This document shows positions 1 through 64,000 of a DNA stretch of 64,000 nucleotides, in pieces. The position numbers and the translations under genes are program-made. Source of the DNA: Kribbella italica (GTDB lineage Bacteria; Actinomycetota; Actinomycetes; Propionibacteriales; Kribbellaceae); NCBI RefSeq assembly GCF_014205135.1, contig NZ_JACHMY010000001.1, positions 5,580,001 to 5,644,000 of the forward strand, given 5' to 3'. Each line of letters begins with the position of its first letter. The stretch's first letter is position 1. The notes under the pieces were generated by a model. The model was not told the DNA's origin. It saw nothing but the letters and a program-made list of their open reading frames with translations, and made no database searches.

Positions 1-3000
1 CCGGAGCCGTAGTCGATCGTGCTGAGCTGCCCAGCGGTGTTGTAGCCGAGCGTCTGGGTGGTGCGGGTGACCGGGTCGGTGACCGTTGCCGGGCGGCCGT
101 TGAGGTAGGTGAAGTCGGCGGTGCCGGCAGCGTCGATCCGCTGGGTCAGCTGGCCGTCGGCGTCGTAGCCCTGGGTCGAGGTTCCGGAGGGCCCGTCGGC
201 GCGGAGCAGCATGCCGCGGTCGTTGTAGTTGTAGGTGTTCGCGCCATCGATCGAGCTGCTCGAGGTGAGGCGTCCGGCGAGGTCGTAGGCGAGGTCCCGG
301 GTAGCCGTAGACGCCTCGGCGCCGGTCCCCTCCTCCTTCAGCAGCCGTCCGACGGCGTCGTAGGTGCGAGTGCGCTGGACTCCGCCTGGCGAGAGCAGCA
401 GCGACGAGTTGCCTGCCGCGTCGTACGAGGCCGTCCAGGTGCGGTCGGCCGGCGCCGGGTGAGCGGTCGTCGACGGTTCGATCACCTTCTCGGGCAGACC
501 GAGGGAGTTGATCGTGTACGTCGTGGAGTTGCCGCGCCCGTCGGTGTAGCGGGTGCGGTTGCCCGCGGCGTCGTACCCGTAGCCGATCGTGATCGACTGG
601 GTCGCCGTCACCGGGTCGACCTGCTGGGTCATCCGCCCGAGCGCGTCGTAGGTGTACGTCGTCGCGCGGTTGCCACTGGCCGGCGTCGAACTGACGAGGT
701 TCCCGTCAGCGTCGTACCCGAGCTGCGTCGTCCCCAGCGAGTTTTTCGCCGCATCGACCAACTTGCTCGACACGAGCTGACCAGCCTTGTTGTACGACGC
801 GATGCTGCTCCGACCGAGCCCGTCGCTGTTGCGGACCTGGCGGCCCGCGTAGTCGTAGCCCAGCTTGGTGAGGACGTTGTTCGGGTCGGCCGACTGTGTC
901 AGCTGACCGAGCGTGTCGTAGGTGTTCGTCGCGACCGCACCCGACGGCGCCTGGGCCTTCACCACGTTGCTCAGGTCGTCGTACGTCAACCGCGTCACGA
1001 AATTCCCGGCGACCGGCTTCCGCTCGACCGCAGTGGTCGTGACCGGACGGTCGAGATCGTCGTAGGTGTACTTCGTGACCGCGCCGAGCGGATCCGTCGC
1101 CGACTCCACCTCGCCGCTGGCCGTATAGGTCAACTTCGTGAGCGCCCGTTCGTCGTTCGTCTTGCCAGGGACGTCGATCTGGATCTGCCGGTTGAGGTGG
1201 TCGTAGGTGAAACGGGTGGCATTACCCCGCTCGTCGACCTGCGCGAGCACATTGCCGACGGCGTCGTACTCGAGCGTTGCCTTGGGCGTCAGCGCCTGCC
1301 CGCCGGGCGGCGTGTACGGCGACCCGGTAACCTCCGTGGGACGACCGAGCTTGTCAAAGGCCGTCGTGCTGATGTTGCCCAACGCATCCTTCACCGACGT
1401 CTGCTGCCCGAAGGCCCCGTAGCCCACGGCACCGGTCGGCTGAACAGCGGCGGCCGCTCCACCATTCTGCTCGGCCTGGACCTTCGGAGCTACGGTCCGG
1501 ACCTGGCGACCCAGCTCGTCGTACTCGAACTTGGTCGTGAAGTCCGCCTTGACCGCCCCGGTCACGTTGCCGCGCGGCTGGACCTCGGTGAGCCTCAGGC
1601 CACGCTGGTCGTAGGTCGACGAGGTCGTCAGCAACGACCCGTCGGTGTTCTGGACCTTGGTCTCGACAGGCCGGCCTGCGGTGTCGAAGACGTAACTGAC
1701 GACATCGGTCACGGTCGTCGGCCCGGCCAGGTCCGCGTTGGACCAAGCACCTGTGGTCTCGCGCTTGGTGACGTTGCCCGCGAGGTCGTGGGTGTCGGTC
1801 GTCCTGCGCTTCAGCGTCTGCGGGTCGGCGGTCGTGGTCGCCACCCGGCCCGCGACGTCGTAGGTGTAGTCGATCGTGGTCTTGCCGTTGTCGGTGACCG
1901 ATCGGGTCCGGTTGCCTGCCTTGTCGTAGGTGTTGTTCGCGAGGACGAAATCGCGGGCCGTCCCGTCCGGGTTGCGGAACCCGACCAACGCGGCCGTCTT
2001 GAGAGTGTCGTCGCCGTTGTAGGTATAGTTCGTGACCCGCTTCATCGCGTCGATGTCGACCGACTTACGCCCGGCAGGGTCGTACCAGGTGGTCTGCCGG
2101 ATCGTGTAGTCGACGCCCTCGGTCGGACCGTCCTCAGGAGTGTCCTCCGGATCGTCCGGAGTCTCGCCCGGCAGGTTGAAGTCGCGGATCTCGGTCAGCA
2201 GGTTGAGGTCGCTGTAGGCGTACTCGAACCGCGCGCCGTTCGCGTCCTGCGACCAGGTCTTGTTGCCGAACTGGTCGTAGCCCTGCTGGGTCTCCCGGCC
2301 AGTCGCGTCGACGCTACGGATCACCCGTCCGCGGTCGTCGTACTCGAAGCTGGTGACCCTCGGTTCGTCACCCGTCAGCAGATCCCTGGCCGTCGACTTC
2401 ACGACGTTACCGTCGTTGTCGTACTCGATCTCGCCTTTCTGCTGGTGCTTGTCACCCGTCACCGCGTCGGTCGTGACCGCCCCGGTGACACTGACGACGC
2501 GAGACATCTTGTCGTAGGCGTACGTCGAGGTGACGCCGGCCGGGTGACTGTCCGAGACCTGGGTCTCGGTGAGCTTGCGGCCGATCTCGTCATAGGTGTA
2601 CTTCGTGACCACCCCGGACGGAGCGGTCAACTGAACCAGTTGACCGTGCTGGTTGTAGAGGTACTGCGTCTGCGCAGTCGTCGTTGCCGTGACCTTGCTC
2701 GTCGACGTGCGGAGCAGACCGGCCGGCATCGGCTGGCCATCAGGACCGGTCGCAACGCCATCGGTGTAGGTGTAGTTGACCTCGCCACCGTCGGGGCTGC
2801 GTTCGACAGTGAAGTCACCAGCAGCGTTCAGCGACGTGCTTCGCCGGAAGGTGTCGTCGGTCGCGCTGCTCGATCTGCCGTCCCGATAGATCGCCAGCTT
2901 GTCCCAGCGTGGATCAAGCGCACCCCAGGCTGCGTTGGCGTGATAGACGTTGAACTCGGTGCGACAGTCCGTCGTGCCCGTTCGACAGGTCTTGGTCGAG

Positions 3001-6000
3001 GCGACGTTGCCTCGGGAGTCGTAGGTCATGCTGACTTCGGCTCCCACCTCGTTGGTCACCTTGGTCAGCACGCCGGTCTTGTCGTAGGTGAAGCTCCTGA
3101 TTCCGTACCCCGAACGCGGCCAGTCGACCGTCACGGCAGGCGCGGGGGAACTCGGGTGGTCCTCATCACGGGTGCGTGCGGCGATCGGCCGCCCTGCGCG
3201 CAGCAATCTGCCCGCGAGCGCGTCGTACTCGTAGACGTAGCTGCGATTCAAAGGATCGGTCACCCGCACGGTCCGCCGAAGGTCGGTCTCGCCACCGCTG
3301 ACCGTCGGCTGGCCGAGCTGCCATGATCCGCCGTTGGCGTCGACGTAATCGGTGATCCGGTCGTCGGCCGGGTGGTAGGACAGTTGAGCCAGCGTCCGCC
3401 CGGCCGGCGTGGTGATCGACGTCAACTGGTCGGCGGCCGTCTTACCCAGCTCGTAGTGGCTCTGGATCTCCTTGGCCGAGATCGGGTGGGAGTACAGCGA
3501 GACCTCGTCGATCAGCCCGTCGAAATACCGAGTCGTCTCGGTGCCCCATCCCGGCCAGTCGGATGCTTTGGCGGTCGCGGCCGCGCCGATCTGGCCGATG
3601 GGGAACGGATCGTTGTTGATCGCGCCGGTGTCGAGCCTGCCGACGAATGCGCCATCCAGGTGCACCGTCTGGCTGCCGTCGGAGGCGTTCAGCGCAACGT
3701 GGTGCCACTGGTTGTCGTTCACCAGAGCCGACGAGGTGATCGGCGCGGCCGCTCCCTGCCAGAACTGGCCTCGGAGCTTGCCGTCGTTACCGACGTACAG
3801 CAGCGGCATCCCGGCCGTCGGTGTCGTCCCGATCACCTTGTTCTGGTACCCGATCAAGGGCTGCGAGCCCGCGGCGCCGGTCTTGAACCACAGCTCGACG
3901 GTGGCGTCACGGCTCCGGTTCACCATGCCGTTCTTGAGCCCGACGAACGACTTCGCTGCCGCTCCACCGAACCGGACCGACTTGTCGGCGTCTGCCACGC
4001 CCGCCAGCGGCGACTCCTGACCAGCCACGGTTCCGCTGTGGAAGCCGTCGTCGCTACGAGGTGCGATGTCGACCTCGTTCAATGCGGTCCGCCAGGGTTC
4101 AGACAGCCGGTAGTAGGCATCGGGCTTGCTGTCCAGCACCGCGCTGCGATAGTGCGAGCCCTGCTCGAATCCGTACGTCGTGCACTTCTGCTCGGAGTTG
4201 CACGCCTTGGTCAGTGCGTCGCCGGTGTACTCGTACGTCCACGTCAACGGCGTTCCACCGACCGGCTGGGTGCTGACCGACGCGACGTGCTGACCGTCCT
4301 GTGTCCAGGAGAAGGTGAGCTTGCGGCCGGCGCCGTCCTGACTCGCGACCGACTGCAGCTTGGCCGTGACGTCGGCGCTGTCGTACGTCAGGACCAGGGG
4401 CTTGCCCTGCGCACCGGAGATCTTGCTCAGCCGGCCACTGGTCGCAGCGAACTCGTACTTCGTGCCGGGCGCGATCTGCAGGGACCACGGGCCGGAAATC
4501 GCGCCGGTCAGAATCGCCTTGGACCCTCGCGGACCGGCATAGCTACCGTCGGCGTTGCGCGCGAACCGGACCTGACGTCCATCGGGGTAGGTCACCAAAG
4601 CATGGAACGGGAAACCGCTCTCGGTCTTGACCCGCATGTCATAGCGGCTCGACCAGCCCGCACCGAACAGTCCATCACGACGCGGGTCGAGACTGTTGTA
4701 CGTCCGCGCCACGTTGAGCTCAGGCCCCGCAACTGGTACGACGACATCCAGCGCCGCCGTCGTGTAGTTGCCGGCCTGAGGATCGAAAGGCTTGTCCCCT
4801 GGCTGAGCCTCACTGCCGGCCAGGTGCGACGTGATCACCGGCTGCGGAACGTCGGTGAACATCGTGATCGGCTGAATGGTCTTCACCACACCGTCGTTGT
4901 CGCGGATGTAGGGCCGCCACTGGTACTCCTTGTTCCAGGCCAACTTGCCGAACGGAATGGCCCAGGTCTTGGCCGCGCCGTAGTCACCACTGGTGAAACA
5001 GCCAACCCGAGGGTCCGCGCCAACGACCTCGCAGACCTCGAACCGGTACTGGATGCTGGATTCGGGCGCATCGGGATCAACCGCATCGGCCCACAACTGC
5101 GGTCGCAACGTAGTGGCCTGCGCGCCATTCAGCGGCCAGATCCCCGCAGGATCCACCACCGGCGGAACGTTCTTCACCACGATACGGATGCGGAGCGGAG
5201 CGATCCCCCAGTCGGTGAAGGTCCGCGGAGTACTGCCGTCCTGATGAACCATCGTGAACTCGATGTCGTACGTCGTACCGGCCGCGCTGCCCGGCAGTTT
5301 CTGCACCGACACCGGAAGCGTCATACCTCCCAAGTGCGAGACGATCGTCGGGAACTGGGTCTTGTGCGCGTTCTCGGTGTTCACCTGATTGCCCGCGGTG
5401 TCGAAAACCCGGTACGTCATGAAGTCCACGCCCGGCTGCCAGGTGTAGGCCCCAAGGTTCTTCACGTAGATCGGGAACTTGCCAGGCTTGTCCTGAGTCA
5501 CGAAGTCCGCCGGCGACTGCGGCATCTCCTGGTACGACGCCCGGTACGGCGAGTGCGTCACCACCAGTCGCGGCGGGTTCGCGGTGTCGACGCCCGCGAA
5601 CTTCTTCCATGACGCCGAGTCGTTCTGGTTCCGGGCACGCACCGCCAGGCCCCAGTTGTCACGCGTCCCGTCGGCCAGACTCTGGATCCAGTCGCGGCCC
5701 GCGGCCTGGAGCTCGATCGGCTGATAGCCCGCCTTGCACGCCGACGAGGTCTGGCCCGTCGCGATGTAGCCCTTCGCGAAACCCGCACCACCGAAGGCTG
5801 CGGGCGTCACCGGCGGACCGGGGAACTTGAGCTGCGCTTGCGGAATGTTCTGCCACGCCTGGGTGACACCGTGCACGTCGACCCACCGCGCAGCACACGA
5901 ACCGGATTCGTAGTTCAGCAGGTCGAGCCGAGCCGTGAAGACCTTGTGATAGCGCAGCGCCGGCACCAGACTCGGGAACGACAGGTATGACGCGAACACG

Positions 6001-7205
6001 TTCCAGCCGGTGCTCGGGCATCCCGTCTGGCCCGGTCCGGGCCGGCAGCCGATCTGCAGCGACTGCCCGCCGTCGATGCCGCCGTTGAGGCCGGTGCTCA
6101 CGGCGTAGCTCGGCTTCTGAGACTCCGTCCAGTAGAAGGTCGGGTCGACCTTGACCGGGTACACCCGCGCCGGGTCATCGAGCCAGGCGTCGTCGACGAC
6201 GACCTTGATCGCCGGCTTGCCGTCGACAGTGATCAGCTCGTACTCGATGGCAGTCGAGGTGGCCGGGCTGCCGTTCGTCGTACCGCTGTCCTCCATCACA
6301 CCGGCCGGGATCTTCCCACGCTGGACGCCGTTCTCGTCGGTAAGGACGACCTCCTTGCCGACCAGCGACGGCGTGAGGTTGTCGGTCAGCTGCAGCGGGA
6401 AGGTGTACGTCCGGCCGGCAGTCTTCGAACCGAGGATGATGGTTTCCTTGATCCCCGTCGGCTGCGACTCCAGCTCCAGGTCAGCACCCGGCGCCACACC
6501 CGGGAACAGGACCTTGTTCTCCGTCATCTGTCCGGCCACGTCTCCAGCTCCGGCCAGGCTCCAGCCAAAGTTGTGACCGTTACCCAGCTCCATCTGGACC
6601 AGCGGAGTGTTGTTCGCCTTGGGAGCGATCCACGAGTAGACCTCGTTCGAGATCACCTCCCAGCCACCCTTGCCGTCCGAGGGCGTCAGATCGGCGTTGA
6701 TCTTCGCCCACGAACCGTCCGGCTTCTTGAAGTTCAGCGGCCCCTGAGACAGCACCGTCGTCTCGGTCTTGTCGGCGTTGACGAACGTCTGCGAGAACCG
6801 ATCGCGTCGCTCGGGCAGTTCCTTGCTGGTCTTCTCACTGAAGCTGCCCGCAGGATCCTTGGGGGCCTCTGCCGCAACCACCTTCGGGGGTGCCTGCTCG
6901 ACCTTGTCCGCCGGCGACTTCACACCGGTCGGGAACATCGACCGCAGCGACGGCGGCGTCACTGTGTTCTTGCCAACCGGCGGCTCGGCCGTAGCGGGAT
7001 CCGTCGTACCAGCCTGCTGCGTTGGTGCCGAAGCCTCACCTTGCCCCGCCATTGCAGCCTGCGGCATCGCTGCCGCTGCGACGGTCGGCACGTTGGCAGA
7101 GCTGAGACCACTCAGCGGAACCGCCAAAGCAATAGCGATCGCGAGAGCCTTGCCGACCCGAACACGGGTACGTCGAACACGGGCGGACGGCCGGGACTTG
7201 GCCAT
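1..7205 (-). CDS. Secreted RHS/YD-repeat protein with LamG domain (3' end outside window)
   Basis: About 2,401 codons are open from the ATG at 7205 to the left edge with no stop. The N-terminus has basic residues followed by an Ala/Leu-rich signal peptide (about residues 1-40). Residues 350-540 look like the cysteine-containing DNRLRE-type domain common in actinobacterial wall proteins. Near residues 815-860 is a DUF6531-like RHS entry segment (ARTYNSLDPRRDGLFGAGWS). Residues about 1045-1245 form a LamG/concanavalin-like lectin domain (VELWFKTG, HHVALNASDG). From about residue 1325 the chain is tandem YD repeats of the type YTYDEIGRKLTET. Such proteins wrap into a hollow shell that often encloses a C-terminal toxin; that end is not visible. 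The start follows GGGGGAAACACC. The 290 nt before the next gene are non-coding, with no motif I can assign. RHS identity is very likely; any toxin role is unproven. Confidence 0.9.
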   Translation of the reverse strand, partial: MAKSRPSARVRRTRVRVGKALAIAIALAVPLSGLSSANVPTVAAAAMPQAAMAGQGEASAPTQQAGTTDPATAEPPVGKNTVTPPSLRSMFPTGVKSPADKVEQAPPKVVAAEAPKDPAGSFSEKTSKELPERRDRFSQTFVNADKTETTVLSQGPLNFKKPDGSWAKINADLTPSDGKGGWEVISNEVYSWIAPKANNTPLVQMELGNGHNFGWSLAGAGDVAGQMTENKVLFPGVAPGADLELESQPTGIKETIILGSKTAGRTYTFPLQLTDNLTPSLVGKEVVLTDENGVQRGKIPAGVMEDSGTTNGSPATSTAIEYELITVDGKPAIKVVVDDAWLDDPARVYPVKVDPTFYWTESQKPSYAVSTGLNGGIDGGQSLQIGCRPGPGQTGCPSTGWNVFASYLSFPSLVPALRYHKVFTARLDLLNYESGSCAARWVDVHGVTQAWQNIPQAQLKFPGPPVTPAAFGGAGFAKGYIATGQTSSACKAGYQPIELQAAGRDWIQSLADGTRDNWGLAVRARNQNDSASWKKFAGVDTANPPRLVVTHSPYRASYQEMPQSPADFVTQDKPGKFPIYVKNLGAYTWQPGVDFMTYRVFDTAGNQVNTENAHKTQFPTIVSHLGGMTLPVSVQKLPGSAAGTTYDIEFTMVHQDGSTPRTFTDWGIAPLRIRIVVKNVPPVVDPAGIWPLNGAQATTLRPQLWADAVDPDAPESSIQYRFEVCEVVGADPRVGCFTSGDYGAAKTWAIPFGKLAWNKEYQWRPYIRDNDGVVKTIQPITMFTDVPQPVITSHLAGSEAQPGDKPFDPQAGNYTTAALDVVVPVAGPELNVARTYNSLDPRRDGLFGAGWSSRYDMRVKTESGFPFHALVTYPDGRQVRFARNADGSYAGPRGSKAILTGAISGPWSLQIAPGTKYEFAATSGRLSKISGAQGKPLVLTYDSADVTAKLQSVASQDGAGRKLTFSWTQDGQHVASVSTQPVGGTPLTWTYEYTGDALTKACNSEQKCTTYGFEQGSHYRSAVLDSKPDAYYRLSEPWRTALNEVDIAPRSDDGFHSGTVAGQESPLAGVADADKSVRFGGAAAKSFVGLKNGMVNRSRDATVELWFKTGAAGSQPLIGYQNKVIGTTPTAGMPLLYVGNDGKLRGQFWQGAAAPITSSALVNDNQWHHVALNASDGSQTVHLDGAFVGRLDTGAINNDPFPIGQIGAAATAKASDWPGWGTETTRYFDGLIDEVSLYSHPISAKEIQSHYELGKTAADQLTSITTPAGRTLAQLSYHPADDRITDYVDANGGSWQLGQPTVSGGETDLRRTVRVTDPLNRSYVYEYDALAGRLLRAGRPIAARTRDEDHPSSPAPAVTVDWPRSGYGIRSFTYDKTGVLTKVTNEVGAEVSMTYDSRGNVASTKTCRTGTTDCRTEFNVYHANAAWGALDPRWDKLAIYRDGRSSSATDDTFRRSTSLNAAGDFTVERSPDGGEVNYTYTDGVATGPDGQPMPAGLLRTSTSKVTATTTAQTQYLYNQHGQLVQLTAPSGVVTKYTYDEIGRKLTETQVSDSHPAGVTSTYAYDKMSRVVSVTGAVTTDAVTGDKHQQKGEIEYDNDGNVVKSTARDLLTGDEPRVTSFEYDDRGRVIRSVDATGRETQQGYDQFGNKTWSQDANGARFEYAYSDLNLLTEIRDFNLPGETPDDPEDTPEDGPTEGVDYTIRQTTWYDPAGRKSVDIDAMKRVTNYTYNGDDTLKTAALVGFRNPDGTARDFVLANNTYDKAGNRTRSVTDNGKTTIDYTYDVAGRVATTTADPQTLKRRTTDTHDLAGNVTKRETTGAWSNADLAGPTTVTDVVSYVFDTAGRPVETKVQNTDGSLLTTSSTYDQRGLRLTEVQPRGNVTGAVKADFTTKFEYDELGRQVRTVAPKVQAEQNGGAAAAVQPTGAVGYGAFGQQTSVKDALGNISTTAFDKLGRPTEVTGSPYTPPGGQALTPKATLEYDAVGNVLAQVDERGNATRFTYDHLNRQIQIDVPGKTNDERALTKLTYTASGEVESATDPLGAVTKYTYDDLDRPVTTTAVERKPVAGNFVTRLTYDDLSNVVKAQAPSGAVATNTYDTLGQLTQSADPNNVLTKLGYDYAGRQVRNSDGLGRSSIASYNKAGQLVSSKLVDAAKNSLGTTQLGYDADGNLVSSTPASGNRATTYTYDALGRMTQQVDPVTATQSITIGYGYDAAGNRTRYTDGRGNSTTYTINSLGLPEKVIEPSTTAHPAPADRTWTASYDAAGNSSLLLSPGGVQRTRTYDAVGRLLKEEGTGAEASTATRDLAYDLAGRLTSSSSIDGANTYNYNDRGMLLRADGPSGTSTQGYDADGQLTQRIDAAGTADFTYLNGRPATVTDPVTRTTQTLGYNTAGQLSTIDYGS

Positions 7206-7495
7206 GGTGTTTCCCCCAGGGGCGTGGATGACCTTTTGACAGGCCCTGGGGTCCCCCGACCCCTCCAGCGGCGCCCGCGACCGTATCAACCCGCGACCCT
7301 CTGTCGCCACGAATGTGCAGGAAGCTGCAAATCATCCGAAATCTGTAACGCCGGGCCGGGCCACCGCTCCCAGCGAGCGGGAGGCCCTCATGAGGCCGCA
7401 GCTGATCGAGTTCGATCGAAAAGAGGGACGGGGTGCGGGTGGTCGGCCGAGGGTGTGGGGGTCAGTACAACCTCCGCCCGAAAGGTCGTTTCTGG

Positions 7496-7993
7496 ATGAG
7501 CAAGGTTCTCGGTATCACCAAGCGTGTTTTCGCTGTCGCGGCAGGCGTCATGCTGCTCGGAGCGGGAGTGGCCGGTACTGCTTCGGCGGCGCCGGCTCCG
7601 ACCGATCCGCGGAGCCTGGTGGGCGCCGGCGGCGGTGAGGCCGTCAAGGTTTCCGGCGAGGGGATGGCGGTTGCGGCGACGCCGCCGGCCGGCTGTGTCG
7701 GGATCTACACGAGCTGGGGCGCCACCTGCTTCCAGTGGGACGGCGACGACCAGTGGGTGGTCGACCTCGACGCGAACGGCTGGACCACGGTGGCCGGCGT
7801 CGACACCAACTACGGCAAGGAGCGCGACTGCGCGGCTCCGGCCGCGGCCGACGGCTGGAAGGAGTGCAAGTACGACCACCGCGAGGGCACCTGCGTTCGC
7901 TTCTTCCTGTACGAGAAGAAGAGCAACGGAACGCTGAACCGCGTCAGCGCGTACTCGCCGTGGTACAGCACCTCCAACGGCGCTCGCTGCTGA
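7496..7993 (+). CDS. Small secreted cysteine-containing protein, function unknown
   Basis: A 165-residue protein starting at the ATG at 7496, which places a normal Sec signal peptide (KR, then an Ala/Val/Leu core ending in ASA|AP near residue 31) at the N-terminus. An upstream in-frame GTG at 7433 would add an unnatural 21-residue extension. The mature part contains six cysteines, consistent with three disulphides, and is rich in Trp, Tyr and Asp in its second half (FQWDGDDQWVVDLD). I do not recognise a family. It is convergent with the NB-ARC regulator that ends at 8023, and the two share the hairpin at 7998-8039. Export to the cell surface or medium is inferred from the signal peptide. Confidence 0.75.
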   Translation: MSKVLGITKRVFAVAAGVMLLGAGVAGTASAAPAPTDPRSLVGAGGGEAVKVSGEGMAVAATPPAGCVGIYTSWGATCFQWDGDDQWVVDLDANGWTTVAGVDTNYGKERDCAAPAAADGWKECKYDHREGTCVRFFLYEKKSNGTLNRVSAYSPWYSTSNGARC

Positions 7994-7997
7994 GCTG

Positions 7998-8039
7998 AGC
8001 TCCCGTCCGCCCGGCCGGCTGGTCAGGCGGACGGGAGCT
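7998..8039. terminator. Bidirectional hairpin between convergent genes, overlapping a CDS end
   Basis: A perfect 14-bp stem, AGCTCCCGTCCGCC (7998-8011) with GGCGGACGGGAGCT (8026-8039), and a 14-nt loop. It begins 5 nt after the stop of the small secreted gene. Its right arm lies inside the last codons of the convergent NB-ARC gene. There is no T-run, as is usual for high-GC actinobacterial terminators. Confidence 0.65.
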
Positions 8040-10305
8040 GGCGGCGCAGCGCCAACCGGTGTCCCGCTGTTGCCAGGCGGTTGCCGACGACGGCGGCCTG
8101 CGGGCAGCCGAGGTCGCGGAAGACCGTGTAGGCCCGCCACCAGAAGTCCGTCGCCGCGGTCGTCAGGCCTTGCGCCGCGAGGATCTCCCCGGTTCCGGCG
8201 CAGGCCCGGGCGAGCTCGTAGCGGTCGTCGATCCGCTGCGCCTCGGCCAGCGCGAGCTGGTGGTGGTGCATGCCCTCGGCGTACCGGCCCGCACGGCGCA
8301 GAGTGTGTCCGTAGTCGTTGTGCACCTCGAGCACGAAGGGCAGGCTCCCCAGCTCCACGGCCAGTGCGAGCGCTTTTCGGTGGCAGTCGAGCGCCTGCTC
8401 GATCCGCCCTTCGGCCAGGTGCAGCCGGCCCAGTCCGTTCAGGCCCTCGCCCTCGCCCAAGGCGAACGACAGCTGCCGGGAGTGGTCGATAGCCAGCTGG
8501 AACCCCCGCCGCGCGGCCGGGAGTCGCCCGAGCGCGGCATCTCCCGCCGCCACGTTGACCAGCGCGTGGGCCTGCTCGAAGGACCACTCCCCCAGCTCGC
8601 GGCTGACGGAAAGGCCGCGCCGGAAGAGGTCCAGCGCCTCCGCGGTCAGTCCGAGCCGCAGCTTCGCCCAGCCGAAGCCGGCCAGCGCGGTCGCGGTCCC
8701 GGAATGGTTGCCCTCGGCCTCGAACAGGGCCAGCGACTGCTGCTCGAAGCGGATCGCCACCGCGTAGCCACCGAGATGGCGGTTGCACATCCCGATGTTG
8801 GTCAGGCTGCACGCCTCGCCACTGCGGTGGCCGATCCGGCGCGCGACCTCGAGCGCCCGCTGGTAGGCGTCCCGCGCTTCGGCGTACCGGCCGAGGCGCC
8901 AGTACATGCAGCCGAGAGCGTTGTGCCCCCGTCCCCGGAGGCGATCCGTCGCGGCGCAGTCGACGGCAGCCAGGTGCAGGGAGACCGCGTCGTCGAAGAA
9001 CCCGGCGGCGTCGAGGTAGCGCTGCAGGATCACCGACAGATCCGTCGTGTACGACGAGTGGCCGTGCTCGGGCGCCGAGAGCGCGGTGGCGATCAGGTTC
9101 TGCCACTCGGCGTCGAGCCAGGCCTGCCCGTCAGTGCTGCTCGCGAAGGGCCGGTCGGAGGGCTCGCGGCGCATGCCTTGCTGGTTCCGGTCGGTCGGCG
9201 CGTAGGCGTAGGCCGCTTCCGCGACCAGCGACCGGTAGTGCTCGAGCAAACGAGCCGTGGCTGCCCGGCGTACCTGCGCGGGGTCCTCGTCACGCACCCG
9301 GTCGGCCGCAAGCAGCCGGACGAGGTCGTGCAGCTCGTAGCGACCGGACCGTTCCCGCAGCAGGCTCGCGTCCAACAGGTCTTTCAGCTGGACCAGTGCC
9401 GTCTCCGGCGCGACCCCTGCGAGAGCGGCCGCGGCATCCAGGTCCAGGTCGCGCCCGGGATGCAGTGTGAGCAGCCGGAGCATCTGGCCGCTGGCCGGCT
9501 CCAGTGCCTGGTACGACATCGCCAACGCGGCCGCCACTCCGTCGTCCAGCCGCAGCCGAGCCCGGTGCTCCAGCAGCCGCTCCAGATGGTCCGCGGCCGA
9601 CCAGGACGGCTGCGCGCGCATCCGGGCGGCCAGTACGGCGAGCGCAAGCGGCAGGTGCCCGACCACCTCAGCCAGCTGCGCGGCGACGTCAGGTGCGTCG
9701 TCCAGCACAGCCGCCGTACCAGCTGTACTGCGCAGCAGCGCTGCCGACTCGTCGGGCTCGAACACGTCCAGCCCGACGCGCAGCGCATCAGCCCGGCCGA
9801 CTAACCGACGTCGGCTCGTCACCAGCGTCACGCAGGTCGGACTGTCGGTCAGCAACGGCTGGATCTGGTCCTCCGACGCCGCGTTGTCCAGCAGTACGAC
9901 GGCCCGCCGGTCACCGAGGAGCTCCCGGAAGAGCGCTGCCCGGGCACTCAGACCCAGCGCATGAATCCGGCTGCCGGGCACGTCCAGGTGCCGCAGGAAC
10001 CCATCCAGTACGGCGGCCGGGTCAGCAGGCGGCCGGTCCGGGTCGTAGCCGCGCAGGTTGACCGACAGCTGCACCTCGGCGTCGTGGACCAGCCGGTTGG
10101 CGAGGTGCACGGCCAGCGTGGTCTTGCCGACCCCTGGCATGCCATGGACCAGCACGACCTTGCCGCAGCCGAGCCCGGCCATCACCTCCGCCACCGTCTC
10201 GTCCCGGCCGACGAACGCATCCGCCTCACCGTCCACCGCGCCGGTCACCCGAACGACGGCAGCCTCGGCCGCGAGCCCGGAGACGAGCTGATGCGTCTGC
10301 GCCAC
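8023..10305 (-). CDS. STAND-type NB-ARC/TPR protein, frameshifted from its HTH domain
   Basis: 760 codons from a GTG at 10305. The order is an FVGRDE linker (about 31-36), a P-loop GMPGVGKTT (55-63), the rest of an NB-ARC switch ATPase, a winged-helix-like region, then TPR repeats over roughly the last 350 residues. This is the C-terminal part of an AfsR/GutR-like signalling ATPase. The adjacent full-length paralogue at 10719-13247 carries an N-terminal helix-turn-helix in the same chain. Here that domain sits in another frame (10245-10580), 61 nt overlapping. The first residues (AQTHQLVSG) align with the paralogue's RQAHQVVAG, so the GTG is probably only an internal codon of the ancestral gene. 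One inserted C in the run CGCAG near 10300 would rejoin the frames. It may be a pseudogene, a sequencing error, or a split gene. Confidence 0.8.
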   Translation of the reverse strand: MAQTHQLVSGLAAEAAVVRVTGAVDGEADAFVGRDETVAEVMAGLGCGKVVLVHGMPGVGKTTLAVHLANRLVHDAEVQLSVNLRGYDPDRPPADPAAVLDGFLRHLDVPGSRIHALGLSARAALFRELLGDRRAVVLLDNAASEDQIQPLLTDSPTCVTLVTSRRRLVGRADALRVGLDVFEPDESAALLRSTAGTAAVLDDAPDVAAQLAEVVGHLPLALAVLAARMRAQPSWSAADHLERLLEHRARLRLDDGVAAALAMSYQALEPASGQMLRLLTLHPGRDLDLDAAAALAGVAPETALVQLKDLLDASLLRERSGRYELHDLVRLLAADRVRDEDPAQVRRAATARLLEHYRSLVAEAAYAYAPTDRNQQGMRREPSDRPFASSTDGQAWLDAEWQNLIATALSAPEHGHSSYTTDLSVILQRYLDAAGFFDDAVSLHLAAVDCAATDRLRGRGHNALGCMYWRLGRYAEARDAYQRALEVARRIGHRSGEACSLTNIGMCNRHLGGYAVAIRFEQQSLALFEAEGNHSGTATALAGFGWAKLRLGLTAEALDLFRRGLSVSRELGEWSFEQAHALVNVAAGDAALGRLPAARRGFQLAIDHSRQLSFALGEGEGLNGLGRLHLAEGRIEQALDCHRKALALAVELGSLPFVLEVHNDYGHTLRRAGRYAEGMHHHQLALAEAQRIDDRYELARACAGTGEILAAQGLTTAATDFWWRAYTVFRDLGCPQAAVVGNRLATAGHRLALRRQLPSA

Positions 10306-10580
10306 TCGGCGGCGCTGCTCTCGTCAGGCAGCAGCGCCCGCGCGATGTCGACGACCAGCTCGACGTCCAGCCGCCGGCGACCGGGCGACAGGCAGCGGTA
10401 GACGGTGTTGTACGCCGGCAGCTCGCCGATGCCACGCTCCTGCCGCGAGCGCACCACCCGGCGGTGGATCTCCCGGTAGGACACCCCCGACCAGCTCTGC
10501 AGGCAGCGCAACCGCACGCTCAGCTCGTCGATCGTCCGCACCCCTGTGGGTGACGGCGGCTCACCAATGGCAGAACTCAT
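10245..10580 (-). CDS. N-terminal HTH fragment of the frameshifted NB-ARC regulator
   Basis: 111 residues starting at the ATG at 10580. Residues 15-90 match the N-terminal DNA-binding segment of the neighbouring intact regulator almost position for position (VSYREIHRRV, ELPAYNTVYRCLSPGR, LDVELVVDIARALL), a Xre-like helix-turn-helix. After EWRR near residue 87 similarity stops and the frame runs through unrelated Arg/Pro-rich residues to a stop. Similarity resumes in the -1 frame in the 760-codon ORF. This is what a one-base deletion in an originally fused gene would produce. If the sequence is right, the cell makes a free HTH domain whose stop lies inside the next ORF. No slippery heptamer is evident at the junction. 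Confidence 0.75.
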   Translation of the reverse strand: MSSAIGEPPSPTGVRTIDELSVRLRCLQSWSGVSYREIHRRVVRSRQERGIGELPAYNTVYRCLSPGRRRLDVELVVDIARALLPDESSAAEWRRRISSSPGSRPRLPSFG

Positions 10581-10718
10581 CGCGGTCAGGCCTCCCCAGG
10601 CGACCAGGCCCGGCCTGACCGGACGGGGTCAGGGCAGTGCCGTGATCACGCAATGTGCGGAGGAGTCTAACGCTCGGTCAGCTGCCGGCCACTGCCCGAA
10701 AGTGCACAGCCCTGTGAG

Positions 10719-13247
10719 CTACGTCCCGCTGACGGGACCGCCCGCCTCGGGCGTCCCCAGGTCGCCGAACAGGGTGAGTGCGCGAGCGTGGTGGTCACGC
10801 GCGGCCGCCGCGTCCCCGCACGACTCGAGCACGTCTCCCAGACCACGCCAGGCGCAGGCCAGCTCGTACCGGTCGCCCATGGTCTCCGCGTCCGCCATCG
10901 CCTGGGTGTGCGCCGCGGTCGCCTCGTCGAACCGGCCGGTCCTCGTCAGCGCCGTACCGTGGTCGTTGCGGACCTCCACCGCGAGCGACCGGTGGCCGAT
11001 CTCCAGGACGACGTCCAGCGCCTCCGCGTGCAGGTGCACCGCAGCGTCGGCGTCGCCTCGGGCCAACTGGATCCGGCCGAGCAGGTTCAGCCCGTCGCCC
11101 TCGTTGCTGCGGAACTCCAGCTTGCGCGACAAGGTCAGCGAGCGTTCGCCGTACTCCGAAGCCTGCTCCAGCGCGCCGAGGCGCTCCTGGGCGGCGCCGA
11201 GGTTCAGCAGCGCGTAGGCCTCCTCGCAGGTGTTCTCCCCGAGTCGCCGGGCCTTCGCCAGTCCCACCTCGAACTCGGCCAGCGCCTGCTCGACCAGTCC
11301 CAGCCGGAGCAGTCCCCAGCCCAGACCACCGCGGTGCGTGCTGGCGCTGGGGGACATCACGTCCTCGTCGTCGAGCAGCGCCAGCGCCTGCCGGTAGCAG
11401 TCGACGGAGTCCCGGTACCGGCCCAGCCGGTAGTGGCCAAGGGCAACGTTTCCCAGACACAGCCCGATCCCGGTCCGGTTGCCGGTCCGGCGGACCAGCT
11501 CCAGGGCCTGCTCGTAGCACTCGCGGCCCTCGGCGTACCGGCCCAGACGCCACAGCGCGCAGCCCAGCTTGTTGTGCGCCAGGCTGCGGGCCTGGTCGTC
11601 CTGCGCGGTGGTCACGGCCAGGCGATGGATCACCTCGGCCTCGGTGAAGTAGCCGCAGGTGTCCAGGTAGTAGTGCGCCGCGGTCGACACCGCCTTCACC
11701 GGCTCCGCCAGGCCGGCCTCGGCCGCCGTACGGGTCACGGCGACCAGGTTCGGCCGCTCGGCGTCGAGCCAGGACCGCGCCGCGTCCCGTTCCGCCATCG
11801 GCGGCAGCTCCGCGTCGGTCAGCTGCCCGAAGTCCCACCGGATCACTTCGTGCGGCGCGTAGGTCCCGCCGGCCCGGAGTACGCCGGCCGCGTAGAAGCC
11901 GGCGATCCGCGTCAGCGCGTCCCGGCGAGCGGCACCGCGGTCCTCGTCGCGGGAACGGTCGTGCAGGAACAACCGGACCAGGTCGTGCAGACCGAACCGG
12001 CCCGGTTCGCTGGTCTGGACCAGGCTGGCCCGGACCAGCTGAGCCAGCTCCAGCTCGACCTCAGCCGGGTCCAGCCCGGCCGCCGCTGCGGCGGCGTACC
12101 CGTCGAAGTCCCGGCCCGGGTGCAACGCGAGTACGCGGAGCAGCCACCGGCGCTCCGGCGGCAGCGCCTCGTACGACAGTGCGAGGGCCGGGCCGACGCT
12201 GTCCTCCAGCCGCAGCCGGTCACGGTGCTCGGTCAGCCTCTCGAGGTGGTCGGCCAGCGACCAGCCCGGCAGGTCGTCGATGCGCCCGGCGACGACGGCC
12301 AGCGCCAGCGGCAGATGGCCGACCAGCTCGGCGATCCGCAGCGCGGTGCTCTCGTCCGCGGCGACCGCCGCCGATCCCGCCGTACGCCGGAGCAACTGCA
12401 GCGACTCGGACTCGCTGAACACCCCGATCGCCAGCGCTCGTGCGTTCGTCCCCGCGTCGAGCTGGTAGCGGCTCGTCACCAGCGTCGGCGTGCCGGGCGC
12501 CAGCAACGGGTGCACCTGGTCCTCGCTGGCGGCGTTGTCGAGCAGCACCAGAACGTTGCGCTCGGCCACTAGTTGGCGAAACCGGCGGACACGGCCCGAC
12601 AGGTCCAGGCCGAGCACCTGACTGCCCGGCACCCCGAGACGGCGCAGGAACCCTTCCAGCACCGCCCCCGGATCGGCAGGCGGTCGCTCCGGGTCGAACC
12701 CGCGCAGGTCGACCGCGAGCTGTAGCTCGGCGCCGTGACCAGCGGCCACCAGCCGGTGCCCGAGGTGGCGCGCCAGCTGGGTCTTGCCGACGCCGGCCAT
12801 TCCGCCGATCACGACTGTGGTCGCACCGGTCCGGTAGGCGGCCAGCACCTCGGCGATCTCGGCCTCCCGCCCGACGAACCCCTCCGGATCCGCGGGAAGG
12901 CTGTCGCCGACAGTCACGATGCCTGCGTCGGCGGCCCGGCCGGCCACCACCTGATGGGCCTGCCGCCAGCCGGCGACGTGCGACTCGTCGTCCAGCAGCG
13001 CCGAGGCGATGTCGACCACCAGCTCGACGTCCAGCCGCGTCCGGCCGGGCTGCAGGCAGCGATAGACGGTGTTGTACGCCGGAAGCTCGCTGACGCCACG
13101 GCGCCGCCGCGACGTCGTCACCCGGCGATGGATCTCGTGGTACGAGACCCCGGCCCAGCTGCGCAGCGCGCGCAGCCGGAGTACCAGCTCGTCCGCGGTC
13201 CGTACGCCGGCTGGCTCCGGCGGTGCCGTCGTTCCCGTTCGCCCCAT
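10719..13247 (-). CDS. HTH-NB-ARC-TPR (STAND) transcriptional regulator
   Basis: 842 residues from the ATG at 13247, which has a G-rich ribosome site 5 nt upstream; the longer GTG start at 13367 would run back through the intergenic promoter region. Residues 15-95 are a Xre-like helix-turn-helix, 122-128 an FVGRE entry motif, 148-156 the P-loop GGMAGVGKT, and the second half consists of TPR repeats (for example LGRYAEGRECYEQALEL). In known STAND regulators nucleotide exchange in the NB-ARC domain links signal sensing by the repeats to DNA binding. It is divergent from the small secreted protein at 13391, with 143 bp between starts, so that gene is a plausible target. It has a tandem, broken paralogue immediately downstream. 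The ligand is unknown. Confidence 0.85.
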   Translation of the reverse strand: MGRTGTTAPPEPAGVRTADELVLRLRALRSWAGVSYHEIHRRVTTSRRRRGVSELPAYNTVYRCLQPGRTRLDVELVVDIASALLDDESHVAGWRQAHQVVAGRAADAGIVTVGDSLPADPEGFVGREAEIAEVLAAYRTGATTVVIGGMAGVGKTQLARHLGHRLVAAGHGAELQLAVDLRGFDPERPPADPGAVLEGFLRRLGVPGSQVLGLDLSGRVRRFRQLVAERNVLVLLDNAASEDQVHPLLAPGTPTLVTSRYQLDAGTNARALAIGVFSESESLQLLRRTAGSAAVAADESTALRIAELVGHLPLALAVVAGRIDDLPGWSLADHLERLTEHRDRLRLEDSVGPALALSYEALPPERRWLLRVLALHPGRDFDGYAAAAAAGLDPAEVELELAQLVRASLVQTSEPGRFGLHDLVRLFLHDRSRDEDRGAARRDALTRIAGFYAAGVLRAGGTYAPHEVIRWDFGQLTDAELPPMAERDAARSWLDAERPNLVAVTRTAAEAGLAEPVKAVSTAAHYYLDTCGYFTEAEVIHRLAVTTAQDDQARSLAHNKLGCALWRLGRYAEGRECYEQALELVRRTGNRTGIGLCLGNVALGHYRLGRYRDSVDCYRQALALLDDEDVMSPSASTHRGGLGWGLLRLGLVEQALAEFEVGLAKARRLGENTCEEAYALLNLGAAQERLGALEQASEYGERSLTLSRKLEFRSNEGDGLNLLGRIQLARGDADAAVHLHAEALDVVLEIGHRSLAVEVRNDHGTALTRTGRFDEATAAHTQAMADAETMGDRYELACAWRGLGDVLESCGDAAAARDHHARALTLFGDLGTPEAGGPVSGT

Positions 13248-13390
13248 CGAGCCCCCGTCCCCGGCGCCACCACGGTCCGGGTCGGAGAACCGGGAACGCC
13301 GCGTGGTCGAGTTTGGTCGAGAACGGCGACACGAGCAATGCGCAACGACCAGGGTCAGGACTTCCAACCGCCTACGAAGGAGTCCCCACC

Positions 13391-13738
13391 ATGCGCGTCA
13401 GGTCCCTGGCCGTCATCACCGGCCTCGCTCTGTCCGGCCTCGCCGTCGCAGTCCCCTCGGCCACTGCCGCTCCCGCCCCGGAGCGCGGAGCCCTCACCGG
13501 CACCGCCGCCCAGGCCAAGACCGACTGCGTGAGCGTCTTCGGCACCAACTACCACCTGACCAGCTGCTACCGCAGCGCCCCGGGCAACCAATACCGGGCC
13601 ACGATCAACTGCACGAACAGCGGCCTGCGCCTCGGTCCGTGGCGCAACCAGACCGCCGACCTGCGCAACAGCTCCCGGATCAGCTGCCCGGCCGGCGGCG
13701 TCGCGCAGGCCTGGGGCTGGAAGTGGCGCACCGTCTGA
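13391..13738 (+). CDS. Small secreted four-cysteine protein (copy A)
   Basis: 115 residues; the ATG at 13391 has an excellent AAGGAG site 7-9 nt upstream. It has a signal peptide of about 27 residues ending ATAAPA. The mature chain has four cysteines with spacing C-x12-C-x14-C-x24-C and the shared motifs GNQYRA, LGPWR and SCPAG. The next gene (13776) is a paralogue with the same pattern. I do not recognise a named family. Two disulphides and a compact extracellular domain are likely. Its promoter region is shared with the divergent HTH-NB-ARC regulator, which suggests co-regulation. Confidence 0.8.
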   Translation: MRVRSLAVITGLALSGLAVAVPSATAAPAPERGALTGTAAQAKTDCVSVFGTNYHLTSCYRSAPGNQYRATINCTNSGLRLGPWRNQTADLRNSSRISCPAGGVAQAWGWKWRTV

Positions 13739-13775
13739 TCTCGCACCCGACCACGCCTGCTCTGAAAGGACTCCG

Positions 13776-14135
13776 ATGAACACCACACTCCGTGCGGCCC
13801 TCGTCGTCACCGGTCTCGCCGCCAGTGCGCTGACCGTGACCGCTCCCGGCGCGTCCGCTTCCACCACCACCGCCCCGGCTGTGTCCACTTCAGCTACCGC
13901 AGCGTCCCCCTGCGTCCCCCGGAACTGGGGTCCGACCTTCTTCACGGTCAGCTGCTATACCCGGGCGACCGGCAACCAGTACCGGGCCGTCGTCAGGTGC
14001 AGCAACAACGCCTTGTACTTCGGACCGTGGCGCTACCACACCCTCGAGCTGACCAACCGGTCTCGCGCGAACTGCCCGGCCGGCACCACCAGGCTCCCGG
14101 TAGGGCACGGCTACCAGACCCGCATCTATACCTGA
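13776..14135 (+). CDS. Small secreted four-cysteine protein (copy B, tandem paralogue)
   Basis: 119 residues starting at the ATG at 13776 with GAAAGGA upstream. It has a signal peptide of about 29 residues (Ala/Thr/Ser-rich) followed by a short Thr/Ser/Ala linker. The mature domain has cysteines spaced C-x13-C-x14-C-x24-C and motifs GNQYRA, FGPWR and NCPAG, aligning with copy A 37 nt upstream. The pair is probably one transcript ending at the strong hairpin at 14151-14200. The two copies are well diverged outside the motifs, so the duplication is not recent. Function unknown. Confidence 0.8.
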   Translation: MNTTLRAALVVTGLAASALTVTAPGASASTTTAPAVSTSATAASPCVPRNWGPTFFTVSCYTRATGNQYRAVVRCSNNALYFGPWRYHTLELTNRSRANCPAGTTRLPVGHGYQTRIYT

Positions 14136-14150
14136 GGTGCTGACCTGACA

Positions 14151-14200
14151 ACGACGACGGCCCGGCCCGATCCGCGGGGGACCGGCCGGGCCGTCGTCGT
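14151..14200. terminator. Strong bidirectional terminator hairpin
   Basis: A perfect 17-bp stem (14151-14167 with 14184-14200, left arm ACGACGACGGCCCGGCC) and a 16-nt loop. It lies between the stop of the secreted-protein pair (14135) and the stop of the convergent proline dehydrogenase (14209), so it can serve both. Confidence 0.8.
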
Positions 14201-14208
14201 ACGGGCCG

Positions 14209-15138
14209 CTACTTCTTGCTGATCAGCGAGCGGGCGAAGAACTGCAGGTTCGCCGGGCGCTCGGCCAGGCGGCGGACCAGGTAGCCGTACCAGTCCTCGC
14301 CGTACGGGATGTAGACGCGGACCGTGTTGCCCTCGCGGGCCAGGCGACGCTGCTCGTCGGGGCGGATGCCGTAGAGCATCTGGTACTCGTACGTGTCCGG
14401 CGACCGGTTCGCGCGGTCGGCCAGCGAGCCGGCGATCGCGATCAGGCGCGGGTCGTGCGAGGCGACCATCGGGTAGCCGTCGCCGTTCATCAGCACCTTC
14501 AGCGCCCGCACGTACGCCTTGTCGACGGCCTGCTTGTTCTGGAACGCGACCGACTCGGGCTCCTTGTACGCGCCCTTGCACAGCCGGACGCGCGACCCGG
14601 CGTGGGCCAGGTCGACGCAGTCGCCCTCGGTTCGGCGCAGGTAGGCCTGCAGCACCGCGCCGGTCTCGGGGAAGTCCTGCCGCAGCTCGCGCAGGATGCC
14701 CAGCGTCGAGTCCGTGGTGGTGTGGTCCTCCATGTCGAGCGTCACCGTCGTACCGGCGTTGCGCGCGGCCAGGCAGATCGTCCGCGCGTTCTCGAGCGCG
14801 ATCTTCTCGCCATCGCCGGGCAGCGCCTGGCCGACCGCGGACAGCTTGACCGAGACCTCGGCGTTCTGGGTCAGGCCGGCTTCGCCCAGCTGCTTGAGCA
14901 GCTCCAGGTACGCGTCGGCGGTGGCGGTCGCCGCGGCCAGGTCGGTGGTGTCCTCACCGAGGTGGTCGAGCGTCACGTTCAGGCCGTTGCTGACCAGCTT
15001 CTCGGTGGCCAGCACGGCCTCCGCGGCGCTCTCACCGGCGACGAACCGCGCGACGATGCCGCTGGAGACCGGCAACGACGAGACAGCCTTCTTGATCTGG
15101 GGACTGCGGGACACGCCCAGCAGGACTCGCCGAAGCAC
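14209..15138 (-). CDS. Proline dehydrogenase, monofunctional FAD-dependent
   Basis: 309 residues, the usual length of the single-domain enzyme of Gram-positives. It oxidises L-proline to 1-pyrroline-5-carboxylate, passing electrons through FAD to the respiratory quinone pool, the first step of proline catabolism. The (beta-alpha)8 barrel carries the family motifs: SVKLSAVG around residue 100, VTLDMEDH near 135, RLCKGAYKEP near 190, and the C-terminal proline-binding helix YGYLVRRLAERPANL near 290. No P5C dehydrogenase is fused or adjacent. The upstream region (15139-15389) contains a cluster of inverted repeats. Confidence 0.92.
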   Translation of the reverse strand: MLRRVLLGVSRSPQIKKAVSSLPVSSGIVARFVAGESAAEAVLATEKLVSNGLNVTLDHLGEDTTDLAAATATADAYLELLKQLGEAGLTQNAEVSVKLSAVGQALPGDGEKIALENARTICLAARNAGTTVTLDMEDHTTTDSTLGILRELRQDFPETGAVLQAYLRRTEGDCVDLAHAGSRVRLCKGAYKEPESVAFQNKQAVDKAYVRALKVLMNGDGYPMVASHDPRLIAIAGSLADRANRSPDTYEYQMLYGIRPDEQRRLAREGNTVRVYIPYGEDWYGYLVRRLAERPANLQFFARSLISKK

Positions 15139-15279
15139 TCGTGTTCCTCCTCATCGCCCCCTGGCCCCGTATGCCAGGGGTGTCAGCAGGCTACGCGCCT
15201 GGACCGGACCGCCCCTAATCGTGTGGCCAGGACCACACCAGTGGCCCGAGTGGTCCGGCTCTGCCACATCCGGTCTCCA

Positions 15280-15361
15280 GCGTCCGAAGAATCTGCATGC
15301 GTCCGAACAAGCCGAGGCTATAGCGCACCCTTCTTCGGACGCATTGCACTTCTTCGGACGC
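15280..15361. repeat. Nested inverted repeats, four copies of GCGTCCGAAGAA
   Basis: Two direct copies, GCGTCCGAAGAA (15280-15291) and GCGTCCGAACAA (15299-15310), are followed by two inverted copies, TTCTTCGGACGC (15331-15342 and 15350-15361). The outer pair is 12/12 complementary; the inner pair extends to 14 bp with one mismatch, so two stems can form one inside the other. It lies between the DUF695 gene's stop (15390) and the proline dehydrogenase start (15138), both on the minus strand. It could be a terminator for the first or an operator for the second. Confidence 0.7.
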
Positions 15362-15389
15362 TGCGTTGGGGCCTGTCGCGCGGCTCGAT

Positions 15390-16418
15390 TCAGCTGCCCA
15401 GGTGGTTGAGGTTGTGCCAGCCCGGGTCGGGACTGGTGGTCAGCCTGATCTCGCCGTGCGTCCAGCCGGTGGTGGCGGCCTGGAGCTGGGCGGGAGCGGG
15501 CGTGCTGCCGTCGACGTAGTAGTGCAGAGTGCGGGCACCGGCGACGGTCTCGTGGGCGAGCAGGCGGCCGGAGTCGCCGAGCCGGTCGGTGAGGTGGTCC
15601 TCGAGATCGCGGAGCTGGTCGAGCATCTCGGCGTCGGGCAGACCGTCCTCGCGGCCGGCCGGGTACCCGATGGTGACGCCGACGTGGGTGTCCAGGTGCG
15701 GCAGACGGATCGAGCGCAGCGGGACCTCGGTGGTCGCGATCAGGCGGTGGCCGTCGATCTCGCCCTCCAGCAGGCGCCAGGTCGGATCGCCGTCCTCGGT
15801 GGTGAAACCGGCCGCGAACTTGGCGACCGTCGGGAGCAGCTCGCTGATCGGTCGTGCCTCGGCCGGGCGATCGAGCAGGGTCTCGACGGCGCCGATCCAG
15901 GTCTCGGTCATCTCCTCGCCGAGCGACAGGTCGAGCAGGAGAAAGGTGATCCGGCGCTGGGCGTCCTCGGACAGCTGCGCGAAGACCGGGTGGTGGACGC
16001 CGACGTGGACGGCCGCGGCGCGTTCGTCCGGGTCGATCGCGACAACGGCGTCGTCCGAGGCGACCGGCGGCATCCCCTCGACCCGGATCGTCACCTCCGG
16101 CGAGGGACGCCGCAGGTCGGCGTACTCCCAGAGCTGGTCGGACGGCGGTGCGGCGCGCAACCACCGGCGAGCGACAGCGCGGGTCGCGGGATCGCCGGCG
16201 GCGGTGACCACGAGCGTGTGCCTGGCGTGCAGCCCGGGACCGAGCTCCCAGTCGAGGCCGCCGTGGATGGCGCTGACGTGCTCAGCCAGTACGCCGGACG
16301 TCGAGGCCGGGTCCTTGCGCGCGATCGCGCCCGCGACCAGCTCGGCGCCGGAGTCGCTCCACCAGCCCCAGAACCCCTCGATCGGGTCGACCGGCCGCCG
16401 CCGCCTGAAGATGCGCAT
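15390..16418 (-). CDS. DUF695 domain protein, function unknown
   Basis: 342 residues from the ATG at 16418 (MRIFRRRRPVDPIEGFWGWW). A longer start at 16469 would translate the conserved-looking repeat region and is less likely. The protein is soluble, acidic and has no signal peptide. The last 100 residues resemble the DUF695 family (regulator of RNase E-like fold in some annotations): GRTLHYYVDG-like segment, an alternating strand-helix pattern and a terminal DPGWHNLNHLG. The central 130 residues are a second, related-looking alpha/beta unit (DLSLGEEMTETWIGAVE). No catalytic residues are apparent. It stands alone between the ABC exporter genes and proline dehydrogenase. Confidence 0.7.
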   Translation of the reverse strand: MRIFRRRRPVDPIEGFWGWWSDSGAELVAGAIARKDPASTSGVLAEHVSAIHGGLDWELGPGLHARHTLVVTAAGDPATRAVARRWLRAAPPSDQLWEYADLRRPSPEVTIRVEGMPPVASDDAVVAIDPDERAAAVHVGVHHPVFAQLSEDAQRRITFLLLDLSLGEEMTETWIGAVETLLDRPAEARPISELLPTVAKFAAGFTTEDGDPTWRLLEGEIDGHRLIATTEVPLRSIRLPHLDTHVGVTIGYPAGREDGLPDAEMLDQLRDLEDHLTDRLGDSGRLLAHETVAGARTLHYYVDGSTPAPAQLQAATTGWTHGEIRLTTSPDPGWHNLNHLGS

Positions 16419-16450
16419 AGCCCCATACTCCCTCGCCGAGGGCCTACCCG

Positions 16451-16591
16451 GATGCCCATCACTCACCAACCTCTCCTTCCGCCCGGCGTCCAGGCGGGGC
16501 GCACCCCGGCGAGCGGGGGTTGGTGAGTGGTGGGTGTCCGTCCAGCCGGAGCGCGCCCCGGCGAGCGGGGTTGGTGAGTGATGGGTGTCCG
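16451..16591. repeat. Direct repeat pair plus inverted arm in intergenic DNA
   Basis: Two roughly 40-bp copies sharing CCGGCGAGCGGGG then TTGGTGAGTG then TGGGTGTCCG lie at 16500-16540 and 16552-16591. The reverse complement of the TTGGTGAGTGATGGG part occurs at 16451-16471. The block fills the gap between the permease stop (16593) and the start of the DUF695 gene (16418). The palindromic arrangement can fold a long hairpin; it may be a terminator or a REP-like intergenic element. Confidence 0.65.
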
Positions 16592-16592
16592 G

Positions 16593-17330
16593 TCAGGCGG
16601 TCCTGCGTCTGAGGGTCGCAGCACCCAGCCCCAGAGCGGCCACGATGAAGGCCGTCACCACCAGCGCGTCCACGCCCGCGCCCGCCCCGAATCCGTTGCC
16701 TGCGGCAACTCCGGCGACGGCGTCGACGGCGTACGAGAGCGGCAGCACGTCGCTCACCGCCCGCAGTACGCCGGGCAGCTGGTCGCGCGGAACCAGCAGC
16801 CCGCAGAGCAGGATCTGCGGGATCATCACCGCCGGCATCATCTGCACCGCCTGGAACTCGGTCGCCGCGAACGCGCTGGCGAACAGGCCCAGCGCCGTAC
16901 CGAGCACTCCGTCCAGTACGGCGACCACGCCGAGCTGCCAGGCGGCGCCGCGGATGTCGAGATCGAGTGCGTACAGGGAGATCGAGACGACCACGGCCGC
17001 CTGGACGACGGCGATCAGCGCGAAGGCGAGCGCGTAGCCGAGCAGGAAGTCGAGCTTGCCCATCGGCATCGTGAACAGGCGCGCGAGCGTGCCGGTCGAG
17101 CGTTCCCGCAGCGTCGCGACCGAGGTGACGATGAACATGATGATCGCCGGGAAGACCGCGAGCAGCGGACCGCCGACCCGGTCGAACGTGGCCGGCGAGT
17201 CGGCGAACATCCACCACATCAGGCTGACCAGCAGGGCCGGCAGGACGACGAGCATGGCGACGGTGCGGTGGTCGCGGCGGAGCTGGGCCAGTACCCGCGC
17301 GGCGACGGCGAAGGTGACGCGGGGCGTCAT
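16593..17330 (-). CDS. ABC-2 type exporter permease
   Basis: 245 residues; the ATG at 17330 is fixed by a stop three codons upstream in frame. Six hydrophobic segments are visible, starting at TVAMLVVLPALLVSLMWW (about 25-43), with the ABC-2 family loop FTMPMGKLDFLLGYALAF near residues 88-105. It is the membrane half of a DrrB/YhhJ-like exporter, paired with the ATPase gene 70 nt upstream on the same strand. Such pairs typically export drugs, lipids or peptides. A TetR regulator precedes the two genes, which favours a drug-efflux role, but the substrate cannot be read from sequence. Confidence 0.88.
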   Translation of the reverse strand: MTPRVTFAVAARVLAQLRRDHRTVAMLVVLPALLVSLMWWMFADSPATFDRVGGPLLAVFPAIIMFIVTSVATLRERSTGTLARLFTMPMGKLDFLLGYALAFALIAVVQAAVVVSISLYALDLDIRGAAWQLGVVAVLDGVLGTALGLFASAFAATEFQAVQMMPAVMIPQILLCGLLVPRDQLPGVLRAVSDVLPLSYAVDAVAGVAAGNGFGAGAGVDALVVTAFIVAALGLGAATLRRRTA

Positions 17331-17400
17331 CGCGAACTACCCGTCCGGTCGGCAGCTCGCGGATCCCGCTGCTGAGCCATCTGCTGCAGTCCCGTTGCGA

Positions 17401-18123
17401 TCATCGGGCGCCTGCTTTCCGGTCGATCAGGGTGAGGAAGGCCTGCTCGATGTCGGTGGTCCCGGCCGCCGCCAGCAGCGCGTCGGGGGTGTCGTCGGCG
17501 AGCAGGTCGCCGTCGCGCATCAGGAGCAGGCGGTCGCAGCGGCTCGCCTCGTCCATCACGTGGCTGGACACCAGCAGCGTGGCGCCTTCGGCGGCGAGCC
17601 GGTGGAACAGGTCCCAGAGGTCGCGGCGCAGGACCGGGTCGAGGCCCACGGTCGGTTCGTCGAGGACGAGGAGCTCGGGGTTGCCGAGCAGGGCGGCGGC
17701 GAGGGACGCGCGCGAGCGTTGGCCGCCGGAAAGTTGGTCGACGCGCGCGGTGGCGTGGGAGCCGAGGTCGACGGCTTCGATCACGCGGTCGACGTCCGAT
17801 GGGTCCACGCCGAGGACGGCGGCGAAGAAGCGGAGGTTCTCGGTGACCGTCAGGTCGCCGTACACGCTGGGCTCCTGGGTGACGTAGCCGATCCGGCCGC
17901 GCAGCTTCGCGGCGCCGGCGGGCAGGCCGAAGACCTGGACCTCGCCGGTCACCTTGGCCTGCAGGCCGACGATCGCGCGGATCAGCGTGGTCTTGCCGCA
18001 GCCGGACGGGCCGAGCAGCCCGGTCACCGAGCCGGTCGCGAGGTTGCAGTCGATCCCGTGCAGGACCTCGCGGGCGCCGCGGACGACGACCACGGTCCGG
18101 CACTCCACCGCGTTTTTCATCAT
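17401..18123 (-). CDS. ABC exporter ATP-binding protein
   Basis: 240 residues with all ATPase motifs intact: Walker A GPSGCGKTT (38-46), Q-loop VTQEPSVYGDLTV, signature LSGGQRSR, Walker B LLVLDEP, and the switch histidine in SSHVMDEA. The form is that of DrrA/CcmA-like exporters. It powers the permease encoded just downstream. Two ATG codons in tandem (18123 and 18120) are possible starts. The palindrome TTCATCA-TG-TGATGAA overlaps them, so repressor binding there would block both transcription and initiation. The TetR gene ends 49 nt upstream. Confidence 0.93.
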   Translation of the reverse strand: MMKNAVECRTVVVVRGAREVLHGIDCNLATGSVTGLLGPSGCGKTTLIRAIVGLQAKVTGEVQVFGLPAGAAKLRGRIGYVTQEPSVYGDLTVTENLRFFAAVLGVDPSDVDRVIEAVDLGSHATARVDQLSGGQRSRASLAAALLGNPELLVLDEPTVGLDPVLRRDLWDLFHRLAAEGATLLVSSHVMDEASRCDRLLLMRDGDLLADDTPDALLAAAGTTDIEQAFLTLIDRKAGAR

Positions 18124-18131
18124 GTGATGAA
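18116..18131. promoter_or_regulatory. Palindromic operator over the ABC exporter start codon
   Basis: TTCATCA (18116-18122), 2-nt spacer, TGATGAA (18125-18131): a perfect 7+7 palindrome in an AT-rich patch that also contains the tandem ATG starts of the ATPase gene. The TetR gene directly upstream is the obvious candidate to bind it; this is inferred from position and symmetry. Confidence 0.6.
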
Positions 18132-18172
18132 TTTAGGACGTTCGAGAGGTACTGGCAAGAGCACGGGCTGGG

Positions 18173-18805
18173 TCAGTCGGTGAGGTACTGCTGGAGAACC
18201 GGGGCGATCCGCTCGATCAGCGTCGGCACGTCGGCCGACGCGAGCGGTTCGAGCTCGAGCAGGTAGCGGGTCAGGGCCATGCCGATCAGCTGGGACGCGA
18301 CGAGCGAGACGCGCAGGCGGGCGTCGTCACCGCCGACCACCTCGGACACCGGCCCGAGAATCAGCCGGCCGATCCCGTCCCGCATCAGCTGCGCGACCTG
18401 GTCGCTGCTCACCACGCTCCGCAGGAACGCCTTCATCCGCTGCTGGCCGTCCGGGGATTCCCACACGCCGAGGAACACAGTCACGATCCGTACGCCGAGC
18501 TCGTCACGCGGGCCGTCGAGCACCGTCGCGGCGACCTGGCGGGGATCGACCGGCAGGGCCATCGCCTCGACGAAGAGTTCGTCCTTGCTGTCGAAGTAGT
18601 GGTGGACGAGCGCGGCGTCGACACCGGCTCCGCGGGCGACGCCGCGCATCGACGTACCGGAGAAACCGTTGCCTGCAAAGGATTCCCGGGCTGCGGCGAT
18701 GATCTCGCCGCGGGTGTCAGGACCGCCAGGCCTGCGCCCCCGGCCGGCTGTGCTCGGATCCGACTCCCCGTCGGGGGGAAGATTCGAGGAGGAGAGGGGG
18801 GTCAC
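18173..18805 (-). CDS. TetR-family transcriptional regulator
   Basis: 210 residues from a GTG at 18805 that overlaps the TGA of the preceding isomerase gene (GTGA), so translation is coupled. The N-terminal helix-turn-helix is typical: TRGEIIAAARESFAGNGF, then TSMRGVARGAGVDAALVHHYF (about residues 31-70). The C-terminal ligand domain matches the TetR_C group that ends with a ladder of helices (SQLIGMALTRYLLELEPLA). It most likely represses the ABC exporter genes 50 nt downstream, through the palindrome over their start. The inducer is unknown. Confidence 0.9.
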   Translation of the reverse strand: MTPLSSSNLPPDGESDPSTAGRGRRPGGPDTRGEIIAAARESFAGNGFSGTSMRGVARGAGVDAALVHHYFDSKDELFVEAMALPVDPRQVAATVLDGPRDELGVRIVTVFLGVWESPDGQQRMKAFLRSVVSSDQVAQLMRDGIGRLILGPVSEVVGGDDARLRVSLVASQLIGMALTRYLLELEPLASADVPTLIERIAPVLQQYLTD

Positions 18806-19659
18806 GGGGTGAGCTCCGAGACCTCGCCGTCCGGGGTGACGGCGAAGCCGGGGTGGCGGGGAGCGGGAGTGGGGACGAAGTGCTTACGGGTGAACTCCAG
18901 CGACTCGACCAGGTCGATCTCGCGTTCGGAGCGGGTGGCGGCCCGGCGGGTGTTGATCTCGACGATGATGTGCCCGCGGAAGTCCTGGTTCGCCAAGCCC
19001 TGCAGGAGATCCGCCGCGCGCTGGGTGCCGCGGCCGGGGACCAGGTGCTCGTCCTTGGCCGAGCCCGTGCCGTCGGTCAGGTGGACGTGCTTCAGCGTGC
19101 TGCCCATCGTCGCGGCCAGCTCGACGCAGTCCTGCTCGGCGGTCGACGAGTGCGACAGGTCGAGCGTGGTGTGCGCGTACGACTGCTCGGTCGGGTCCCA
19201 GCTCGGCGCGTACGCCTGCAGGCCCTTGCCCGGCGCGCGCCACGGGTACATGTTCTCGACCGCGAACACGATCCCGCTGTCCTGCTCCAGCCGCGCGATC
19301 CCCTCGACGAAACCGCGCGCGTAGTCACGCTGCCAGCGGAACGGCGGGTGCACGACGACCACGTCGGCGCCGAGGTCCTTGGCCGCCTCGGCCGACCGCT
19401 CGAGCTTGCCCCACGGATCCGTGCCCCAGACCCGCTGCGTGATCAGCAGGCAGGGCGCGTGGATCGCGAGCACCGGGAGCTGGTGGTAGTCGACCAGTCG
19501 CTTGATCGCGTCGATCTGGGTGCTCAGCGGGTCGATCCCGACCATCACCTCGACGCCGTCGTACCCGAGCCGCGCGGACAGCTCGAAACAGCTGGCGGTC
19601 GACTCGGGGTAGACGGATGCGGTGGACAGGCCGATCTTCGCGGCCGTGCGGGTGCTCAT
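18802..19659 (-). CDS. Sugar phosphate isomerase/epimerase-like TIM-barrel protein
   Basis: 285 residues of the AP-endonuclease-2/xylose-isomerase-like TIM barrel family. Metal-site elements are in order: AIHAPCL near residue 68, VVVHPPF near 100, FAVENMYP near 132, TLDLSHSS near 165, HVHLTDG near 190 and IIVEINTR near 234; His, Glu and Asp of these strands normally bind a divalent metal. The substrate is not predictable. It lies 22 nt downstream of the Ppx/GppA gene on the same strand. That linkage resembles Rv0496-Rv0498 of M. tuberculosis, as I remember it, supporting an old functional association. Confidence 0.85.
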   Translation of the reverse strand: MSTRTAAKIGLSTASVYPESTASCFELSARLGYDGVEVMVGIDPLSTQIDAIKRLVDYHQLPVLAIHAPCLLITQRVWGTDPWGKLERSAEAAKDLGADVVVVHPPFRWQRDYARGFVEGIARLEQDSGIVFAVENMYPWRAPGKGLQAYAPSWDPTEQSYAHTTLDLSHSSTAEQDCVELAATMGSTLKHVHLTDGTGSAKDEHLVPGRGTQRAADLLQGLANQDFRGHIIVEINTRRAATRSEREIDLVESLEFTRKHFVPTPAPRHPGFAVTPDGEVSELTP

Positions 19660-19681
19660 CGGTAGGTGCCTTCGGGGTAGT

Positions 19682-20614
19682 TCATCGGGGTTGCAGCTGG
19701 TCGAGCCGGTTCAGGATGACGCCTTCGCGCAGGGCCCAGGGGCAGACCTCGAGCGAGCTCACGTCGAACAGGTCCATCACAGCGTCCGCGACCAGCGCGC
19801 CCGCGACCAATTGGGTGGACCGGCCGACCGAGACGCCGGGCAGGTCGGCCCGCTCGGCCGCGGTCATCGCGATCAGCTTCGGCACCCAGTCGGTCAGGTC
19901 GTCGCGGTGCAGCGAGCGGGCGACGTACGGGCCGTCGTCGGACGGCGCGGCGCCGCAGATCCGGGCCAGCGAGCGGAACGTCTTGCTGGTCGCGACCGCG
20001 CGCTGCGGCTTGCCCGCCCGCAGGACGTCACCGGCGACCGCGGCCATCTCGACCCGGATCCGCTTGCGCAGGGCCCTGATCTCGTCCTTGTCCGGCGGGT
20101 CGCTGTGCAGGCCCTCGCGGGTCAGCCGGCCCGCGCCGAGCGGCACGGACACGGCGATCGTCGGCTCCTCGTCCGACCCGGCCGCGATCTCCAGCGAACC
20201 ACCGCCGATGTCGAACACGGCCAGCCGTCCCGACGACCAGCCGAACCACCGGCGGACGGCGAGGAAGGTCAGCCGTGCCTCGTCCTGCCCGCTCAGCACC
20301 TGCAGGTCCACGTCGCTCTCGGCGCGGACCCGGTCGAGCACGGTCAGCCCGTTCGGCGCCTCGCGCAGGGCGGAGGTCGCGAACGCGAGCACGGACTCGC
20401 AGCCCTTGTCCTCGGCCAGCTCGGCCGCCTCCTTGACGAAGGCGACCAGGTTCTCGGCCCCGGAGCGGTCGATGTTGCCGTCCTTCTCCAGGTGCTCGGC
20501 CAGCCGCAGCTCGGTCTTGTGCGAGTACGCCGGCAGCGGCGCGGCACCACGATGGGCGTCCACCACGAGGAGGTGGACGGTGTTGGAACCTACGTCGAGT
20601 ACGCCGAGCCGCAT
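19682..20614 (-). CDS. ppx: Ppx/GppA-family exopolyphosphatase
   Basis: 310 residues, the short form of the family found in actinobacteria (lacking the C-terminal HD-like domain of the E. coli enzyme). It has the ASKHA ATPase fold: phosphate-1 loop [16 protein letters not shown] at residues 4-19, the catalytic-region motif [10 protein letters not shown] near 90, and phosphate-2 loop [13 protein letters not shown] near 135-148. Family members hydrolyse terminal phosphates of polyphosphate or of pppGpp, affecting the stringent response. It is divergent from the DUF3109-like gene at 20771 and is followed by the TIM-barrel gene. Confidence 0.88.
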
Positions 20615-20710
20615 ACCCTCACGCTACTGGACACCCGTCCAGGCCACTCCCCGCACGGTGCGGTCTTCAGGCGGATCTGACCTGTCACCGACCGTCCGGC
20701 AGGCGGAACG

Positions 20711-20726
20711 GCCGGACGCGTCCGGC
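20711..20726. promoter_or_regulatory. Perfect 16-bp palindrome between ppx and the DUF3109-like gene
   Basis: GCCGGACGCGTCCGGC is perfectly self-complementary with no spacer. It lies in the 156-bp divergent promoter region, 45 nt upstream of the DUF3109-like start. A further CGTCCGGC half lies about 20 nt to the left. It may be an operator acting on both genes; no regulator can be named. Confidence 0.45.
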
Positions 20727-20770
20727 GTCAGGATGCCGGAGATCCGTGACGGTGCGCGTACGCTTTTCGG

Positions 20771-21514
20771 GTGCCTGAGGTTTCTCTCGATTTCCCCCGT
20801 GCCTACGTCGAGTTCGTCGACCCCGACGACGCCGATCAGATCTTCCGTTGCGATCTGACCTGGCTGACGTCCAACTGGACCTGCATCTTCGGCGGTGGCT
20901 GCAACGGCATCTACAAGGGCCGTCCGAACGACGGCTGCTGCACGCTCGGCGCGCACTTCTCCGACGCCGACGACGAGAAGCGCGTGAAGGGGTACGTCAA
21001 GCAGCTCGGCAAGGAGGACTGGCAGTTCCGCAAGGAGGGCAAGACCAACGGCTGGGTCGAGACCGACGACGAGGGCGACCGCAAGACCCGGGTCTGGGAC
21101 GGCGCCTGCATCTTCCTGAACCGGCCGGGTTTCGAGGGCGGCGCGGGCTGCGCGCTGCACGGCCTGGCGCTCAAGCAGGGCGTGCACTTCGTCGAGACCA
21201 AGCCCGACGTCTGCTGGCAGCTGCCGATCCGGCGTACGTTCCGCGACGTCGAGCGGCCGGACGGTACGTCGTACACGGAGGTCGGGATCGGTGAGTACGA
21301 CCGGCGCGGCTGGGGTCCGGGTGGGCACGACCTGGACTGGTACTGCACCGGCAACACCGAGGCCCACGTCGGCATCGAGGCCGTCTTCGAGTCGAGCAAG
21401 GTCGAGCTGCAGACGCTGATGGGACTCAAGGCGTACGACGTACTGGCGGAGTACTGCCGCAGCCACCTGGAGGCGGCGCGGCCGTTGCTGCCGCACCCCG
21501 CCTCGCCTAGCTGA
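20771..21514 (+). CDS. DUF3109-family cysteine-rich protein (Rv0495c-like)
   Basis: 247 residues from a GTG at 20771. The sequence begins with [19 protein letters not shown] and contains [11 protein letters not shown] and [12 protein letters not shown] within residues 35-65, then [18 protein letters not shown] near 117-134 and DVCWQLP near 153. These conserved cysteines suggest a metal or Fe-S site. The closest protein I recall is the conserved hypothetical Rv0495c of M. tuberculosis, which sits divergently from ppx1 (Rv0496) as here. Biochemical function unknown. Its last 8 nt overlap the stop of the convergent epimerase gene. Confidence 0.82.
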
Positions 21515-22457
21515 GCTTGCCGTTGGCGACCAGCCAGTCGACCGCCTCGAGCGTGGTCTCCAGCGCGGAGTAGCGCGGGCGGAAACCGAGCAACCGCGCG
21601 GCCTTCTCCATCGAGCAGTGCGGGCTGTGTGCGATGTGGTCGTACGTCGTCCGCGCGCTGCGCTCGTCGACGGTTGCCTTCCACTGCTCGAACGGCTGGT
21701 AGCTCAGGTTGGCGTCCTGGCCGAAGTGGGCCGCGACGCCCTCGGCGTACCCGCGCAGGGTCATCGCGCCGTCGGCGACGGCGTGGAAGCTCTCACCGAT
21801 CGCGACCGACCGGTTGGCGATCGCGGCCAGGAAGATCCCGGCGACGTCGGCGGCGTGCACGTGCTGGACGGTCTCCAGGCCGAGGTTCGGCAGGATCAGT
21901 TCGGCGCCTTGGGCAAGCTTCTCGAAGACCGCGAGGTCGAGGTGGCCGGCCGGGTTGACCGGCGCCCAGCCCGGACCGCTGATGTGACCGGGATGGATCA
22001 CCGTGACGGGCAGGCCGTAGCGGCGCGCCTGGTCGAGCAGGTAGGTCTCGATCGCGGCCTTCCGGATTCCGTAGTCCCCGAAGGGTTTGCGGGGCGCGTC
22101 CTCTCGGGTCGGAACGCTCGCGCTCGGGCCGTGGACCCAGATCGTGCCGCAGTGCAGCAGGTGCTGGACCTTGCCGGTGAGCGCCTCGGCGAGCTGCCGG
22201 GCGCTGTCCTCGGTGAAGCAGATCAGGTCGACGACGACGTCCGGCTGGAGGTCGGCGATCCGCTGCCCGAAGGTGCCCGCGGCATCTTCCGCTTCCCGGT
22301 CGGCCCGGATCAGCTCGACCTGCTTCCACTCCCCGCTCGAGCTGTACGGCGTACTGGTTCCGCGGGTGAGTACGACGACCTCGTGACCTGCTCTGACCAG
22401 GCCCGGGACGAGGTAGGTGCCGATGTGTCCGGTGCCTCCGACGACGACTGTTCGCAT
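21507..22457 (-). CDS. NAD(P)-dependent epimerase/dehydratase (extended SDR)
   Basis: 316 residues from the ATG at 22457; the reading frame is open further upstream but lacks protein-like composition there. The N-terminus is a Rossmann dinucleotide site, [14 protein letters not shown] (residues 4-17). The extended-SDR features follow: a DLICFTED strand near 80, [10 protein letters not shown] near 107, a YGIRKAAIE active-site stretch near 133 (Tyr-x3-Lys variant YGIRK), and [11 protein letters not shown] near 157. Such proteins act on nucleotide sugars or other carbonyl substrates. No sugar-biosynthesis genes adjoin it, so the substrate is unknown. Confidence 0.82.
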
Positions 22458-22552
22458 GGTCCGAGCCTGCCCTGTTCTGCGGCGCCGAAGCAGGTAAGGG
22501 TGCCCTTCCCTGCGACACCCCGAATCCGCACCGATTCCGCGATGGGCCCAGA

Positions 22553-23194
22553 ATGACTGGCATGCGCTTGGATCATCTGTCGTACGCGGCCGGACCCGAC
22601 GGGTACCGCGCCACGGTCGAGCGGCTGTCCGCGCTGCTGGGGGCGGACTTCGTCGACGGTGGCGTGCATCCGCGGTTCGGGACCGTGAACCACATTCTCC
22701 CGCTGGAGAACGACCGCTACATCGAGGTGGTCGACGTGCTCGACCACCCGGCGTCGGACAAGGCACCCTTCGGTCAGGCGGTCCGGGCGCGCAAGCAGCT
22801 CGGCGGCGGCTGGCTCGGCTGGGTCGTCGCGGTCCGCGACATGGAGCGGATGGAGAAGCGGCTCGGCCGCGACGCCGTACCGGGCAACCGGCACCGCCCC
22901 GACGGGCAGAACATCACCTGGCGCCAGATCGGCGTCAAGGGGCTGATGGCCGACCCGCAGCTGCCGTTCTTCATCCACTGGGACGACCTCGGTCAGCACC
23001 CGTCGGTCGGCGGCAAGGGCCTCAAGCTCACCGCCCTGGAGATCGCCGGCGACCCCACCCGCGTCACCGACTGGATCGGCCACCCGGCCGACCACCTGCT
23101 CGACGACCTCGACGTCGCCTGGGTGGGCCCGAACGGCCAGCCCGGCCTCAACGCCGCCGTCTTCCAGACCCCGAACGGCATCGTCCGGTTGTAG
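22553..23194 (+). CDS. VOC-superfamily (glyoxalase-like) protein
   Basis: 213 residues beginning MTGMRLDHLSYAAGPDGY. The architecture fits the glyoxalase_3-type vicinal oxygen chelate fold: an N-terminal half with RLDHLSY and NRYIEVVDVLD-like strands, and a second half with QLPFFIHWDDL. Paired betaalphabetabetabeta units give potential metal ligands (His in LDHLSY and HILPLENDRYIEVV). VOC proteins include dioxygenases, glyoxalases and resistance proteins; nothing here separates these. It is divergent from the epimerase with 95 nt between starts and convergent with the acyltransferase gene, 13 nt away. Confidence 0.8.
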   Translation: MTGMRLDHLSYAAGPDGYRATVERLSALLGADFVDGGVHPRFGTVNHILPLENDRYIEVVDVLDHPASDKAPFGQAVRARKQLGGGWLGWVVAVRDMERMEKRLGRDAVPGNRHRPDGQNITWRQIGVKGLMADPQLPFFIHWDDLGQHPSVGGKGLKLTALEIAGDPTRVTDWIGHPADHLLDDLDVAWVGPNGQPGLNAAVFQTPNGIVRL

Positions 23195-23207
23195 TTGCCG
23201 TCAGCAC

Positions 23208-24584
23208 CTAAATGCGTTCCAGGTCCTGCAAGGAGTCCTCCAGCCGGCCGAGGAGTCTTTGCAGGTGGGGAACGGTTCGGCGGCAGCCGGTGAGGCCGAA
23301 GTGGAGTTGGTGGTCGTAGCTGGTGACGCTGATGTTGAGGGCCTGCCCGTTGAGGACGATGGACGCCGGATACATGCCGAGCAGGCGCGAGCGGTTCCAG
23401 TACAAGGGGCTCTCGACCGGGCCGGGGATGTTCGAGATCACCACGTTGTACGGCGGTGGCGTGCGGCCGGCGAGTCCGGGTAAGACAGCGGCGGGGCCGG
23501 CGACGCCGAGGCCGAGGGCGCCGATCATCAGGTTCTGCAGGGGACTCAGCTGGGAGAGCATCGTCTTGCCGTAGCTGGTCGAGTCCATCACGCGGCGGAT
23601 CCGTCGTTCGGGATCGCGTTCGTCGGTGGCCAGGTCGGCGATCAGCGTCGCCAGCGAGTTGCCGCCGCCGGGCCCCGCGCCTTCGGTACCGCGCAGCGAG
23701 ACCGGGACCATCGCCGTCAGTCCCTGGTCAGGAAGGGCGTTCTGCTCGAGCAGGTAGGTCCGCAGCGCTCCGCCGCACATGGCCAGCATCACGTCGTTCA
23801 GGGTCGCGCCGGTGATCGCGCGGACCTTCTCCAGCCGTTCCATCGGCCACGACTGCGCGGCGAACCGCCGGGCCCCGGTGATCGACTGGTTGAAGATCGT
23901 CCGCGGCGCCTGGAACGCCACCGAGGAATGCTCCATCAGCAAAGCCCGGACCGCGCTCTTCAACGCGACCGGCGACAATCCCACCAGGTCCGGCACCACG
24001 TGCACCAAAGAACTCAGCGACGACGCCGGTCCGGCCTTTTCCTTCCCCACCGCATAAGGCGCCCGCATGTTCGTCCGGGTGGGATCGGTCGTGAGCGTTT
24101 CCTGCATCAACCGCAACGCACTCACACCGTCCAGCATCGCGTGGTGCACCTTGCTGTAGATCGCGAACCGGTGCCCCTCGACGCCCTCGATCAGATGCAT
24201 TTCCCACAACGGCCGACGCCGGTCGAGCAGCGTCCCGTGCAGCCGCGAGGTCAGCTCGAACAACTCCCGGTACCGCCCCGGCCGCGCCAGCGCCGACAAC
24301 CGCACGTGGTACTCGAGATCGATCTCCCCGTCCGGCTCCCACGACCAGTACCCGAGATCCCGCGCCCGCTGCCGCACCCGCCGCGCGAAGACCGGGTTGA
24401 GCGCCTGTCCCGCCACCATCTCCTGGTACAGCCGCGACAGGAACTCCCGCCCGTCGTCCGGAAACACCTGATCCCGCCCGGCATCCTCCGGCAACTCGAA
24501 CAACATCACCCCACCGACGTGCATGGGCTGCTCACGCGTCTCCCCGAGCAGGAACATCGCGTCGAGCGGTCCCACCGCGGTCAT
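23208..24584 (-). CDS. Wax ester synthase/diacylglycerol acyltransferase (WS/DGAT)
   Basis: 458 residues, the normal family length. The start MTAVGPLDAMFLLGETREQPMHVGG is characteristic (PLDAMF). The condensation-type catalytic motif HHAMLDG is at residues 147-153. A C-terminal PPPYNVVISNIPGP segment matches the conserved NISNVPGP motif. These enzymes make triacylglycerol or wax esters from acyl-CoA at the membrane, as storage lipid in actinomycetes. No other lipid gene adjoins it; it is followed on the same strand by nothing and preceded by the terminator-like hairpin at 24602. Confidence 0.93.
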   Translation of the reverse strand: MTAVGPLDAMFLLGETREQPMHVGGVMLFELPEDAGRDQVFPDDGREFLSRLYQEMVAGQALNPVFARRVRQRARDLGYWSWEPDGEIDLEYHVRLSALARPGRYRELFELTSRLHGTLLDRRRPLWEMHLIEGVEGHRFAIYSKVHHAMLDGVSALRLMQETLTTDPTRTNMRAPYAVGKEKAGPASSLSSLVHVVPDLVGLSPVALKSAVRALLMEHSSVAFQAPRTIFNQSITGARRFAAQSWPMERLEKVRAITGATLNDVMLAMCGGALRTYLLEQNALPDQGLTAMVPVSLRGTEGAGPGGGNSLATLIADLATDERDPERRIRRVMDSTSYGKTMLSQLSPLQNLMIGALGLGVAGPAAVLPGLAGRTPPPYNVVISNIPGPVESPLYWNRSRLLGMYPASIVLNGQALNISVTSYDHQLHFGLTGCRRTVPHLQRLLGRLEDSLQDLERI

Positions 24585-24601
24585 AGATCCTCCGCTCCCG
24601 A

Positions 24602-24643
24602 CCCGGCTCCAACCGACGACTCATCGTCGTCGGCGAAGCCGGG
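24602..24643. terminator. Hairpin downstream of the GH20 gene
   Basis: Inner stem CCGACGAC (24613-24620) with GTCGTCGG (24626-24633) and a 5-nt loop, flanked by a second stem CCCGGCT (24602-24608) with AGCCGGG (24637-24643). It lies between the GH20 stop and the acyltransferase start, both on the minus strand, so it probably terminates the GH20 transcript. Confidence 0.6.
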
Positions 24644-24698
24644 CACGTCTACACCTGCTAACGCAGCGGGGGCGGATTTTGTGATCTCTTCAGGTACT

Positions 24699-26123
24699 TC
24701 AGTCCAGTGGGCGGTAGTTCAGGCCGAGGGCCTCGATGCGCTTCAGGTGCGGGCGGAGCCGGCCGAGGAATTCGTCGTACGGCGTCTTGGGGGATCCCCA
24801 GGCGCGTTCGGCGACGGCGGACAGGCGCGGGAGGAGCATGTAGCCGACCTGGTCGGGGCCTTCCATGTACTCGGTCCAGACGTTGGCCTGGGTGCCGATG
24901 ATGCGGGACTGCTCCTCCTCGGTCAGGCCCTCGGGGACGACCTCGAAGTCGTAGACCTTCTCGAGCGGGATGAAGCCGCCGATGGCGAGGGGCTCGGTCT
25001 CGGGGTCGCCCTGGTAGTAGTCGAAGTAGACCGACTCGCAGGGCGACATCACCACGTCGTGGCCGGCCTTGGCGGCGACCTCGCCGCGCTGGGCGCTGCG
25101 CCAGGCCATGATCACGGCGTCCTTCGGGCAGTCGGTCTCGACCATCTCGTCCCAGCCGACCAGGCGGCGGTTCTGCTCGATCAGCACCTCGGCGACCTGC
25201 GCGGTGAACCAGCCCTGCAGCTGGCTCGCGTCGGTGAGGCCGAGCTCGGCCTGGCGCTTCTGCGCGGCGTCCGACTCGCGCCACTGGACGTCCGGGCATT
25301 CGTCGCCGCCGAGGTGGATGTACGGGCCGGGGAAGATGTCGAGCACCTCGCGCAGCACCGTCTTGACGAACTCGACGGTCGCGTCGTTCACGTTCAGTAC
25401 GTCGTCGCTGATGCCCCAGATCTGCCGGACGCCGAGCTGGGTGTCCGGGTTGTTGCCGAGCTCCGGGTACGCCGCGATCGCGGCCTGCATGTGACCGGGC
25501 AGGTCGATCTCCGGCACGATCGTGATGCCGCGCTCGGCGGCGTACGCGACGATCTCGCGCAGGTCGTCCTTGGTGTAGAACCCGCCGTGCCGCCGGCCGT
25601 CGTAGGTGAACTCGGTCTGGCCGTGCGACATCTTGCCGACCATCGACTCCGGCCGCCAGCCGCCGACCTCGGTGAGCTTCGGGTAGGCCTCGATCTCGAC
25701 CCGCCAGCCCTGGTCGTCGGTCAGGTGCAGGTGCAGCACGTTCATCCGGTGCAGCGCGACCGCGTCGACGACCTTGAGCACGAAGTCCTTCGGCAGGAAG
25801 TGCCGGGAGACGTCGAGCATGATGCCGCGCCAGCCGAACCGCGGCGCGTCGGCGATCCGGACCGCCGGGACCGAGACCTGGCCGTCGGCAGCCGGCTCGG
25901 CGGCGTCGAGCAGTTGCCGGTACGTCGTCTCGGCCCAGCGCAGCGCGTCCTCGGAACCGGCCGACAGCCGCGCGCCGTCGGCGGTGACGTCGATCCGGTA
26001 CTCGGTCTCGTCGAGGTTCTCGACCACGGTCCGGACCGCTTCGACGGCCGGGTCGGCGGTGGTCCAGGCGCCGTCGTCGACGACGAGCTCACGCGGTGCG
26101 GGGACGATCGCGATGTCGGGCAT
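24699..26123 (-). CDS. Beta-N-acetylhexosaminidase, glycoside hydrolase family 20
   Basis: 474 residues from the ATG at 26123 (MPDIAIVPAPRELVVDDG). It has an N-terminal GH20b-like domain (1-130), then the (beta/alpha)8 catalytic barrel beginning RFGWRGIMLDVSRHF. The catalytic Asp-Glu pair is D274-E275 in HLGGDECPD; Glu is the acid/base and Asp orients the substrate N-acetyl group. There is no signal peptide, so the enzyme is probably cytoplasmic and trims imported chito-oligosaccharides or muropeptide sugars. It is divergent from the MFS gene at 26320; the 196 bp between contain an 8-bp inverted repeat ACTGCACG...CGTGCAGT (26226-26264). Confidence 0.93.
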   Translation of the reverse strand: MPDIAIVPAPRELVVDDGAWTTADPAVEAVRTVVENLDETEYRIDVTADGARLSAGSEDALRWAETTYRQLLDAAEPAADGQVSVPAVRIADAPRFGWRGIMLDVSRHFLPKDFVLKVVDAVALHRMNVLHLHLTDDQGWRVEIEAYPKLTEVGGWRPESMVGKMSHGQTEFTYDGRRHGGFYTKDDLREIVAYAAERGITIVPEIDLPGHMQAAIAAYPELGNNPDTQLGVRQIWGISDDVLNVNDATVEFVKTVLREVLDIFPGPYIHLGGDECPDVQWRESDAAQKRQAELGLTDASQLQGWFTAQVAEVLIEQNRRLVGWDEMVETDCPKDAVIMAWRSAQRGEVAAKAGHDVVMSPCESVYFDYYQGDPETEPLAIGGFIPLEKVYDFEVVPEGLTEEEQSRIIGTQANVWTEYMEGPDQVGYMLLPRLSAVAERAWGSPKTPYDEFLGRLRPHLKRIEALGLNYRPLD

Positions 26124-26319
26124 CCGGACTCCAGAGGTCTCTCGAAGGATGGTTCGGCAAGAAGCCTGCAGAATTGACCCTACAAGGCGGCGGCAGGCCC
26201 GGAACAGAGACAGTCCACGCTCTGAACTGCACGCAAATGCCATGTTTGAGCACAATCGTGCAGTACGGCGGCGCGCGAAATCCCCTGCCGCGACAACCTT
26301 CCGGGTGAGAGGCTGGGGC

Positions 26320-27558
26320 GTGACCGCCGATGCCCGCCCCCAGGACGTGACCGCCCGCAGTCTCCAGCGCACGACGCTGCGGGTCCTGGTGATCAGCAAC
26401 GTCGTCGGCGGCGTCGCGGTCGCCAGCGGGTTCGCGGTCTCCGGGCTGCTCGCGGAGAACATCTCCGGCTCGACCTCGATGGCAGGTCTCGTCGCCACGT
26501 CGACCACCCTCGGCGCGGCCGTCCTCGCCGTACCGCTGGCCGGCCTGGCCCGCAGCCACGGCCGCCGGGTCTCCCTGGCCACCGGCTACCTGATCGCGAC
26601 GGTCGGCGCGGCGCTGAGCATCGTCGCCGCCCAGATCGACTCGCTGCTCCTCCTGCTGCTGGCCGGGTGCCTGTTCGGCAGTGGGTCGGCCGCCAACCTC
26701 CAGTCCCGGTACGCCGCGACCGACGCGGCCGATCCGCAGTACCTCGCCCGTTCCCTGTCGGTAGTGGTGTGGGCGACGACGATCGGCGTGGTGGTCGGTC
26801 CCAACCTGACCGGCCTGGGCGGCTCACTCGGTACGTCGGTCGGCGTACTCGCACTTGCCGGGCCGTACCTGTTCTCAGTGGTCGCGTTCGCGCTCAGCCT
26901 GTCGACGGTCTGGTTCGGCCTGCGCCGGCTGCAGCAGTCGACGCCCCGGACGAAGGTGGAGCGCCAGCCGCTGCTGACGACGTTCCGCCGGGTGGTGGCG
27001 ATCCCGCACGCCCGGCTCGGCCTGCTGGCGATCGCCACCGCGCACTCGGTGATGGTCGGGGTGATGTCGATGACGTCGGTGCACCTGCGCCACCACGGCG
27101 CCTCGCTGACCGTCGTCGGCTTCGTCATCAGCGGTCACGTCGCCGGCATGTACGCGCTGTCGCCGGTGATGGGTTGGCTGGCCGACCGGCTCGGCCGCAT
27201 CCCCACCATCGGCATCGGCCTCGCCGTACTGGCCATCGCGATGACCGTCGCCGCAGTGGCGCCCGACGAGGCGCACGGCCTGACCGCACTGGCGCTGGTC
27301 CTGCTGGGGCTTGGCTGGTCGGCCTGTCTGGTCGCCGGCTCCACACTGCTGTCCAACTCGGTCCCTACCGACATCCGTACGTCGGCACAGGGCCTGTCCG
27401 ACCTGACGATGGGCGCCTTCGCCTCCATCGCCGGTACGGCGGCCGGGCCGGTCCTGGCGGGCCTCGGCTTCCATTGGCTGGCGGTGCTCTGCGGACTGCT
27501 CCTGATCCCGGTCGCGCTGACTGCTGCTCTAACCAAGCAGCAGGTGCAGAGTGCGTGA
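26320..27558 (+). CDS. MFS transporter (12 TM)
   Basis: 412 residues from the GTG at 26320, which has GAGAGG upstream; the frame is open further left but overlaps the GH20 gene there. About 12 hydrophobic helices are visible, split by a central loop after residue 205 (LRRLQQSTPRTKVERQ). The first half has the MFS motif-A-like GLARSHGRRVSLATGY and the second half GWLADRLGRIPTIGIG. It is a drug:H+ antiporter-like exporter of unassigned substrate. The last 30 nt overlap the 3' end of the convergent GNAT gene. Confidence 0.88.
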   Translation: MTADARPQDVTARSLQRTTLRVLVISNVVGGVAVASGFAVSGLLAENISGSTSMAGLVATSTTLGAAVLAVPLAGLARSHGRRVSLATGYLIATVGAALSIVAAQIDSLLLLLLAGCLFGSGSAANLQSRYAATDAADPQYLARSLSVVVWATTIGVVVGPNLTGLGGSLGTSVGVLALAGPYLFSVVAFALSLSTVWFGLRRLQQSTPRTKVERQPLLTTFRRVVAIPHARLGLLAIATAHSVMVGVMSMTSVHLRHHGASLTVVGFVISGHVAGMYALSPVMGWLADRLGRIPTIGIGLAVLAIAMTVAAVAPDEAHGLTALALVLLGLGWSACLVAGSTLLSNSVPTDIRTSAQGLSDLTMGAFASIAGTAAGPVLAGLGFHWLAVLCGLLLIPVALTAALTKQQVQSA

Positions 27559-28416
27559 GCCGGGCTGGAACCCGATGCTCTGGTAGAGCGCCCGCGCCTG
27601 CGGGTACCCATCGTCGCCTCGCGGGCACACCACTGCCCTGGTCCCGCCTGCTTCGCGCAAGGCGTGCAGCGCCGCCAGGTTGACCACTTGGCCGAGCCCA
27701 CGCCGCCGGTACGCCGTCGCGACGCCCACTGGCTCGACCAGACCGACCTGGTGCTGCTCGTCCAGCCAGATGAGTGCCGAGGCGACGAACTCCCCCGCCT
27801 CGTTCTCCACTACCCAGTCCAGCTCGGACCGGTAGGGCCAGGTCGACATCACCGTGGCCATCGACTCTTCGCTCATCTTGGACGGCTGCACGTCCGACCA
27901 CGCCGCCCGGTGCACTGCGGCACGCTTCGCCGCTTCGTCCGCCCGCACAGGCCTGACGCTGAGCCCGTCCGGCACGACCGGCTTGTCCAGTGCGTCCAGC
28001 GAGATCCAGTGGTGGGTGAAGTACGGCGCCGCGTCGTCCCGGCGGAACCCGGCCGACACCAGCGCGTCCAGCAGGTGCTGCTCGGTCTCCAGCACTCCAG
28101 CAGCCAACTGCTCACCTTCGGCGGTCTCCCGGAACCAGCGCACGACCACGTCGGCGAGCTCCGGCCGTGCCGGGTCGATCGTCATCAGCAGGTGCCCCGG
28201 CTGCTCCAGCCAGCCCCACGCGACGACCTGGCCGCCGTCACGCCAGACCGCCGTACGCCAACTTCCGGCCGAGCGACTGGCGTTCGACGCCCGTTCCCAC
28301 GCCAAGTCGCCGAGGTGCAGCCGCGAGGTCGGACTCCAGGTCCGCTGGACGAGCTCCTGCATGTCGGCGAGGCCCTCGCGGCCGGCGTACTCGGTCATCT
28401 GCACAGGTCGAAGCAT
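27529..28416 (-). CDS. GNAT-family acetyltransferase (tandem GNAT-like domains)
   Basis: 295 residues if started at the ATG at 28416 (MLRPVQMTEYAG); an ATG at 28428 is also possible. The C-terminal half is a clear GNAT domain: LVEPVGVATAYRRRGLGQVVNLAALHAL contains the acetyl-CoA-binding R/Q-x-x-G-x-G/A motif, followed by ARALYQSIGFQP. The N-terminal half has a similar but degenerate alpha/beta pattern, typical of double-GNAT proteins. Substrate unknown. It is convergent with, and overlaps, the MFS gene, and runs in the same direction as the HxlR gene upstream (28 nt gap). Confidence 0.82.
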   Translation of the reverse strand: MLRPVQMTEYAGREGLADMQELVQRTWSPTSRLHLGDLAWERASNASRSAGSWRTAVWRDGGQVVAWGWLEQPGHLLMTIDPARPELADVVVRWFRETAEGEQLAAGVLETEQHLLDALVSAGFRRDDAAPYFTHHWISLDALDKPVVPDGLSVRPVRADEAAKRAAVHRAAWSDVQPSKMSEESMATVMSTWPYRSELDWVVENEAGEFVASALIWLDEQHQVGLVEPVGVATAYRRRGLGQVVNLAALHALREAGGTRAVVCPRGDDGYPQARALYQSIGFQPGSRTLHLLLG

Positions 28417-28444
28417 CACGGGCCGCATCCGTCGACTCAAGTAC

Positions 28445-28795
28445 TTATTGCTGCGAGCCCCATTCCCACAGGGCGCGCAGCACCGGGACCAGGTCACGAC
28501 CTCGCGTCGTGAGGCTGTAGGACACCCGCGGCGGATAGGCCGACGTGCGCGTGCGCTCGAGAACGCCTGCAGCGACCAGGTGCTGCAGCCGGTCCGTGAG
28601 CACCTTGTCCGACAACCGAGGCAGCCCGTCCCGCAACTCGGAGAAGCTCCGGTCGCCGTGCCGGAACTCGCCGATGATCAGCGCCGTCCAGCGCCCGCGC
28701 AACGTCTCGAGCGCGATGTCGACCGGACAGGCCGGCGGCAGCTCGCCGTCCAGTTCCTCGCAGGACGGCAGGAGACCAACCGTTTGGTGAGCCAC
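28445..28795 (-). CDS. HxlR-family winged-helix regulator
   Basis: 116 residues from a GTG at 28795 with a perfect AGGAGG seven nucleotides upstream, which decides the start within a much longer open frame. It begins with a cysteine pair region (SCEELDGELPPACPVDIALE) and has the family core GRWTALIIGEFRHGDRSFSELRDGLPRLSDKVLTDRLQHL, a winged helix. HxlR proteins act as dimers and often sense electrophiles or aldehydes through cysteine; Cys is present near the N-terminus. It is divergent from the MBL hydrolase gene with only 60 bp between starts, the likely target. Confidence 0.9.
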   Translation of the reverse strand: MAHQTVGLLPSCEELDGELPPACPVDIALETLRGRWTALIIGEFRHGDRSFSELRDGLPRLSDKVLTDRLQHLVAAGVLERTRTSAYPPRVSYSLTTRGRDLVPVLRALWEWGSQQ

Positions 28796-28855
28796 GACAT
28801 GCCCTCCTAGCTTCGGAAATCGGAGCAGCTCAACTTCTACCACTGGAGCGAAAAC

Positions 28856-29629
28856 GTGCGAATCCACTCGCTGAACTGCGGGACGATGGCCGCTGCCGGA
28901 CCGGACGAACCGCCGGCCGTCTGTCACTGCCTGCTGATCGAGACCGACGCCGACGGGCTGGTGCTGGTCGACACCGGGCTGGGGACCGTGAACCTGAAGG
29001 ACCCGGTCGGCTCGCTGGGTGAGGACTTCCTCGGGTGGGCCGGTCCGGTGCTGCGGGCCGAGGAGACGGCGATTCACCAGGTCGAGCGGCTCGGGTTCGC
29101 CGCCTCCGACGTACGGCATGTGGTCGTGACGCACCTGCATCGGGATCACTGTGGTGGGCTGCCGGACTTCCCGGAGGCTTCGGTGCACCTGCAGGCTGCC
29201 GAGTACGACGCGGCGCTGCCGGGCGACGGGATTTACTTGAGCGCTGCCTACGCGCACGGGCCGAAGTGGGTGACGTACGCCGAGGGCGGTGACGAATGGA
29301 TGGGCTTCGAAGGTGTGCGGGAGTTCGACGGGCTGCCGCCGGAGATCCTGCTGGTGCCGCTGCTCGGGCACACGCCGGGGCACGTCGGCGTCGCCGTACA
29401 AGCGACGGACGGCTGGTTGCTGCACGCGGGCGATGCGTACTTCCATCGCAACGAGCTGCGTCCCGACGGCGAGTGGCCCGAGGGTTGGGACCAGTTGCAG
29501 GCGCGGGCCGAGACCGATCGTGCGCAGCGGCTTGCCAACCGGGAGCGGTTGCGTGAGGTGGTCCTGCGGCCGGGTGGGCCGACGGTGTTCTCGGCGCACG
29601 ACCCGGTCGAGTTCGCGGGGCGTGCCTGA
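28856..29629 (+). CDS. MBL-fold metallo-hydrolase
   Basis: 257 residues from a GTG at 28856. The metallo-beta-lactamase metal motif is intact: H93-x-H95-x-D97-H98 in THLHRDHCGG, a third-site His in LLGHTPGHVGV near residue 178, and Asp in LLHAGDAYFH near 199. The class resembles lactonases and other cytosolic thioester or lactone hydrolases. Control by the divergent HxlR regulator suggests it is induced by its substrate or by a related stress. It is followed 13 nt later by a methyltransferase gene, probably on the same transcript. Confidence 0.9.
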   Translation: MRIHSLNCGTMAAAGPDEPPAVCHCLLIETDADGLVLVDTGLGTVNLKDPVGSLGEDFLGWAGPVLRAEETAIHQVERLGFAASDVRHVVVTHLHRDHCGGLPDFPEASVHLQAAEYDAALPGDGIYLSAAYAHGPKWVTYAEGGDEWMGFEGVREFDGLPPEILLVPLLGHTPGHVGVAVQATDGWLLHAGDAYFHRNELRPDGEWPEGWDQLQARAETDRAQRLANRERLREVVLRPGGPTVFSAHDPVEFAGRA

Positions 29630-29642
29630 CTAAGGTTTCGCC

Positions 29643-30338
29643 GTGAGCATTGCCGACGGCGGGATTCCCAGTCCGAACATCTGGCACCACCCGCAGACCT
29701 ACGAGATCGAGAACCGGGCGGTCGATCCGGACGGCGTGATCGAGCCGGCGATGCGGGCGATCCGGGACTGGGCCGGGGCGACCGTGCTGGATCTCGGCTG
29801 CGGGACCGGGTTCCACCTGCCGATGTTCGCGCGGACGGCCGCGCAGGTGATCGGAGTGGAGCCGCACGGGACGCTGGCCGAGGCAGCGCGGCGCAGGACT
29901 CGGCAGCTGGGCAACGTCGAGGTCAAGCAGGGTACGGCGCAGCAGCTGCCGGTCGCGGACGCTTCGGTCGACGTGATGCACGCCCGGTGGGCCTACTTCT
30001 TCGGCCCGGGCAGCGAGCCGGGGCTGGCCGAGCTGGACCGGGTGATGCGGCACGGCGGGACGGCGTTCGTGATCGACAACGACGGGAGCCGGTCGACGTT
30101 CGGGGGCTGGTTCAGCGCGGCGTACCCGATGATCAAGGCGCCCGAGGTGGAACGGTTCTGGACCGCGCGCGGCTGGCACCGCACCCCGCTCGACATGGGC
30201 TGGCGGTTCGAGAGCCGGGCCGACTTCGAGGCGGTGGTGCGGATCGAGTTCCAGCCGCAGATCGCCGAGCGGATCATCACGGCGTACGCCGGGCACGAGG
30301 TCGACTACGCGATCAACCTGTGGAGTCGCACGTACTGA
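29643..30338 (+). CDS. Class I SAM-dependent methyltransferase
   Basis: 231 residues from a GTG at 29643. The S-adenosylmethionine site VLDLGCGTGFHLPMF is at about residues 43-57, followed by the acidic strand end VIGVEPHG and the motif ARWAYFFGPGSEPGLAELDRVM. It has a Methyltransf_11-like core. The unusual feature is the N-terminus (PNIWHHPQTYEIENRAVDPD), which is shared with uncharacterised actinobacterial methyltransferases. Substrate unknown. It is probably co-transcribed with the MBL gene and ends 79 nt before the ABC-like operon. Confidence 0.88.
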   Translation: MSIADGGIPSPNIWHHPQTYEIENRAVDPDGVIEPAMRAIRDWAGATVLDLGCGTGFHLPMFARTAAQVIGVEPHGTLAEAARRRTRQLGNVEVKQGTAQQLPVADASVDVMHARWAYFFGPGSEPGLAELDRVMRHGGTAFVIDNDGSRSTFGGWFSAAYPMIKAPEVERFWTARGWHRTPLDMGWRFESRADFEAVVRIEFQPQIAERIITAYAGHEVDYAINLWSRTY

Positions 30339-30417
30339 CAACACGCTGTGTGATGCAGTGGCCCGCGGGGCGCCCTAAGGTGAGCATTCGCCACGACCTG
30401 GGAGGCGCCTCGCCGGC

Positions 30418-30966
30418 ATGGACGGACTGCTGCTCCACCGACTGCTGCCGGGACTCCCCGACGAAGTGAGGGTCGGCGCAGGGCAGCAGCGATCGCTGGT
30501 GCTCGGGACGAGGGCCGAGGCGCGGCTGTGCGCCGACCTGATCGCCGGTCTGGACGAGCCGCCACCGAACGCCGTGGTCGACGCCAGTGGACCGGTCCGG
30601 CTCGTACCTGCCGAGGGCGGACTGCTCCCGCACCTCACTGTGCTCGGCAACATCCTGCACGGCCACGTCGCCACCCACCGGGTGACCAGAGACGCAGCGG
30701 ACAAGCAGTGCAGGCTCACGGCGACCAACTGCGACCTGGACGACGTACTGCTTCGCTACCCGCACGAGATCACCCCAGGACGCCGCCGGCTGGCCGGACT
30801 GGCTCGTGCGGTGCGAGCTGACCCGGCGGTGATCGTGCTGGAGGACGCACCCGGCCTGCCGACCTGGGGGTCGTTGCTGCGACCGGACAACATCACCGAG
30901 CTGTGGTCCATCGCGCTGGTGCTGATCACCACCGACGCCGAGCGAGCGAAAGCCTTCGACTCGTGA
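30418..30966 (+). CDS. Degenerate ABC ATPase-like protein lacking all nucleotide motifs
   Basis: 182 residues; the ATG at 30418 follows GGGAGG. The chain aligns along the RecA-like plus helical fold of importer ATPases, but each key motif is altered. The Walker A position (30-37) reads GTRAEARL with no Lys or Ser/Thr. The Q-loop position (63-66) has no Gln but leads into the typical LLPHLTVLGNIL. The signature position (118-123) is ITPGRR instead of LSGGQ. Walker B (138-143) is VIVLED with Glu and Asp swapped. The H-loop position (170-173) is ITTD with no His. It also stops short of a regulatory domain. It cannot plausibly hydrolyse ATP, yet the reading frame is intact and coupled to the next gene (GTGA overlap), so it appears maintained as a pseudo-ATPase subunit. 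Confidence 0.75.
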   Translation: MDGLLLHRLLPGLPDEVRVGAGQQRSLVLGTRAEARLCADLIAGLDEPPPNAVVDASGPVRLVPAEGGLLPHLTVLGNILHGHVATHRVTRDAADKQCRLTATNCDLDDVLLRYPHEITPGRRRLAGLARAVRADPAVIVLEDAPGLPTWGSLLRPDNITELWSIALVLITTDAERAKAFDS

Positions 30967-32207
30967 TCCGCCGACGCGTTGTGCTCGCCGGCGCAGCAGC
31001 CGCAGCCCTGTCCGGCTGCAGTCCCGACGTACTAGGACTGAGCCGCAGCGTCCGGGTGGCAGTCAGCTGGAGTGGTCCGGAGCTGAGAGCCTTCCACCGC
31101 GTACTGGACGGGCTCGGCAAGCTCGACTATCCGGTCGAGGTGATCCCGCTCGGCGACGACATCTCCACCGCGTTCGGCGAGCGCTCGGCCCGGCGCCCCG
31201 ACCTCGTCATGCTGCCGCAGCCCGGTCTGGTCCCACCGCGCCGCGGTGACCTGGAGGCGATGCCTTCCGACCTGGCCGACCGCGGCCGGGCCCGGCTGTG
31301 GGACGAGCTGCTGACCCACGACGGTACGACGTACGGGCTGCCCTTCAAGACTGCGCACAAGTCGGCGGTCTGGTACCGGCCGTCGGTGTTCCGCGAGGCC
31401 CAGGTGCAGCCGCCGACGCAGTGGGACGAGTGGCTGGAGCTGAACAAGGCCCTGTCGCTGCGAGGCATCAGACCGCTCGCACTGGGCGCTGGAGACGGCT
31501 GGGTGCTCACCGACTTCCTGGAGAACGTCCTGCTCGGTACGGCGCCCAGTGCGTACCGGGCGCTGGCGGTGTCGGACGACCCGAGGCCCTCACGCGTACC
31601 GGAGTTCGCGGCCGCACTGCGGCGGCTGGCGACAATGTGGGCCATGCCCGGCGCGCTGGCCGGTGGCGTGGAACGCTCGCTCACGCAGCAGTTCCCGGAC
31701 GCGGTGGTGGAGGTCTTCGGGCACCGCCGCGCGGCGATGGTGACTGCGTCGGACTTCGCCGAGCCGGTGATCCGTTCGTTCGCCGCCGACCCGGACGACG
31801 TCGGTCTGTTCACCTTCCCGGCCTTCGGTCCGGGTGCCGCCGCACCGGTGGTGGTCGGTGGGGACGTGATGGTCCTCCAGCGACCGGCAACCGACGACGC
31901 GTGGGACCTGCTGCACCGGCTGGCGACACCGGCGGCTCCTGCGCCTTGGATCGCGTCCGGCGGGTTCCTGGTCGACGGGCGCACTACTGGCTACTCCCCC
32001 GAGCTGACCCGGCTTGCTGACCAGTTGGCTGCGCCCGGTACGTCGCTGCAGTTCGACCTGTCGGACCGGCTCGGCGAGCTGGGTGGCATCGACGGCCTGT
32101 GGCGTGTGCTGACCGATCTGCTCGTCCGGGTCGGTACACGCGGGCCTGACGTCGTACCGGAAGCCGTGGAGTCGGCACTGGACGAGCTGGGCACGGTGGA
32201 GGGCTGA
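30963..32207 (+). CDS. Extracellular solute-binding lipoprotein of an ABC-importer-like operon
   Basis: 414 residues from a GTG at 30963 that overlaps the upstream TGA. The signal IRRRVVLAGAAAAALSGC ends in a lipobox with Cys19 and has adjacent arginines of Tat type. The mature part has the carbohydrate-binding family 1 organisation: an N-terminal alpha/beta lobe, hinge segments YGLPFKTAHKSAVWYR and PPTQWDEWLELNKAL, and a C-lobe with ATMWAMPGALAGG. The binding pocket cannot be assigned a sugar. It should be tethered outside the membrane and deliver ligand to the fused permease encoded next. Confidence 0.88.
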   Translation: MIRRRVVLAGAAAAALSGCSPDVLGLSRSVRVAVSWSGPELRAFHRVLDGLGKLDYPVEVIPLGDDISTAFGERSARRPDLVMLPQPGLVPPRRGDLEAMPSDLADRGRARLWDELLTHDGTTYGLPFKTAHKSAVWYRPSVFREAQVQPPTQWDEWLELNKALSLRGIRPLALGAGDGWVLTDFLENVLLGTAPSAYRALAVSDDPRPSRVPEFAAALRRLATMWAMPGALAGGVERSLTQQFPDAVVEVFGHRRAAMVTASDFAEPVIRSFAADPDDVGLFTFPAFGPGAAAPVVVGGDVMVLQRPATDDAWDLLHRLATPAAPAPWIASGGFLVDGRTTGYSPELTRLADQLAAPGTSLQFDLSDRLGELGGIDGLWRVLTDLLVRVGTRGPDVVPEAVESALDELGTVEG

Positions 32208-33982
32208 TGGGCCTGCGCAGCAACGGCTTGTCGCTCGAGATCGCCGGGCGCCCGGTCTCCGGTCGTCCGGTGACCGGCCGGCCGCAGCGACCGGCAGGGC
32301 CTTATCTGCTGGGGATTCCGGCGCTGCTGCTGACCAGTCTGCTGCTGGTGCCCATCGTGATCACGGTGGTTGCGGCGTTCCGGCTGCCGGACGGGTCGTT
32401 CGGGTTCAGCAACTTCGCCGTGATGGGTGATCCGGCCGCACTGCACGCCGTACGGAACAGCGTGGCCTGGGTGGCCGTAGCCATCGCACTGGTCGTTGTC
32501 GGGTTCCTGCTGGCCGTGGTGAGCTACCGGCTGCCGGGACTGTCGTCGTTTCTCCAACCAGCGTTGGTGATTCCGTTCGCCGTCTCGGTGCTGGTGTCCG
32601 GTGCGACGTTCCGGCTGATCTTCGACTCGGCCCCTGAGCGCGGCACGGTCACGGCGGTGTGGAGCTCGCTGTTCGGCACCAGTCCGGTGTGGCTGGGGCC
32701 GGGTCTGTTCTGGCTGGTGCTGGTGTCCGCGTTCGGCTGGACGTGGCTCGGGTACGTCGTGTCGCTGTTCCGCGCCGGCCTCGACGCGATCCCGGACGAC
32801 GTCAGCAGGACGATCGCAGCCGAGGGGCTGACCGGACTGCGCCGCTGGCGCGCGCTGGAGCTGCCGCTGCTGCGGCCGATCACCGGAGTCATCACGCTGA
32901 CGCTGGTGGTCGCGGCGGTCCGGGTGTTCGACCTGGTGCTGATCGTCGTGCCCGGTCCGATGCAGCACGACGCCGACGTGCTCGGCCTGAACTGGTGGCG
33001 TGCAACGACGACAGGCGACGACTCCGGCCGTACGGCGGCGCTGGGCGTCGTCCTGTTCGCCATCGTTGCCGCAGTGGCCGTGATCGGCGTGCGCGGCCTG
33101 CGTCGGCGGCGCTGGGCGATGCCGGTGAGCGTCGTACCGGCTGACTCGACGTTGCGCAGACCCAAGCCCAGCAAGCGGGTTCGGCGGATCGGGTGGACGG
33201 CCGGGTTCGCTGTCAGCCTGTTCTGGATCCTGCCGGCCGTCGTACTGGTGGCTACCGCGCTGCACTCACCGCGGGAGGCCGGCCTGCGTGGCTGGTGGTC
33301 ACTGGACGGGCTTGGACTGTCGTCGTTCGATGCTGCGGCGAGCATTGGGCTGCTGCGGTCGCTGCTGTCGACTGTGCTGATCTCCTCCGTCGCCACGGTG
33401 GTGCTGCTGGTAGTTGCCGTGCCGACGGCGTACCTGGTCGCGTGGGGTGGCCTGCCGACCTCGCTGGGCCGTGTGGTCACGTCGGTCTTCGTGGTGCTGG
33501 CCGTGACGCCCGTGCAGATGTACGCCGCGCCGCTGCGGGATGCGATCGACGCGGCGGGGCTCACGGGGTCGCGGATCGCGCTGGGGTTGGTGCACGCGGC
33601 GGCTGGGCTGCCGTTCGCCGTACTGCTGCTGCGGTCCGCGTTCGCGTCGGCTCCACCGATGCTGGTTGCTGAAGCACTGCAGGGGCCGGCGCGGCAGAGC
33701 GCCGTACTGGCGACTGTGCAGCGCACCTACCGGCCGGCCGTGATTGCCGTTGCTGTGCTGGAGTTCGTGCTGGTGTGGAACGACTTCATCGTCGGCTTCC
33801 TGATCAGCGGAGCCGGTACGACGCCGCTGTCGCTGGTGCTGTGGGGTGAGGCGCGCCAGTTCTCGGCGTCGAGCGGGACGGTCGCGGCAGCGGCCGTGGT
33901 CGCGTCCGTCGTACCGGCGGTGCTGATGCTGACGTTCTGGCGGACCGTCGTGCGTGGGCTGACCATCGGGAGCAGGCCGTGA
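32207..33982 (+). CDS. Fused MalF/MalG-type ABC permease (two TM domains in one chain)
   Basis: 591 residues; its ATG overlaps the upstream stop (TGATG). It has two permease domains, each with about six transmembrane helices and one EAA loop. The first loop is near residues 204-224 (IAAEGLTGLRRWRALELPLL). The second is near 487-510 (LVAEALQGPARQSAVLATVQ), followed by VWNDFIVGF, a hallmark of the second sugar permease. Normally these are two genes; here they are joined at about residue 305-330 (PADSTLRRPKPSKRVRRIGW). The EAA loops are the docking sites for an ATPase; the only ATPase-like protein in the operon is the degenerate one at 30418. Confidence 0.9.
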   Translation: MGLRSNGLSLEIAGRPVSGRPVTGRPQRPAGPYLLGIPALLLTSLLLVPIVITVVAAFRLPDGSFGFSNFAVMGDPAALHAVRNSVAWVAVAIALVVVGFLLAVVSYRLPGLSSFLQPALVIPFAVSVLVSGATFRLIFDSAPERGTVTAVWSSLFGTSPVWLGPGLFWLVLVSAFGWTWLGYVVSLFRAGLDAIPDDVSRTIAAEGLTGLRRWRALELPLLRPITGVITLTLVVAAVRVFDLVLIVVPGPMQHDADVLGLNWWRATTTGDDSGRTAALGVVLFAIVAAVAVIGVRGLRRRRWAMPVSVVPADSTLRRPKPSKRVRRIGWTAGFAVSLFWILPAVVLVATALHSPREAGLRGWWSLDGLGLSSFDAAASIGLLRSLLSTVLISSVATVVLLVVAVPTAYLVAWGGLPTSLGRVVTSVFVVLAVTPVQMYAAPLRDAIDAAGLTGSRIALGLVHAAAGLPFAVLLLRSAFASAPPMLVAEALQGPARQSAVLATVQRTYRPAVIAVAVLEFVLVWNDFIVGFLISGAGTTPLSLVLWGEARQFSASSGTVAAAAVVASVVPAVLMLTFWRTVVRGLTIGSRP

Positions 33983-35277
33983 GTACTCCCGACGAGGAGA
34001 AGCCGAAGAGCGATCGGCGGCGCGGGGACTTCCTGGGGATCAGCGCGATCGCCGCGGGTCTGCTGTCCGGGCTGGCGAGCGAGAAGCTGTCGCAGAGTCT
34101 GGAGAGCGGCGGCTGGATCAAGGTGGCCGGGTGGAGCCTGACCATCGGCTTCTTCCTGATCTGGGCGATCTACAACGCCCCGGTGGTGCTGCGGAAGTAC
34201 CGGACCTGGCGGGCGGGCGCTGTCGCGACCAGTACGCCGGCCGACCTCCAGGCGGCAGCCGAGGAGGCCGAGCAGTGGCTGGTCGCGCTCGGCTCGGAGG
34301 CGGCCGGGCTGGCCGCGGCGGAGTGGTTCGACCTGAACGAGCCACGGCTGCGGGACGTGCTGGCGAGCGAGAAGCCGACCAGCGCGTCGGCTGACGACCT
34401 CGCCCGGATCTGCGACGCACTGGATGCCTGGTACGTCCGGCAGGGCCGAGCCGAAGACCTGCTGGAGGTCAGCGTCTACCTGCTGGGTCTGGCGGAGGGC
34501 TGCGGCCGGCAGGACCTCGAGGAACTGGCGACAGCGCGCGAGGCCACGGCGTACCGGCTGTTGGAGGAGCTGGACACCGCGATCGCCAAGATCGGCATCT
34601 CGGCGAACGTCGCGCCTTCACGGCGTGGGCACAGCCGGACAGCGGCGGCACTGGAGACCAGGCGACAGGTGGAGCTGGCGCTGGTGCACCTGGCTCGGGC
34701 AGACAGCGCTCCTGTGGGTAGCGAGCAGGAGGAGGCAGTCGCGCACGCCCGGAGCCGGCTGGACGACGCACGGCTCAGCCGGCCCGGTCCGGACCTGGCA
34801 GCTGACGTGGCGATCTCGATCAACCTGGCGATCGTCCAGCTGTACCAGGAGGACGCGGAGGGCGCGCTGGACCACCTGAAGCCTGCAGCGGCTCGGGCTG
34901 CGGCTGCTGGTGACCGGAGTGCGCAGGCGCATGCGTTCGAGCTGATCGGCGCGGCCGCTTGGATGCTGAAACGGCCGGACGAGGCGGTGAAGTGGTGGGG
35001 GCGGGCCGAGCACCACTACTCGGAGATCGACGAGCAGGAAGGGCAGGCCCGGTGCCTGCAGCACCTGGGCTCGGCTGCTGTCGTCGCGGGTGACCGCACG
35101 GGTGGTCTGAAGCTGCTGAAGCAGAGCGCCGTACTGCGGACGTACGAGAGTCCGGTGCTGGTGCAGTACCTGGCGGTCGCGACGCAGACCGGGCCGGCGT
35201 CGGTCGAGCCGGAGGTGTCGCGGCGCGGTTCGATCGGCTGGTTGCGGCGCAAGATCGAGCAGTGGAGGTTGCGCTGA
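33979..35277 (+). CDS. Membrane-anchored helical-repeat (TPR-like) protein
   Basis: 432 residues from a GTG at 33979 that overlaps the permease stop (GTGA). It has a basic, Lys/Asp-rich N-terminus, two hydrophobic stretches (LGISAIAAGLLSGLA near 20-34 and VAGWSLTIGFFLIWAIY near 49-65), then a cytosolic region of helical repeats from about 80 to 410, including TPR-like units in which Ala, Leu and Gly recur (DAEGALDHLKPAAARAAAAG, RPDEAVKWWGRAEHHYSEI). It ends in basic WLRRKIEQWRLR. No enzymatic motif. Fourth gene of the importer-like operon, so it may be an assembly or signalling partner at the cytoplasmic face of the permease. Confidence 0.75.
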   Translation: MSTPDEEKPKSDRRRGDFLGISAIAAGLLSGLASEKLSQSLESGGWIKVAGWSLTIGFFLIWAIYNAPVVLRKYRTWRAGAVATSTPADLQAAAEEAEQWLVALGSEAAGLAAAEWFDLNEPRLRDVLASEKPTSASADDLARICDALDAWYVRQGRAEDLLEVSVYLLGLAEGCGRQDLEELATAREATAYRLLEELDTAIAKIGISANVAPSRRGHSRTAAALETRRQVELALVHLARADSAPVGSEQEEAVAHARSRLDDARLSRPGPDLAADVAISINLAIVQLYQEDAEGALDHLKPAAARAAAAGDRSAQAHAFELIGAAAWMLKRPDEAVKWWGRAEHHYSEIDEQEGQARCLQHLGSAAVVAGDRTGGLKLLKQSAVLRTYESPVLVQYLAVATQTGPASVEPEVSRRGSIGWLRRKIEQWRLR

Positions 35278-35309
35278 GACTTGTCGGCGGCGTCGCCTAG
35301 GTTGTGGGC

Positions 35310-36722
35310 ATGGTGAAGGCGACGGGGCAGACCAAGTCGAAGGCGGCGGGCAAGTCGCCGTTCCAGTGCTCGGAGTGCGGCTGGAGCGCGGCGCGCTGGA
35401 TCGGGCGCTGCGGCGAGTGCCAGGCCTGGGGCACGGTCGTCGAGGTCGGTGCGCCGAAGGCCGCGCGGATCACCGCCGGCCCGGTCTCGTCGCCCGCGAT
35501 GCCGATCGCGCAGGTGTCCGCGGTCGAGGCCGAGTCCCGGGCGACCGGGATCGGCGAGCTCGACCGCGTGCTCGGCGGCGGTGTCGTCCCGGGCGCGGTG
35601 ATCCTGCTCGCCGGTGAGCCCGGTGTCGGCAAGTCCACGCTGCTGCTCGAGGTCGCGGCCCAGTCCGCGCGCAACGGGCACCGCACGCTGTACGTCTCCG
35701 GCGAGGAGTCCGCGGCGCAGGTCCGGCTGCGGGCCGGGCGCACCGACGCGCTGGTCGACGAGCTGTTCCTCGCGGCCGAGACCGACCTGGGCGCGGTCGT
35801 CGGTCAGGTCGACGCCGTCGAGCCGTCGTTCCTGGTGATCGACTCCGTGCAGACGATGGCCCACCCGGAGGTCGACGGCGCTCCCGGCGGGGTCACGCAG
35901 GTCCGCGAGGTGACCGGTGCGCTGGTCCGGCTGGCCAAGGAGCGCAACATCGCCGTCGTCCTGGTCGGCCACGTCACCAAGGACGGCGCGATCGCCGGTC
36001 CGCGGATGCTGGAGCACCTGGTCGACGTCGTGCTCGCGTTCGACGGCGACCGGCACTCCGGCTTCCGGATGGTGCGCGCGACCAAGAACCGGTTCGGCCC
36101 GTCCGACGAGGTCGGCTGCTTCGACATGGTCGACACCGGCATCGTCGAGGTCAGCGACCCGACCGGCCTGTTCGTCTCCGAGCACTCCGAGCCGGTCGCC
36201 GGCACCTGCGTGACGGTGATGATGGAGGGCCGGCGGCCGTTGCTGGCCGAGGTGCAGGCGCTGGTCGGGCCGTCGTCGGCGCCGCAGCCCCGGCGTACGA
36301 CGTCCGGGCTGGAGTCGTCGCGGGTCGCGATGGTGCTGGCCGTGCTGGGCAACCGGGCGGGCGTGAAGCTGCACGACCACGAGGTGTACGTCGCGACCGT
36401 CGGCGGGGTGAAGATCACCGAGCCGGTCGCGGACCTGGCGGTGGCGATCGCGGTCGCGTCGTCGGTCACCGACAAGCCGATCCACCCCGGCCTGATCGCG
36501 ATCGGCGAGGTCGGCCTGGCCGGCGAGGTGCGCCGGGTCGGCGGGCTGGAGAAGCGGCTGGCCGAAGCGGCCCGGCTCGGGTTCACCAAGGCGATCGTGC
36601 CGGCCGACGTACCGAACCGTGGCAAGGACCTGAAGCCGCTCGACATGCAGGCCAAGTACGGCCTGCGCGTGTTCGCCGCGGGCGACATCCGCGCCGCGAT
36701 GCACGCCGCCGGCATCTTGTAA
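35310..36722 (+). CDS. radA: DNA repair protein RadA
   Basis: 470 residues from the ATG at 35310; a GTG two codons earlier is possible. Domains in order: C4 zinc finger (FQCSECGWSAARWIGRCGEC), RecA-like ATPase with Walker A GEPGVGKST near 102, Walker B VIDSVQT near 173, the RadA-specific KNRFG motif near 258, and a Lon-protease-like C-terminal domain (about 300-470). It helps recombination intermediates branch-migrate and supports repair of stalled forks. In firmicutes radA is directly upstream of disA; here fabH lies between. A 7-bp hairpin follows the stop. Confidence 0.96.
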   Translation: MVKATGQTKSKAAGKSPFQCSECGWSAARWIGRCGECQAWGTVVEVGAPKAARITAGPVSSPAMPIAQVSAVEAESRATGIGELDRVLGGGVVPGAVILLAGEPGVGKSTLLLEVAAQSARNGHRTLYVSGEESAAQVRLRAGRTDALVDELFLAAETDLGAVVGQVDAVEPSFLVIDSVQTMAHPEVDGAPGGVTQVREVTGALVRLAKERNIAVVLVGHVTKDGAIAGPRMLEHLVDVVLAFDGDRHSGFRMVRATKNRFGPSDEVGCFDMVDTGIVEVSDPTGLFVSEHSEPVAGTCVTVMMEGRRPLLAEVQALVGPSSAPQPRRTTSGLESSRVAMVLAVLGNRAGVKLHDHEVYVATVGGVKITEPVADLAVAIAVASSVTDKPIHPGLIAIGEVGLAGEVRRVGGLEKRLAEAARLGFTKAIVPADVPNRGKDLKPLDMQAKYGLRVFAAGDIRAAMHAAGIL

Positions 36723-36725
36723 CCA

Positions 36726-36743
36726 GTCTCACAACGGTGAGAC
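36726..36743 (+). terminator. Short hairpin after radA
   Basis: GTCTCAC (36726-36732), loop AACG, GTGAGAC (36737-36743), four bases after the radA stop. The stem is 7 bp with no T-tract, so termination, if any, is weak or partial. Confidence 0.4.
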
Positions 36744-36824
36744 GGGTGTCCACGGCCTGGGTCCTCATTACGTACTCTGGTGGACGGCCCACCCCTCCCC
36801 GCGGCCGCCCACGAAGGAGTTCCC

Positions 36825-37760
36825 ATGACCGGATCCAGAGTTGTCGCGCTCGGCCACTACCAGCCCGAGCGGGTGCTCACCAACGCCGAGCTCGCCACGA
36901 TGGTGGACACCAACGACGAGTGGATCCAGAGCCGGGTCGGGATCAAGGAGCGCCGGGTCGCGGCGCCGGACGAGCAGGTCGACGAGATGGCCTGGCGGGC
37001 CGCCGAGAAGGCGATCGCGAACGCCGGCCTGGACAAGTCCGAGATCGACTACGTCGTGGTCGCCACCTGTACGGCGATCGACCGCTCGCCCAACATCGCC
37101 GCCCGCGTCGCCGCCCGCCTCGGCCTCGGCCACCCGGCCGCCCTCGACATCAACACGGCCTGCTCCGGCTTCAGCCACGCGCTCTCGACCGCCGACCACG
37201 CGATCCGCGCCGGCGCCGCGTCCAAGGCGCTGGTGATCGGCGTCGAGAAGCTGACCGACTTCACCGACTGGACCGACCGGACCACCTGCGTCCTGGTCGG
37301 CGACGGCGCCGGCGCGCTCGTCCTGGTCGCCAGTGACGAGCCGGAGGTCGGGCCGGTCGTGTGGGGCTCGGTGCCGGAGATGTCGGACGCCGTACGGATC
37401 GAAGGCGGCGGCAAGTTCGCCCAGAACGGGCAGAGCGTCTTCCGCTGGACCACGACCCAGCTGCCGGCGATCGCCAAGGAGGTCTGCGAGAAGGGCGGGA
37501 TCGCCCCCGAGGACCTCGGCGGCGTCGTGCTGCACCAGGCCAACCTGCGGATCATCGAGCCGCTGGCCAAGAAGCTCGGCGCGGTCAACGCGGTCGTCGC
37601 CCGCGACGTGGTCGAGTCCGGCAACACCTCGGCGGCCAGCATCCCGATCGCGCTGTCCAAGCTGGTCGAGCGCCGCGAGATCCCGGTCGGCGCCCCGGTC
37701 CTGCTGTTCGGCTTCGGCGGCGGCCTGTCGTACGCCGGCCAGATCATCCGCTGCCCCTGA
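36825..37760 (+). CDS. fabH: Beta-ketoacyl-ACP synthase III (FabH-like)
   Basis: 311 residues; the ATG at 36825 has AAGGAG five nucleotides upstream and is better than the upstream in-frame ATG at 36780. The thiolase-fold catalytic triad is present: C113 in NTACSGFSH, H237 in LHQANLR, N267 in SGNTSAAS. FabH condenses acyl-CoA with malonyl-ACP to start fatty-acid synthesis. It is a stand-alone copy, away from fabD/acpP/fabF; such isolated copies may serve specialised starter units. It sits between radA and disA, which is an unusual place. Confidence 0.92.
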   Translation: MTGSRVVALGHYQPERVLTNAELATMVDTNDEWIQSRVGIKERRVAAPDEQVDEMAWRAAEKAIANAGLDKSEIDYVVVATCTAIDRSPNIAARVAARLGLGHPAALDINTACSGFSHALSTADHAIRAGAASKALVIGVEKLTDFTDWTDRTTCVLVGDGAGALVLVASDEPEVGPVVWGSVPEMSDAVRIEGGGKFAQNGQSVFRWTTTQLPAIAKEVCEKGGIAPEDLGGVVLHQANLRIIEPLAKKLGAVNAVVARDVVESGNTSAASIPIALSKLVERREIPVGAPVLLFGFGGGLSYAGQIIRCP

Positions 37761-38093
37761 GACCCGCCGTACCCACGACAACTCGCGGGCTCCTGAGTGA
37801 TCGCGACCACCCGCGGCTCGCGACAAGTCGGCACGCGCGAGCCCCGCTCCCGGCGGGACGCGCCGTACCGCCGACAAGACTTTTTCGCGCTCGCCCCAGC
37901 TCCGAGATCGTTGACCTGTGAGCCTTCCAGGCCGTCACGACACCCCGGCACGGTCACGGACGACGGGAAATGTTGGTGCACGCGTCGAGTGCACATTCGG
38001 ATGCACGGGCGTTTGCAGACGCCCGGGACAGGAGCCGTGGCTCCGGGGCCTTTCGCTCACACCACGGCGCCGACCCGCATAGACTCAGTGACC
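37761..38093 (+). other. 333-nt leader between fabH and disA
   Basis: No convincing gene. It contains GC-rich sequence with one small hairpin, GGGCGT (38007-38012) with ACGCCC (38019-38024). An open frame continues upstream of the disA start but has poor protein-like composition. It probably carries the disA promoter; I recognise no riboswitch. Confidence 0.4.
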
Positions 38094-39188
38094 GTGGCCC
38101 CGAATTCCGACAAGAACAGCACCAACGCCCGGATGCGTGCGACCCTCGCCGCCGTGGCGCCTGGTACCGAGCTGCGCGAAGGCCTGGAACGAATCCTGCG
38201 CGGGCGCACCGGCGCCCTGCTGGTCCTCGGACAGGACAAGGTGGTCGACTCCATCTCGACCGGTGGGTTCGAGATCGAGGTGCCCTTCACCGCCACCGGC
38301 CTGCGTGAGCTGAGCAAGATGGACGGCGCGATCATCCTCGACCGCGACATGAGCCGAATGCTGCGCGCCGCCGTGCACCTGATGCCGGACCCGTCGATCC
38401 ACACCGAGGAGACCGGCACCCGGCACCGCACTGCCGACCGCGTCGCCCGGCAGACCGGCTTCCCGGTCATCTCGGTCTCGCAGTCGATGCACATCATCGC
38501 GCTGTACGTCGACGACCAGCGCTACGTGCTCGAGGACTCCGGCGCGATCCTGTCCCGGGCGAACCAGGCCCTGGCCACCCTCGAGCGGTACAAGCTGCGC
38601 CTGGACGAGGTCTCCGGCACGCTGTCGGCGCTGGAGATCGAGGACCTGGTCACCGTCCGGGACGTCGCGGCCGTCGCGCAGCGCCTCGAGATGGTCCGCC
38701 GGATCGCCACCGAGATCGACGGCTACGTGGTCGAACTCGGCACCGACGGCCGTCTGCTCACGCTGCAGCTGAACGAGCTGGTCGCCGGCGTCGCGGGCGA
38801 GCGCGAACTGGTGGTTCGCGACTACCTGCCGCCCGCGACCGGCCGCCGGGCCAAGACGGCGGACGACGTACTGCTGGAGCTGGACGCGGTCAGCCCGACC
38901 GACCTGCTGGACATCGGCCAGGTCGCGCGGGCCCTGCAACTCGGCGGGGCCGAGCAACTGGACGCGGCCGTGACCCCGCGGGGGTACCGGCTGCTCGCGA
39001 AGGTCCCGCGCCTGCCAGGCGCGGTGATCGACCGCCTGATCGAGCACTTCGGCCACCTGCAGAAGCTGCTGGCCGCGAGCATCGACGACCTGCAGACCGT
39101 CGACGGCGTCGGCGAGAACCGCGCCCGTACGGTCCGCGAGGGCCTGTCCCGGCTCGCCGAGTCGAGCATCCTCGAGCGGTACGTCTGA
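38094..39188 (+). CDS. disA: DNA integrity scanning diadenylate cyclase DisA
   Basis: 364 residues from a GTG at 38094; another GTG at 38088 is equally possible. The N-terminal DAC domain shows both active-site motifs: DGA in KMDGAIILD near residue 73 and RHR in GTRHRTADR near 110. It makes c-di-AMP from two ATP. The middle is a helical spine and the C-terminus a helix-hairpin-helix DNA-binding domain ([19 protein letters not shown] near 330-350) that pauses at branched DNA and lowers synthesis. The transcript ends at a strong terminator (39204-39241). Confidence 0.96.
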
Positions 39189-39203
39189 CCTTCAGCACCA
39201 CCA

Positions 39204-39241
39204 GCGCGGCGCCGGCAGCTCTCTGCCGGCGCCGCGCTTTT
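39204..39241 (+). terminator. Intrinsic terminator after disA
   Basis: A 15-bp perfect stem, GCGCGGCGCCGGCAG (39204-39218) with CTGCCGGCGCCGCGC (39223-39237), loop CTCT, then TTTT. It begins 16 nt after the disA stop. This is the most classical terminator in the window. Confidence 0.92.
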
Positions 39242-39277
39242 GTGTGCCCGGGTTGCTTCCACGGCAGCGAATGAGTA

Positions 39278-39297
39278 ATACTCCACGTGGAATAATC
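39278..39297. promoter_or_regulatory. Palindromic operator upstream of the PadR gene
   Basis: TCCACGTGGA (39282-39291) is a perfect 10-bp palindrome. The flanks extend the symmetry imperfectly (ATACTCCACGTGGAATA). It is 20 nt before the padR start and within an AT-rich stretch likely to be the promoter, so it is a good candidate for PadR autoregulation. Confidence 0.55.
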
Positions 39298-39311
39298 CGG
39301 ATGGAGGAACC

Positions 39312-39884
39312 GTGGCCGAACTGACCCCGCTGGCGATCGCCGTCCTGGCGCTGCTGAACGAGGGGCGGATGCATGCCTACGAGATGTACCAAGTGCTGCT
39401 GAAACGGCGGAACGACCGGCTGGTCAAGGTCCGGCCCGGCTCGCTCTACCACACGGTCGAGCGGCTGGCCGGGCAGGAACTGGTCGAGGCGACCGGCACC
39501 GAGCGCGCCGGCAACCGGCCCGAGCGGACGACGTACGAGATCACCCCGGCCGGTCAGCAGGCGCTGGTCGCGCGGGTGGAGGCCGGGATCGAGACCTACA
39601 CCTACGAGTACCCGCTGTTCCCGGTCGTGCTGAGCGAGGCGCACAACCTGGAGCCCGCGGACGCGGTGGAGCGGTTCCGGCGCCGGGTCGAGCAGCTCGA
39701 CCGCGAGCTGGAGGACCTGGCCACCGCGCTCGCCGAGGTGCACGAGCGCGGGGTACCGGAGGCGTACTGGATCGCCGCCGACTTCAACCGGAACCAGCTG
39801 ACCGCCGAGCGCGACTGGCTGGCCGGCGTCATTCAACGGATCGAGAGCAAGGAACTGGTATGGCTGCATCGCCGCAAGCGGTGA
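39312..39884 (+). CDS. PadR-family transcriptional regulator
   Basis: 190 residues from a GTG at 39312, preceded by GGAGGAACC. The N-terminal winged helix has the PadR pattern: ILALLNEG-like segment AVLALLNEGRMHAYEMYQVL, then PGSLYHTVERLAGQELVEATG and RTTYEITPAGQQAL. The C-terminal half is a coiled dimerisation helix (VERFRRRVEQLDRELEDLATAL) and a Vir_act_alpha-type ending. It overlaps the following MFS gene by 25 nt, so the two form one regulator-pump unit, with PadR normally repressing until the pump substrate binds. Confidence 0.93.
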   Translation: MAELTPLAIAVLALLNEGRMHAYEMYQVLLKRRNDRLVKVRPGSLYHTVERLAGQELVEATGTERAGNRPERTTYEITPAGQQALVARVEAGIETYTYEYPLFPVVLSEAHNLEPADAVERFRRRVEQLDRELEDLATALAEVHERGVPEAYWIAADFNRNQLTAERDWLAGVIQRIESKELVWLHRRKR

Positions 39885-41371
39885 CCCCGACCGACCGCCC
39901 CTGGCCGGCGCTGTGGGCACTGGTGCTCGGCTTCTTCATGATCCTGGTGGACTCGACCATCGTGTCGGTCGCGACACCGGCGATCCTGACCGACCTGAAG
40001 GCGGACGTCAGCAGTGTGGTCTGGGTGACCAGCGCCTACCTGCTCGCGTACGCCGTACCGCTGCTGATCACCGGCCGGCTCGGCGACCGGTTCGGCCCGA
40101 AGAAGCTCTACCTGACCGGTCTGACGCTGTTCACGCTGGCGTCGGTCTGGTGCGGGCTGACCGGGTCGATCGAGATGCTCATCGTGGCCCGGATCTTCCA
40201 GGGCCTCGGCGCGTCGCTGATGACGCCGCAGACGATGGCCGTGATCACCCGGATCTTCCCGGCCGATCAGCGCGGCCGGGCGATGAGCCTGTGGGGCGCG
40301 ACGGCCGGCGTGGCGACGCTGGTCGGCCCGATCCTCGGCGGCGTCCTGGTCGACGGGCTCGGCTGGCAGTGGATCTTCTTCATCAACGCGCCGGTCGGCA
40401 TCGTCGGCTTCGTGCTGGCACTGCGGCTGGTGCCGGACCTGCCGACCAACGAGCACAGGTTCGACCTGCTCGGCGTCGCACTGTCCACGATCGGCCTGTT
40501 CTGCCTGGTGTTCGGGATCCAGGAAGGGCAGAAGTACGACTGGGGCCAGATCACCGGGCCGATCTCGGTCTGGTCGCTGATCATCGCCGGGCTGGTGGTG
40601 ATCGCCGGATTCCTGCTCTGGCAGGCGAAGAACAAGGGCGAGCCACTGCTGCCGCTGTCGCTGTTCAAGGACCGGAACTTCTCGCTGGCCAACACCGCGA
40701 TCACCACCGTCGGCTTCGCGATCACCGCGATGACGTTCCCGCTGATGCTGTACGCCCAGAGCGTGCGCGGTCTGAGCCCGACCCGGTCGGCGTTGCTGCT
40801 GGTGCCGATGGCCGTGATCTCGGGAGCGCTGGCGCCGTTCGTCGGCCGGCTGACCGACAAGGCGCCGCCGCGGTTCATCGCGGGCTTCGGACTGCTGTGC
40901 TGCTCGGTGTCGCTGTTCTGGCTGAGCCAGGTGATGGAGCCGACCGTGCCGATCTGGCAGCTGCTGCTGCCGATCGCGCTGCTGGGTGTGGCGAACGGGT
41001 TCATGTGGGCCCCGCTCGGGACGACCGCGACGCGGAACCTGCCGTACCACCAGGCCGGCGCGGGCGCCGGCGTCTACAACACGACGCGTCAGGTCGGCGC
41101 GGTCCTCGGGAGCGCGGGCATCGCCGTACTGATGGAGTCGCGGCTGGCCGCGAACCTGCCGGCGGCGCCGGGCGGTACGTCGGAGCCGAGCTTCGCCGGG
41201 AAGTTGCCGGAGGCGATCCACCAGGGCTTCAGCGACGCGATGGCGCAGTCGTTGATGCTGCCGGCGGCGGTGCTGATCATCGGTCTGGTCGCCGCGCTGT
41301 TCTTCACGCGGCCGTTGCACCTGCAGGACAAGGCGTACGCGAGTACGGCGAAGGCCTCGGACCAGGGCTGA
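39860..41371 (+). CDS. MFS multidrug exporter, DHA2 (14-TM) type
   Basis: 503 residues with about 14 hydrophobic helices. Motifs of the DHA2/EmrB group are clear: LDSTIV-type motif as LVDSTIVSVATPAI (near 30-43), motif A GRLGDRFGPKKLYLTG (near 75-90), and motif C GPILGGVLVDGLGWQWIFFIN (near 155-175). A proton antiporter of drugs or lipids is expected. Its ATG lies inside the 3' end of the padR gene, in another frame, giving translational coupling. The gene ends 9 nt before a convergent gene with no obvious terminator between. Confidence 0.93.
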   Translation: MAASPQAVTPTDRPWPALWALVLGFFMILVDSTIVSVATPAILTDLKADVSSVVWVTSAYLLAYAVPLLITGRLGDRFGPKKLYLTGLTLFTLASVWCGLTGSIEMLIVARIFQGLGASLMTPQTMAVITRIFPADQRGRAMSLWGATAGVATLVGPILGGVLVDGLGWQWIFFINAPVGIVGFVLALRLVPDLPTNEHRFDLLGVALSTIGLFCLVFGIQEGQKYDWGQITGPISVWSLIIAGLVVIAGFLLWQAKNKGEPLLPLSLFKDRNFSLANTAITTVGFAITAMTFPLMLYAQSVRGLSPTRSALLLVPMAVISGALAPFVGRLTDKAPPRFIAGFGLLCCSVSLFWLSQVMEPTVPIWQLLLPIALLGVANGFMWAPLGTTATRNLPYHQAGAGAGVYNTTRQVGAVLGSAGIAVLMESRLAANLPAAPGGTSEPSFAGKLPEAIHQGFSDAMAQSLMLPAAVLIIGLVAALFFTRPLHLQDKAYASTAKASDQG

Positions 41372-41380
41372 GGGCTAGGG

Positions 41381-42088
41381 CTAGGAAGCGACGATGTAGA
41401 AGGCCTGTGCGGCGGACGCCTGTCCGTCGTACACGGCCTTGGCCACGTAGGTGCCGGGCTTGGCCACCGGCTGGCCGGGCAGGCAGCCGGGGCCGGAACG
41501 GCGTCCGTCCCAGGCGACCGTACTGGTGGATTGCTTGCCCTTGGCAACGAGGAAGGTGGCCCGCGGCACGGTCTGCTCGCACTGGGTGGTGGACCAGATC
41601 TGGTCGGCGCCCGAGGTGATCGTGAGCGAGAGCAGGGTCGGGTCGATCGCGGCCTTGCACTCGCCGCGGACGGCGCTGAGCTGGATCGCGAAGTTCAGCG
41701 AGCCGCCGTCCTTGATCGAGCGGACGGCGGGGAGCACGTTCACCCGGACGTCGCGGCCGGCGCACGCCTCCGGGGCCTCGGGCGTCTTCGGCGTCTCCGG
41801 GGTGTTCGGCTTGTCCGTCGGCTTCCCGGTCGGCTTGCCGGTGGGCGGCGGGGTCTTGGCCGGGGTCTGCTCGTCGGTGGACGGCGTGCTGGTCGGGTCG
41901 ACCGGGGCTGCGGGCGTCTCGCCCTGCTGCGGGCTGCCGGCCGCCGTATTCTCCGGCTTGTCGCCGCCCCCGCCGATCAGTCGGCCGAACAGCACCAGGA
42001 CGACCACCAGGGCGACCAGCAGCAGGCCCCTGCGGAACCAGTAGACGCTGGCAGGCAGGTGCCCGACCGGACGGAGCATGCTGCTCAT
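41381..42088 (-). CDS. Membrane-anchored extracytoplasmic protein, function unknown
   Basis: 235 residues. The N-terminus is short and basic, then one transmembrane helix (GLLLVALVVVLVLFGRLIG, about 20-38), then a Pro/Thr/Lys-rich spacer with PTGKPTGKPTDKP repeats (about 70-105), and a compact C-terminal domain with four cysteines (for example ECKAAID, TTQCEQTVP, GPGCLPG) and an Ig-like strand pattern (GTYVAKAVYDGQASAAQAFY). The layout predicts a wall-spanning anchored domain. I recognise no family. It is divergent from mutY, with 32 nt between starts. Confidence 0.7.
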   Translation of the reverse strand: MSSMLRPVGHLPASVYWFRRGLLLVALVVVLVLFGRLIGGGGDKPENTAAGSPQQGETPAAPVDPTSTPSTDEQTPAKTPPPTGKPTGKPTDKPNTPETPKTPEAPEACAGRDVRVNVLPAVRSIKDGGSLNFAIQLSAVRGECKAAIDPTLLSLTITSGADQIWSTTQCEQTVPRATFLVAKGKQSTSTVAWDGRRSGPGCLPGQPVAKPGTYVAKAVYDGQASAAQAFYIVAS

Positions 42089-42120
42089 GTCCGCACCTTA
42101 GTGTCAGGATTGAGCCCGAC

Positions 42121-43014
42121 ATGTCAGACTCGCCGCTTTCCCTCGCTTCGGCCTTGCACGCCCCCGTGCTGCAGTGGTACGCCGTCAACGCCCGCACGCT
42201 GCCCTGGCGGGAGCCGGACGCCGGGGCGTGGGCGGTGATGGTCAGCGAGTTCATGCTGCAGCAGACACCGGTCGCGCGGGTGCTGCCTGCGTACGAGGTG
42301 TGGATGCGGCGGTGGCCCAAGCCGGGTGACCTGGCCGCAGAGCCGCCTGGTGAGGCTGTACGAGCCTGGGACCGGCTCGGCTACCCCCGGAGGGCCCTAC
42401 GGCTCCACGCGGCCGCCAAGGCGATCGTGGAGCTGCACGGCGGGGAGGTGCCGTCGGACCACGCCGCTCTGCTCGCGCTGCCCGGGGTGGGGACCTACAC
42501 GGCGGCTGCCATCGCGTCGTTCGCCTTCGGCCAGCGGCACGCTGTCGTGGACACCAACGTGCGCCGGGTCTTCGCCCGGGCCCTCACCGGTGTCGCACAG
42601 CCCACCATCTCCCCCACTGCTGCCGACCAGCGCCTGGCGGTTGCTGCACTGCCCTCTGACCCGACTGTCGCTGCCCGCTGGGCCGTAGCCACCATGGAGC
42701 TCGGTGCCCTGGTCTGCACCGCCCGAGTCCCCCGCTGCACCCAATGCCCGATCAGCACTCAGTGCGCCTGGATCTTGGCCGGCTCCCCGCCGTACGACGG
42801 TCCACCCCGCAAAGGCCAGACCTACGAAGGCACCGACCGCCAGGTCAGAGGCCGACTCCTCGCCGTACTCCGCGCTGCCACCGGCCCAGTCCCGAAGAAG
42901 TCCCTGGACGCCTGCTGGCCGGAGGAGATCCAACGCGAAAGAGCGTTGGACGGTCTGGTCGCAGACGGTTTGGTCGAGCCGTTGCCTCGCAACCGCTACC
43001 AACTACCTCACTAG
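42121..43014 (+). CDS. mutY: A/G-specific adenine glycosylase MutY
   Basis: 297 residues, a short but complete form. It removes adenine paired with 8-oxoguanine. Residues seen: E43 in SEFMLQQTP (protonates the adenine), helix-hairpin-helix LPGVGTYTAAAI near 120-131, catalytic D144 in VVDTNVRR, and the 4Fe-4S loop with cysteines 199, 206, 209 and 215 (C-x6-C-x2-C-x5-C). The C-terminal NUDIX-like 8-oxoG recognition domain of longer MutY proteins is reduced to about 70 residues, as is common in actinobacteria. Transcription ends at the hairpin at 43028-43068. Confidence 0.94.
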   Translation: MSDSPLSLASALHAPVLQWYAVNARTLPWREPDAGAWAVMVSEFMLQQTPVARVLPAYEVWMRRWPKPGDLAAEPPGEAVRAWDRLGYPRRALRLHAAAKAIVELHGGEVPSDHAALLALPGVGTYTAAAIASFAFGQRHAVVDTNVRRVFARALTGVAQPTISPTAADQRLAVAALPSDPTVAARWAVATMELGALVCTARVPRCTQCPISTQCAWILAGSPPYDGPPRKGQTYEGTDRQVRGRLLAVLRAATGPVPKKSLDACWPEEIQRERALDGLVADGLVEPLPRNRYQLPH

Positions 43015-43027
43015 AAAAAAGACATGC

Positions 43028-43068
43028 TTGAGGCCGGCTTCTCCCCTTGCGGGGAGGGCCGGCCTCAA
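43028..43068. terminator. Long bidirectional terminator between mutY and filP-like gene
   Basis: TTGAGGCCGGC (43028-43038) pairs with GCCGGCCTCAA (43058-43068). An inner stem, CTCCCC with GGGGAG, closes on the tetraloop TTGC (43047-43050). It sits between the convergent stops at 43014 and 43095, with AAAAAA before it and hence a T-run for the minus-strand transcript. Confidence 0.85.
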
Positions 43069-43094
43069 CGCGACGGAGCAGTGGTGGAGTCTGC

Positions 43095-44045
43095 TCAGTT
43101 CTTCTTGCTCGACGTGGCCGTCTCGTCCTCGTCGTCGGCGAGCAGGTCGAGCGGCATCGCCGGGCTGCCGGACAGCGTCGCCAGCATCTGGCGGACGTTG
43201 GTCAGCTGCGCGTTGATGCTGTCCCGGCGCTGCGTCGCGGCGGCGAGCTCACGCTCGGACTCGGCGCGGATCCGCTCGGACTTGTCCTTCGCGGCGGCGA
43301 CGATCTCCTGCGCCTGACGGTTCGCGTCGGCCAGCTGCTGCTGGGCCAGGCGCTCCGCCTCGGACCGGGACCGGTCGGCCTCGCGCTGCACCTGAGCCGC
43401 GCGGTCGGTGACCGCGGCCAGCTGCTGCTCGGCCAGCGCCGTCCGGGCGGCGAACTCCTGCTCGACCTTGCCGCGGCGCTCGGCCAGGGTGGTCTCGAAG
43501 GCAGCCGCGGCCTGGGCGGACTTGGCCCGCTCCTGCTCGTACAGGGCCTGCGCCTCGCTGCGCCGCGCGTTCGCGTCGCGCTCGGCCTCGTCGCGCATGT
43601 CGTCGGCCTGGGTCCGGGCCTCCTCGAGGATCCGGGCGGCCTCGGCGTCGACCTCGCTCTTCCAGTCCAGGGAGTACTGCTCGGCCTCCTTGCGGACCTT
43701 CTTCGCGTGCGCCTCGGCGTCGGCGACGATCGCCTCGGCGTCGGTCCGGGCCCGGGTGACCAGGTCGCGCGCCTCGTCGTCGGCCAGCGACAGGATCTTG
43801 GCGACCCGCTCACCGAACTCGGTGAACGTCGGCGCACGGTCCTTGTTGTCCTCCTGCGCCGAAATGACAGCCGACTCGGCCGCGTCGGTCCGGGTCTGCA
43901 GCTCCTGTACGTGGCGCTGCAGCTGCTCGGACTGCTGCTGGAGGGCGGTCAGCGAGGTGGTCAGCTCCCGAACGTGCTGATCCACCTGGGCCGGCTCGTA
44001 GCCACGCAGAACGGTGCGGAACGGGGTTGGTGCTTCACTGCTCAT
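43095..44045 (-). CDS. filP: FilP-like coiled-coil cytoskeletal protein with DivIVA-type N-terminus
   Basis: 316 residues. The start, FRTVLRGYEPAQVDQHVRELT, is a DivIVA-like membrane or polarity motif. From about residue 40 to 290 the sequence is an almost uninterrupted coiled coil rich in Ala, Glu, Arg and Gln, without Pro. It ends with an acidic, Ser/Lys tail. This matches the FilP (cellulose-binding protein) family of streptomycetes, about 310 residues, an intermediate-filament-like protein that builds the cytoskeletal network behind hyphal tips. The gene lies next to a longer coiled-coil gene, as filP lies next to scy in Streptomyces, consistent with a mycelial organism. Confidence 0.75.
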   Translation of the reverse strand: MSSEAPTPFRTVLRGYEPAQVDQHVRELTTSLTALQQQSEQLQRHVQELQTRTDAAESAVISAQEDNKDRAPTFTEFGERVAKILSLADDEARDLVTRARTDAEAIVADAEAHAKKVRKEAEQYSLDWKSEVDAEAARILEEARTQADDMRDEAERDANARRSEAQALYEQERAKSAQAAAAFETTLAERRGKVEQEFAARTALAEQQLAAVTDRAAQVQREADRSRSEAERLAQQQLADANRQAQEIVAAAKDKSERIRAESERELAAATQRRDSINAQLTNVRQMLATLSGSPAMPLDLLADDEDETATSSKKN

Positions 44046-44117
44046 GTCTTCAGATGCTCACTTCGACTGGTGGGTGGATCACACATTGTCACTGACAAGG
44101 ATCTGACTGTCACGTCC

Positions 44118-46469
44118 TCATCCTGATTCCCCCGTGGAACCCTCGCTGGAGGACATTCCACCATCAACGCGGAAGCCGGGTACAGCGAGTGCCTCGATCA
44201 CACCCGAAAGCTGGGTGAGCTCCTTGGTGATCTCGTCGCGGCGCTGGTTCAGCGCGGCGACCCTCGCCTCGGCGTCGGCGAGAAGTTTTCGGGCCTGCGA
44301 CCGCAGCTCGTCGGCGTGCGCGCGGGCCTGCGCCTCGAGCTGCTGCGCGTCGGCGCGGGACTTGCGGATCAGGTCGTGCGACTGGCGCTGCGCGTCGGCC
44401 AGGTCGTTCGCCGCGCGCTCGCGCAGTACCTGCGTGCTCGCCTCGGCCTCGGCGACCCGGCGGTTGGCCCGGTCGACGATCTCCTGGGACTCGGCCTCGG
44501 CGGTCGCCTTCAGCCGCTCGGCCTTGGCCTGCGCCTGGACGGTGACCCGCTCGGCCTGCTGACCGGCGTTCTCCATCGCGGCCTCGGCCTGCGCGGTCGC
44601 CTGCTTGAGCGCGGCGTTGGCCTGGGTGGTCTGCTCGGCGTTCTGCCGGGTGATCTCTTCCTGGGTCGCCTTCAGCCGACTGGTCGAGCGGCTGATCACG
44701 CGGCGCAGGTGGGCGCGCTTCTCGCGCATCAGCTCGACGGCCTCGGTCCCGGCCTTGTCCCGGATCGCCTGCGCCTCGGACTCGGCCGCGGCGACCAGCT
44801 CGGCGACGGTCTTCTTTGTCCACGCGGTCTGCTTCTCGGCCTCGGCCATCGCGATCTCGGCCGCCTTGTTGGCGTCCTCGACGATCCGCTGCGCCTCCGC
44901 GGACGCCGTCCGCCGGTCCGCCTCGATGCTGTCGACGACCAGCTTGGCCTGGGCGCGGGCGTCGGCCATCAGCCGCTCGTTGGCCGCCGCGGCCTCGGAC
45001 TTCTGCCGGCCGATGTCCTCGACGGCCTCGGCCCGGAGCTTGTCGATCTCCAGCGAGATCGCGGCCAGCTTGGCCCGCTCGGTCTCCTCCAGCTCCGCCG
45101 TACGCCGTTCGAGCTCGGCCCGGTTCTCGCCCCGCAGCCGCTCGATCTCGGCGTGCGCCTCGGTGATCTCGCCGCGCGCCTTCTCCCGGGCGGCCTCGAC
45201 CTCGCGCTCGACGGAGACCCGCAGGTCCTTCGCCTCGGTCTCGGCCCGCGAGATCAGATCGGCCTCGGCCCGTACGGCGGCCTGCGACACCAGGGCGGCC
45301 TGCTCACCGGCGTCGGCGACCAGCTGCTGCGCCTCGCGCCCGGCCCGCTCGACGTTCTGCGCCGCGGCCTCGCGGGCTTCGCGTGCCTCGACGAGCAGCT
45401 CGTCGGCGTCGGCCTTGAGCTGCGCCGCGGTCGTCTCGGCCTCGGCGATCCGTCGCGCGGCCGCGGCCTCGGTCTCTTCCTTGAGCTTGTCGACAGCCGT
45501 CTGGGTCTCGGCCTTCAGCTTCTCGGCGGCGGCCTCGGACTCGGTCCGCACCCGCTCCGCCTCGGCCTCGGAATCGGCCACCAGCTTGGCCGCAGCGGCC
45601 TCCGAGTCGGTCTGAACCTTCGCGGCCGCCGCTTCGGAGTCGGCCTTCAGCTGGGCCGCAGCCGCCTCGGAGTCGGCGCGCAACTTCTCGGCCGTCGCCT
45701 CCGACTCGGTCCGGACCTGCTCGGCCGCGGCCTCCGCCTCGCCGCGGTGGTCGTCGGCGCCGGCCTTGATCCGGGCCGCCGTCATCTCGGCGTCGGCGAT
45801 CCGCCGGGCCGCCGCGGCCTGCGACTCCGCCCGCAGCTCGTCGGCCGCCGTCTGGGTCTCGGTGCGCAGCTTGTCCGCGGCGGCTTCCGACTCGCTCCGG
45901 CGCCGGGTCACCTCGTCGTCGACCTCGACCCGCAACTGCTCGGCCGCCGACTCGGACTCGGACTTCAGGCGGTCCGCCGTACCGGTCGCGTCTTCCCGGA
46001 CCTTCGCGACCTCCGCGGCCGCTTCGTCGCGCAGGCGCGTCACCTCGGCCGCGGTGTCGGCGCGCAGCTTCGCGACCTCGGCGGTCGCCGTCGCCCGCAG
46101 CTGCTCGGTCTCGTCGGCCGCCTCGGCGCGGACCCGCTCGGACTCGGCCTCCGCCTCGGTCCGCAGCTGCGCGGCCGCACGGTCGGCGTCGGCGAGCAGG
46201 CGCTGGGCGGACGCGGTCGCGTCGCCCCGCAGCTTCTGGGCCGCGCTCTCGGCCTCGGCCTTGAGCTGCTCGGCCTGCGTCCGGACCTGCTCGGCCTCGC
46301 GCAGGGCGGAGTCGTTCTCGTGCTCGGCCTGCTCGCGCAAGGTGTCGGCGATCCGCTGCGCGCGCTCCAGCACGCCACCCGCTTGCCGCACGCCAAAGGA
46401 ACCGGCGTCGACGACCGGTTCCTGGGTCAAGGGCAGACGCGGTGCGTCCATGCGACGAGATGATTCCAT
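44118..46469 (-). CDS. scy: Scy-like long coiled-coil polarity protein
   Basis: 783 residues if begun at the ATG at 46469; upstream ATGs at 46514 or GTG at 46532 cannot be excluded. After a short N-terminal piece (APRLPLTQEPVVDAGSFGVR) nearly the whole chain is one coiled coil in which Ala/Glu heptads repeat (AEAE, SEAAAEKL, ARRIAEAE...), including a highly repetitive stretch around residues 100-350. The C-terminus is Ser/Gly/Glu-rich (GGMSSSEGSTGESG). Scy of streptomycetes organises the tip polarity complex with DivIVA and FilP; this version is shorter than the roughly 1,300-residue Streptomyces protein. Antisense frames are open because of its codon bias and are not genes. Confidence 0.7.
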   Translation of the reverse strand: MESSRRMDAPRLPLTQEPVVDAGSFGVRQAGGVLERAQRIADTLREQAEHENDSALREAEQVRTQAEQLKAEAESAAQKLRGDATASAQRLLADADRAAAQLRTEAEAESERVRAEAADETEQLRATATAEVAKLRADTAAEVTRLRDEAAAEVAKVREDATGTADRLKSESESAAEQLRVEVDDEVTRRRSESEAAADKLRTETQTAADELRAESQAAAARRIADAEMTAARIKAGADDHRGEAEAAAEQVRTESEATAEKLRADSEAAAAQLKADSEAAAAKVQTDSEAAAAKLVADSEAEAERVRTESEAAAEKLKAETQTAVDKLKEETEAAAARRIAEAETTAAQLKADADELLVEAREAREAAAQNVERAGREAQQLVADAGEQAALVSQAAVRAEADLISRAETEAKDLRVSVEREVEAAREKARGEITEAHAEIERLRGENRAELERRTAELEETERAKLAAISLEIDKLRAEAVEDIGRQKSEAAAANERLMADARAQAKLVVDSIEADRRTASAEAQRIVEDANKAAEIAMAEAEKQTAWTKKTVAELVAAAESEAQAIRDKAGTEAVELMREKRAHLRRVISRSTSRLKATQEEITRQNAEQTTQANAALKQATAQAEAAMENAGQQAERVTVQAQAKAERLKATAEAESQEIVDRANRRVAEAEASTQVLRERAANDLADAQRQSHDLIRKSRADAQQLEAQARAHADELRSQARKLLADAEARVAALNQRRDEITKELTQLSGVIEALAVPGFRVDGGMSSSEGSTGESG

Positions 46470-46558
46470 CTCCGGCCCCCTCTCCAACAGTCCGGGTCCA
46501 CTTGGCGCAGTCATGCTCTTACAACGAGCCACAACCGGCTACGGGTAGCTTCTTTTTT

Positions 46559-49408
46559 ATGCCGTTGCGTGATCTTCCCACTGAATCGAAGGCCGCAACG
46601 GGCCTGCTCCAGGCGCAACGACTGCGGCACCGCGTGACCGTACGACGGACAGGGTGGCACGGTCCAGCACTCGCCGGACTCGCTGTGGTCGCAGTGGTTT
46701 CGGTGCTGCTGCCGGGCCCGGCAAGTACAGGCTGTTACCTCTGGCGGGCCACCACCCAACCAGTCGGCGGACGTGGTCCGGCCCTCGCGCTGCCGCTCGC
46801 GATCATCGTCGTAGTCCTCGCGGATCGCTTGTGGGCGGACAGAATCGCGGTACGCCGGCAGGTGCGCGGCTGGGCCGCCGTGGGACTTACCGTGCTGACC
46901 GCTGTGGTCTGGACTGGTCTGGTGGTCCAGGGCCGATCGGGTTGCGCCACCTCACCGGCTGTGATCGGCGTCGTCGTGTCCGGAGTGCTCGCGGCGTCGG
47001 TCTGCGCGCACTGGGCGACCCGCAATGTGCCGGTCGACGAACTGCTCCCGGAGCGCCCCGAAAAATCTTCGGACGAGCCGCTGAACCAGTCCGAATTGCG
47101 GGCAACCTTTGTCCAGCTCTGCGATTTCGTCACGGCTGGACCCCCTCGGCGGTCCGCTGCGGCGCTCCTGACAGCGGCAGCCGCAGCACTCCTCCTCCTC
47201 TCGACTCTGCTGCCCTGGCGCGCGCTGGTAGACCCGGTCGCACTCGGCCCAGCCGGCGCCGAGGCCGGTCTGCTCCGCTCCCAGCTCTGGGAGCTCTCCT
47301 ACGCGTTGCCGTGGGCAGTGCTCGTCGCCGTACTCGCCCTCGGCACGCTCGCCCTCTCCTCCACCTTCGTACGACGTCCAGCCGCTGCCGCGACGGGCGC
47401 ACTGACCGTCGCCGGCACCCTCCACTCGCTCATCCAACTCCCCCCAAGTCTTCCGGACGGTGTCGGCTACCGGCCGGGCATCGGTGCCTGGGTTGCGCTC
47501 TCCTTGGGCGCACTGCTCGTCGTGCTAGCCCTGCTGCCCTTGCGCCAACTTCCACTCGTCGCGGCCGCTGCCCTGGTCGGCGTGCTCGGCGGATTGCTCG
47601 TGCCTCGGGCAACTGCCGCGTCGTACGAGCCTGAGGTGGTGGCCGGCTCACCGCACCGGCTGCTGAACCTCAACGGCGGCCAACTCGAGGACCCGCTCGG
47701 CATGCGCGTCGCGATCGGTACGTCGGATCCGCTCGACTCCATCGCCGGCAATCTCGACGGCTCATCAGGCGAGTGGCTGCTCGGCCGGACCGGGTCGGAG
47801 GGCTCGACTGTCTTCGCGTATGCCGACGGTGTCGCCCTCCCGCAGGTCGCACTGAGTCATGGCGCCACTCCGCCGGCTCTGCTCGGTGTGGCCGACCACC
47901 GGATGCTGCTGCTCGCCGGTGGCGCCGGCAACCGGCCGTGGGCCGTCCTGTCGGTCCCGCTCGACCTGGTCTCGGCGGACATCAGCCTGAGCCACCGCGA
48001 CCCGGACGGCCGGTACTACGTGACACCTGGCGTCGAGGTCCTCGCCAGCGGCACCGGACCGGCCCTGACACACCGGAACGCGGACCGCTCGATCGTCATC
48101 TGGGGCGGCACCAGCAGCTGGGAGATCCCGGCTACGGCCCTGCGGCCCGGGATGAAGCTGGACGACTTCCTGGTGAACCCCGGGCCTGGTGCTCCCGGCA
48201 ACTCGGTCTCCCACGGTCCGGACGGCACCGTCGCCTGGCGGACGAGTCAGACGGGTCTCGCGCTTCGCCGGCCGGGCGCTGGAGCCGTGCAGCTCGCCGG
48301 TGTCGCGCCGGCCGGCTGTCCGCTGAGCGGTGACATGGCCAGCTCGTCGTTGACCGTCGAGGCGTTCGCGGTGGACGTGCGCGGCAACCTGTGGATCGGC
48401 GGGAGTGCTGTGACCGCAGTGGTCACGCCGGACGGCGTACTGCGGCCGCTGCCGACGCGTGTCGCCGGTGTGGACAGCATCGAGGCCCGGCCCGACGGGT
48501 CCGTCGTACTGGGGGTCTCGCCGGGTGGCGGGGACCAGGTGCTCGTCGTACCGGATGCGGCTGCGTCAGCGGCGTCGTACCCGGCTGCTGGTGAGCCATC
48601 GGCCCGGTGCGATCGGCGGAAGCCGGCTGGCGGCAGTACGCCGTACCGGGTGAGTGTTGTCTCGCCTGTGCCGGTGGTGGATCCGCCGGTGGACGTGGAA
48701 GGCCAAGCAGGCAAGGCGGTTCCGGGTTCGGGCTCGCAGCTGGCACTGGATGCTGGTGGTCGACTGGTGCGGATGCGGGTTCCTAATGCCGCGCATGTGT
48801 GGGCTCCTGATGGGCGGGGCGGTCTCTGGTGGACCGTGGCGAGTCGTAGCAAGCCGTCTACCGAGCTGGGCGTTCACCTGAAGGCAGGGCGGGCGACTGT
48901 GGTCCGGGACCCGTTACCGTCGAGTCCTGAGCAGCGCGGCGAATCGGCTGCCGCAGCGGGCGACCTCCTGGTCAGTGCGATCGGTGGTGGGCAGTACAAC
49001 TTCTACGGCGCGGCGGTGAAACGCCTTCAGGTGAAGGGGAAACTCCGTGCGCTGGTCCAGCTGCCGTCCGACGCGATCGCGATGGTCGTGGACGAGCGGT
49101 TGGTCCAGGTCGAGCCCGACGGCCGGGAGACCGTCCTGCTCGGTGGCTCGTCGACCGGCTGGCCGGTGTCGGCACCCGGAGTCCCTGCGGCCGAGCGGAC
49201 GACCGACGGCAGCTGGTTCACCGGGCCGGACGGCAGGCCCTGGGTGTACGACGGCACGCACCTCACACGGGTCGACGGGCCGGGCCGGGTCACCGTGATC
49301 GCCGGGCCGGCCGACGGTGTGCCGCAAGCGGCGGACGAGGTGACCGTCGTCGGCAGCACGCTGTACTTCGAGCTGGGCCACGACGTGATCCGTCTGGAGG
49401 TTCGGTGA
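46559..49408 (+). CDS. Large membrane protein with extracellular propeller-like domain
   Basis: 949 residues from the ATG at 46559. The N-terminal third (about 1-350) holds eight or so transmembrane helices, including LAGLAVVAVVSVLLPGP and PLAIIVVVLADRLW. Beginning near residue 355 is a soluble region of repeated beta segments with DG, SG and G-rich turns and many variants of a W/L-x-DGxx motif, resembling a beta-propeller (NHL or Vgb-like). No catalytic signature is visible. It is followed with a 1-nt overlap by the small four-helix membrane gene at 49408. It is divergent from the scy-like gene. Function unknown. Confidence 0.7.
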   Translation: MPLRDLPTESKAATGLLQAQRLRHRVTVRRTGWHGPALAGLAVVAVVSVLLPGPASTGCYLWRATTQPVGGRGPALALPLAIIVVVLADRLWADRIAVRRQVRGWAAVGLTVLTAVVWTGLVVQGRSGCATSPAVIGVVVSGVLAASVCAHWATRNVPVDELLPERPEKSSDEPLNQSELRATFVQLCDFVTAGPPRRSAAALLTAAAAALLLLSTLLPWRALVDPVALGPAGAEAGLLRSQLWELSYALPWAVLVAVLALGTLALSSTFVRRPAAAATGALTVAGTLHSLIQLPPSLPDGVGYRPGIGAWVALSLGALLVVLALLPLRQLPLVAAAALVGVLGGLLVPRATAASYEPEVVAGSPHRLLNLNGGQLEDPLGMRVAIGTSDPLDSIAGNLDGSSGEWLLGRTGSEGSTVFAYADGVALPQVALSHGATPPALLGVADHRMLLLAGGAGNRPWAVLSVPLDLVSADISLSHRDPDGRYYVTPGVEVLASGTGPALTHRNADRSIVIWGGTSSWEIPATALRPGMKLDDFLVNPGPGAPGNSVSHGPDGTVAWRTSQTGLALRRPGAGAVQLAGVAPAGCPLSGDMASSSLTVEAFAVDVRGNLWIGGSAVTAVVTPDGVLRPLPTRVAGVDSIEARPDGSVVLGVSPGGGDQVLVVPDAAASAASYPAAGEPSARCDRRKPAGGSTPYRVSVVSPVPVVDPPVDVEGQAGKAVPGSGSQLALDAGGRLVRMRVPNAAHVWAPDGRGGLWWTVASRSKPSTELGVHLKAGRATVVRDPLPSSPEQRGESAAAAGDLLVSAIGGGQYNFYGAAVKRLQVKGKLRALVQLPSDAIAMVVDERLVQVEPDGRETVLLGGSSTGWPVSAPGVPAAERTTDGSWFTGPDGRPWVYDGTHLTRVDGPGRVTVIAGPADGVPQAADEVTVVGSTLYFELGHDVIRLEVR

Positions 49409-49923
49409 TGCCAGAGCTGCCTGATGAGGTGCTGCCGGACAAGCTGGCTGCCGCGGAGAAGCGGCTGGGCGTCGTACAGCACCGTTGGTTTGCCGTGGCC
49501 ACGTTGCTCGCCACACTGCCTGCTGGAGTGGCCCTCCTGCTGCCGTGGGCCTTCAGCCGACGGCTCGGCCAGTCCGTGTGGCAGCTGGGCATCGAGACCC
49601 AGCCGACGCTGGCTCTTGCCTGGCTGGCTGGGCTGCTGGCCGCCGTACTGGCTCTGGCTCTCCGGCCCGGCCAGCTGGCGCAGGCGGCGACTGCTGTCTC
49701 CGGAGTCGTCGCGCTGATCTACGCAGCCGGCGGTTGGCAGGCCAACACCGCCAGCGCCCTCAGCGACACCTGGCCCGGCCCTGGTCCCGCGGTGGCCCTG
49801 GTCACCGGTCTGATCTGGGTCCTCTGCGCCAGCGCCCAGCTCATCGCGGACCACCCGCACCCGGTCGAGCCGGACGCCGAGGCCCTCGCCACCGCCGTAC
49901 GGCGGCTCCGCCAGAACCGCTGA
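49408..49923 (+). CDS. Small four-helix membrane protein, function unknown
   Basis: 171 residues; the ATG at 49408 overlaps the upstream stop (TGATG), a GTG one codon earlier being the alternative. Four hydrophobic segments are seen (FAVATLLATLPAGVALLLPW, LAWLAGLLAAVLALAL, a middle one near 100, and VALVTGLIWVLCASAQLI), with both termini acidic or basic and cytosolic. Translation coupling suggests a partner of the large membrane protein upstream. No known family. Confidence 0.7.
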   Translation: MPELPDEVLPDKLAAAEKRLGVVQHRWFAVATLLATLPAGVALLLPWAFSRRLGQSVWQLGIETQPTLALAWLAGLLAAVLALALRPGQLAQAATAVSGVVALIYAAGGWQANTASALSDTWPGPGPAVALVTGLIWVLCASAQLIADHPHPVEPDAEALATAVRRLRQNR

Positions 49924-50021
49924 AGTTCACCCGTGCGAGGGAACCGAACCCCTCGCAGGACGGAGGCGCTCGAGGCCCCTCCGGTCGCACCGTGGAAGCA
50001 CACGAGCACCGGAGGATCCAC

Positions 50022-51194
50022 ATGACCAGCACCACCGCACTACCTACCCGCACGAGCCGCCTCCCGGTGGCAGTCGCCGCCCTGTCCCTTCTGTACGGCG
50101 TCCTCGGGGTCGCCTGGTTGCTCGGCGCCGACTGGTACCCCTTCGGCCCGACCGGCACGGACGGCGACAAGGTCTCGCCGCTGGCCTTCGTCTCCCAGGA
50201 CCTCGGGGCCGGGCTGGTCGCGGTGCTCGGCGTACTCGGCGTACCGGCCGCGTGGGGTCACACACAGACCACGTGGACGCCGTCGGCGTACCGGCCGCTG
50301 CTGCTCTTCACCGCCGCCCAGGCCGTCGTCTTCGGCCTGCTTGCGCCGACCATGAGCGTGGTGATCGTCACCGGGTACCTGCTGGTCCTCGTCGGGCTCC
50401 CGGTCGGCTTCGGCTTCCTGGTGGCCGGCGCCTGGCGTCAGCCGGTCACCCGGGCGCTCCTGCTCGGCGTACTCGCGCTGGCCGGTGTCGTGCAGTTCAC
50501 CACCGGGCTGTTCGACTGGCAGGCGTTCCGCAACCTCGGGTCGGCGCTGGCCGACGTACCGGAGCGGGTCGGCACCCAACCGCTCTTCGTCTTCGGGGCG
50601 TTCCTGCTCGGCGTCGGCTGGGCGGTGCTCGGCGTACGGGGTCTGCGTACGGCTCGAGGCCGCTGCGTCGACTGTGGCCGTCCCGGTGCCTGGTGGACCC
50701 GGCCGGAGGTCGCCCGCCGCTGGGGCTTCTGGGCGACGATCGTCGCCGTGCTCTGCCCGATGCCCTACGCCCTGCTCCGGATGACCTGGCTCCTGCCGAA
50801 CCCGGTCGGCCTGGGCATCGAGGCCTCCGACCTCGACGCCGACCCCGGCCTGAAACTCTTCGGCCTGGGCCTCGGCCTGATCGCCCTGGCCTCCGGCATC
50901 GTCACCCTCGGCCTGATCCGCCCCTGGGGCGAAGTCTGGCCCCGCTGGATCCCGTTCCTGGCCGGCCGTCCGGTGGCGATCAAGGCCGCCGTCATCCCCG
51001 CCGCCTCAGCCGCCGCCCTCCTGCTGGTCAGCAGCATCTCCATGGTCCAGTTGCTCTGGCTCCCCGAATCCTCGGTCGTCACCAACGTCGGCAATCTCCT
51101 GCTGTTCCCGTTCCCACTCTGGGGAGGGTCGCTGGCCGTCGCCACCGCCGCCTACTACTACCGCCGCCGTAAGTCCTGTACGACGTGCGCCTAG
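50022..51194 (+). CDS. Polytopic membrane protein, function unknown
   Basis: 390 residues; the ATG at 50022 has GGAGG upstream, 99 nt after the previous gene. The longer open frame is not coding. About ten hydrophobic helices are visible. A CxxC motif (RCVDCGRPGAWWTRP near 212) and a C-terminal SCTTC might bind a metal. It has no domain I recognise. It is convergent with the hypothetical gene ending at 51216; the hairpin at 51218-51249 probably ends its transcript. Confidence 0.72.
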   Translation: MTSTTALPTRTSRLPVAVAALSLLYGVLGVAWLLGADWYPFGPTGTDGDKVSPLAFVSQDLGAGLVAVLGVLGVPAAWGHTQTTWTPSAYRPLLLFTAAQAVVFGLLAPTMSVVIVTGYLLVLVGLPVGFGFLVAGAWRQPVTRALLLGVLALAGVVQFTTGLFDWQAFRNLGSALADVPERVGTQPLFVFGAFLLGVGWAVLGVRGLRTARGRCVDCGRPGAWWTRPEVARRWGFWATIVAVLCPMPYALLRMTWLLPNPVGLGIEASDLDADPGLKLFGLGLGLIALASGIVTLGLIRPWGEVWPRWIPFLAGRPVAIKAAVIPAASAAALLLVSSISMVQLLWLPESSVVTNVGNLLLFPFPLWGGSLAVATAAYYYRRRKSCTTCA

Positions 51195-51215
51195 CCGCCC
51201 GGTCTGTACCAGGTT

Positions 51216-51785
51216 TCAGGGCCGACGGGACACCGTGACCGTCGGCCCTTGCGCGACCATCCCCTGCGGCAACCGCGCCAACCCCGGCCCACTGGACTGC
51301 TTCCCCGCACCCCGCAGGTAGTCCACCATCTCCCGCTGACCAGCGCCGTCCACCATCACCGGCACCAACTCGAAGGTCCCGGTCGACGCCGTACCGCCGA
51401 TCGTCACGTCCGGACACGTCAGCGCCTCGCCCACACTCAGACATGGCCCCGAAGCCGGGTAGTACGCCTGGCCCACCCCCGACTGCCGAACCAGCACCCA
51501 CACCTCTTCCCCCGCCCGCATCCCCCGCACAGTCCCCACCAACCGCTCCACCCGCGAAACCTGCCCACCCGCCTGCGGCGAACCGATCTGCACCACCCGC
51601 TCCACCATCGGACTCACTCCATCCCCCGGCGCCTGAAACTTCCCACCCCAAGGCAACTCACCCCCACCCCGCCAAACCACCACACCCGCCGCAGCCCCCG
51701 CCACAACCACCACCCCCAGCACCGCAGCCAGCACCCGCCACCACCCCGCAACCAGCGCCTTCGCCCGATGCTTACGGCGTCCCAT
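51216..51785 (-). CDS. Single-TM exported protein, function unknown
   Basis: 189 residues. A basic N-terminus (GRRKHRAK) precedes one transmembrane helix (about 15-40, VLAAVLGVVVVAGAAAGVVVW). The rest is an extracytoplasmic domain of about 145 residues with beta strands and a cysteine pair (SGPCLSVGEALTCPDV). This looks like an anchored or signal-cleaved surface protein. Gly and Val are abundant. It has no recognised family. Its last codons contain one arm of the terminator-like stem at 51218. Confidence 0.6.
   Translation of the reverse strand: MGRRKHRAKALVAGWWRVLAAVLGVVVVAGAAAGVVVWRGGGELPWGGKFQAPGDGVSPMVERVVQIGSPQAGGQVSRVERLVGTVRGMRAGEEVWVLVRQSGVGQAYYPASGPCLSVGEALTCPDVTIGGTASTGTFELVPVMVDGAGQREMVDYLRGAGKQSSGPGLARLPQGMVAQGPTVTVSRRP
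51218..51249. terminator. Hairpin overlapping the 3' end of a coding sequence
   Basis: A perfect 11-bp stem, AGGGCCGACGG (51218-51228) with CCGTCGGCCCT (51239-51249), and a 10-nt loop. It starts 24 nt after the stop of the membrane protein ending at 51194. It lies completely within the last codons of the convergent gene ending at 51216, so it serves the plus-strand transcript. Confidence 0.65.
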
Positions 51786-51973
51786 CCCGGCCTCCCAACG
51801 AGCTCGGCGCTGTCAGCAACTCGCTACAAGTGCCCACTCATTGTCACCGACGCTCCCCCACCACCGCTGCCCCAGGCACGCCGCTGCCCGAGCTCACCGT
51901 CATCCCGAAGGCGGCCTGAACCAACATCCTGACTACTTAGAGTGGAGCAGTGTACGCTATCCTCACAATAAGC

Positions 51974-52023
51974 CCGATATCAACACAATAGTGCTGATAT
52001 CGGTAGAATAGTGCTGATACCGG
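51974..52023. promoter_or_regulatory. Three-half-site operator in the MNT/HEPN promoter
   Basis: CCGATATCA (51974-51982) and TGATATCGG (51995-52003) form a perfect 9-bp inverted repeat with a 12-nt spacer. A third half, TGATACCGG, is at 52015-52023. AATAGTGCTGATA is repeated with a 20-nt period (51987 and 52007). The stretch is AT-rich compared with its surroundings, ends 23 nt before the nucleotidyltransferase start, and probably overlaps its promoter. The winged-helix part of that protein is the likely ligand. Confidence 0.65.
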
Positions 52024-52046
52024 CACTGACAATCGAGGGCACCGAG

Positions 52047-52679
52047 ATGGACATGTCGCTCCCCATCAACACCGTGATCCCGACCCTGGACGGACTGGTC
52101 CTGACCGTGCTCGCGCGGACCACCCAGCCGCTGACAGGCCGCCGGGTCCACCAACTCGCCTCCGGTGGCAGCGAGACAGGGACCCGAAGAGTGCTGCACC
52201 GCCTGGCCGCCACGGGACTGGTGATTGCCAATCAGGTCGGCGGCAGCATTCAGTTCTCCCTGAACCGCGAGCACCTCGCTGCCAGGCCGGTCATCGAGTT
52301 GACCCGCCTGCGTCAGGAACTGTTCGACCGGATCGGTACGGCGATCAAGGACTGGGCAGTCCCTCCGATCCACGCCGGCGTCTTCGGCTCCACTGCCCGT
52401 GGCGACGGCGATCTGGACAGCGACGTCGACCTTCTCCTTGTCCACCGGTACGACGACCTTCCACCCCAGTGGACCGACCAGGTCGGAGAGTTGGCCGAGC
52501 AGGTTCATGCCTGGACGGGCAACCACCTGCAGACCTATGCGCTCAGCAACGCCGACCTGGGACGCCATTTCGCGGCGGCAGAGCCCATCCTCAATGACTG
52601 GCTGACCGACTCGGTTGCCGTGTACGGACCCCAGTTCCGCCATCTGCGGAACGAGATCATGCACGGAGGACAGGAGTGA
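52047..52679 (+). CDS. Winged-helix MNT-type nucleotidyltransferase (probable antitoxin)
   Basis: 210 residues from the ATG at 52047; an upstream GTG at 52011 would start within the operator. Residues about 10-70 form a winged helix (VLTVLARTTQPLTGRRVHQLA, TRRVLHRLAATGLVIANQ). Residues 112-130 have the nucleotidyltransferase motif FGSTARGDGDLDSDVDLLLV, with G114-S115 and metal-binding D126 and D128. In MNT/HEPN (type VII) modules this enzyme AMPylates and silences its HEPN partner; the HEPN gene follows with a 4-nt overlap. Together with the operator this predicts autoregulation. The fused winged helix is less common than the bare MNT. Confidence 0.85.
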   Translation: MDMSLPINTVIPTLDGLVLTVLARTTQPLTGRRVHQLASGGSETGTRRVLHRLAATGLVIANQVGGSIQFSLNREHLAARPVIELTRLRQELFDRIGTAIKDWAVPPIHAGVFGSTARGDGDLDSDVDLLLVHRYDDLPPQWTDQVGELAEQVHAWTGNHLQTYALSNADLGRHFAAAEPILNDWLTDSVAVYGPQFRHLRNEIMHGGQE

Positions 52680-53092
52680 CCCCGCCCGCGGCCAGAACCC
52701 AGGACTGCAATCGCGCCCAGGCCACCGTGCGGCTCGGCCAGGCCCGCGCTTTCCTCGACGTCGCCGAACTAGTCGGCGCCGAGAGCGACGAACTCGCCAA
52801 CCCGAACGTGTCTGCTGCTCTCGCAGTACTCGCCGGCATCGTCGCCGCGGACGCGGCCTGCTGCGCCGCGCTCGGTCAACGTTCCCGCGGCCAGGATCAC
52901 CGCCAGGCGATCCAGCTCATCACCGAGGCCGGTGATGACGGCCGGACTCTCGCCCGCGCCCTCGGCCGCCTGCTCGACGTCAAGGACGGCGCGCACTACG
53001 GCATGGTGTTCGTCAGCTCCCAGCAGGCCAAGGCCGCGATCCGCCATGCCGGCACCCTGGTCGACGGCGCCGCTCGCGCACTGGACCGCTGA
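52676..53092 (+). CDS. HEPN-like protein, probable toxin of an MNT/HEPN module
   Basis: 138 residues from a GTG at 52676 overlapping the upstream stop (GTGA). It is all-helical, with long Ala-rich helices (FLDVAELVG, ALAVLAGIVAADAACCAALG) of the sort seen in HEPN domains. A possible R-x5-H ribonuclease motif is R69...H75 (RSRGQDH). Near the C-terminus is the segment KDGAHYGMVF, reminiscent of the conserved tyrosine region AMPylated in such toxins. Identity rests mostly on coupling to the MNT gene and on size. An RNase toxin silenced by the upstream enzyme is the expected role. Confidence 0.7.
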   Translation: MTPPAARTQDCNRAQATVRLGQARAFLDVAELVGAESDELANPNVSAALAVLAGIVAADAACCAALGQRSRGQDHRQAIQLITEAGDDGRTLARALGRLLDVKDGAHYGMVFVSSQQAKAAIRHAGTLVDGAARALDR

Positions 53093-53210
53093 GCGCAATA
53101 AGTTGCTCTAAGCAACGATTAGTCCGTAGGTGTCGCCCGGAGTTGTCGCCGGAGCGCTCGCGGCGACCGGCGGGGCGCGCGTGCGGTGAATGCATCAGCA
53201 GCAAACAACA

Positions 53211-53247
53211 AAGCACCCCGCGGACCACCTGGGTCCGCGGGGTGCTT
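53211..53247 (-). terminator. Intrinsic terminator of clpC
   Basis: A 16-bp perfect stem, AAGCACCCCGCGGACC (53211-53226) with GGTCCGCGGGGTGCTT (53232-53247), and loop ACCTG. On the minus strand it is followed by TTGTTGTTTG, a U-rich tail. It is 16 nt past the clpC stop. Confidence 0.88.
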
Positions 53248-53262
53248 CGTGGTGCTGGTCGA

Positions 53263-55797
53263 TCAGGTGTCCTGGATTCCCGTGCCGCCGCCGGCGATTT
53301 CGGTGAGTTCCAGGTCGGGGGTGCTCTTCTGGGTTCCGGTGAACGTGAAGTACTCCGGGAGCCCGTCGGAGTCGACGGTGCCGTCGGGGGCGACGTCGAC
53401 CAGGACGATCTGGCCGGGGCGCAGTTCCCCGAACAGGATCTTCTCGGCGAGCACGTCCTCGACGTCGCGCTGGAGGGCGCGGCGCAGTGGGCGGGCCCCG
53501 AGGACCGGGTCGAAGCCGCGTTCGGCGACGAGCTTCTTGGCCGCGGGCGTGAGCTCGATGCCCATGTCCTTGTCCTTCAGACGCTCTTCCACCTGGGCGA
53601 CCATCAGGTCGACGATCCGGACGATGTCCTCCATGGCGTGCTGGTGGAAGACGACGATCTCGTCGACGCGGTTCAGGAACTCGGGACGGAAGTGCTGCTT
53701 GAGCTCCTCGGTCACCTTCGCCTTCATCTTCTCGTACGAGCCGGACACGTCACCGACCTGGGAGAAGCCGAGGCTGACGGCCTTGGCGATGTCCCGGGTG
53801 CCCAGGTTCGTGGTCATGATGATGATGGTGTTCTTGAAGTCGACCACCCGGCCCTGGGCGTCGGTCAGGCGACCTTCGTCCAGGATCTGCAGCAGCGAGT
53901 TGAAGATGTCCGGGTGGGCCTTCTCGACCTCGTCGAACAGGACCACGCTGAACGGCTTGCGGCGCACCTTCTCGGTGAGCTGCCCGCCCTCTTCGTAGCC
54001 GACGTACCCGGGAGGCGAACCGAACAGCCGCGAGGCCGTGTGCTTCTCGGAGTACTCCGACATGTCGAGGCTGATCAGCGCGCTCTCGTCGCCGAACAGG
54101 AACTCGGTCAGCGCCTTGGACAGCTCGGTCTTACCGACACCGGACGGGCCGGCGAAGATGAACGAGCCGCTGGGGCGGCGCGGGTCCTTCAGACCGGCGC
54201 GCGTACGCCGGATCGAGCGGGACAGCGCCTTGACGGCGTCGGTCTGGCCGACGTACCGCTTGGCCAGCTCCTTCTCCATGTCGAGCAGCCGCGAGGACTC
54301 CTCCTCGGTCAGCTTGAAGACGGGGATGCCGGTCGCGGTGCTGAGCACCTCGGCGATCAGCTCCTCGTCGACCTCGGCGACGACGTCCATGTCGCCGGCC
54401 TTCCACTGCTTCTCCCGCTCGGCCTTCGCGTTGATCAGCTTCTTCTCGTCGTCGCGCAGAGAAGCCGCCCGCTCGAAGTCCTGGGCGTCGATCGCCGACT
54501 CCTTCTCCCGGCGCACGTTCGCGATCTTCTCGTCGAACTCGCGCAGGTCCGGCGGAGCGGTCATCCGGCGGATCCGCAACCGGGCCCCGGCCTCGTCGAT
54601 CAGGTCGATCGCCTTGTCCGGGAGGAAGCGGTCCGAGATGTACCGGTCGGCCAGCTGCGCGGCGTTGACCAGGGCGGCATCGGTGATGGTCACCCGGTGG
54701 TGCGCCTCGTAGCGGTCGCGCAGCCCCTTGAGGATCTCGATCGTGTGCGCGATCGAGGGCTCGGCCACCTGGATCGGCTGGAACCGGCGCTCCAGCACGG
54801 CGTCCTTCTCGACGTACTTGCGGTACTCGTCGAGGGTGGTCGCGCCGATGGTCTGCAGCTCACCGCGGGCCAGCATCGGCTTCAGGATGCTCGCGGCGTC
54901 GATCGCTCCCTCGGCCGCGCCGGCCCCGACGAGGGTGTGGATCTCGTCGATGAACAGCACGATGTCGCCGCGGGTGCGGATCTCCTTGAGCACCTTCTTC
55001 AGACGTTCCTCGAAGTCGCCGCGGTAGCGCGAACCGGCCACCAGGGCGCCCAGGTCGAGGCTGTAGATCTGCTTGTCCTTGAGCGTCTCCGGCACGTCAC
55101 CGCGGACGATCTGCTGGGCCAGACCCTCCACGATCGCGGTCTTGCCGACGCCCGGCTCACCGATCAGGACAGGGTTGTTCTTGGTCCGCCGGGACAGCAC
55201 CTGCATGACCCGCTCGATCTCGGTCTCGCGCCCGATCACCGGGTCGAGCTTCGATTCGCGGGCCGACTGGGTGTAGTTCCGGCCGAACTGGTCGAGCACC
55301 AGGGAGCTGCTGGGAGCACCTTCGGTGGTCCCGGCGCCGGCCGTGGCCGTCTCCTTGCCCTGGTACCCGCTCAGCAGCTGGATGACCTGCTGACGGACCT
55401 TGTTCAGGTCCGCGCCGAGCTTGACCAGGACCTGCGCTGCGACACCCTCACCCTCGCGGATGAGGCCGAGCAGGATGTGCTCGGTGCCGATGTAGTTGTG
55501 GCCCAGTTGCAGGGCCTCACGCAGGGAGAGCTCCAACACCTTCTTGGCGCGAGGGGTGAACGGGATGTGCCCGCTCGGAGCCTGCTGTCCCTGGCCGATG
55601 ATCTCCTCGACCTGGGAACGGACAGCCTCCAGCGAGATACCAAGGCTTTCCAGAGCCTTGGCGGCGACACCCTCACCCTCGTGGATCAGGCCGAGCAGGA
55701 TGTGCTCGGTCCCGATGTAGTTGTGGCTGAGCATCCTGGCCTCTTCCTGGGCCAGGACGACTACCCGACGGGCGCGGTCCGTAAATCGTTCAAACAT
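53263..55797 (-). CDS. clpC: ATP-dependent Clp protease ATP-binding subunit ClpC
   Basis: 844 residues from the ATG at 55797 ([19 protein letters not shown]). It has two N-terminal Clp_N repeats, AAA domain 1 with Walker A GEPGVGKT near 214, a central UVR-type coiled-coil region, and AAA domain 2 with Walker A GPSGVGKT near 549 and [16 protein letters not shown] near the end. A hexamer unfolds substrates for ClpP in protein quality control; in actinobacteria it is essential. AGGAGC precedes the start. A ClgR-like box lies 87-103 nt upstream of the start. Confidence 0.97.
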
Positions 55798-55883
55798 CGC
55801 CAAAGCGCTCCTTGCCTCAGAGGAGTCGGACGTGCCGTGTAGGCCGACCCCCGTACATGCATGCTAGTCCCCGGCATCGACAG

Positions 55884-55900
55884 GCTCGCTCTCAGCGAAC
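55884..55900 (-). promoter_or_regulatory. ClgR-type box upstream of clpC
   Basis: On the minus strand the sequence reads GTTCGCTGAGAGCGAGC, which fits the CGC-Y-N-A-N-R-GCG core of ClgR sites as I remember the consensus from corynebacteria and streptomycetes. It lies about 90 nt before the clpC start, the normal place for an activator site. Confidence 0.65.
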
Positions 55901-56087
55901 AAGCGAAGACCTCTCGCCGGCCGCCCACTGGGGATCACAAGGGAACAACCTCCGGGGCCCCGACGGTGTTCCCGGCGCGCCCGGTGTTCGCCACCAGCGA
56001 ATTCGTGGCGGTAGCTGCCCCGGAAGGCACCTTCCGGACGGAGCGTCCGCGACTGTGTCCACACTGTGAAACAACCGGAATGCGGAC

Positions 56088-56117
56088 GGTCCCGGCGCCT
56101 TCGCAGGCACCGGGACC
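56088..56117 (-). terminator. Hairpin downstream of lsr2
   Basis: GGTCCCGG (56088-56095) with CCGGGACC (56110-56117), continuing inside with GCCT/AGGC around loop TCGC. It begins 47 nt past the lsr2 stop. The 366-nt gap 55798-56163 also holds overlapping palindromes CCGGAAGG-CA-CCTTCCGG (56020-56037) and CGGACG-GAG-CGTCCG (56035-56049), the GGGAACA...TGTTCCC pair (55941-55973), and the ClgR box. I see no gene in it. Confidence 0.6.
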
Positions 56118-56163
56118 ACTTTCGCTCACCAGCCGGACCCAGAGGCCGGATCCCGCAGGGGTA

Positions 56164-56496
56164 CTACTTGGCCTCGTTGTACGCCGCGCGCACCTCGGCC
56201 GAGATCCGGCCCCGCTCGCTGACCTCGTAGCCGTTGTCCTTGGCCCACGCGCGGATGTCCGCGGAGTCGGTCGCCGACCGCCCCCGGCCGCGACCGCCGC
56301 GGCCCGCCGGACCCCGCCGGCCGGCCACCTTGCGGGCCACCCCGACGTACCCGGACAGCGCGTCGCGCAGTTTGGCGGCGTTCTTCTTGGACAGGTCGAT
56401 CTCGTACGTCGTGCCGTCCAATCCGAAGGTCACGGTCTCGTCGGCCTTACCACCGTCGAGATCGTCCTCGAGAACTACCTGGACCCTTTGCGCCAT
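56164..56496 (-). CDS. lsr2: Nucleoid-associated protein Lsr2
   Basis: 110 residues, the standard length. The N-terminal dimerisation part is QRVQVVLEDDLDGGKADETVTF, the linker is RRGPAGRGGRGRGRS, and the C-terminal DNA-binding domain is IRAWAKDNGYEVSERGRI, with the AT-hook-like RGR that inserts into the minor groove of AT-rich DNA. The protein bridges and silences foreign AT-rich genes, like H-NS. Its upstream region is unusually AT-rich, and GGAAAGGAC precedes the start. Strongly supported. Confidence 0.97.
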   Translation of the reverse strand: MAQRVQVVLEDDLDGGKADETVTFGLDGTTYEIDLSKKNAAKLRDALSGYVGVARKVAGRRGPAGRGGRGRGRSATDSADIRAWAKDNGYEVSERGRISAEVRAAYNEAK

Positions 56497-56610
56497 CGAT
56501 GACAGTCCTTTCCGCGCCCGCCACCGGGCACAATCCCCCTACTTTTTGGCTTCCACCTGATTTGTACCGCACAAACCCCGGTGTTGTCATTCAACAGGCG
56601 GAATGTGGGG

Positions 56611-56636
56611 AAAAATGTGACGGAAAACCCCGTCAC
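56611..56636 (-). terminator. Intrinsic terminator of lysS
   Basis: On the minus strand the hairpin GTGACGG (loop GGTTTT) CCGTCAC is followed by ATTTTT, a T-run at 56615-56611. It lies 90 nt past the lysS stop. The 229-nt gap between lysS and lsr2 also holds the lsr2 promoter, with the inverted TTTGT...ACAAA sequence near 56565. Confidence 0.8.
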
Positions 56637-56725
56637 TCACCGTATGCATCGGCAACGGAATGGACCCGGAAATTGAACTGGCCGTTGGTTGTGCTAAGCA
56701 ACAGCCGCCCGGGACCGTTTCCGGG

Positions 56726-58246
56726 TCACTCCGGACGCAGCAACGGGAACAGAATCGTCTCCCGGATCCCGGCCTCGGTGAACAGCATGATCAGCCGGTC
56801 CAGGCCCATCCCCAGGCCGCCGGCCGGCGGCATCCCGAACTCCATCGCGCGCAGGAAGTCCTCGTCCAGCTCCATCGCCTCGGGGTCACCGGCGGCGGCC
56901 AGCATCGACTGTGCCACCAGGCGTTCACGCTGGATGACTGGATCGTTCAACTCCGAGTAGGCGACCCCGAGCTCGACGCCGTTGACGAACAGGTCGAAGG
57001 CCTCGACCAGCCCCGGGGACTCCCGGTGCGCCTTCGCCAGCGGCCGGGCCGATTCGGGATAATCGCGCACGAACGTCGGCTGGATGAGAGTGTGCTCGCA
57101 CAGCTTCTCGAACAAGTCGACGGCGATCTCACCGGCATTCCGGCCCGGCTGCAGCTCGACCTCGTGCTGTTCGGCCAGCTTCAGCAGGGCCGGCAGGTCG
57201 GTGGTCTGGTCGACGCTCTCGCCGACCGCTTCGGAGAGCAGCCCGAAAAGCGTCGCGTGCCGGAACGGCTGCTCGAAGTCGATCTCCGAACCGTCGCGCG
57301 CAGTGACCGTCGAACGCCCGATCGCCCGGCCGGCGTTCCGGATCAGCTCCTGGAGGAGATCGGCCATCGTGTCGTAATCGCCGTACGCCTGGTACGCCTC
57401 GATCATCGAGAATTCCGCGGCATGAGTGGAGTCCAGGCCCTCGTTGCGGAACGTCCGGCCGATCTCGTAGACCCGGTCGACACCACCGATCATCGCCCGC
57501 TTGAGATCGAGCTCGAGCGCGATCCGCAGCTTCATCTCCTGGTCGAAGGCGTTCAGGTGGGTGCTGAACGGGCGCGCCGCAGCGCCACCGTTGGTGAGCT
57601 GCAGGACCGGGGTCTCCACCTCGATGAACCCGCGCGCGTCGTACGTCGCGCGCAGCGACTTGAGCACCGCCGCCTTGATCCGGACCATGTCGCGGGCCTC
57701 CGGCCGCACGATCAGGTCGACGTACCGCATCCGCACCCGGGCTTCCTCGCTCAGCGGGTGGTGCTCGTTCGGCAACGGGCGCAGCGTCTTGGCCGCCATC
57801 TGCCAGGCGGTCGCCTGCACCGACAGCTCACCGCGGCGGCTGGTGATCACCTCACCCTGCACCGACAGCAGGTCGCCGATGTCGACCAGCGCCTTGAACC
57901 GGGCCAGCTCCTCCTCGCCGATGTCGGCCAGCGACAGCATCACCTGCAGCTCGGTCCCGTCACCCTCACGGAGCCGGACGAAGCACAGCTTGCCGGTGTT
58001 GCGCAGGAAGATGACCCGCCCGGCCACAGCGACCTGCTCGCCGGTCCGGGTGTCGGGCGCGAGCTCCTGACCGTCGTACCGGGCCCGGAGGTCCTTCAGC
58101 AGGTGCGTCCGCTCGACCGCGAGCGGGTAGGGCTGCACCCCCTCGGCGAGCAGCCGGTCACGCTTCTCCCGGCGGACCCGCATCTGCTCGGGCAGGTCGT
58201 CCTGCCCGCTGTCGGGGGTCACCGGGGTCTCACGTGGTTCAGTCAT
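56726..58246 (-). CDS. lysS: Lysyl-tRNA synthetase, class II
   Basis: 506 residues from the ATG at 58246. It has an N-terminal OB-fold anticodon domain (VAVAGRVIFLRNTGKLCFVRLREGD near 75-100), class II motif 1 in RRATYDARGFIEVETP-like segment near 195-210, motif 2 VYEIGRTFRNEG near 265, and motif 3 GLGMGLDRLIMLF near 480. It charges tRNA-Lys with lysine in two steps through lysyl-adenylate. It is 10 nt downstream of the MFS gene on the same strand and may share its promoter, though an internal promoter is likely for so essential a gene. Confidence 0.96.
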   Translation of the reverse strand: MTEPRETPVTPDSGQDDLPEQMRVRREKRDRLLAEGVQPYPLAVERTHLLKDLRARYDGQELAPDTRTGEQVAVAGRVIFLRNTGKLCFVRLREGDGTELQVMLSLADIGEEELARFKALVDIGDLLSVQGEVITSRRGELSVQATAWQMAAKTLRPLPNEHHPLSEEARVRMRYVDLIVRPEARDMVRIKAAVLKSLRATYDARGFIEVETPVLQLTNGGAAARPFSTHLNAFDQEMKLRIALELDLKRAMIGGVDRVYEIGRTFRNEGLDSTHAAEFSMIEAYQAYGDYDTMADLLQELIRNAGRAIGRSTVTARDGSEIDFEQPFRHATLFGLLSEAVGESVDQTTDLPALLKLAEQHEVELQPGRNAGEIAVDLFEKLCEHTLIQPTFVRDYPESARPLAKAHRESPGLVEAFDLFVNGVELGVAYSELNDPVIQRERLVAQSMLAAAGDPEAMELDEDFLRAMEFGMPPAGGLGMGLDRLIMLFTEAGIRETILFPLLRPE

Positions 58247-58256
58247 AGGGCAAAGG

Positions 58257-59468
58257 CTAGTGACTGACCACCTCCGGAACCGAATCGTTTGTCCTGACCA
58301 CCAGTACGGCGGCAAGCGCCGCAGCCACACCACAGGCGATCCCGCAGACCACGAACGTCGTCCGAGTGCCGAGTACGGCGGCCAGCAGACCGCCCAGCGG
58401 CAGCGCCACCAGGCTGCAGGCCCGGGCGGTCCCACCGAGCGCCGCGATCGCCCGACCACGCACCTCCTCCGCCGTACGGGTGACGATCAGGGTGCTGGAC
58501 GCCGCGTTGAGCAGACCGCCGCCGGCCCCGACCACCACGGCTCCGACGAACAGTGCGACCACCCCACCGGCCACACCCATCAGCACGCAGGCGGCGCCGA
58601 TCGCTGCCATCCCGGCGAGCATGGCCCGTGAGCGACCCGCTGCCGACGTCAGCCGGCCGGTCCCCCAGGCACCCAGGATCGCCCCGCCGCCCTGAGCCGC
58701 CATCACCCAGCCGTAGCCGGCCGCGTCCAGCCCGATCTCGTCGGTGACCAGGAAGACCTCGACCACGTTGACCGCCTCGCCGACCACCACGAACATCCAC
58801 AGGCAGACCACCAGGATCCGGAGCAGCGGATCTCCCAGCAGGCTGCGCAGTCCGGCAGTCAGCGCACCACGCTCCCGTACGGCGCCCGCCATCGGCCGCC
58901 GTCGGGTCCGGACCGCTAGAGCCACCAGCGTGACGACGCCGAAGGTAGCGGTGTCGACGAGCAGAGCCCCTCGCTCACCTGACCAGCTCACCAGCACGCC
59001 GCCAACTGCCGACCCGGCCAGAGTGGCCACACCGACCAGAGCCTGGCTCGTACCAGTAGCCCGGCCGACCAGCTCCTCACCGACGATGCGCGGGATCAGC
59101 GCGGCCCAGGCCGGACCGGCGACCGCCTGGCCGACCTGCAGGAGGCAGACCAGCGCGAGCGTCTCGGCCAGGCCGTGGCTGAACGCCAGCCCCAGACCTG
59201 CGACGACCTGAAGCAGCGACGCGCAGACCAGGACGGTGCGGGAGTCGTACCCGTCGACGATCCGGCCGGCGAACGGGATCATCGCGACCGTCGGTACGGC
59301 GAACGCCAGCAGCAGGGCGGTCACCGCGCCCGGTCCGCCGGTCTCGGAGACCCGCAGCATCAGCGCGACCAGTGCCACCGAGTCACCGGCGTACGACAGC
59401 GCGCGGGCCGGCAGCACCAGCCGGACGTCCCGGAAGGACCAGATCGAAGTCTGAAGTGTTTGCTTCAC
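58257..59468 (-). CDS. MFS transporter
   Basis: 403 residues from a GTG at 59468 (KQTLQTSIWSFRDVRLVLPARALSY). Twelve predicted helices. The pattern (RALSYAGDSVALVAL near 22, AGRIVDGYDSRTVLV near 67, GAWGTGRLTSAAGRSRAM in the second half) is that of the MdtG/EntS-like group of small exporters. It is controlled by a divergent ArsR-type regulator: a palindrome, GCTTCACA-TC-TGTGAAGC, covers the start codon. The product could therefore be a metal or drug exporter induced by the regulator's ligand; the substrate is unknown. Confidence 0.85.
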   Translation of the reverse strand: MKQTLQTSIWSFRDVRLVLPARALSYAGDSVALVALMLRVSETGGPGAVTALLLAFAVPTVAMIPFAGRIVDGYDSRTVLVCASLLQVVAGLGLAFSHGLAETLALVCLLQVGQAVAGPAWAALIPRIVGEELVGRATGTSQALVGVATLAGSAVGGVLVSWSGERGALLVDTATFGVVTLVALAVRTRRRPMAGAVRERGALTAGLRSLLGDPLLRILVVCLWMFVVVGEAVNVVEVFLVTDEIGLDAAGYGWVMAAQGGGAILGAWGTGRLTSAAGRSRAMLAGMAAIGAACVLMGVAGGVVALFVGAVVVGAGGGLLNAASSTLIVTRTAEEVRGRAIAALGGTARACSLVALPLGGLLAAVLGTRTTFVVCGIACGVAAALAAVLVVRTNDSVPEVVSH

Positions 59469-59479
59469 ATCTGTGAAGC
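59452..59479. promoter_or_regulatory. Palindromic ArsR-type operator over the MFS start
   Basis: GCTTCACA (59462-59469), TC, TGTGAAGC (59472-59479) is a perfect inverted repeat. A weaker second repeat, TGAAG...CTTCA, lies at 59452-59467, and CTGCTTCAG follows at 59482. The array begins inside the MFS gene and ends 50 nt before the regulator start, an ideal arrangement for repressing both. Confidence 0.7.
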
Positions 59480-59528
59480 TACTGCTTCAGGGTTTCGCCG
59501 GTCAAGAGGGCTGGCTACGCTGAGCCCC

Positions 59529-60104
59529 GTGGCCCAGAAGATGCGTGAGCTCACCGATCCGCGGGCGATCCGCGCGCTGGCGCACCCGGCCCGGCTGCGG
59601 GTGATCGACGAGCTCTACAACGGCACGGTGCTGACCGCGACCGAGTGCGCGAAGCTCGCCGGGCTGACCCCGTCGGCGATGAGCTACCACCTGCGCGCCC
59701 TCGAGCGGTGGGGCATCGTCGAGCGCGCCGACGAGTCGGCCGACGGCCGCGAGCGGCCCTGGCGGGCGCCCGCCGAGCGGGTGAAGATCTCGACGCAGTC
59801 CTCCGGCGCCGGCCGGCTGGCCGGGCAGGCGCTGATGCGCAGCTCGGTCGAGCGGATCCTCGAGCAGTTCCAGGAGTTGCCGGCCAGCGATCCGTGGGAC
59901 GACGTCAGCTCGATGAGCCGGTCCCGGTTGTGGCTCACCCACGACGAGACCGGCCAGTTCAACCAAGAGCTGGAGGAGCTGGTCGAGCGCTACCGCAAGG
60001 GCCGCACCCAGACCTCGCACCCGGCCGGTGCACGGCAGATCAGCACGCTGCTCGCCGTCGTACCGACCGGCGATCCTCCGGCCAACACCGCGCCGGCCAC
60101 ATAA
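59529..60104 (+). CDS. ArsR-family helix-turn-helix regulator
   Basis: 191 residues from a GTG at 59529; ATG 59541 is also possible. The winged helix is clear: RAIRALAHPARLRVIDELYNG, then TECAKLAGLTPSAMSYHLRALERWGIVERAD (about residues 10-75), including the HPxR signature. The C-terminal part is a ligand-binding or dimerisation region of about 100 residues, longer than metal-sensing ArsR proteins and lacking the CxC metal motif, so it is a member of the ligand-sensing branch. It is divergent from the MFS exporter with a 60-bp intergenic operator. Confidence 0.9.
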   Translation: MAQKMRELTDPRAIRALAHPARLRVIDELYNGTVLTATECAKLAGLTPSAMSYHLRALERWGIVERADESADGRERPWRAPAERVKISTQSSGAGRLAGQALMRSSVERILEQFQELPASDPWDDVSSMSRSRLWLTHDETGQFNQELEELVERYRKGRTQTSHPAGARQISTLLAVVPTGDPPANTAPAT

Positions 60105-60168
60105 ATTCCTGCCGACGGATACTTCACAACTCAGTAAAACGGTTGCCTGACAGTGCCACGATTGGACC

Positions 60169-60822
60169 ATGGGGGAACTTCACGCGCTCGCGATCGCGGT
60201 CCCGACCGGGGGCCTCGCGGTGGTCGCATACCTGGTCGTCGGGCTGGTCATCGGCATCGAGTCGATGGGCATCCCGCTGCCCGGCGAGACCACGCTGATC
60301 GCGGCGTCGCTGCTCGCCTCCCAGGGTGACCTGCGGCTGGTCCTGGTGATCGCCGCGGCCGCCACCGGCGCGATCATCGGCGACTCGGTCGGCTACTTCA
60401 TCGGGCGCAAGGCCGGCCGCGGGCTGTTCGAGCGGCTCGGCCGGCGCTCCAAGCACTTCTCCGCGGACCGGATCGAGCGGGCCGAGCGGTACTTCCACAA
60501 GTACGGCGTCTGGACCGTCTTCTTCGGCCGGTTCGTCGCGCTGCTGCGGATCTTCGCCGGGCCGATGGCGGGCATGCTGCGGATGCCGTACCCGCAGTTC
60601 CTGGCCGCCAACGCGGCCGGCGGCATCGCCTGGTCGACCACGATCGGCATCGTCGCGTACAACATCGGTGACAACGCCGACAAGATCTTCGGCGAGCTGT
60701 CGGTCTGGGCGCTGGCCCTGATCGCCGCGGCCGCCGTCACGGCGTACGCGGTTTACAAGCTGCGCCACCGGCGGCGTACCGACGACACCGCCGAGCTGAG
60801 CCAGCCGGTCGACGCGCAGTAG
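60169..60822 (+). CDS. DedA-family membrane protein
   Basis: 217 residues. The family (SNARE-associated/VTT) motifs are visible: GIPLPGETTLIAASLLAS (near 36-53), GDSVGYFIGRKAGRG (near 67-81), and FFGRFVALLRIFAGPMAGMLRM (near 120-140). There are about five or six transmembrane segments. DedA proteins translocate or flip undecaprenyl phosphate and related lipids and support membrane homeostasis. It is convergent with the lipoprotein at 60825, with a 2-nt gap and no visible terminator. Confidence 0.93.
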   Translation: MGELHALAIAVPTGGLAVVAYLVVGLVIGIESMGIPLPGETTLIAASLLASQGDLRLVLVIAAAATGAIIGDSVGYFIGRKAGRGLFERLGRRSKHFSADRIERAERYFHKYGVWTVFFGRFVALLRIFAGPMAGMLRMPYPQFLAANAAGGIAWSTTIGIVAYNIGDNADKIFGELSVWALALIAAAAVTAYAVYKLRHRRRTDDTAELSQPVDAQ

Positions 60823-60824
60823 CC

Positions 60825-62114
60825 TCAGCGGATCCGCAGGACCAGGCTGGGCGTCGCGGTGCCGTAGACCGGCGTGCCCTGGTACGTCGTACCGGGCACG
60901 AGGAAGCGGTAGGCGAACAGGCCCGGCTTGACCGCCTTGAAGCTGATCGCCGCGCGCCCGCCGCGCATCGGCGTCGCCTTGACGTTGCCCCAGGCCCGGC
61001 CGTTCCAGAACTGCAGCATGGCGGTGGTGTTCTGCGCCGGGCGGACGACGACCGCGGCGTTGATCACCTCGTTGCGGTTGTGCAGGTTGCCGCCCGCGTA
61101 GCCCGCGCCCTGGATCAGCAGCCGGCTGCGGGTCAGGTAGTTCTTGCTGCTCGACGCGCTGGACAGCGCGCCGACCCGGCTGTTCACCGGAACGTACGCC
61201 CGGTACGTCCGGGTGCCGCCGGTGTTGACCCGGATCTCGAAGTGCCCGCCCGGCTGGGTGCTCCCCCGGCCGGCCTGGACCCACGGACCGCCGGCCCGGT
61301 TCTGCGCCAGCACGACCACCGGCAGCCCGGCCGAGGTCGACTGTTGCACCGAGCAACGAGGTCCACCGCAGCTGATCTCCTGCTGGACGGTCCGGCCGCG
61401 GATCAGCATCTGCTTGCCGAACGTCCACAGCGTCGGTACGGCGGCCGTCGTCGCGGTGGTCCGGCCGGCGATCTCGGCGCCGGTCAGCGAGGCCCACTCG
61501 TTCCTGGCCCGGAGCTGGAAGTAGTACGGCGGCCGCACGTTCTTCAGCACCAGCCTCGACTTGGTCGTCGGCGCGGCGACCGGCTTGAACGGCTTCCCGT
61601 TGACGCCGATCATCGGCGTGTACTGCTGGGTCCCGGCCGGGACGTCGAGCGGGTCGTTCGGCGTGAAGTCCTGCGTGGCCGCCGGGGTCCTCCAGCTCAC
61701 CACCACGTCCTTGCCGGACACCCGCGCGACCGCGTCGGCCGGCCGCAGCGGCCCGTCGGTGTCGAACATCGGCGACCGGGCCGGCTTGCTGGTCACGCCA
61801 CCGCGCGAGGTCCCGGTCGACACCGCGATCCGGTAGTTCCCGTCGGCCGGGAACGCCGAGGTCGGGATCGCCCAGGTGTTCGGCTCGGACGCCGCGACGT
61901 ACTTCACGTACGACGGACTGCTCGACACCACGCCCTCGATCGAGATCCGGTTCGGCGCGTTGTCGTCCTTCCAGGAGACCTGGACCGCCGACCGCGCCTT
62001 GTTCCAGCCGACGGACACGCCGGTCGGCACCGGGTCCGACGTACAGGCTGTGAGCGCTCCGGCACCGAGCACCGCCACGGCAATCACGGCAGGCAGTGAC
62101 CGCACCCTGCCCAT
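60825..62114 (-). CDS. Secreted lipoprotein with Ig/FN3-like domains (array copy 1)
   Basis: 429 residues from the ATG at 62114 (MGRVRSLPAVIAVAVLGAGALTACTS), a lipoprotein signal with Cys24. The mature part is mostly beta strand: an SVGWNKARSAVQVSWKDDNAPNRISI segment, FN3-like units with VSWRTP and FQLRARNEWASLTG, and a C-terminal part ending RFLVPGTTYQGTPVYGTATPSLVLRIR. It is a paralogue of the gene at 62608-63855, sharing the phrases NDPLD...YTP, NEWGS/A, RAYVPVNS/RVLVPNF. No catalytic motif. The pair flanks the PPOX-like gene. Confidence 0.75.
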   Translation of the reverse strand: MGRVRSLPAVIAVAVLGAGALTACTSDPVPTGVSVGWNKARSAVQVSWKDDNAPNRISIEGVVSSSPSYVKYVAASEPNTWAIPTSAFPADGNYRIAVSTGTSRGGVTSKPARSPMFDTDGPLRPADAVARVSGKDVVVSWRTPAATQDFTPNDPLDVPAGTQQYTPMIGVNGKPFKPVAAPTTKSRLVLKNVRPPYYFQLRARNEWASLTGAEIAGRTTATTAAVPTLWTFGKQMLIRGRTVQQEISCGGPRCSVQQSTSAGLPVVVLAQNRAGGPWVQAGRGSTQPGGHFEIRVNTGGTRTYRAYVPVNSRVGALSSASSSKNYLTRSRLLIQGAGYAGGNLHNRNEVINAAVVVRPAQNTTAMLQFWNGRAWGNVKATPMRGGRAAISFKAVKPGLFAYRFLVPGTTYQGTPVYGTATPSLVLRIR

Positions 62115-62198
62115 GACACCTCACCTCACCTGCCGAAGCCGGAACGCGTTGACCATACATAGTTGGCACCCCAGGCTGCCTAGCAGGAGGGCCGAATC

Positions 62199-62600
62199 GT
62201 GATACTCGACACCGAGGACTGCCGCACCCGCTTCACCGCGGCGGACCGCGCTTTCCTGGCCACCACCGGCCTGGACCTGCGCCCGCACGTGGTCCCGGTC
62301 ACGTTCACCCTGAGCGACGACGTGATCGTGATCGCCGTCGACCACAAGCCCAAAACCACCCGGAATCTCCGGCGCCTCCGCAATCTGGCCGAGAATCCGC
62401 GGGCGACGCTGCTGCTCGACCACTACGCGCCGGACTGGACCCAGCTGTGGTGGATCCGCGCGGACTGCACGGCGGCCGTCGTCGCCGAGCATCCGGTCGA
62501 GGCTCTGGCCGCCAAGTACCCGCAGTACGCCGACACGCCGCCGGCCGGCCCTTTCATCGTCGCAAGCGTCGACAAGTGGACCGGCTGGTCAGCGAGCTAG
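62199..62600 (+). CDS. PPOX-class F420/FMN-dependent oxidoreductase-like protein
   Basis: 133 residues from a GTG at 62199. It has the split-barrel fold of the pyridoxamine-phosphate oxidase/F420 family (TIGR03668, Rv0121-type): FLATTGLDLRPHVVPVTFTL near 25-45, DHKPKTTRNLRRLRNLAENPRATLLLDHY near 50-80, and WWIRADCTAAVV near 90. The KTTRNLRRL segment is the usual cofactor phosphate site. It lies between two paralogous secreted-protein genes of opposite orientation (starts at 62114 and 62608 stop), with no functional link evident. Confidence 0.85.
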   Translation: MILDTEDCRTRFTAADRAFLATTGLDLRPHVVPVTFTLSDDVIVIAVDHKPKTTRNLRRLRNLAENPRATLLLDHYAPDWTQLWWIRADCTAAVVAEHPVEALAAKYPQYADTPPAGPFIVASVDKWTGWSAS

Positions 62601-62607
62601 CCGTGCC

Positions 62608-63855
62608 TCAGGTGGTGGTGAGAACGAAGTTGGCCGAGTACGCCGCGGCGTACTTGTAGCCGTTCAAGGTGAGGGCCGGGAAGTAGTAGCGGTACGCCAC
62701 CCGTCCGGCGGCGGCGCCCTTCACGTAGCCGCGGGCGACGCCCAGGTCGGTCCTGACGAAGCCGACCGTGCTCCACGTCTTTCCGGTCCAGCGCTGCAGG
62801 ACGACGGCGTAGCTGCACGTGGGCGAGTGACGGACCTCAGCGGTCGCGGTCTGGCCGCGGCGGACCGTGGCGGGAGTGAAGCGGGCACCCCAGGTGTTCA
62901 CCTGGACCGTGGTCGCCACGGAGGCGCTGTAGCTGCCGAAGTAGCCGATCCCGGCAGCGTCCGTGAAGTTGGGCACCAGCACCCGGTAGTGCCGCGAGCC
63001 AGACGCTCCGAGCAGGAACTTGAACCTTCCGTTGACGGCCTGCTGCGACGACGCGGTGTACCACGGGCTGGTCGCGGTGTTGCGGGCCTGCAGGTAGACC
63101 GGAGCGTTGCGGGCGGTGACAGTTCCGGTGATCGCCGGCTGCGACGTCGGCGAGCCGGACTTCACCCAGGCGGGGATGACAGCCTTGAGACCGCCGGCGG
63201 AGGCACCTCCGAGGCGCCTGCTGACGGTGCCCCACTCGTTGCTCGCCACCACGTCGATCTGGTACGGCAACGCGTGGGCGGCGACCGTCACCTGGGTCGC
63301 CGGGGATGCGGCGGCGAGCTGGGTGACCTTGCCCGCGGCCACCAACTGCGGCGTGTAGCGCGTCGAGTCGACCAGGTCCAACGGATCGTTGGGAGTTCCG
63401 TCGAACTCGGAGTACCCGGCTTCCCACCGCACCCGCAGCCCGCTGGTCCCCGACAGCGTGACCGCGACCCGCTCGGCGGGCGCGGCGATGATCGTGTCGA
63501 ACCGCGGGGAAAAGCCCGCCGGGCTGGTCTCCCCGGCCTCCGTTCCCACCGACACGTCGATCCGCACCTGGCCGCTGTACGGCTCCAGTCTGGTGGCGGG
63601 GTAGTCGACCACGTTCGGCGCTCCCGCCGCAACGAACACCGGCAGCACGGTCGTCGACGCGCCGATCCTGAGCACGACCTTGTTCGGCAGGTCACCGTCG
63701 TCGGTCCAGGTCACCCGGACGAACTCGTGGCTCGAGTCCTTCCAGGCGATCGTCACACCGCTCGGCGCCGGGTCGGCCGCGAACGCTTCAGTTGCCGTCA
63801 GCACCGAACCGAGCAGGCCGGCGGCGATGGCGAGAGGAGTCAGTTTCTTCAGCAC
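62608..63855 (-). CDS. Secreted Ig/FN3-like protein (array copy 2)
   Basis: 415 residues from a GTG at 63855 (LKKLTPLAIAAGLLGSVLTATEAFAA), with AAAGG upstream; the upstream ATG at 63912 is within the preceding gene. It has a Sec signal peptide (AFA|AD near 26) and no lipobox. The mature chain is all-beta: an N-terminal WKDSSHEFVRVTWTDDG unit, an FN3-like middle with NDPLDLVDSTRYTPQ and VVASNEWGTVSRRL, and a C-terminal TATAEVRHSP...YYFPALTLNGYKYAAAYSANF. It is related to copy 1 and to the partial copy 3 just upstream (11-nt gap), so it is part of an operon of paralogues. Confidence 0.8.
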   Translation of the reverse strand: MLKKLTPLAIAAGLLGSVLTATEAFAADPAPSGVTIAWKDSSHEFVRVTWTDDGDLPNKVVLRIGASTTVLPVFVAAGAPNVVDYPATRLEPYSGQVRIDVSVGTEAGETSPAGFSPRFDTIIAAPAERVAVTLSGTSGLRVRWEAGYSEFDGTPNDPLDLVDSTRYTPQLVAAGKVTQLAAASPATQVTVAAHALPYQIDVVASNEWGTVSRRLGGASAGGLKAVIPAWVKSGSPTSQPAITGTVTARNAPVYLQARNTATSPWYTASSQQAVNGRFKFLLGASGSRHYRVLVPNFTDAAGIGYFGSYSASVATTVQVNTWGARFTPATVRRGQTATAEVRHSPTCSYAVVLQRWTGKTWSTVGFVRTDLGVARGYVKGAAAGRVAYRYYFPALTLNGYKYAAAYSANFVLTTT

Positions 63856-63866
63856 AGCAACGCCTT

Positions 63867-64000
63867 TCAGCGCGGACCGGTCGAGTAGTGGCAACCCTGC
63901 GAAGGCAGGCAAGGAGTGGACATCCCCGGGATCACGTTGTTCACGAAGGTATTGGTGTACGCCGCCGCGAACCGGGTGCCGCCGTACAGCGTGGCGGGAA
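63867..64000 (-). CDS. C-terminal fragment of a third paralogue (runs off right edge)
   Basis: 43 codons and a stop (TGA at 63869-63867), open to the right edge. The translation includes PATLYGGTRFAAAYTNTF, which aligns with the end of copy 2 (LTLNGYKYAAAYSANF). After that it has an extra Cys-containing tail (TPCLPSQGCHYSTGPR) absent from copy 2. The stop is 11 nt from copy 2's start, so the two are co-transcribed. Too short to be seen as an ORF by length alone, but the similarity and position support it. Confidence 0.7.
   Translation of the reverse strand, partial: PATLYGGTRFAAAYTNTFVNNVIPGMSTPCLPSQGCHYSTGPR

Follow-up and report, generated by a model that had tools for sequence, protein, structure and literature searches.

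A four-gene actinobacterial unit derived from type I ABC importers, with an ABC-fold subunit that has lost its nucleotide motifs

ABC importers are defined by ATP-driven pumping. In the asymmetric ABC transporters, where one ATP site is degenerate, evolution has altered ABC-domain motifs and one site or subunit stays active. The MsiK- and MsmX-dependent importers combine genes for a solute-binding protein (SBP) and a permease, without a working ATPase gene, with an orphan ATPase encoded elsewhere in the genome; their EAA loops are where this shared ATPase docks, and none is known to us to have a pseudo-ATPase or a STAND partner. In the trehalose importer LpqY-SugABC of mycobacteria, SugC is a working ATPase and the permease halves SugA and SugB are separate proteins. 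Finally, the maltose importer MalFGK2-MalE of E. coli consists of an SBP for sugar, the two halves of a permease and, beneath the membrane, a subunit of ABC fold, and it has a partner of STAND/TPR type, MalT; in the absence of transport its MalK2 dimer holds this STAND regulator by direct contact (PMC6468293).

We analysed a stretch of 64,000 nucleotides from the Kribbella italica genome (contig NZ_JACHMY010000001.1, positions 5,580,001 to 5,644,000; hereafter the window). It contains a unit that shares features with each of these systems. Its four genes overlap by 4, 1 and 4 nt and are arranged as follows:

30418-30966 (+): pNBD, a pseudo-ATPase with an ABC ATPase-domain fold, 182 aa (profile, fold, alignment, dN/dS)
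30963-32207 (+): solute-binding lipoprotein of sugar type, SBP_bac_1 family, lipobox LSGC, 414 aa (PF01547, E 5e-11)
32207-33982 (+): fused two-half permease, SugA-like then SugB-like, 591 aa (PDB profile matches to SugB at 5e-22 and SugA at 3e-19)
33979-35277 (+): membrane-anchored TPR protein, 432 aa (Pfam TPR_12 below cut-off; AF2 model)

The unit includes the sugar SBP lipoprotein and the two permease halves of a type I (CUT1) importer. The lipoprotein's nearest solved relatives are oligosaccharide binders, and a lipobox-like site is present in the binding protein at 47 of the 48 loci described below. SugB and SugA are the closest solved relatives of the permease, whose N half is UgpA-like and C half GlcU-like by ncbifam. 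No working ATPase was found in or beside the unit; as in MsiK-dependent systems, an orphan MsiK-like ATPase sits elsewhere in the genome. ATPase genes near three other loci and within the window were considered as cognate partners and rejected, being of other types and outside the unit. A defence system was likewise set aside, with no useful PADLOC match. Unlike the asymmetric transporters, the unit has lost all motifs in the only ABC-domain subunit that it encodes.

The pseudo-ATPase and its conservation

The pNBD gene is an intact frame running from ATG to TGA, and its stop overlaps the lipoprotein start by 4 nt (GTGA, 30963-30966), as the original prediction had stated for both. The encoded protein is shorter than normal ATPase domains, and its 182 residues track an ABC importer ATPase domain end to end. 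Pfam PF00005 gives a sub-threshold score (16.1 of 25 bits) and PHROGs just a generic ABC match; a PDB search with a profile of the pNBD family retrieved ABC ATPases at 4e-12, SugC among them. The AF2 model (pLDDT 79, pTM 0.74), which like our other structural models is built on a shallow alignment of ~20 sequences, matched ABC ATPase domains in the PDB, including MalK, OpuA and SugC, with Z ~10 over ~150 of 182 residues. The importer-ATPase fold proposed earlier was thereby recovered. pNBD is an ABC ATPase domain in fold but falls outside the definition in its motifs.

Indeed, alignment to ordinary sugar-importer ATPases confirmed each of the changes originally listed. Walker A (GPSGSGKST) has become LGTRAEAR(LC), without Lys or Ser/Thr; the Q-loop has gone from VFQ to VPA and so lost its Gln; the signature LSGGQRQ reads ITPGRRR; Walker B is VLED in place of LLDE, an inverted acid pair; and the H-loop VTHD is ITTD, with Thr for His. 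pNBD is thus an ABC ATPase-fold protein in which Walker A, the Q-loop, the signature, Walker B and the H-loop are all unusable. The altered sites are:

30496-30531 (+): Walker A position, LVLGTRAEARLC, no Gly-rich loop and no Lys/Ser/Thr (GxxxxGK[ST] in 0 of 48 orthologues)
30601-30636 (+): former Q-loop, now LVPAEGGLLPHL, the most conserved stretch of pNBD (Gln at the Q-loop position in 0 of 48)
30766-30795 (+): former signature, EITPGRRRLA (alignment of 48 orthologues)
30829-30867 (+): former Walker B and D-loop, VIVLEDAPGLPTW, acid pair inverted (E-D 48/48, D-E 0/48)
30916-30939 (+): former H-loop, LVLITTDA, no His (His at that position in 0 of 48)

The unit was found in 48 aligned loci from four families and two orders, a census that samples order- and class-level searches and locus reading, with start codons outside Kribbella chosen by rule. 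It is complete in 47; at the remaining locus (L155) a contig end cuts it before the fourth gene. Gene order is constant in all 48, with mostly overlapping genes. Outside Kribbella the carriers belong to the Actinopolymorphaceae (family f4), for example Actinopolymorpha alba (L083), and to two families of another order (f20 and f51); the flanking genes in A. alba and in one f20 locus differ from those in Kribbella. Since all 48 pNBDs, across four families, lack the Walker A Lys, the Q-loop Gln and the H-loop His and have E-D rather than D-E, the motif losses are old and no accident of Kribbella. The details vary between lineages. For example, the sequence that replaces Walker A differs between families, the Actinopolymorphaceae have a less eroded signature (LTVGQRQ), and f20 pNBDs keep a Walker A-to-Q-loop segment that Kribbella lost. 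A VPAxGG-type sequence occupies the former Q-loop in nearly all 48, and the PTW of the former Walker B/D-loop region is kept in both Kribbella and Actinopolymorphaceae. Within Kribbella three stretches are nearly invariant: VRLVPAEGGL (ex Q-loop), GRRRLAG (ex signature) and LEDAxGLPTW (ex Walker B/D-loop).

No pNBD orthologue with working motifs, as an ancestral state, was found in this census. The class-level matches that were fetched and read carried, bar one module member, ordinary ATPase motifs such as GPSGSGKS, and one further locus (L160), lacking any of the other module genes nearby, was set aside for that reason. The f51 module L142 (genome G952) is the one most like Kribbella's, with a permease 56% identical and a short fourth gene without an NTPase domain; it is filed in another order, which may reflect either horizontal transfer or a misplaced assembly.

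An intact pNBD orthologue, 58-89% identical to the window protein, is encoded by 32 of the 38 Kribbella genomes (the window's own counted). The permease and TPR genes occur in exactly these 32 and are absent from the same six. The genes of the unit are present or absent together in this genus, and pNBD is lost only with its partners. In the six genomes without the unit, the methyltransferase gene that flanks it in the window is immediately followed by radA, and the four genes have left no detectable remnant at that site. These six fall in five places among the carriers in a radA and methyltransferase tree, some nodes of which are weakly supported, so about five separate losses of the whole unit from the same site are the simplest reading. 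All four genes are under purifying selection in Kribbella, with median pairwise dN/dS of 0.28 for pNBD, 0.18 for the binding protein, 0.11 for the permease (the most conserved member) and 0.31 for the TPR gene; these are Nei-Gojobori counts in GC-rich DNA and therefore rough.

The orthologue search and dN/dS comparison had been proposed as checks on the idea that pNBD is selected for a non-catalytic role and is not decaying. This idea is well supported: 48 open orthologues have degenerated in the same way, selection within Kribbella is purifying, and loss is joint with the partners. Neither of the two findings named in advance as contrary to it, a normal Walker A or a broken gene in relatives, occurred in any of the 48.

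Coupling loops of the permease and the fourth protein

The cytoplasmic EAA loops of SugA/SugB-type permeases dock the ATPase, and in MalFGK2 the loop is the direct contact point (PMC3150292). Three stretches of the fused permease bear on this contact:

32789-32878 (+): first EAA-type coupling loop, eroded (conservation 0.55; 167 of 240 windows of its half more conserved)
33650-33736 (+): second EAA-type coupling loop, consensus lost (conservation 0.46; 233 of 239 windows more conserved)
33956-33970 (+): C-terminal tail GLTxG, kept (G-L-T-x-G invariant in two alignments and in all families aligned)

In a control family of ordinary actinobacterial permeases, similarly divergent (48% mean identity, against 45% for the module permeases), the EAA loop is surpassed in conservation by only 21 of 252 windows. 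The control loop thus ranks in the top tenth, whereas the loops of the module are below average and lack the conservation seen in type I (CUT1) importers; they are likewise eroded by comparison with LpqY-SugABC. The second loop is also shortened in many f20 members. Within Kribbella alone it is well conserved and may have a lineage-specific role there. The membrane segments of the permease are strongly conserved. Because the consensus and most of the conservation are gone from the EAA loops, chiefly from the second, ordinary docking of MsiK on this permease looks unlikely, and the suggestion that pNBD docks on these loops, whether by itself or together with an active MsiK-like ATPase, is unsupported as it was framed. 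The kept GLTxG tail would fit a pNBD in the MalK position, since the MalG tail lies near the Q-loops (PMC3150292).

The original prediction did not recognise the fourth gene as part of the unit, nor the second, lysine-less P-loop domain that this gene encodes in other families. C-terminal TPR repeats are indicated by the sub-cut-off TPR_12 match and by a TPR-like predicted structure, the AF2 model combining an N-terminal helical (membrane) hairpin with TPR-like helices. No effector or DNA-binding domain was recognised in the protein. Its relatives in Actinopolymorphaceae and f20 have a STAND-type NTPase domain; in Kribbella and f51 this domain is absent, and membrane helices and TPR repeats remain. 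In every readable module STAND P-loop the Lys is replaced by Thr, Ser or another residue (GxGTS, GSGSS or GAG versus GxGKT), while non-module STAND paralogues in three of the genomes searched read GxGKT. The fourth protein thus lacks the Walker A Lys that marks a STAND NTPase. Unlike MalT, it has a P-loop that is dead or absent and no recognised DNA-binding domain, is membrane-anchored and is encoded within the unit.

Two other STAND/TPR-type proteins in the window, at 8023-10305 (-) and 10719-13367 (-), have ordinary P-loops (GMPGVGKT and GMAGVGKT), unlike those of the module. At one locus (L105, genome G040, ~13400-14100) the STAND gene seems to have either a frameshift or another start at its N-terminus when compared with its relatives.

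Given that both the EAA loops and the STAND P-loop depart from what defines these components, we class the unit as a variant derived from type I importers; it would form a new class if a receptor function were proven.

A possible receptor and competing explanations

We propose, with a probability of about one half, that the ancestor of the unit was an ABC importer of type I (CUT1, sugar), which gave up ATP and became a receptor. That it is a pseudo-ATPase unit is well supported, and the receptor function is what we infer from its parts. At the level of sequence, pNBD keeps its fold without a nucleotide motif, the EAA loops are relaxed, and the STAND P-loop has lost its Lys or, in Kribbella, its whole domain. 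In the proposed mechanism the lipoprotein would capture an extracellular ligand, probably an oligosaccharide, and then dock on the permease, which would shift conformation without pumping. Occupying MalK's place, pNBD would relay the state of the permease to the membrane-anchored STAND/TPR protein, and the TPR platform would bind or release a cytoplasmic partner. The whole would be a ligand receptor made from importer parts, resembling the contact between MalFGK2 and MalT except that no ATP would be hydrolysed.

We favour a receptor because the motif losses are shared by 48 of 48 pNBDs, gene order is constant, presence is all-or-none, losses are joint and selection is purifying, and because the EAA loops are relaxed, the STAND P-loops are lysine-less, a cognate working ATPase is missing and MalK-MalT offers a precedent. 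Several observations count against it. In the TPR protein neither an effector nor a DNA-binding domain is recognised, and pNBD, besides lacking every ATP motif of the ATP-hydrolysing MalK, lacks the C-terminal domain through which MalK contacts MalT. The conserved second EAA loop of Kribbella may mean that the contact between permease and pNBD is lineage-specific rather than lost; the genome's MsiK-like ATPase could drive the permease; and the strongly conserved membrane segments are explicable by transport too. The broader proposal is slightly more tentative: a new class of membrane receptor, in which a whole ABC importer acts as an ATP-independent ligand sensor signalling via a pseudo-STAND/TPR protein, may extend across several actinobacterial families. 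In the open-access literature, the scope of our search, no description of an all-dead ABC importer subunit or of such a unit was found.

If true, an importer scaffold can serve as a receptor, with its ATPase subunit, docking loops and partner NTPase all stripped of their energy parts. It would also be a clean natural case in which pumping and the sensing of a ligand can be told apart, an issue that MalK-MalT and other transporter-coupled sensors leave unsettled, and a warning for genome annotation that such operons are not to be counted as nutrient uptake systems.

The main competitor, which we consider unlikely, is an importer still driven by ATP, in which the fused permease works with the orphan MsiK-like ATPase docked on it and pNBD serves as a subunit for assembly or regulation, possibly within an MsiK-pNBD heterodimer. 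Many sugar importers without an ATPase are indeed driven by MsiK (PMC4890002) or by other multitask ATPases (PMC7658222). Kribbella has a stand-alone MsiK-like gene, the permease is the best conserved part of the unit, and the SBP looks like an oligosaccharide binder. However, the coupling loops are relaxed, the second being nearly the least conserved part of its half where the control loop is in the top tenth; an MsiK-pNBD heterodimer would have no complete ATP site, pNBD giving neither Walker A nor signature; and an importer that simply relied on MsiK would have no need of pNBD or a STAND protein. We hold this explanation less likely than a receptor because the coupling loops are eroded and pNBD and the STAND/TPR protein are left unexplained. 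The stand-alone MsiK-like ATPase itself (L177, 4203-5282 (-); G000:C1, ~7641.2-7642.3 kb) lies beside a LacI-type regulator and has an OB_MalK domain, which was found in just one other ATPase of the 8.9-Mb genome.

A passive or ion-driven uptake channel, with pNBD merely bracing the permease, seems improbable: the same motif losses and the conserved permease core and binding protein would suit it, but it leaves the constant STAND/TPR partner unexplained, and no relative of type I importers that works without ATP is known to us. A shade less probable still is that pNBD acts as a sensor with an unconventional mode of nucleotide or metal binding, such as one via the E-D pair. This pair is invariant (48/48) and the Walker B/D-loop region is among the most conserved; against this, no member has a phosphate-binding loop, and the sequence in its place varies between families. 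A decaying pseudogene or gene-call artefact, which the absence of all motifs and the short protein might suggest, is ruled out by purifying selection and 48 intact orthologues, and also sits badly with three separately conserved stretches and constant partners.

Upstream region and the rest of the window

Two elements precede the pNBD gene:

30376-30381 (+): promoter-like -10 element TAAGGT, TAGGGT in many relatives (kept upstream in 21 Kribbella loci)
30400-30405 (+): Shine-Dalgarno-like GGGAGG, 12 nt before the ATG (kept in most Kribbella loci)

The first was not scored by a strict sigma-70 scan, and a strict-consensus scan for promoters and terminators found nothing. To call the ribosome site good, as was done at first, is slightly generous; GGGAGG is conserved in most relatives, but its 12-nt spacing is long and one Kribbella sub-lineage lacks it. 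In that sub-lineage (L027-L031 and L053, region 30376-30418) only ~6-11 nt separate TAGGGT from the start codon downstream and no Shine-Dalgarno remains, suggesting that translation there has become leaderless.

Elsewhere in the window, at 459-5612 (+), lie very long ORFs (955 and 746 aa) whose composition is unusual, being rich in arginine and valine; they are probably antisense to a long repetitive minus-strand gene.
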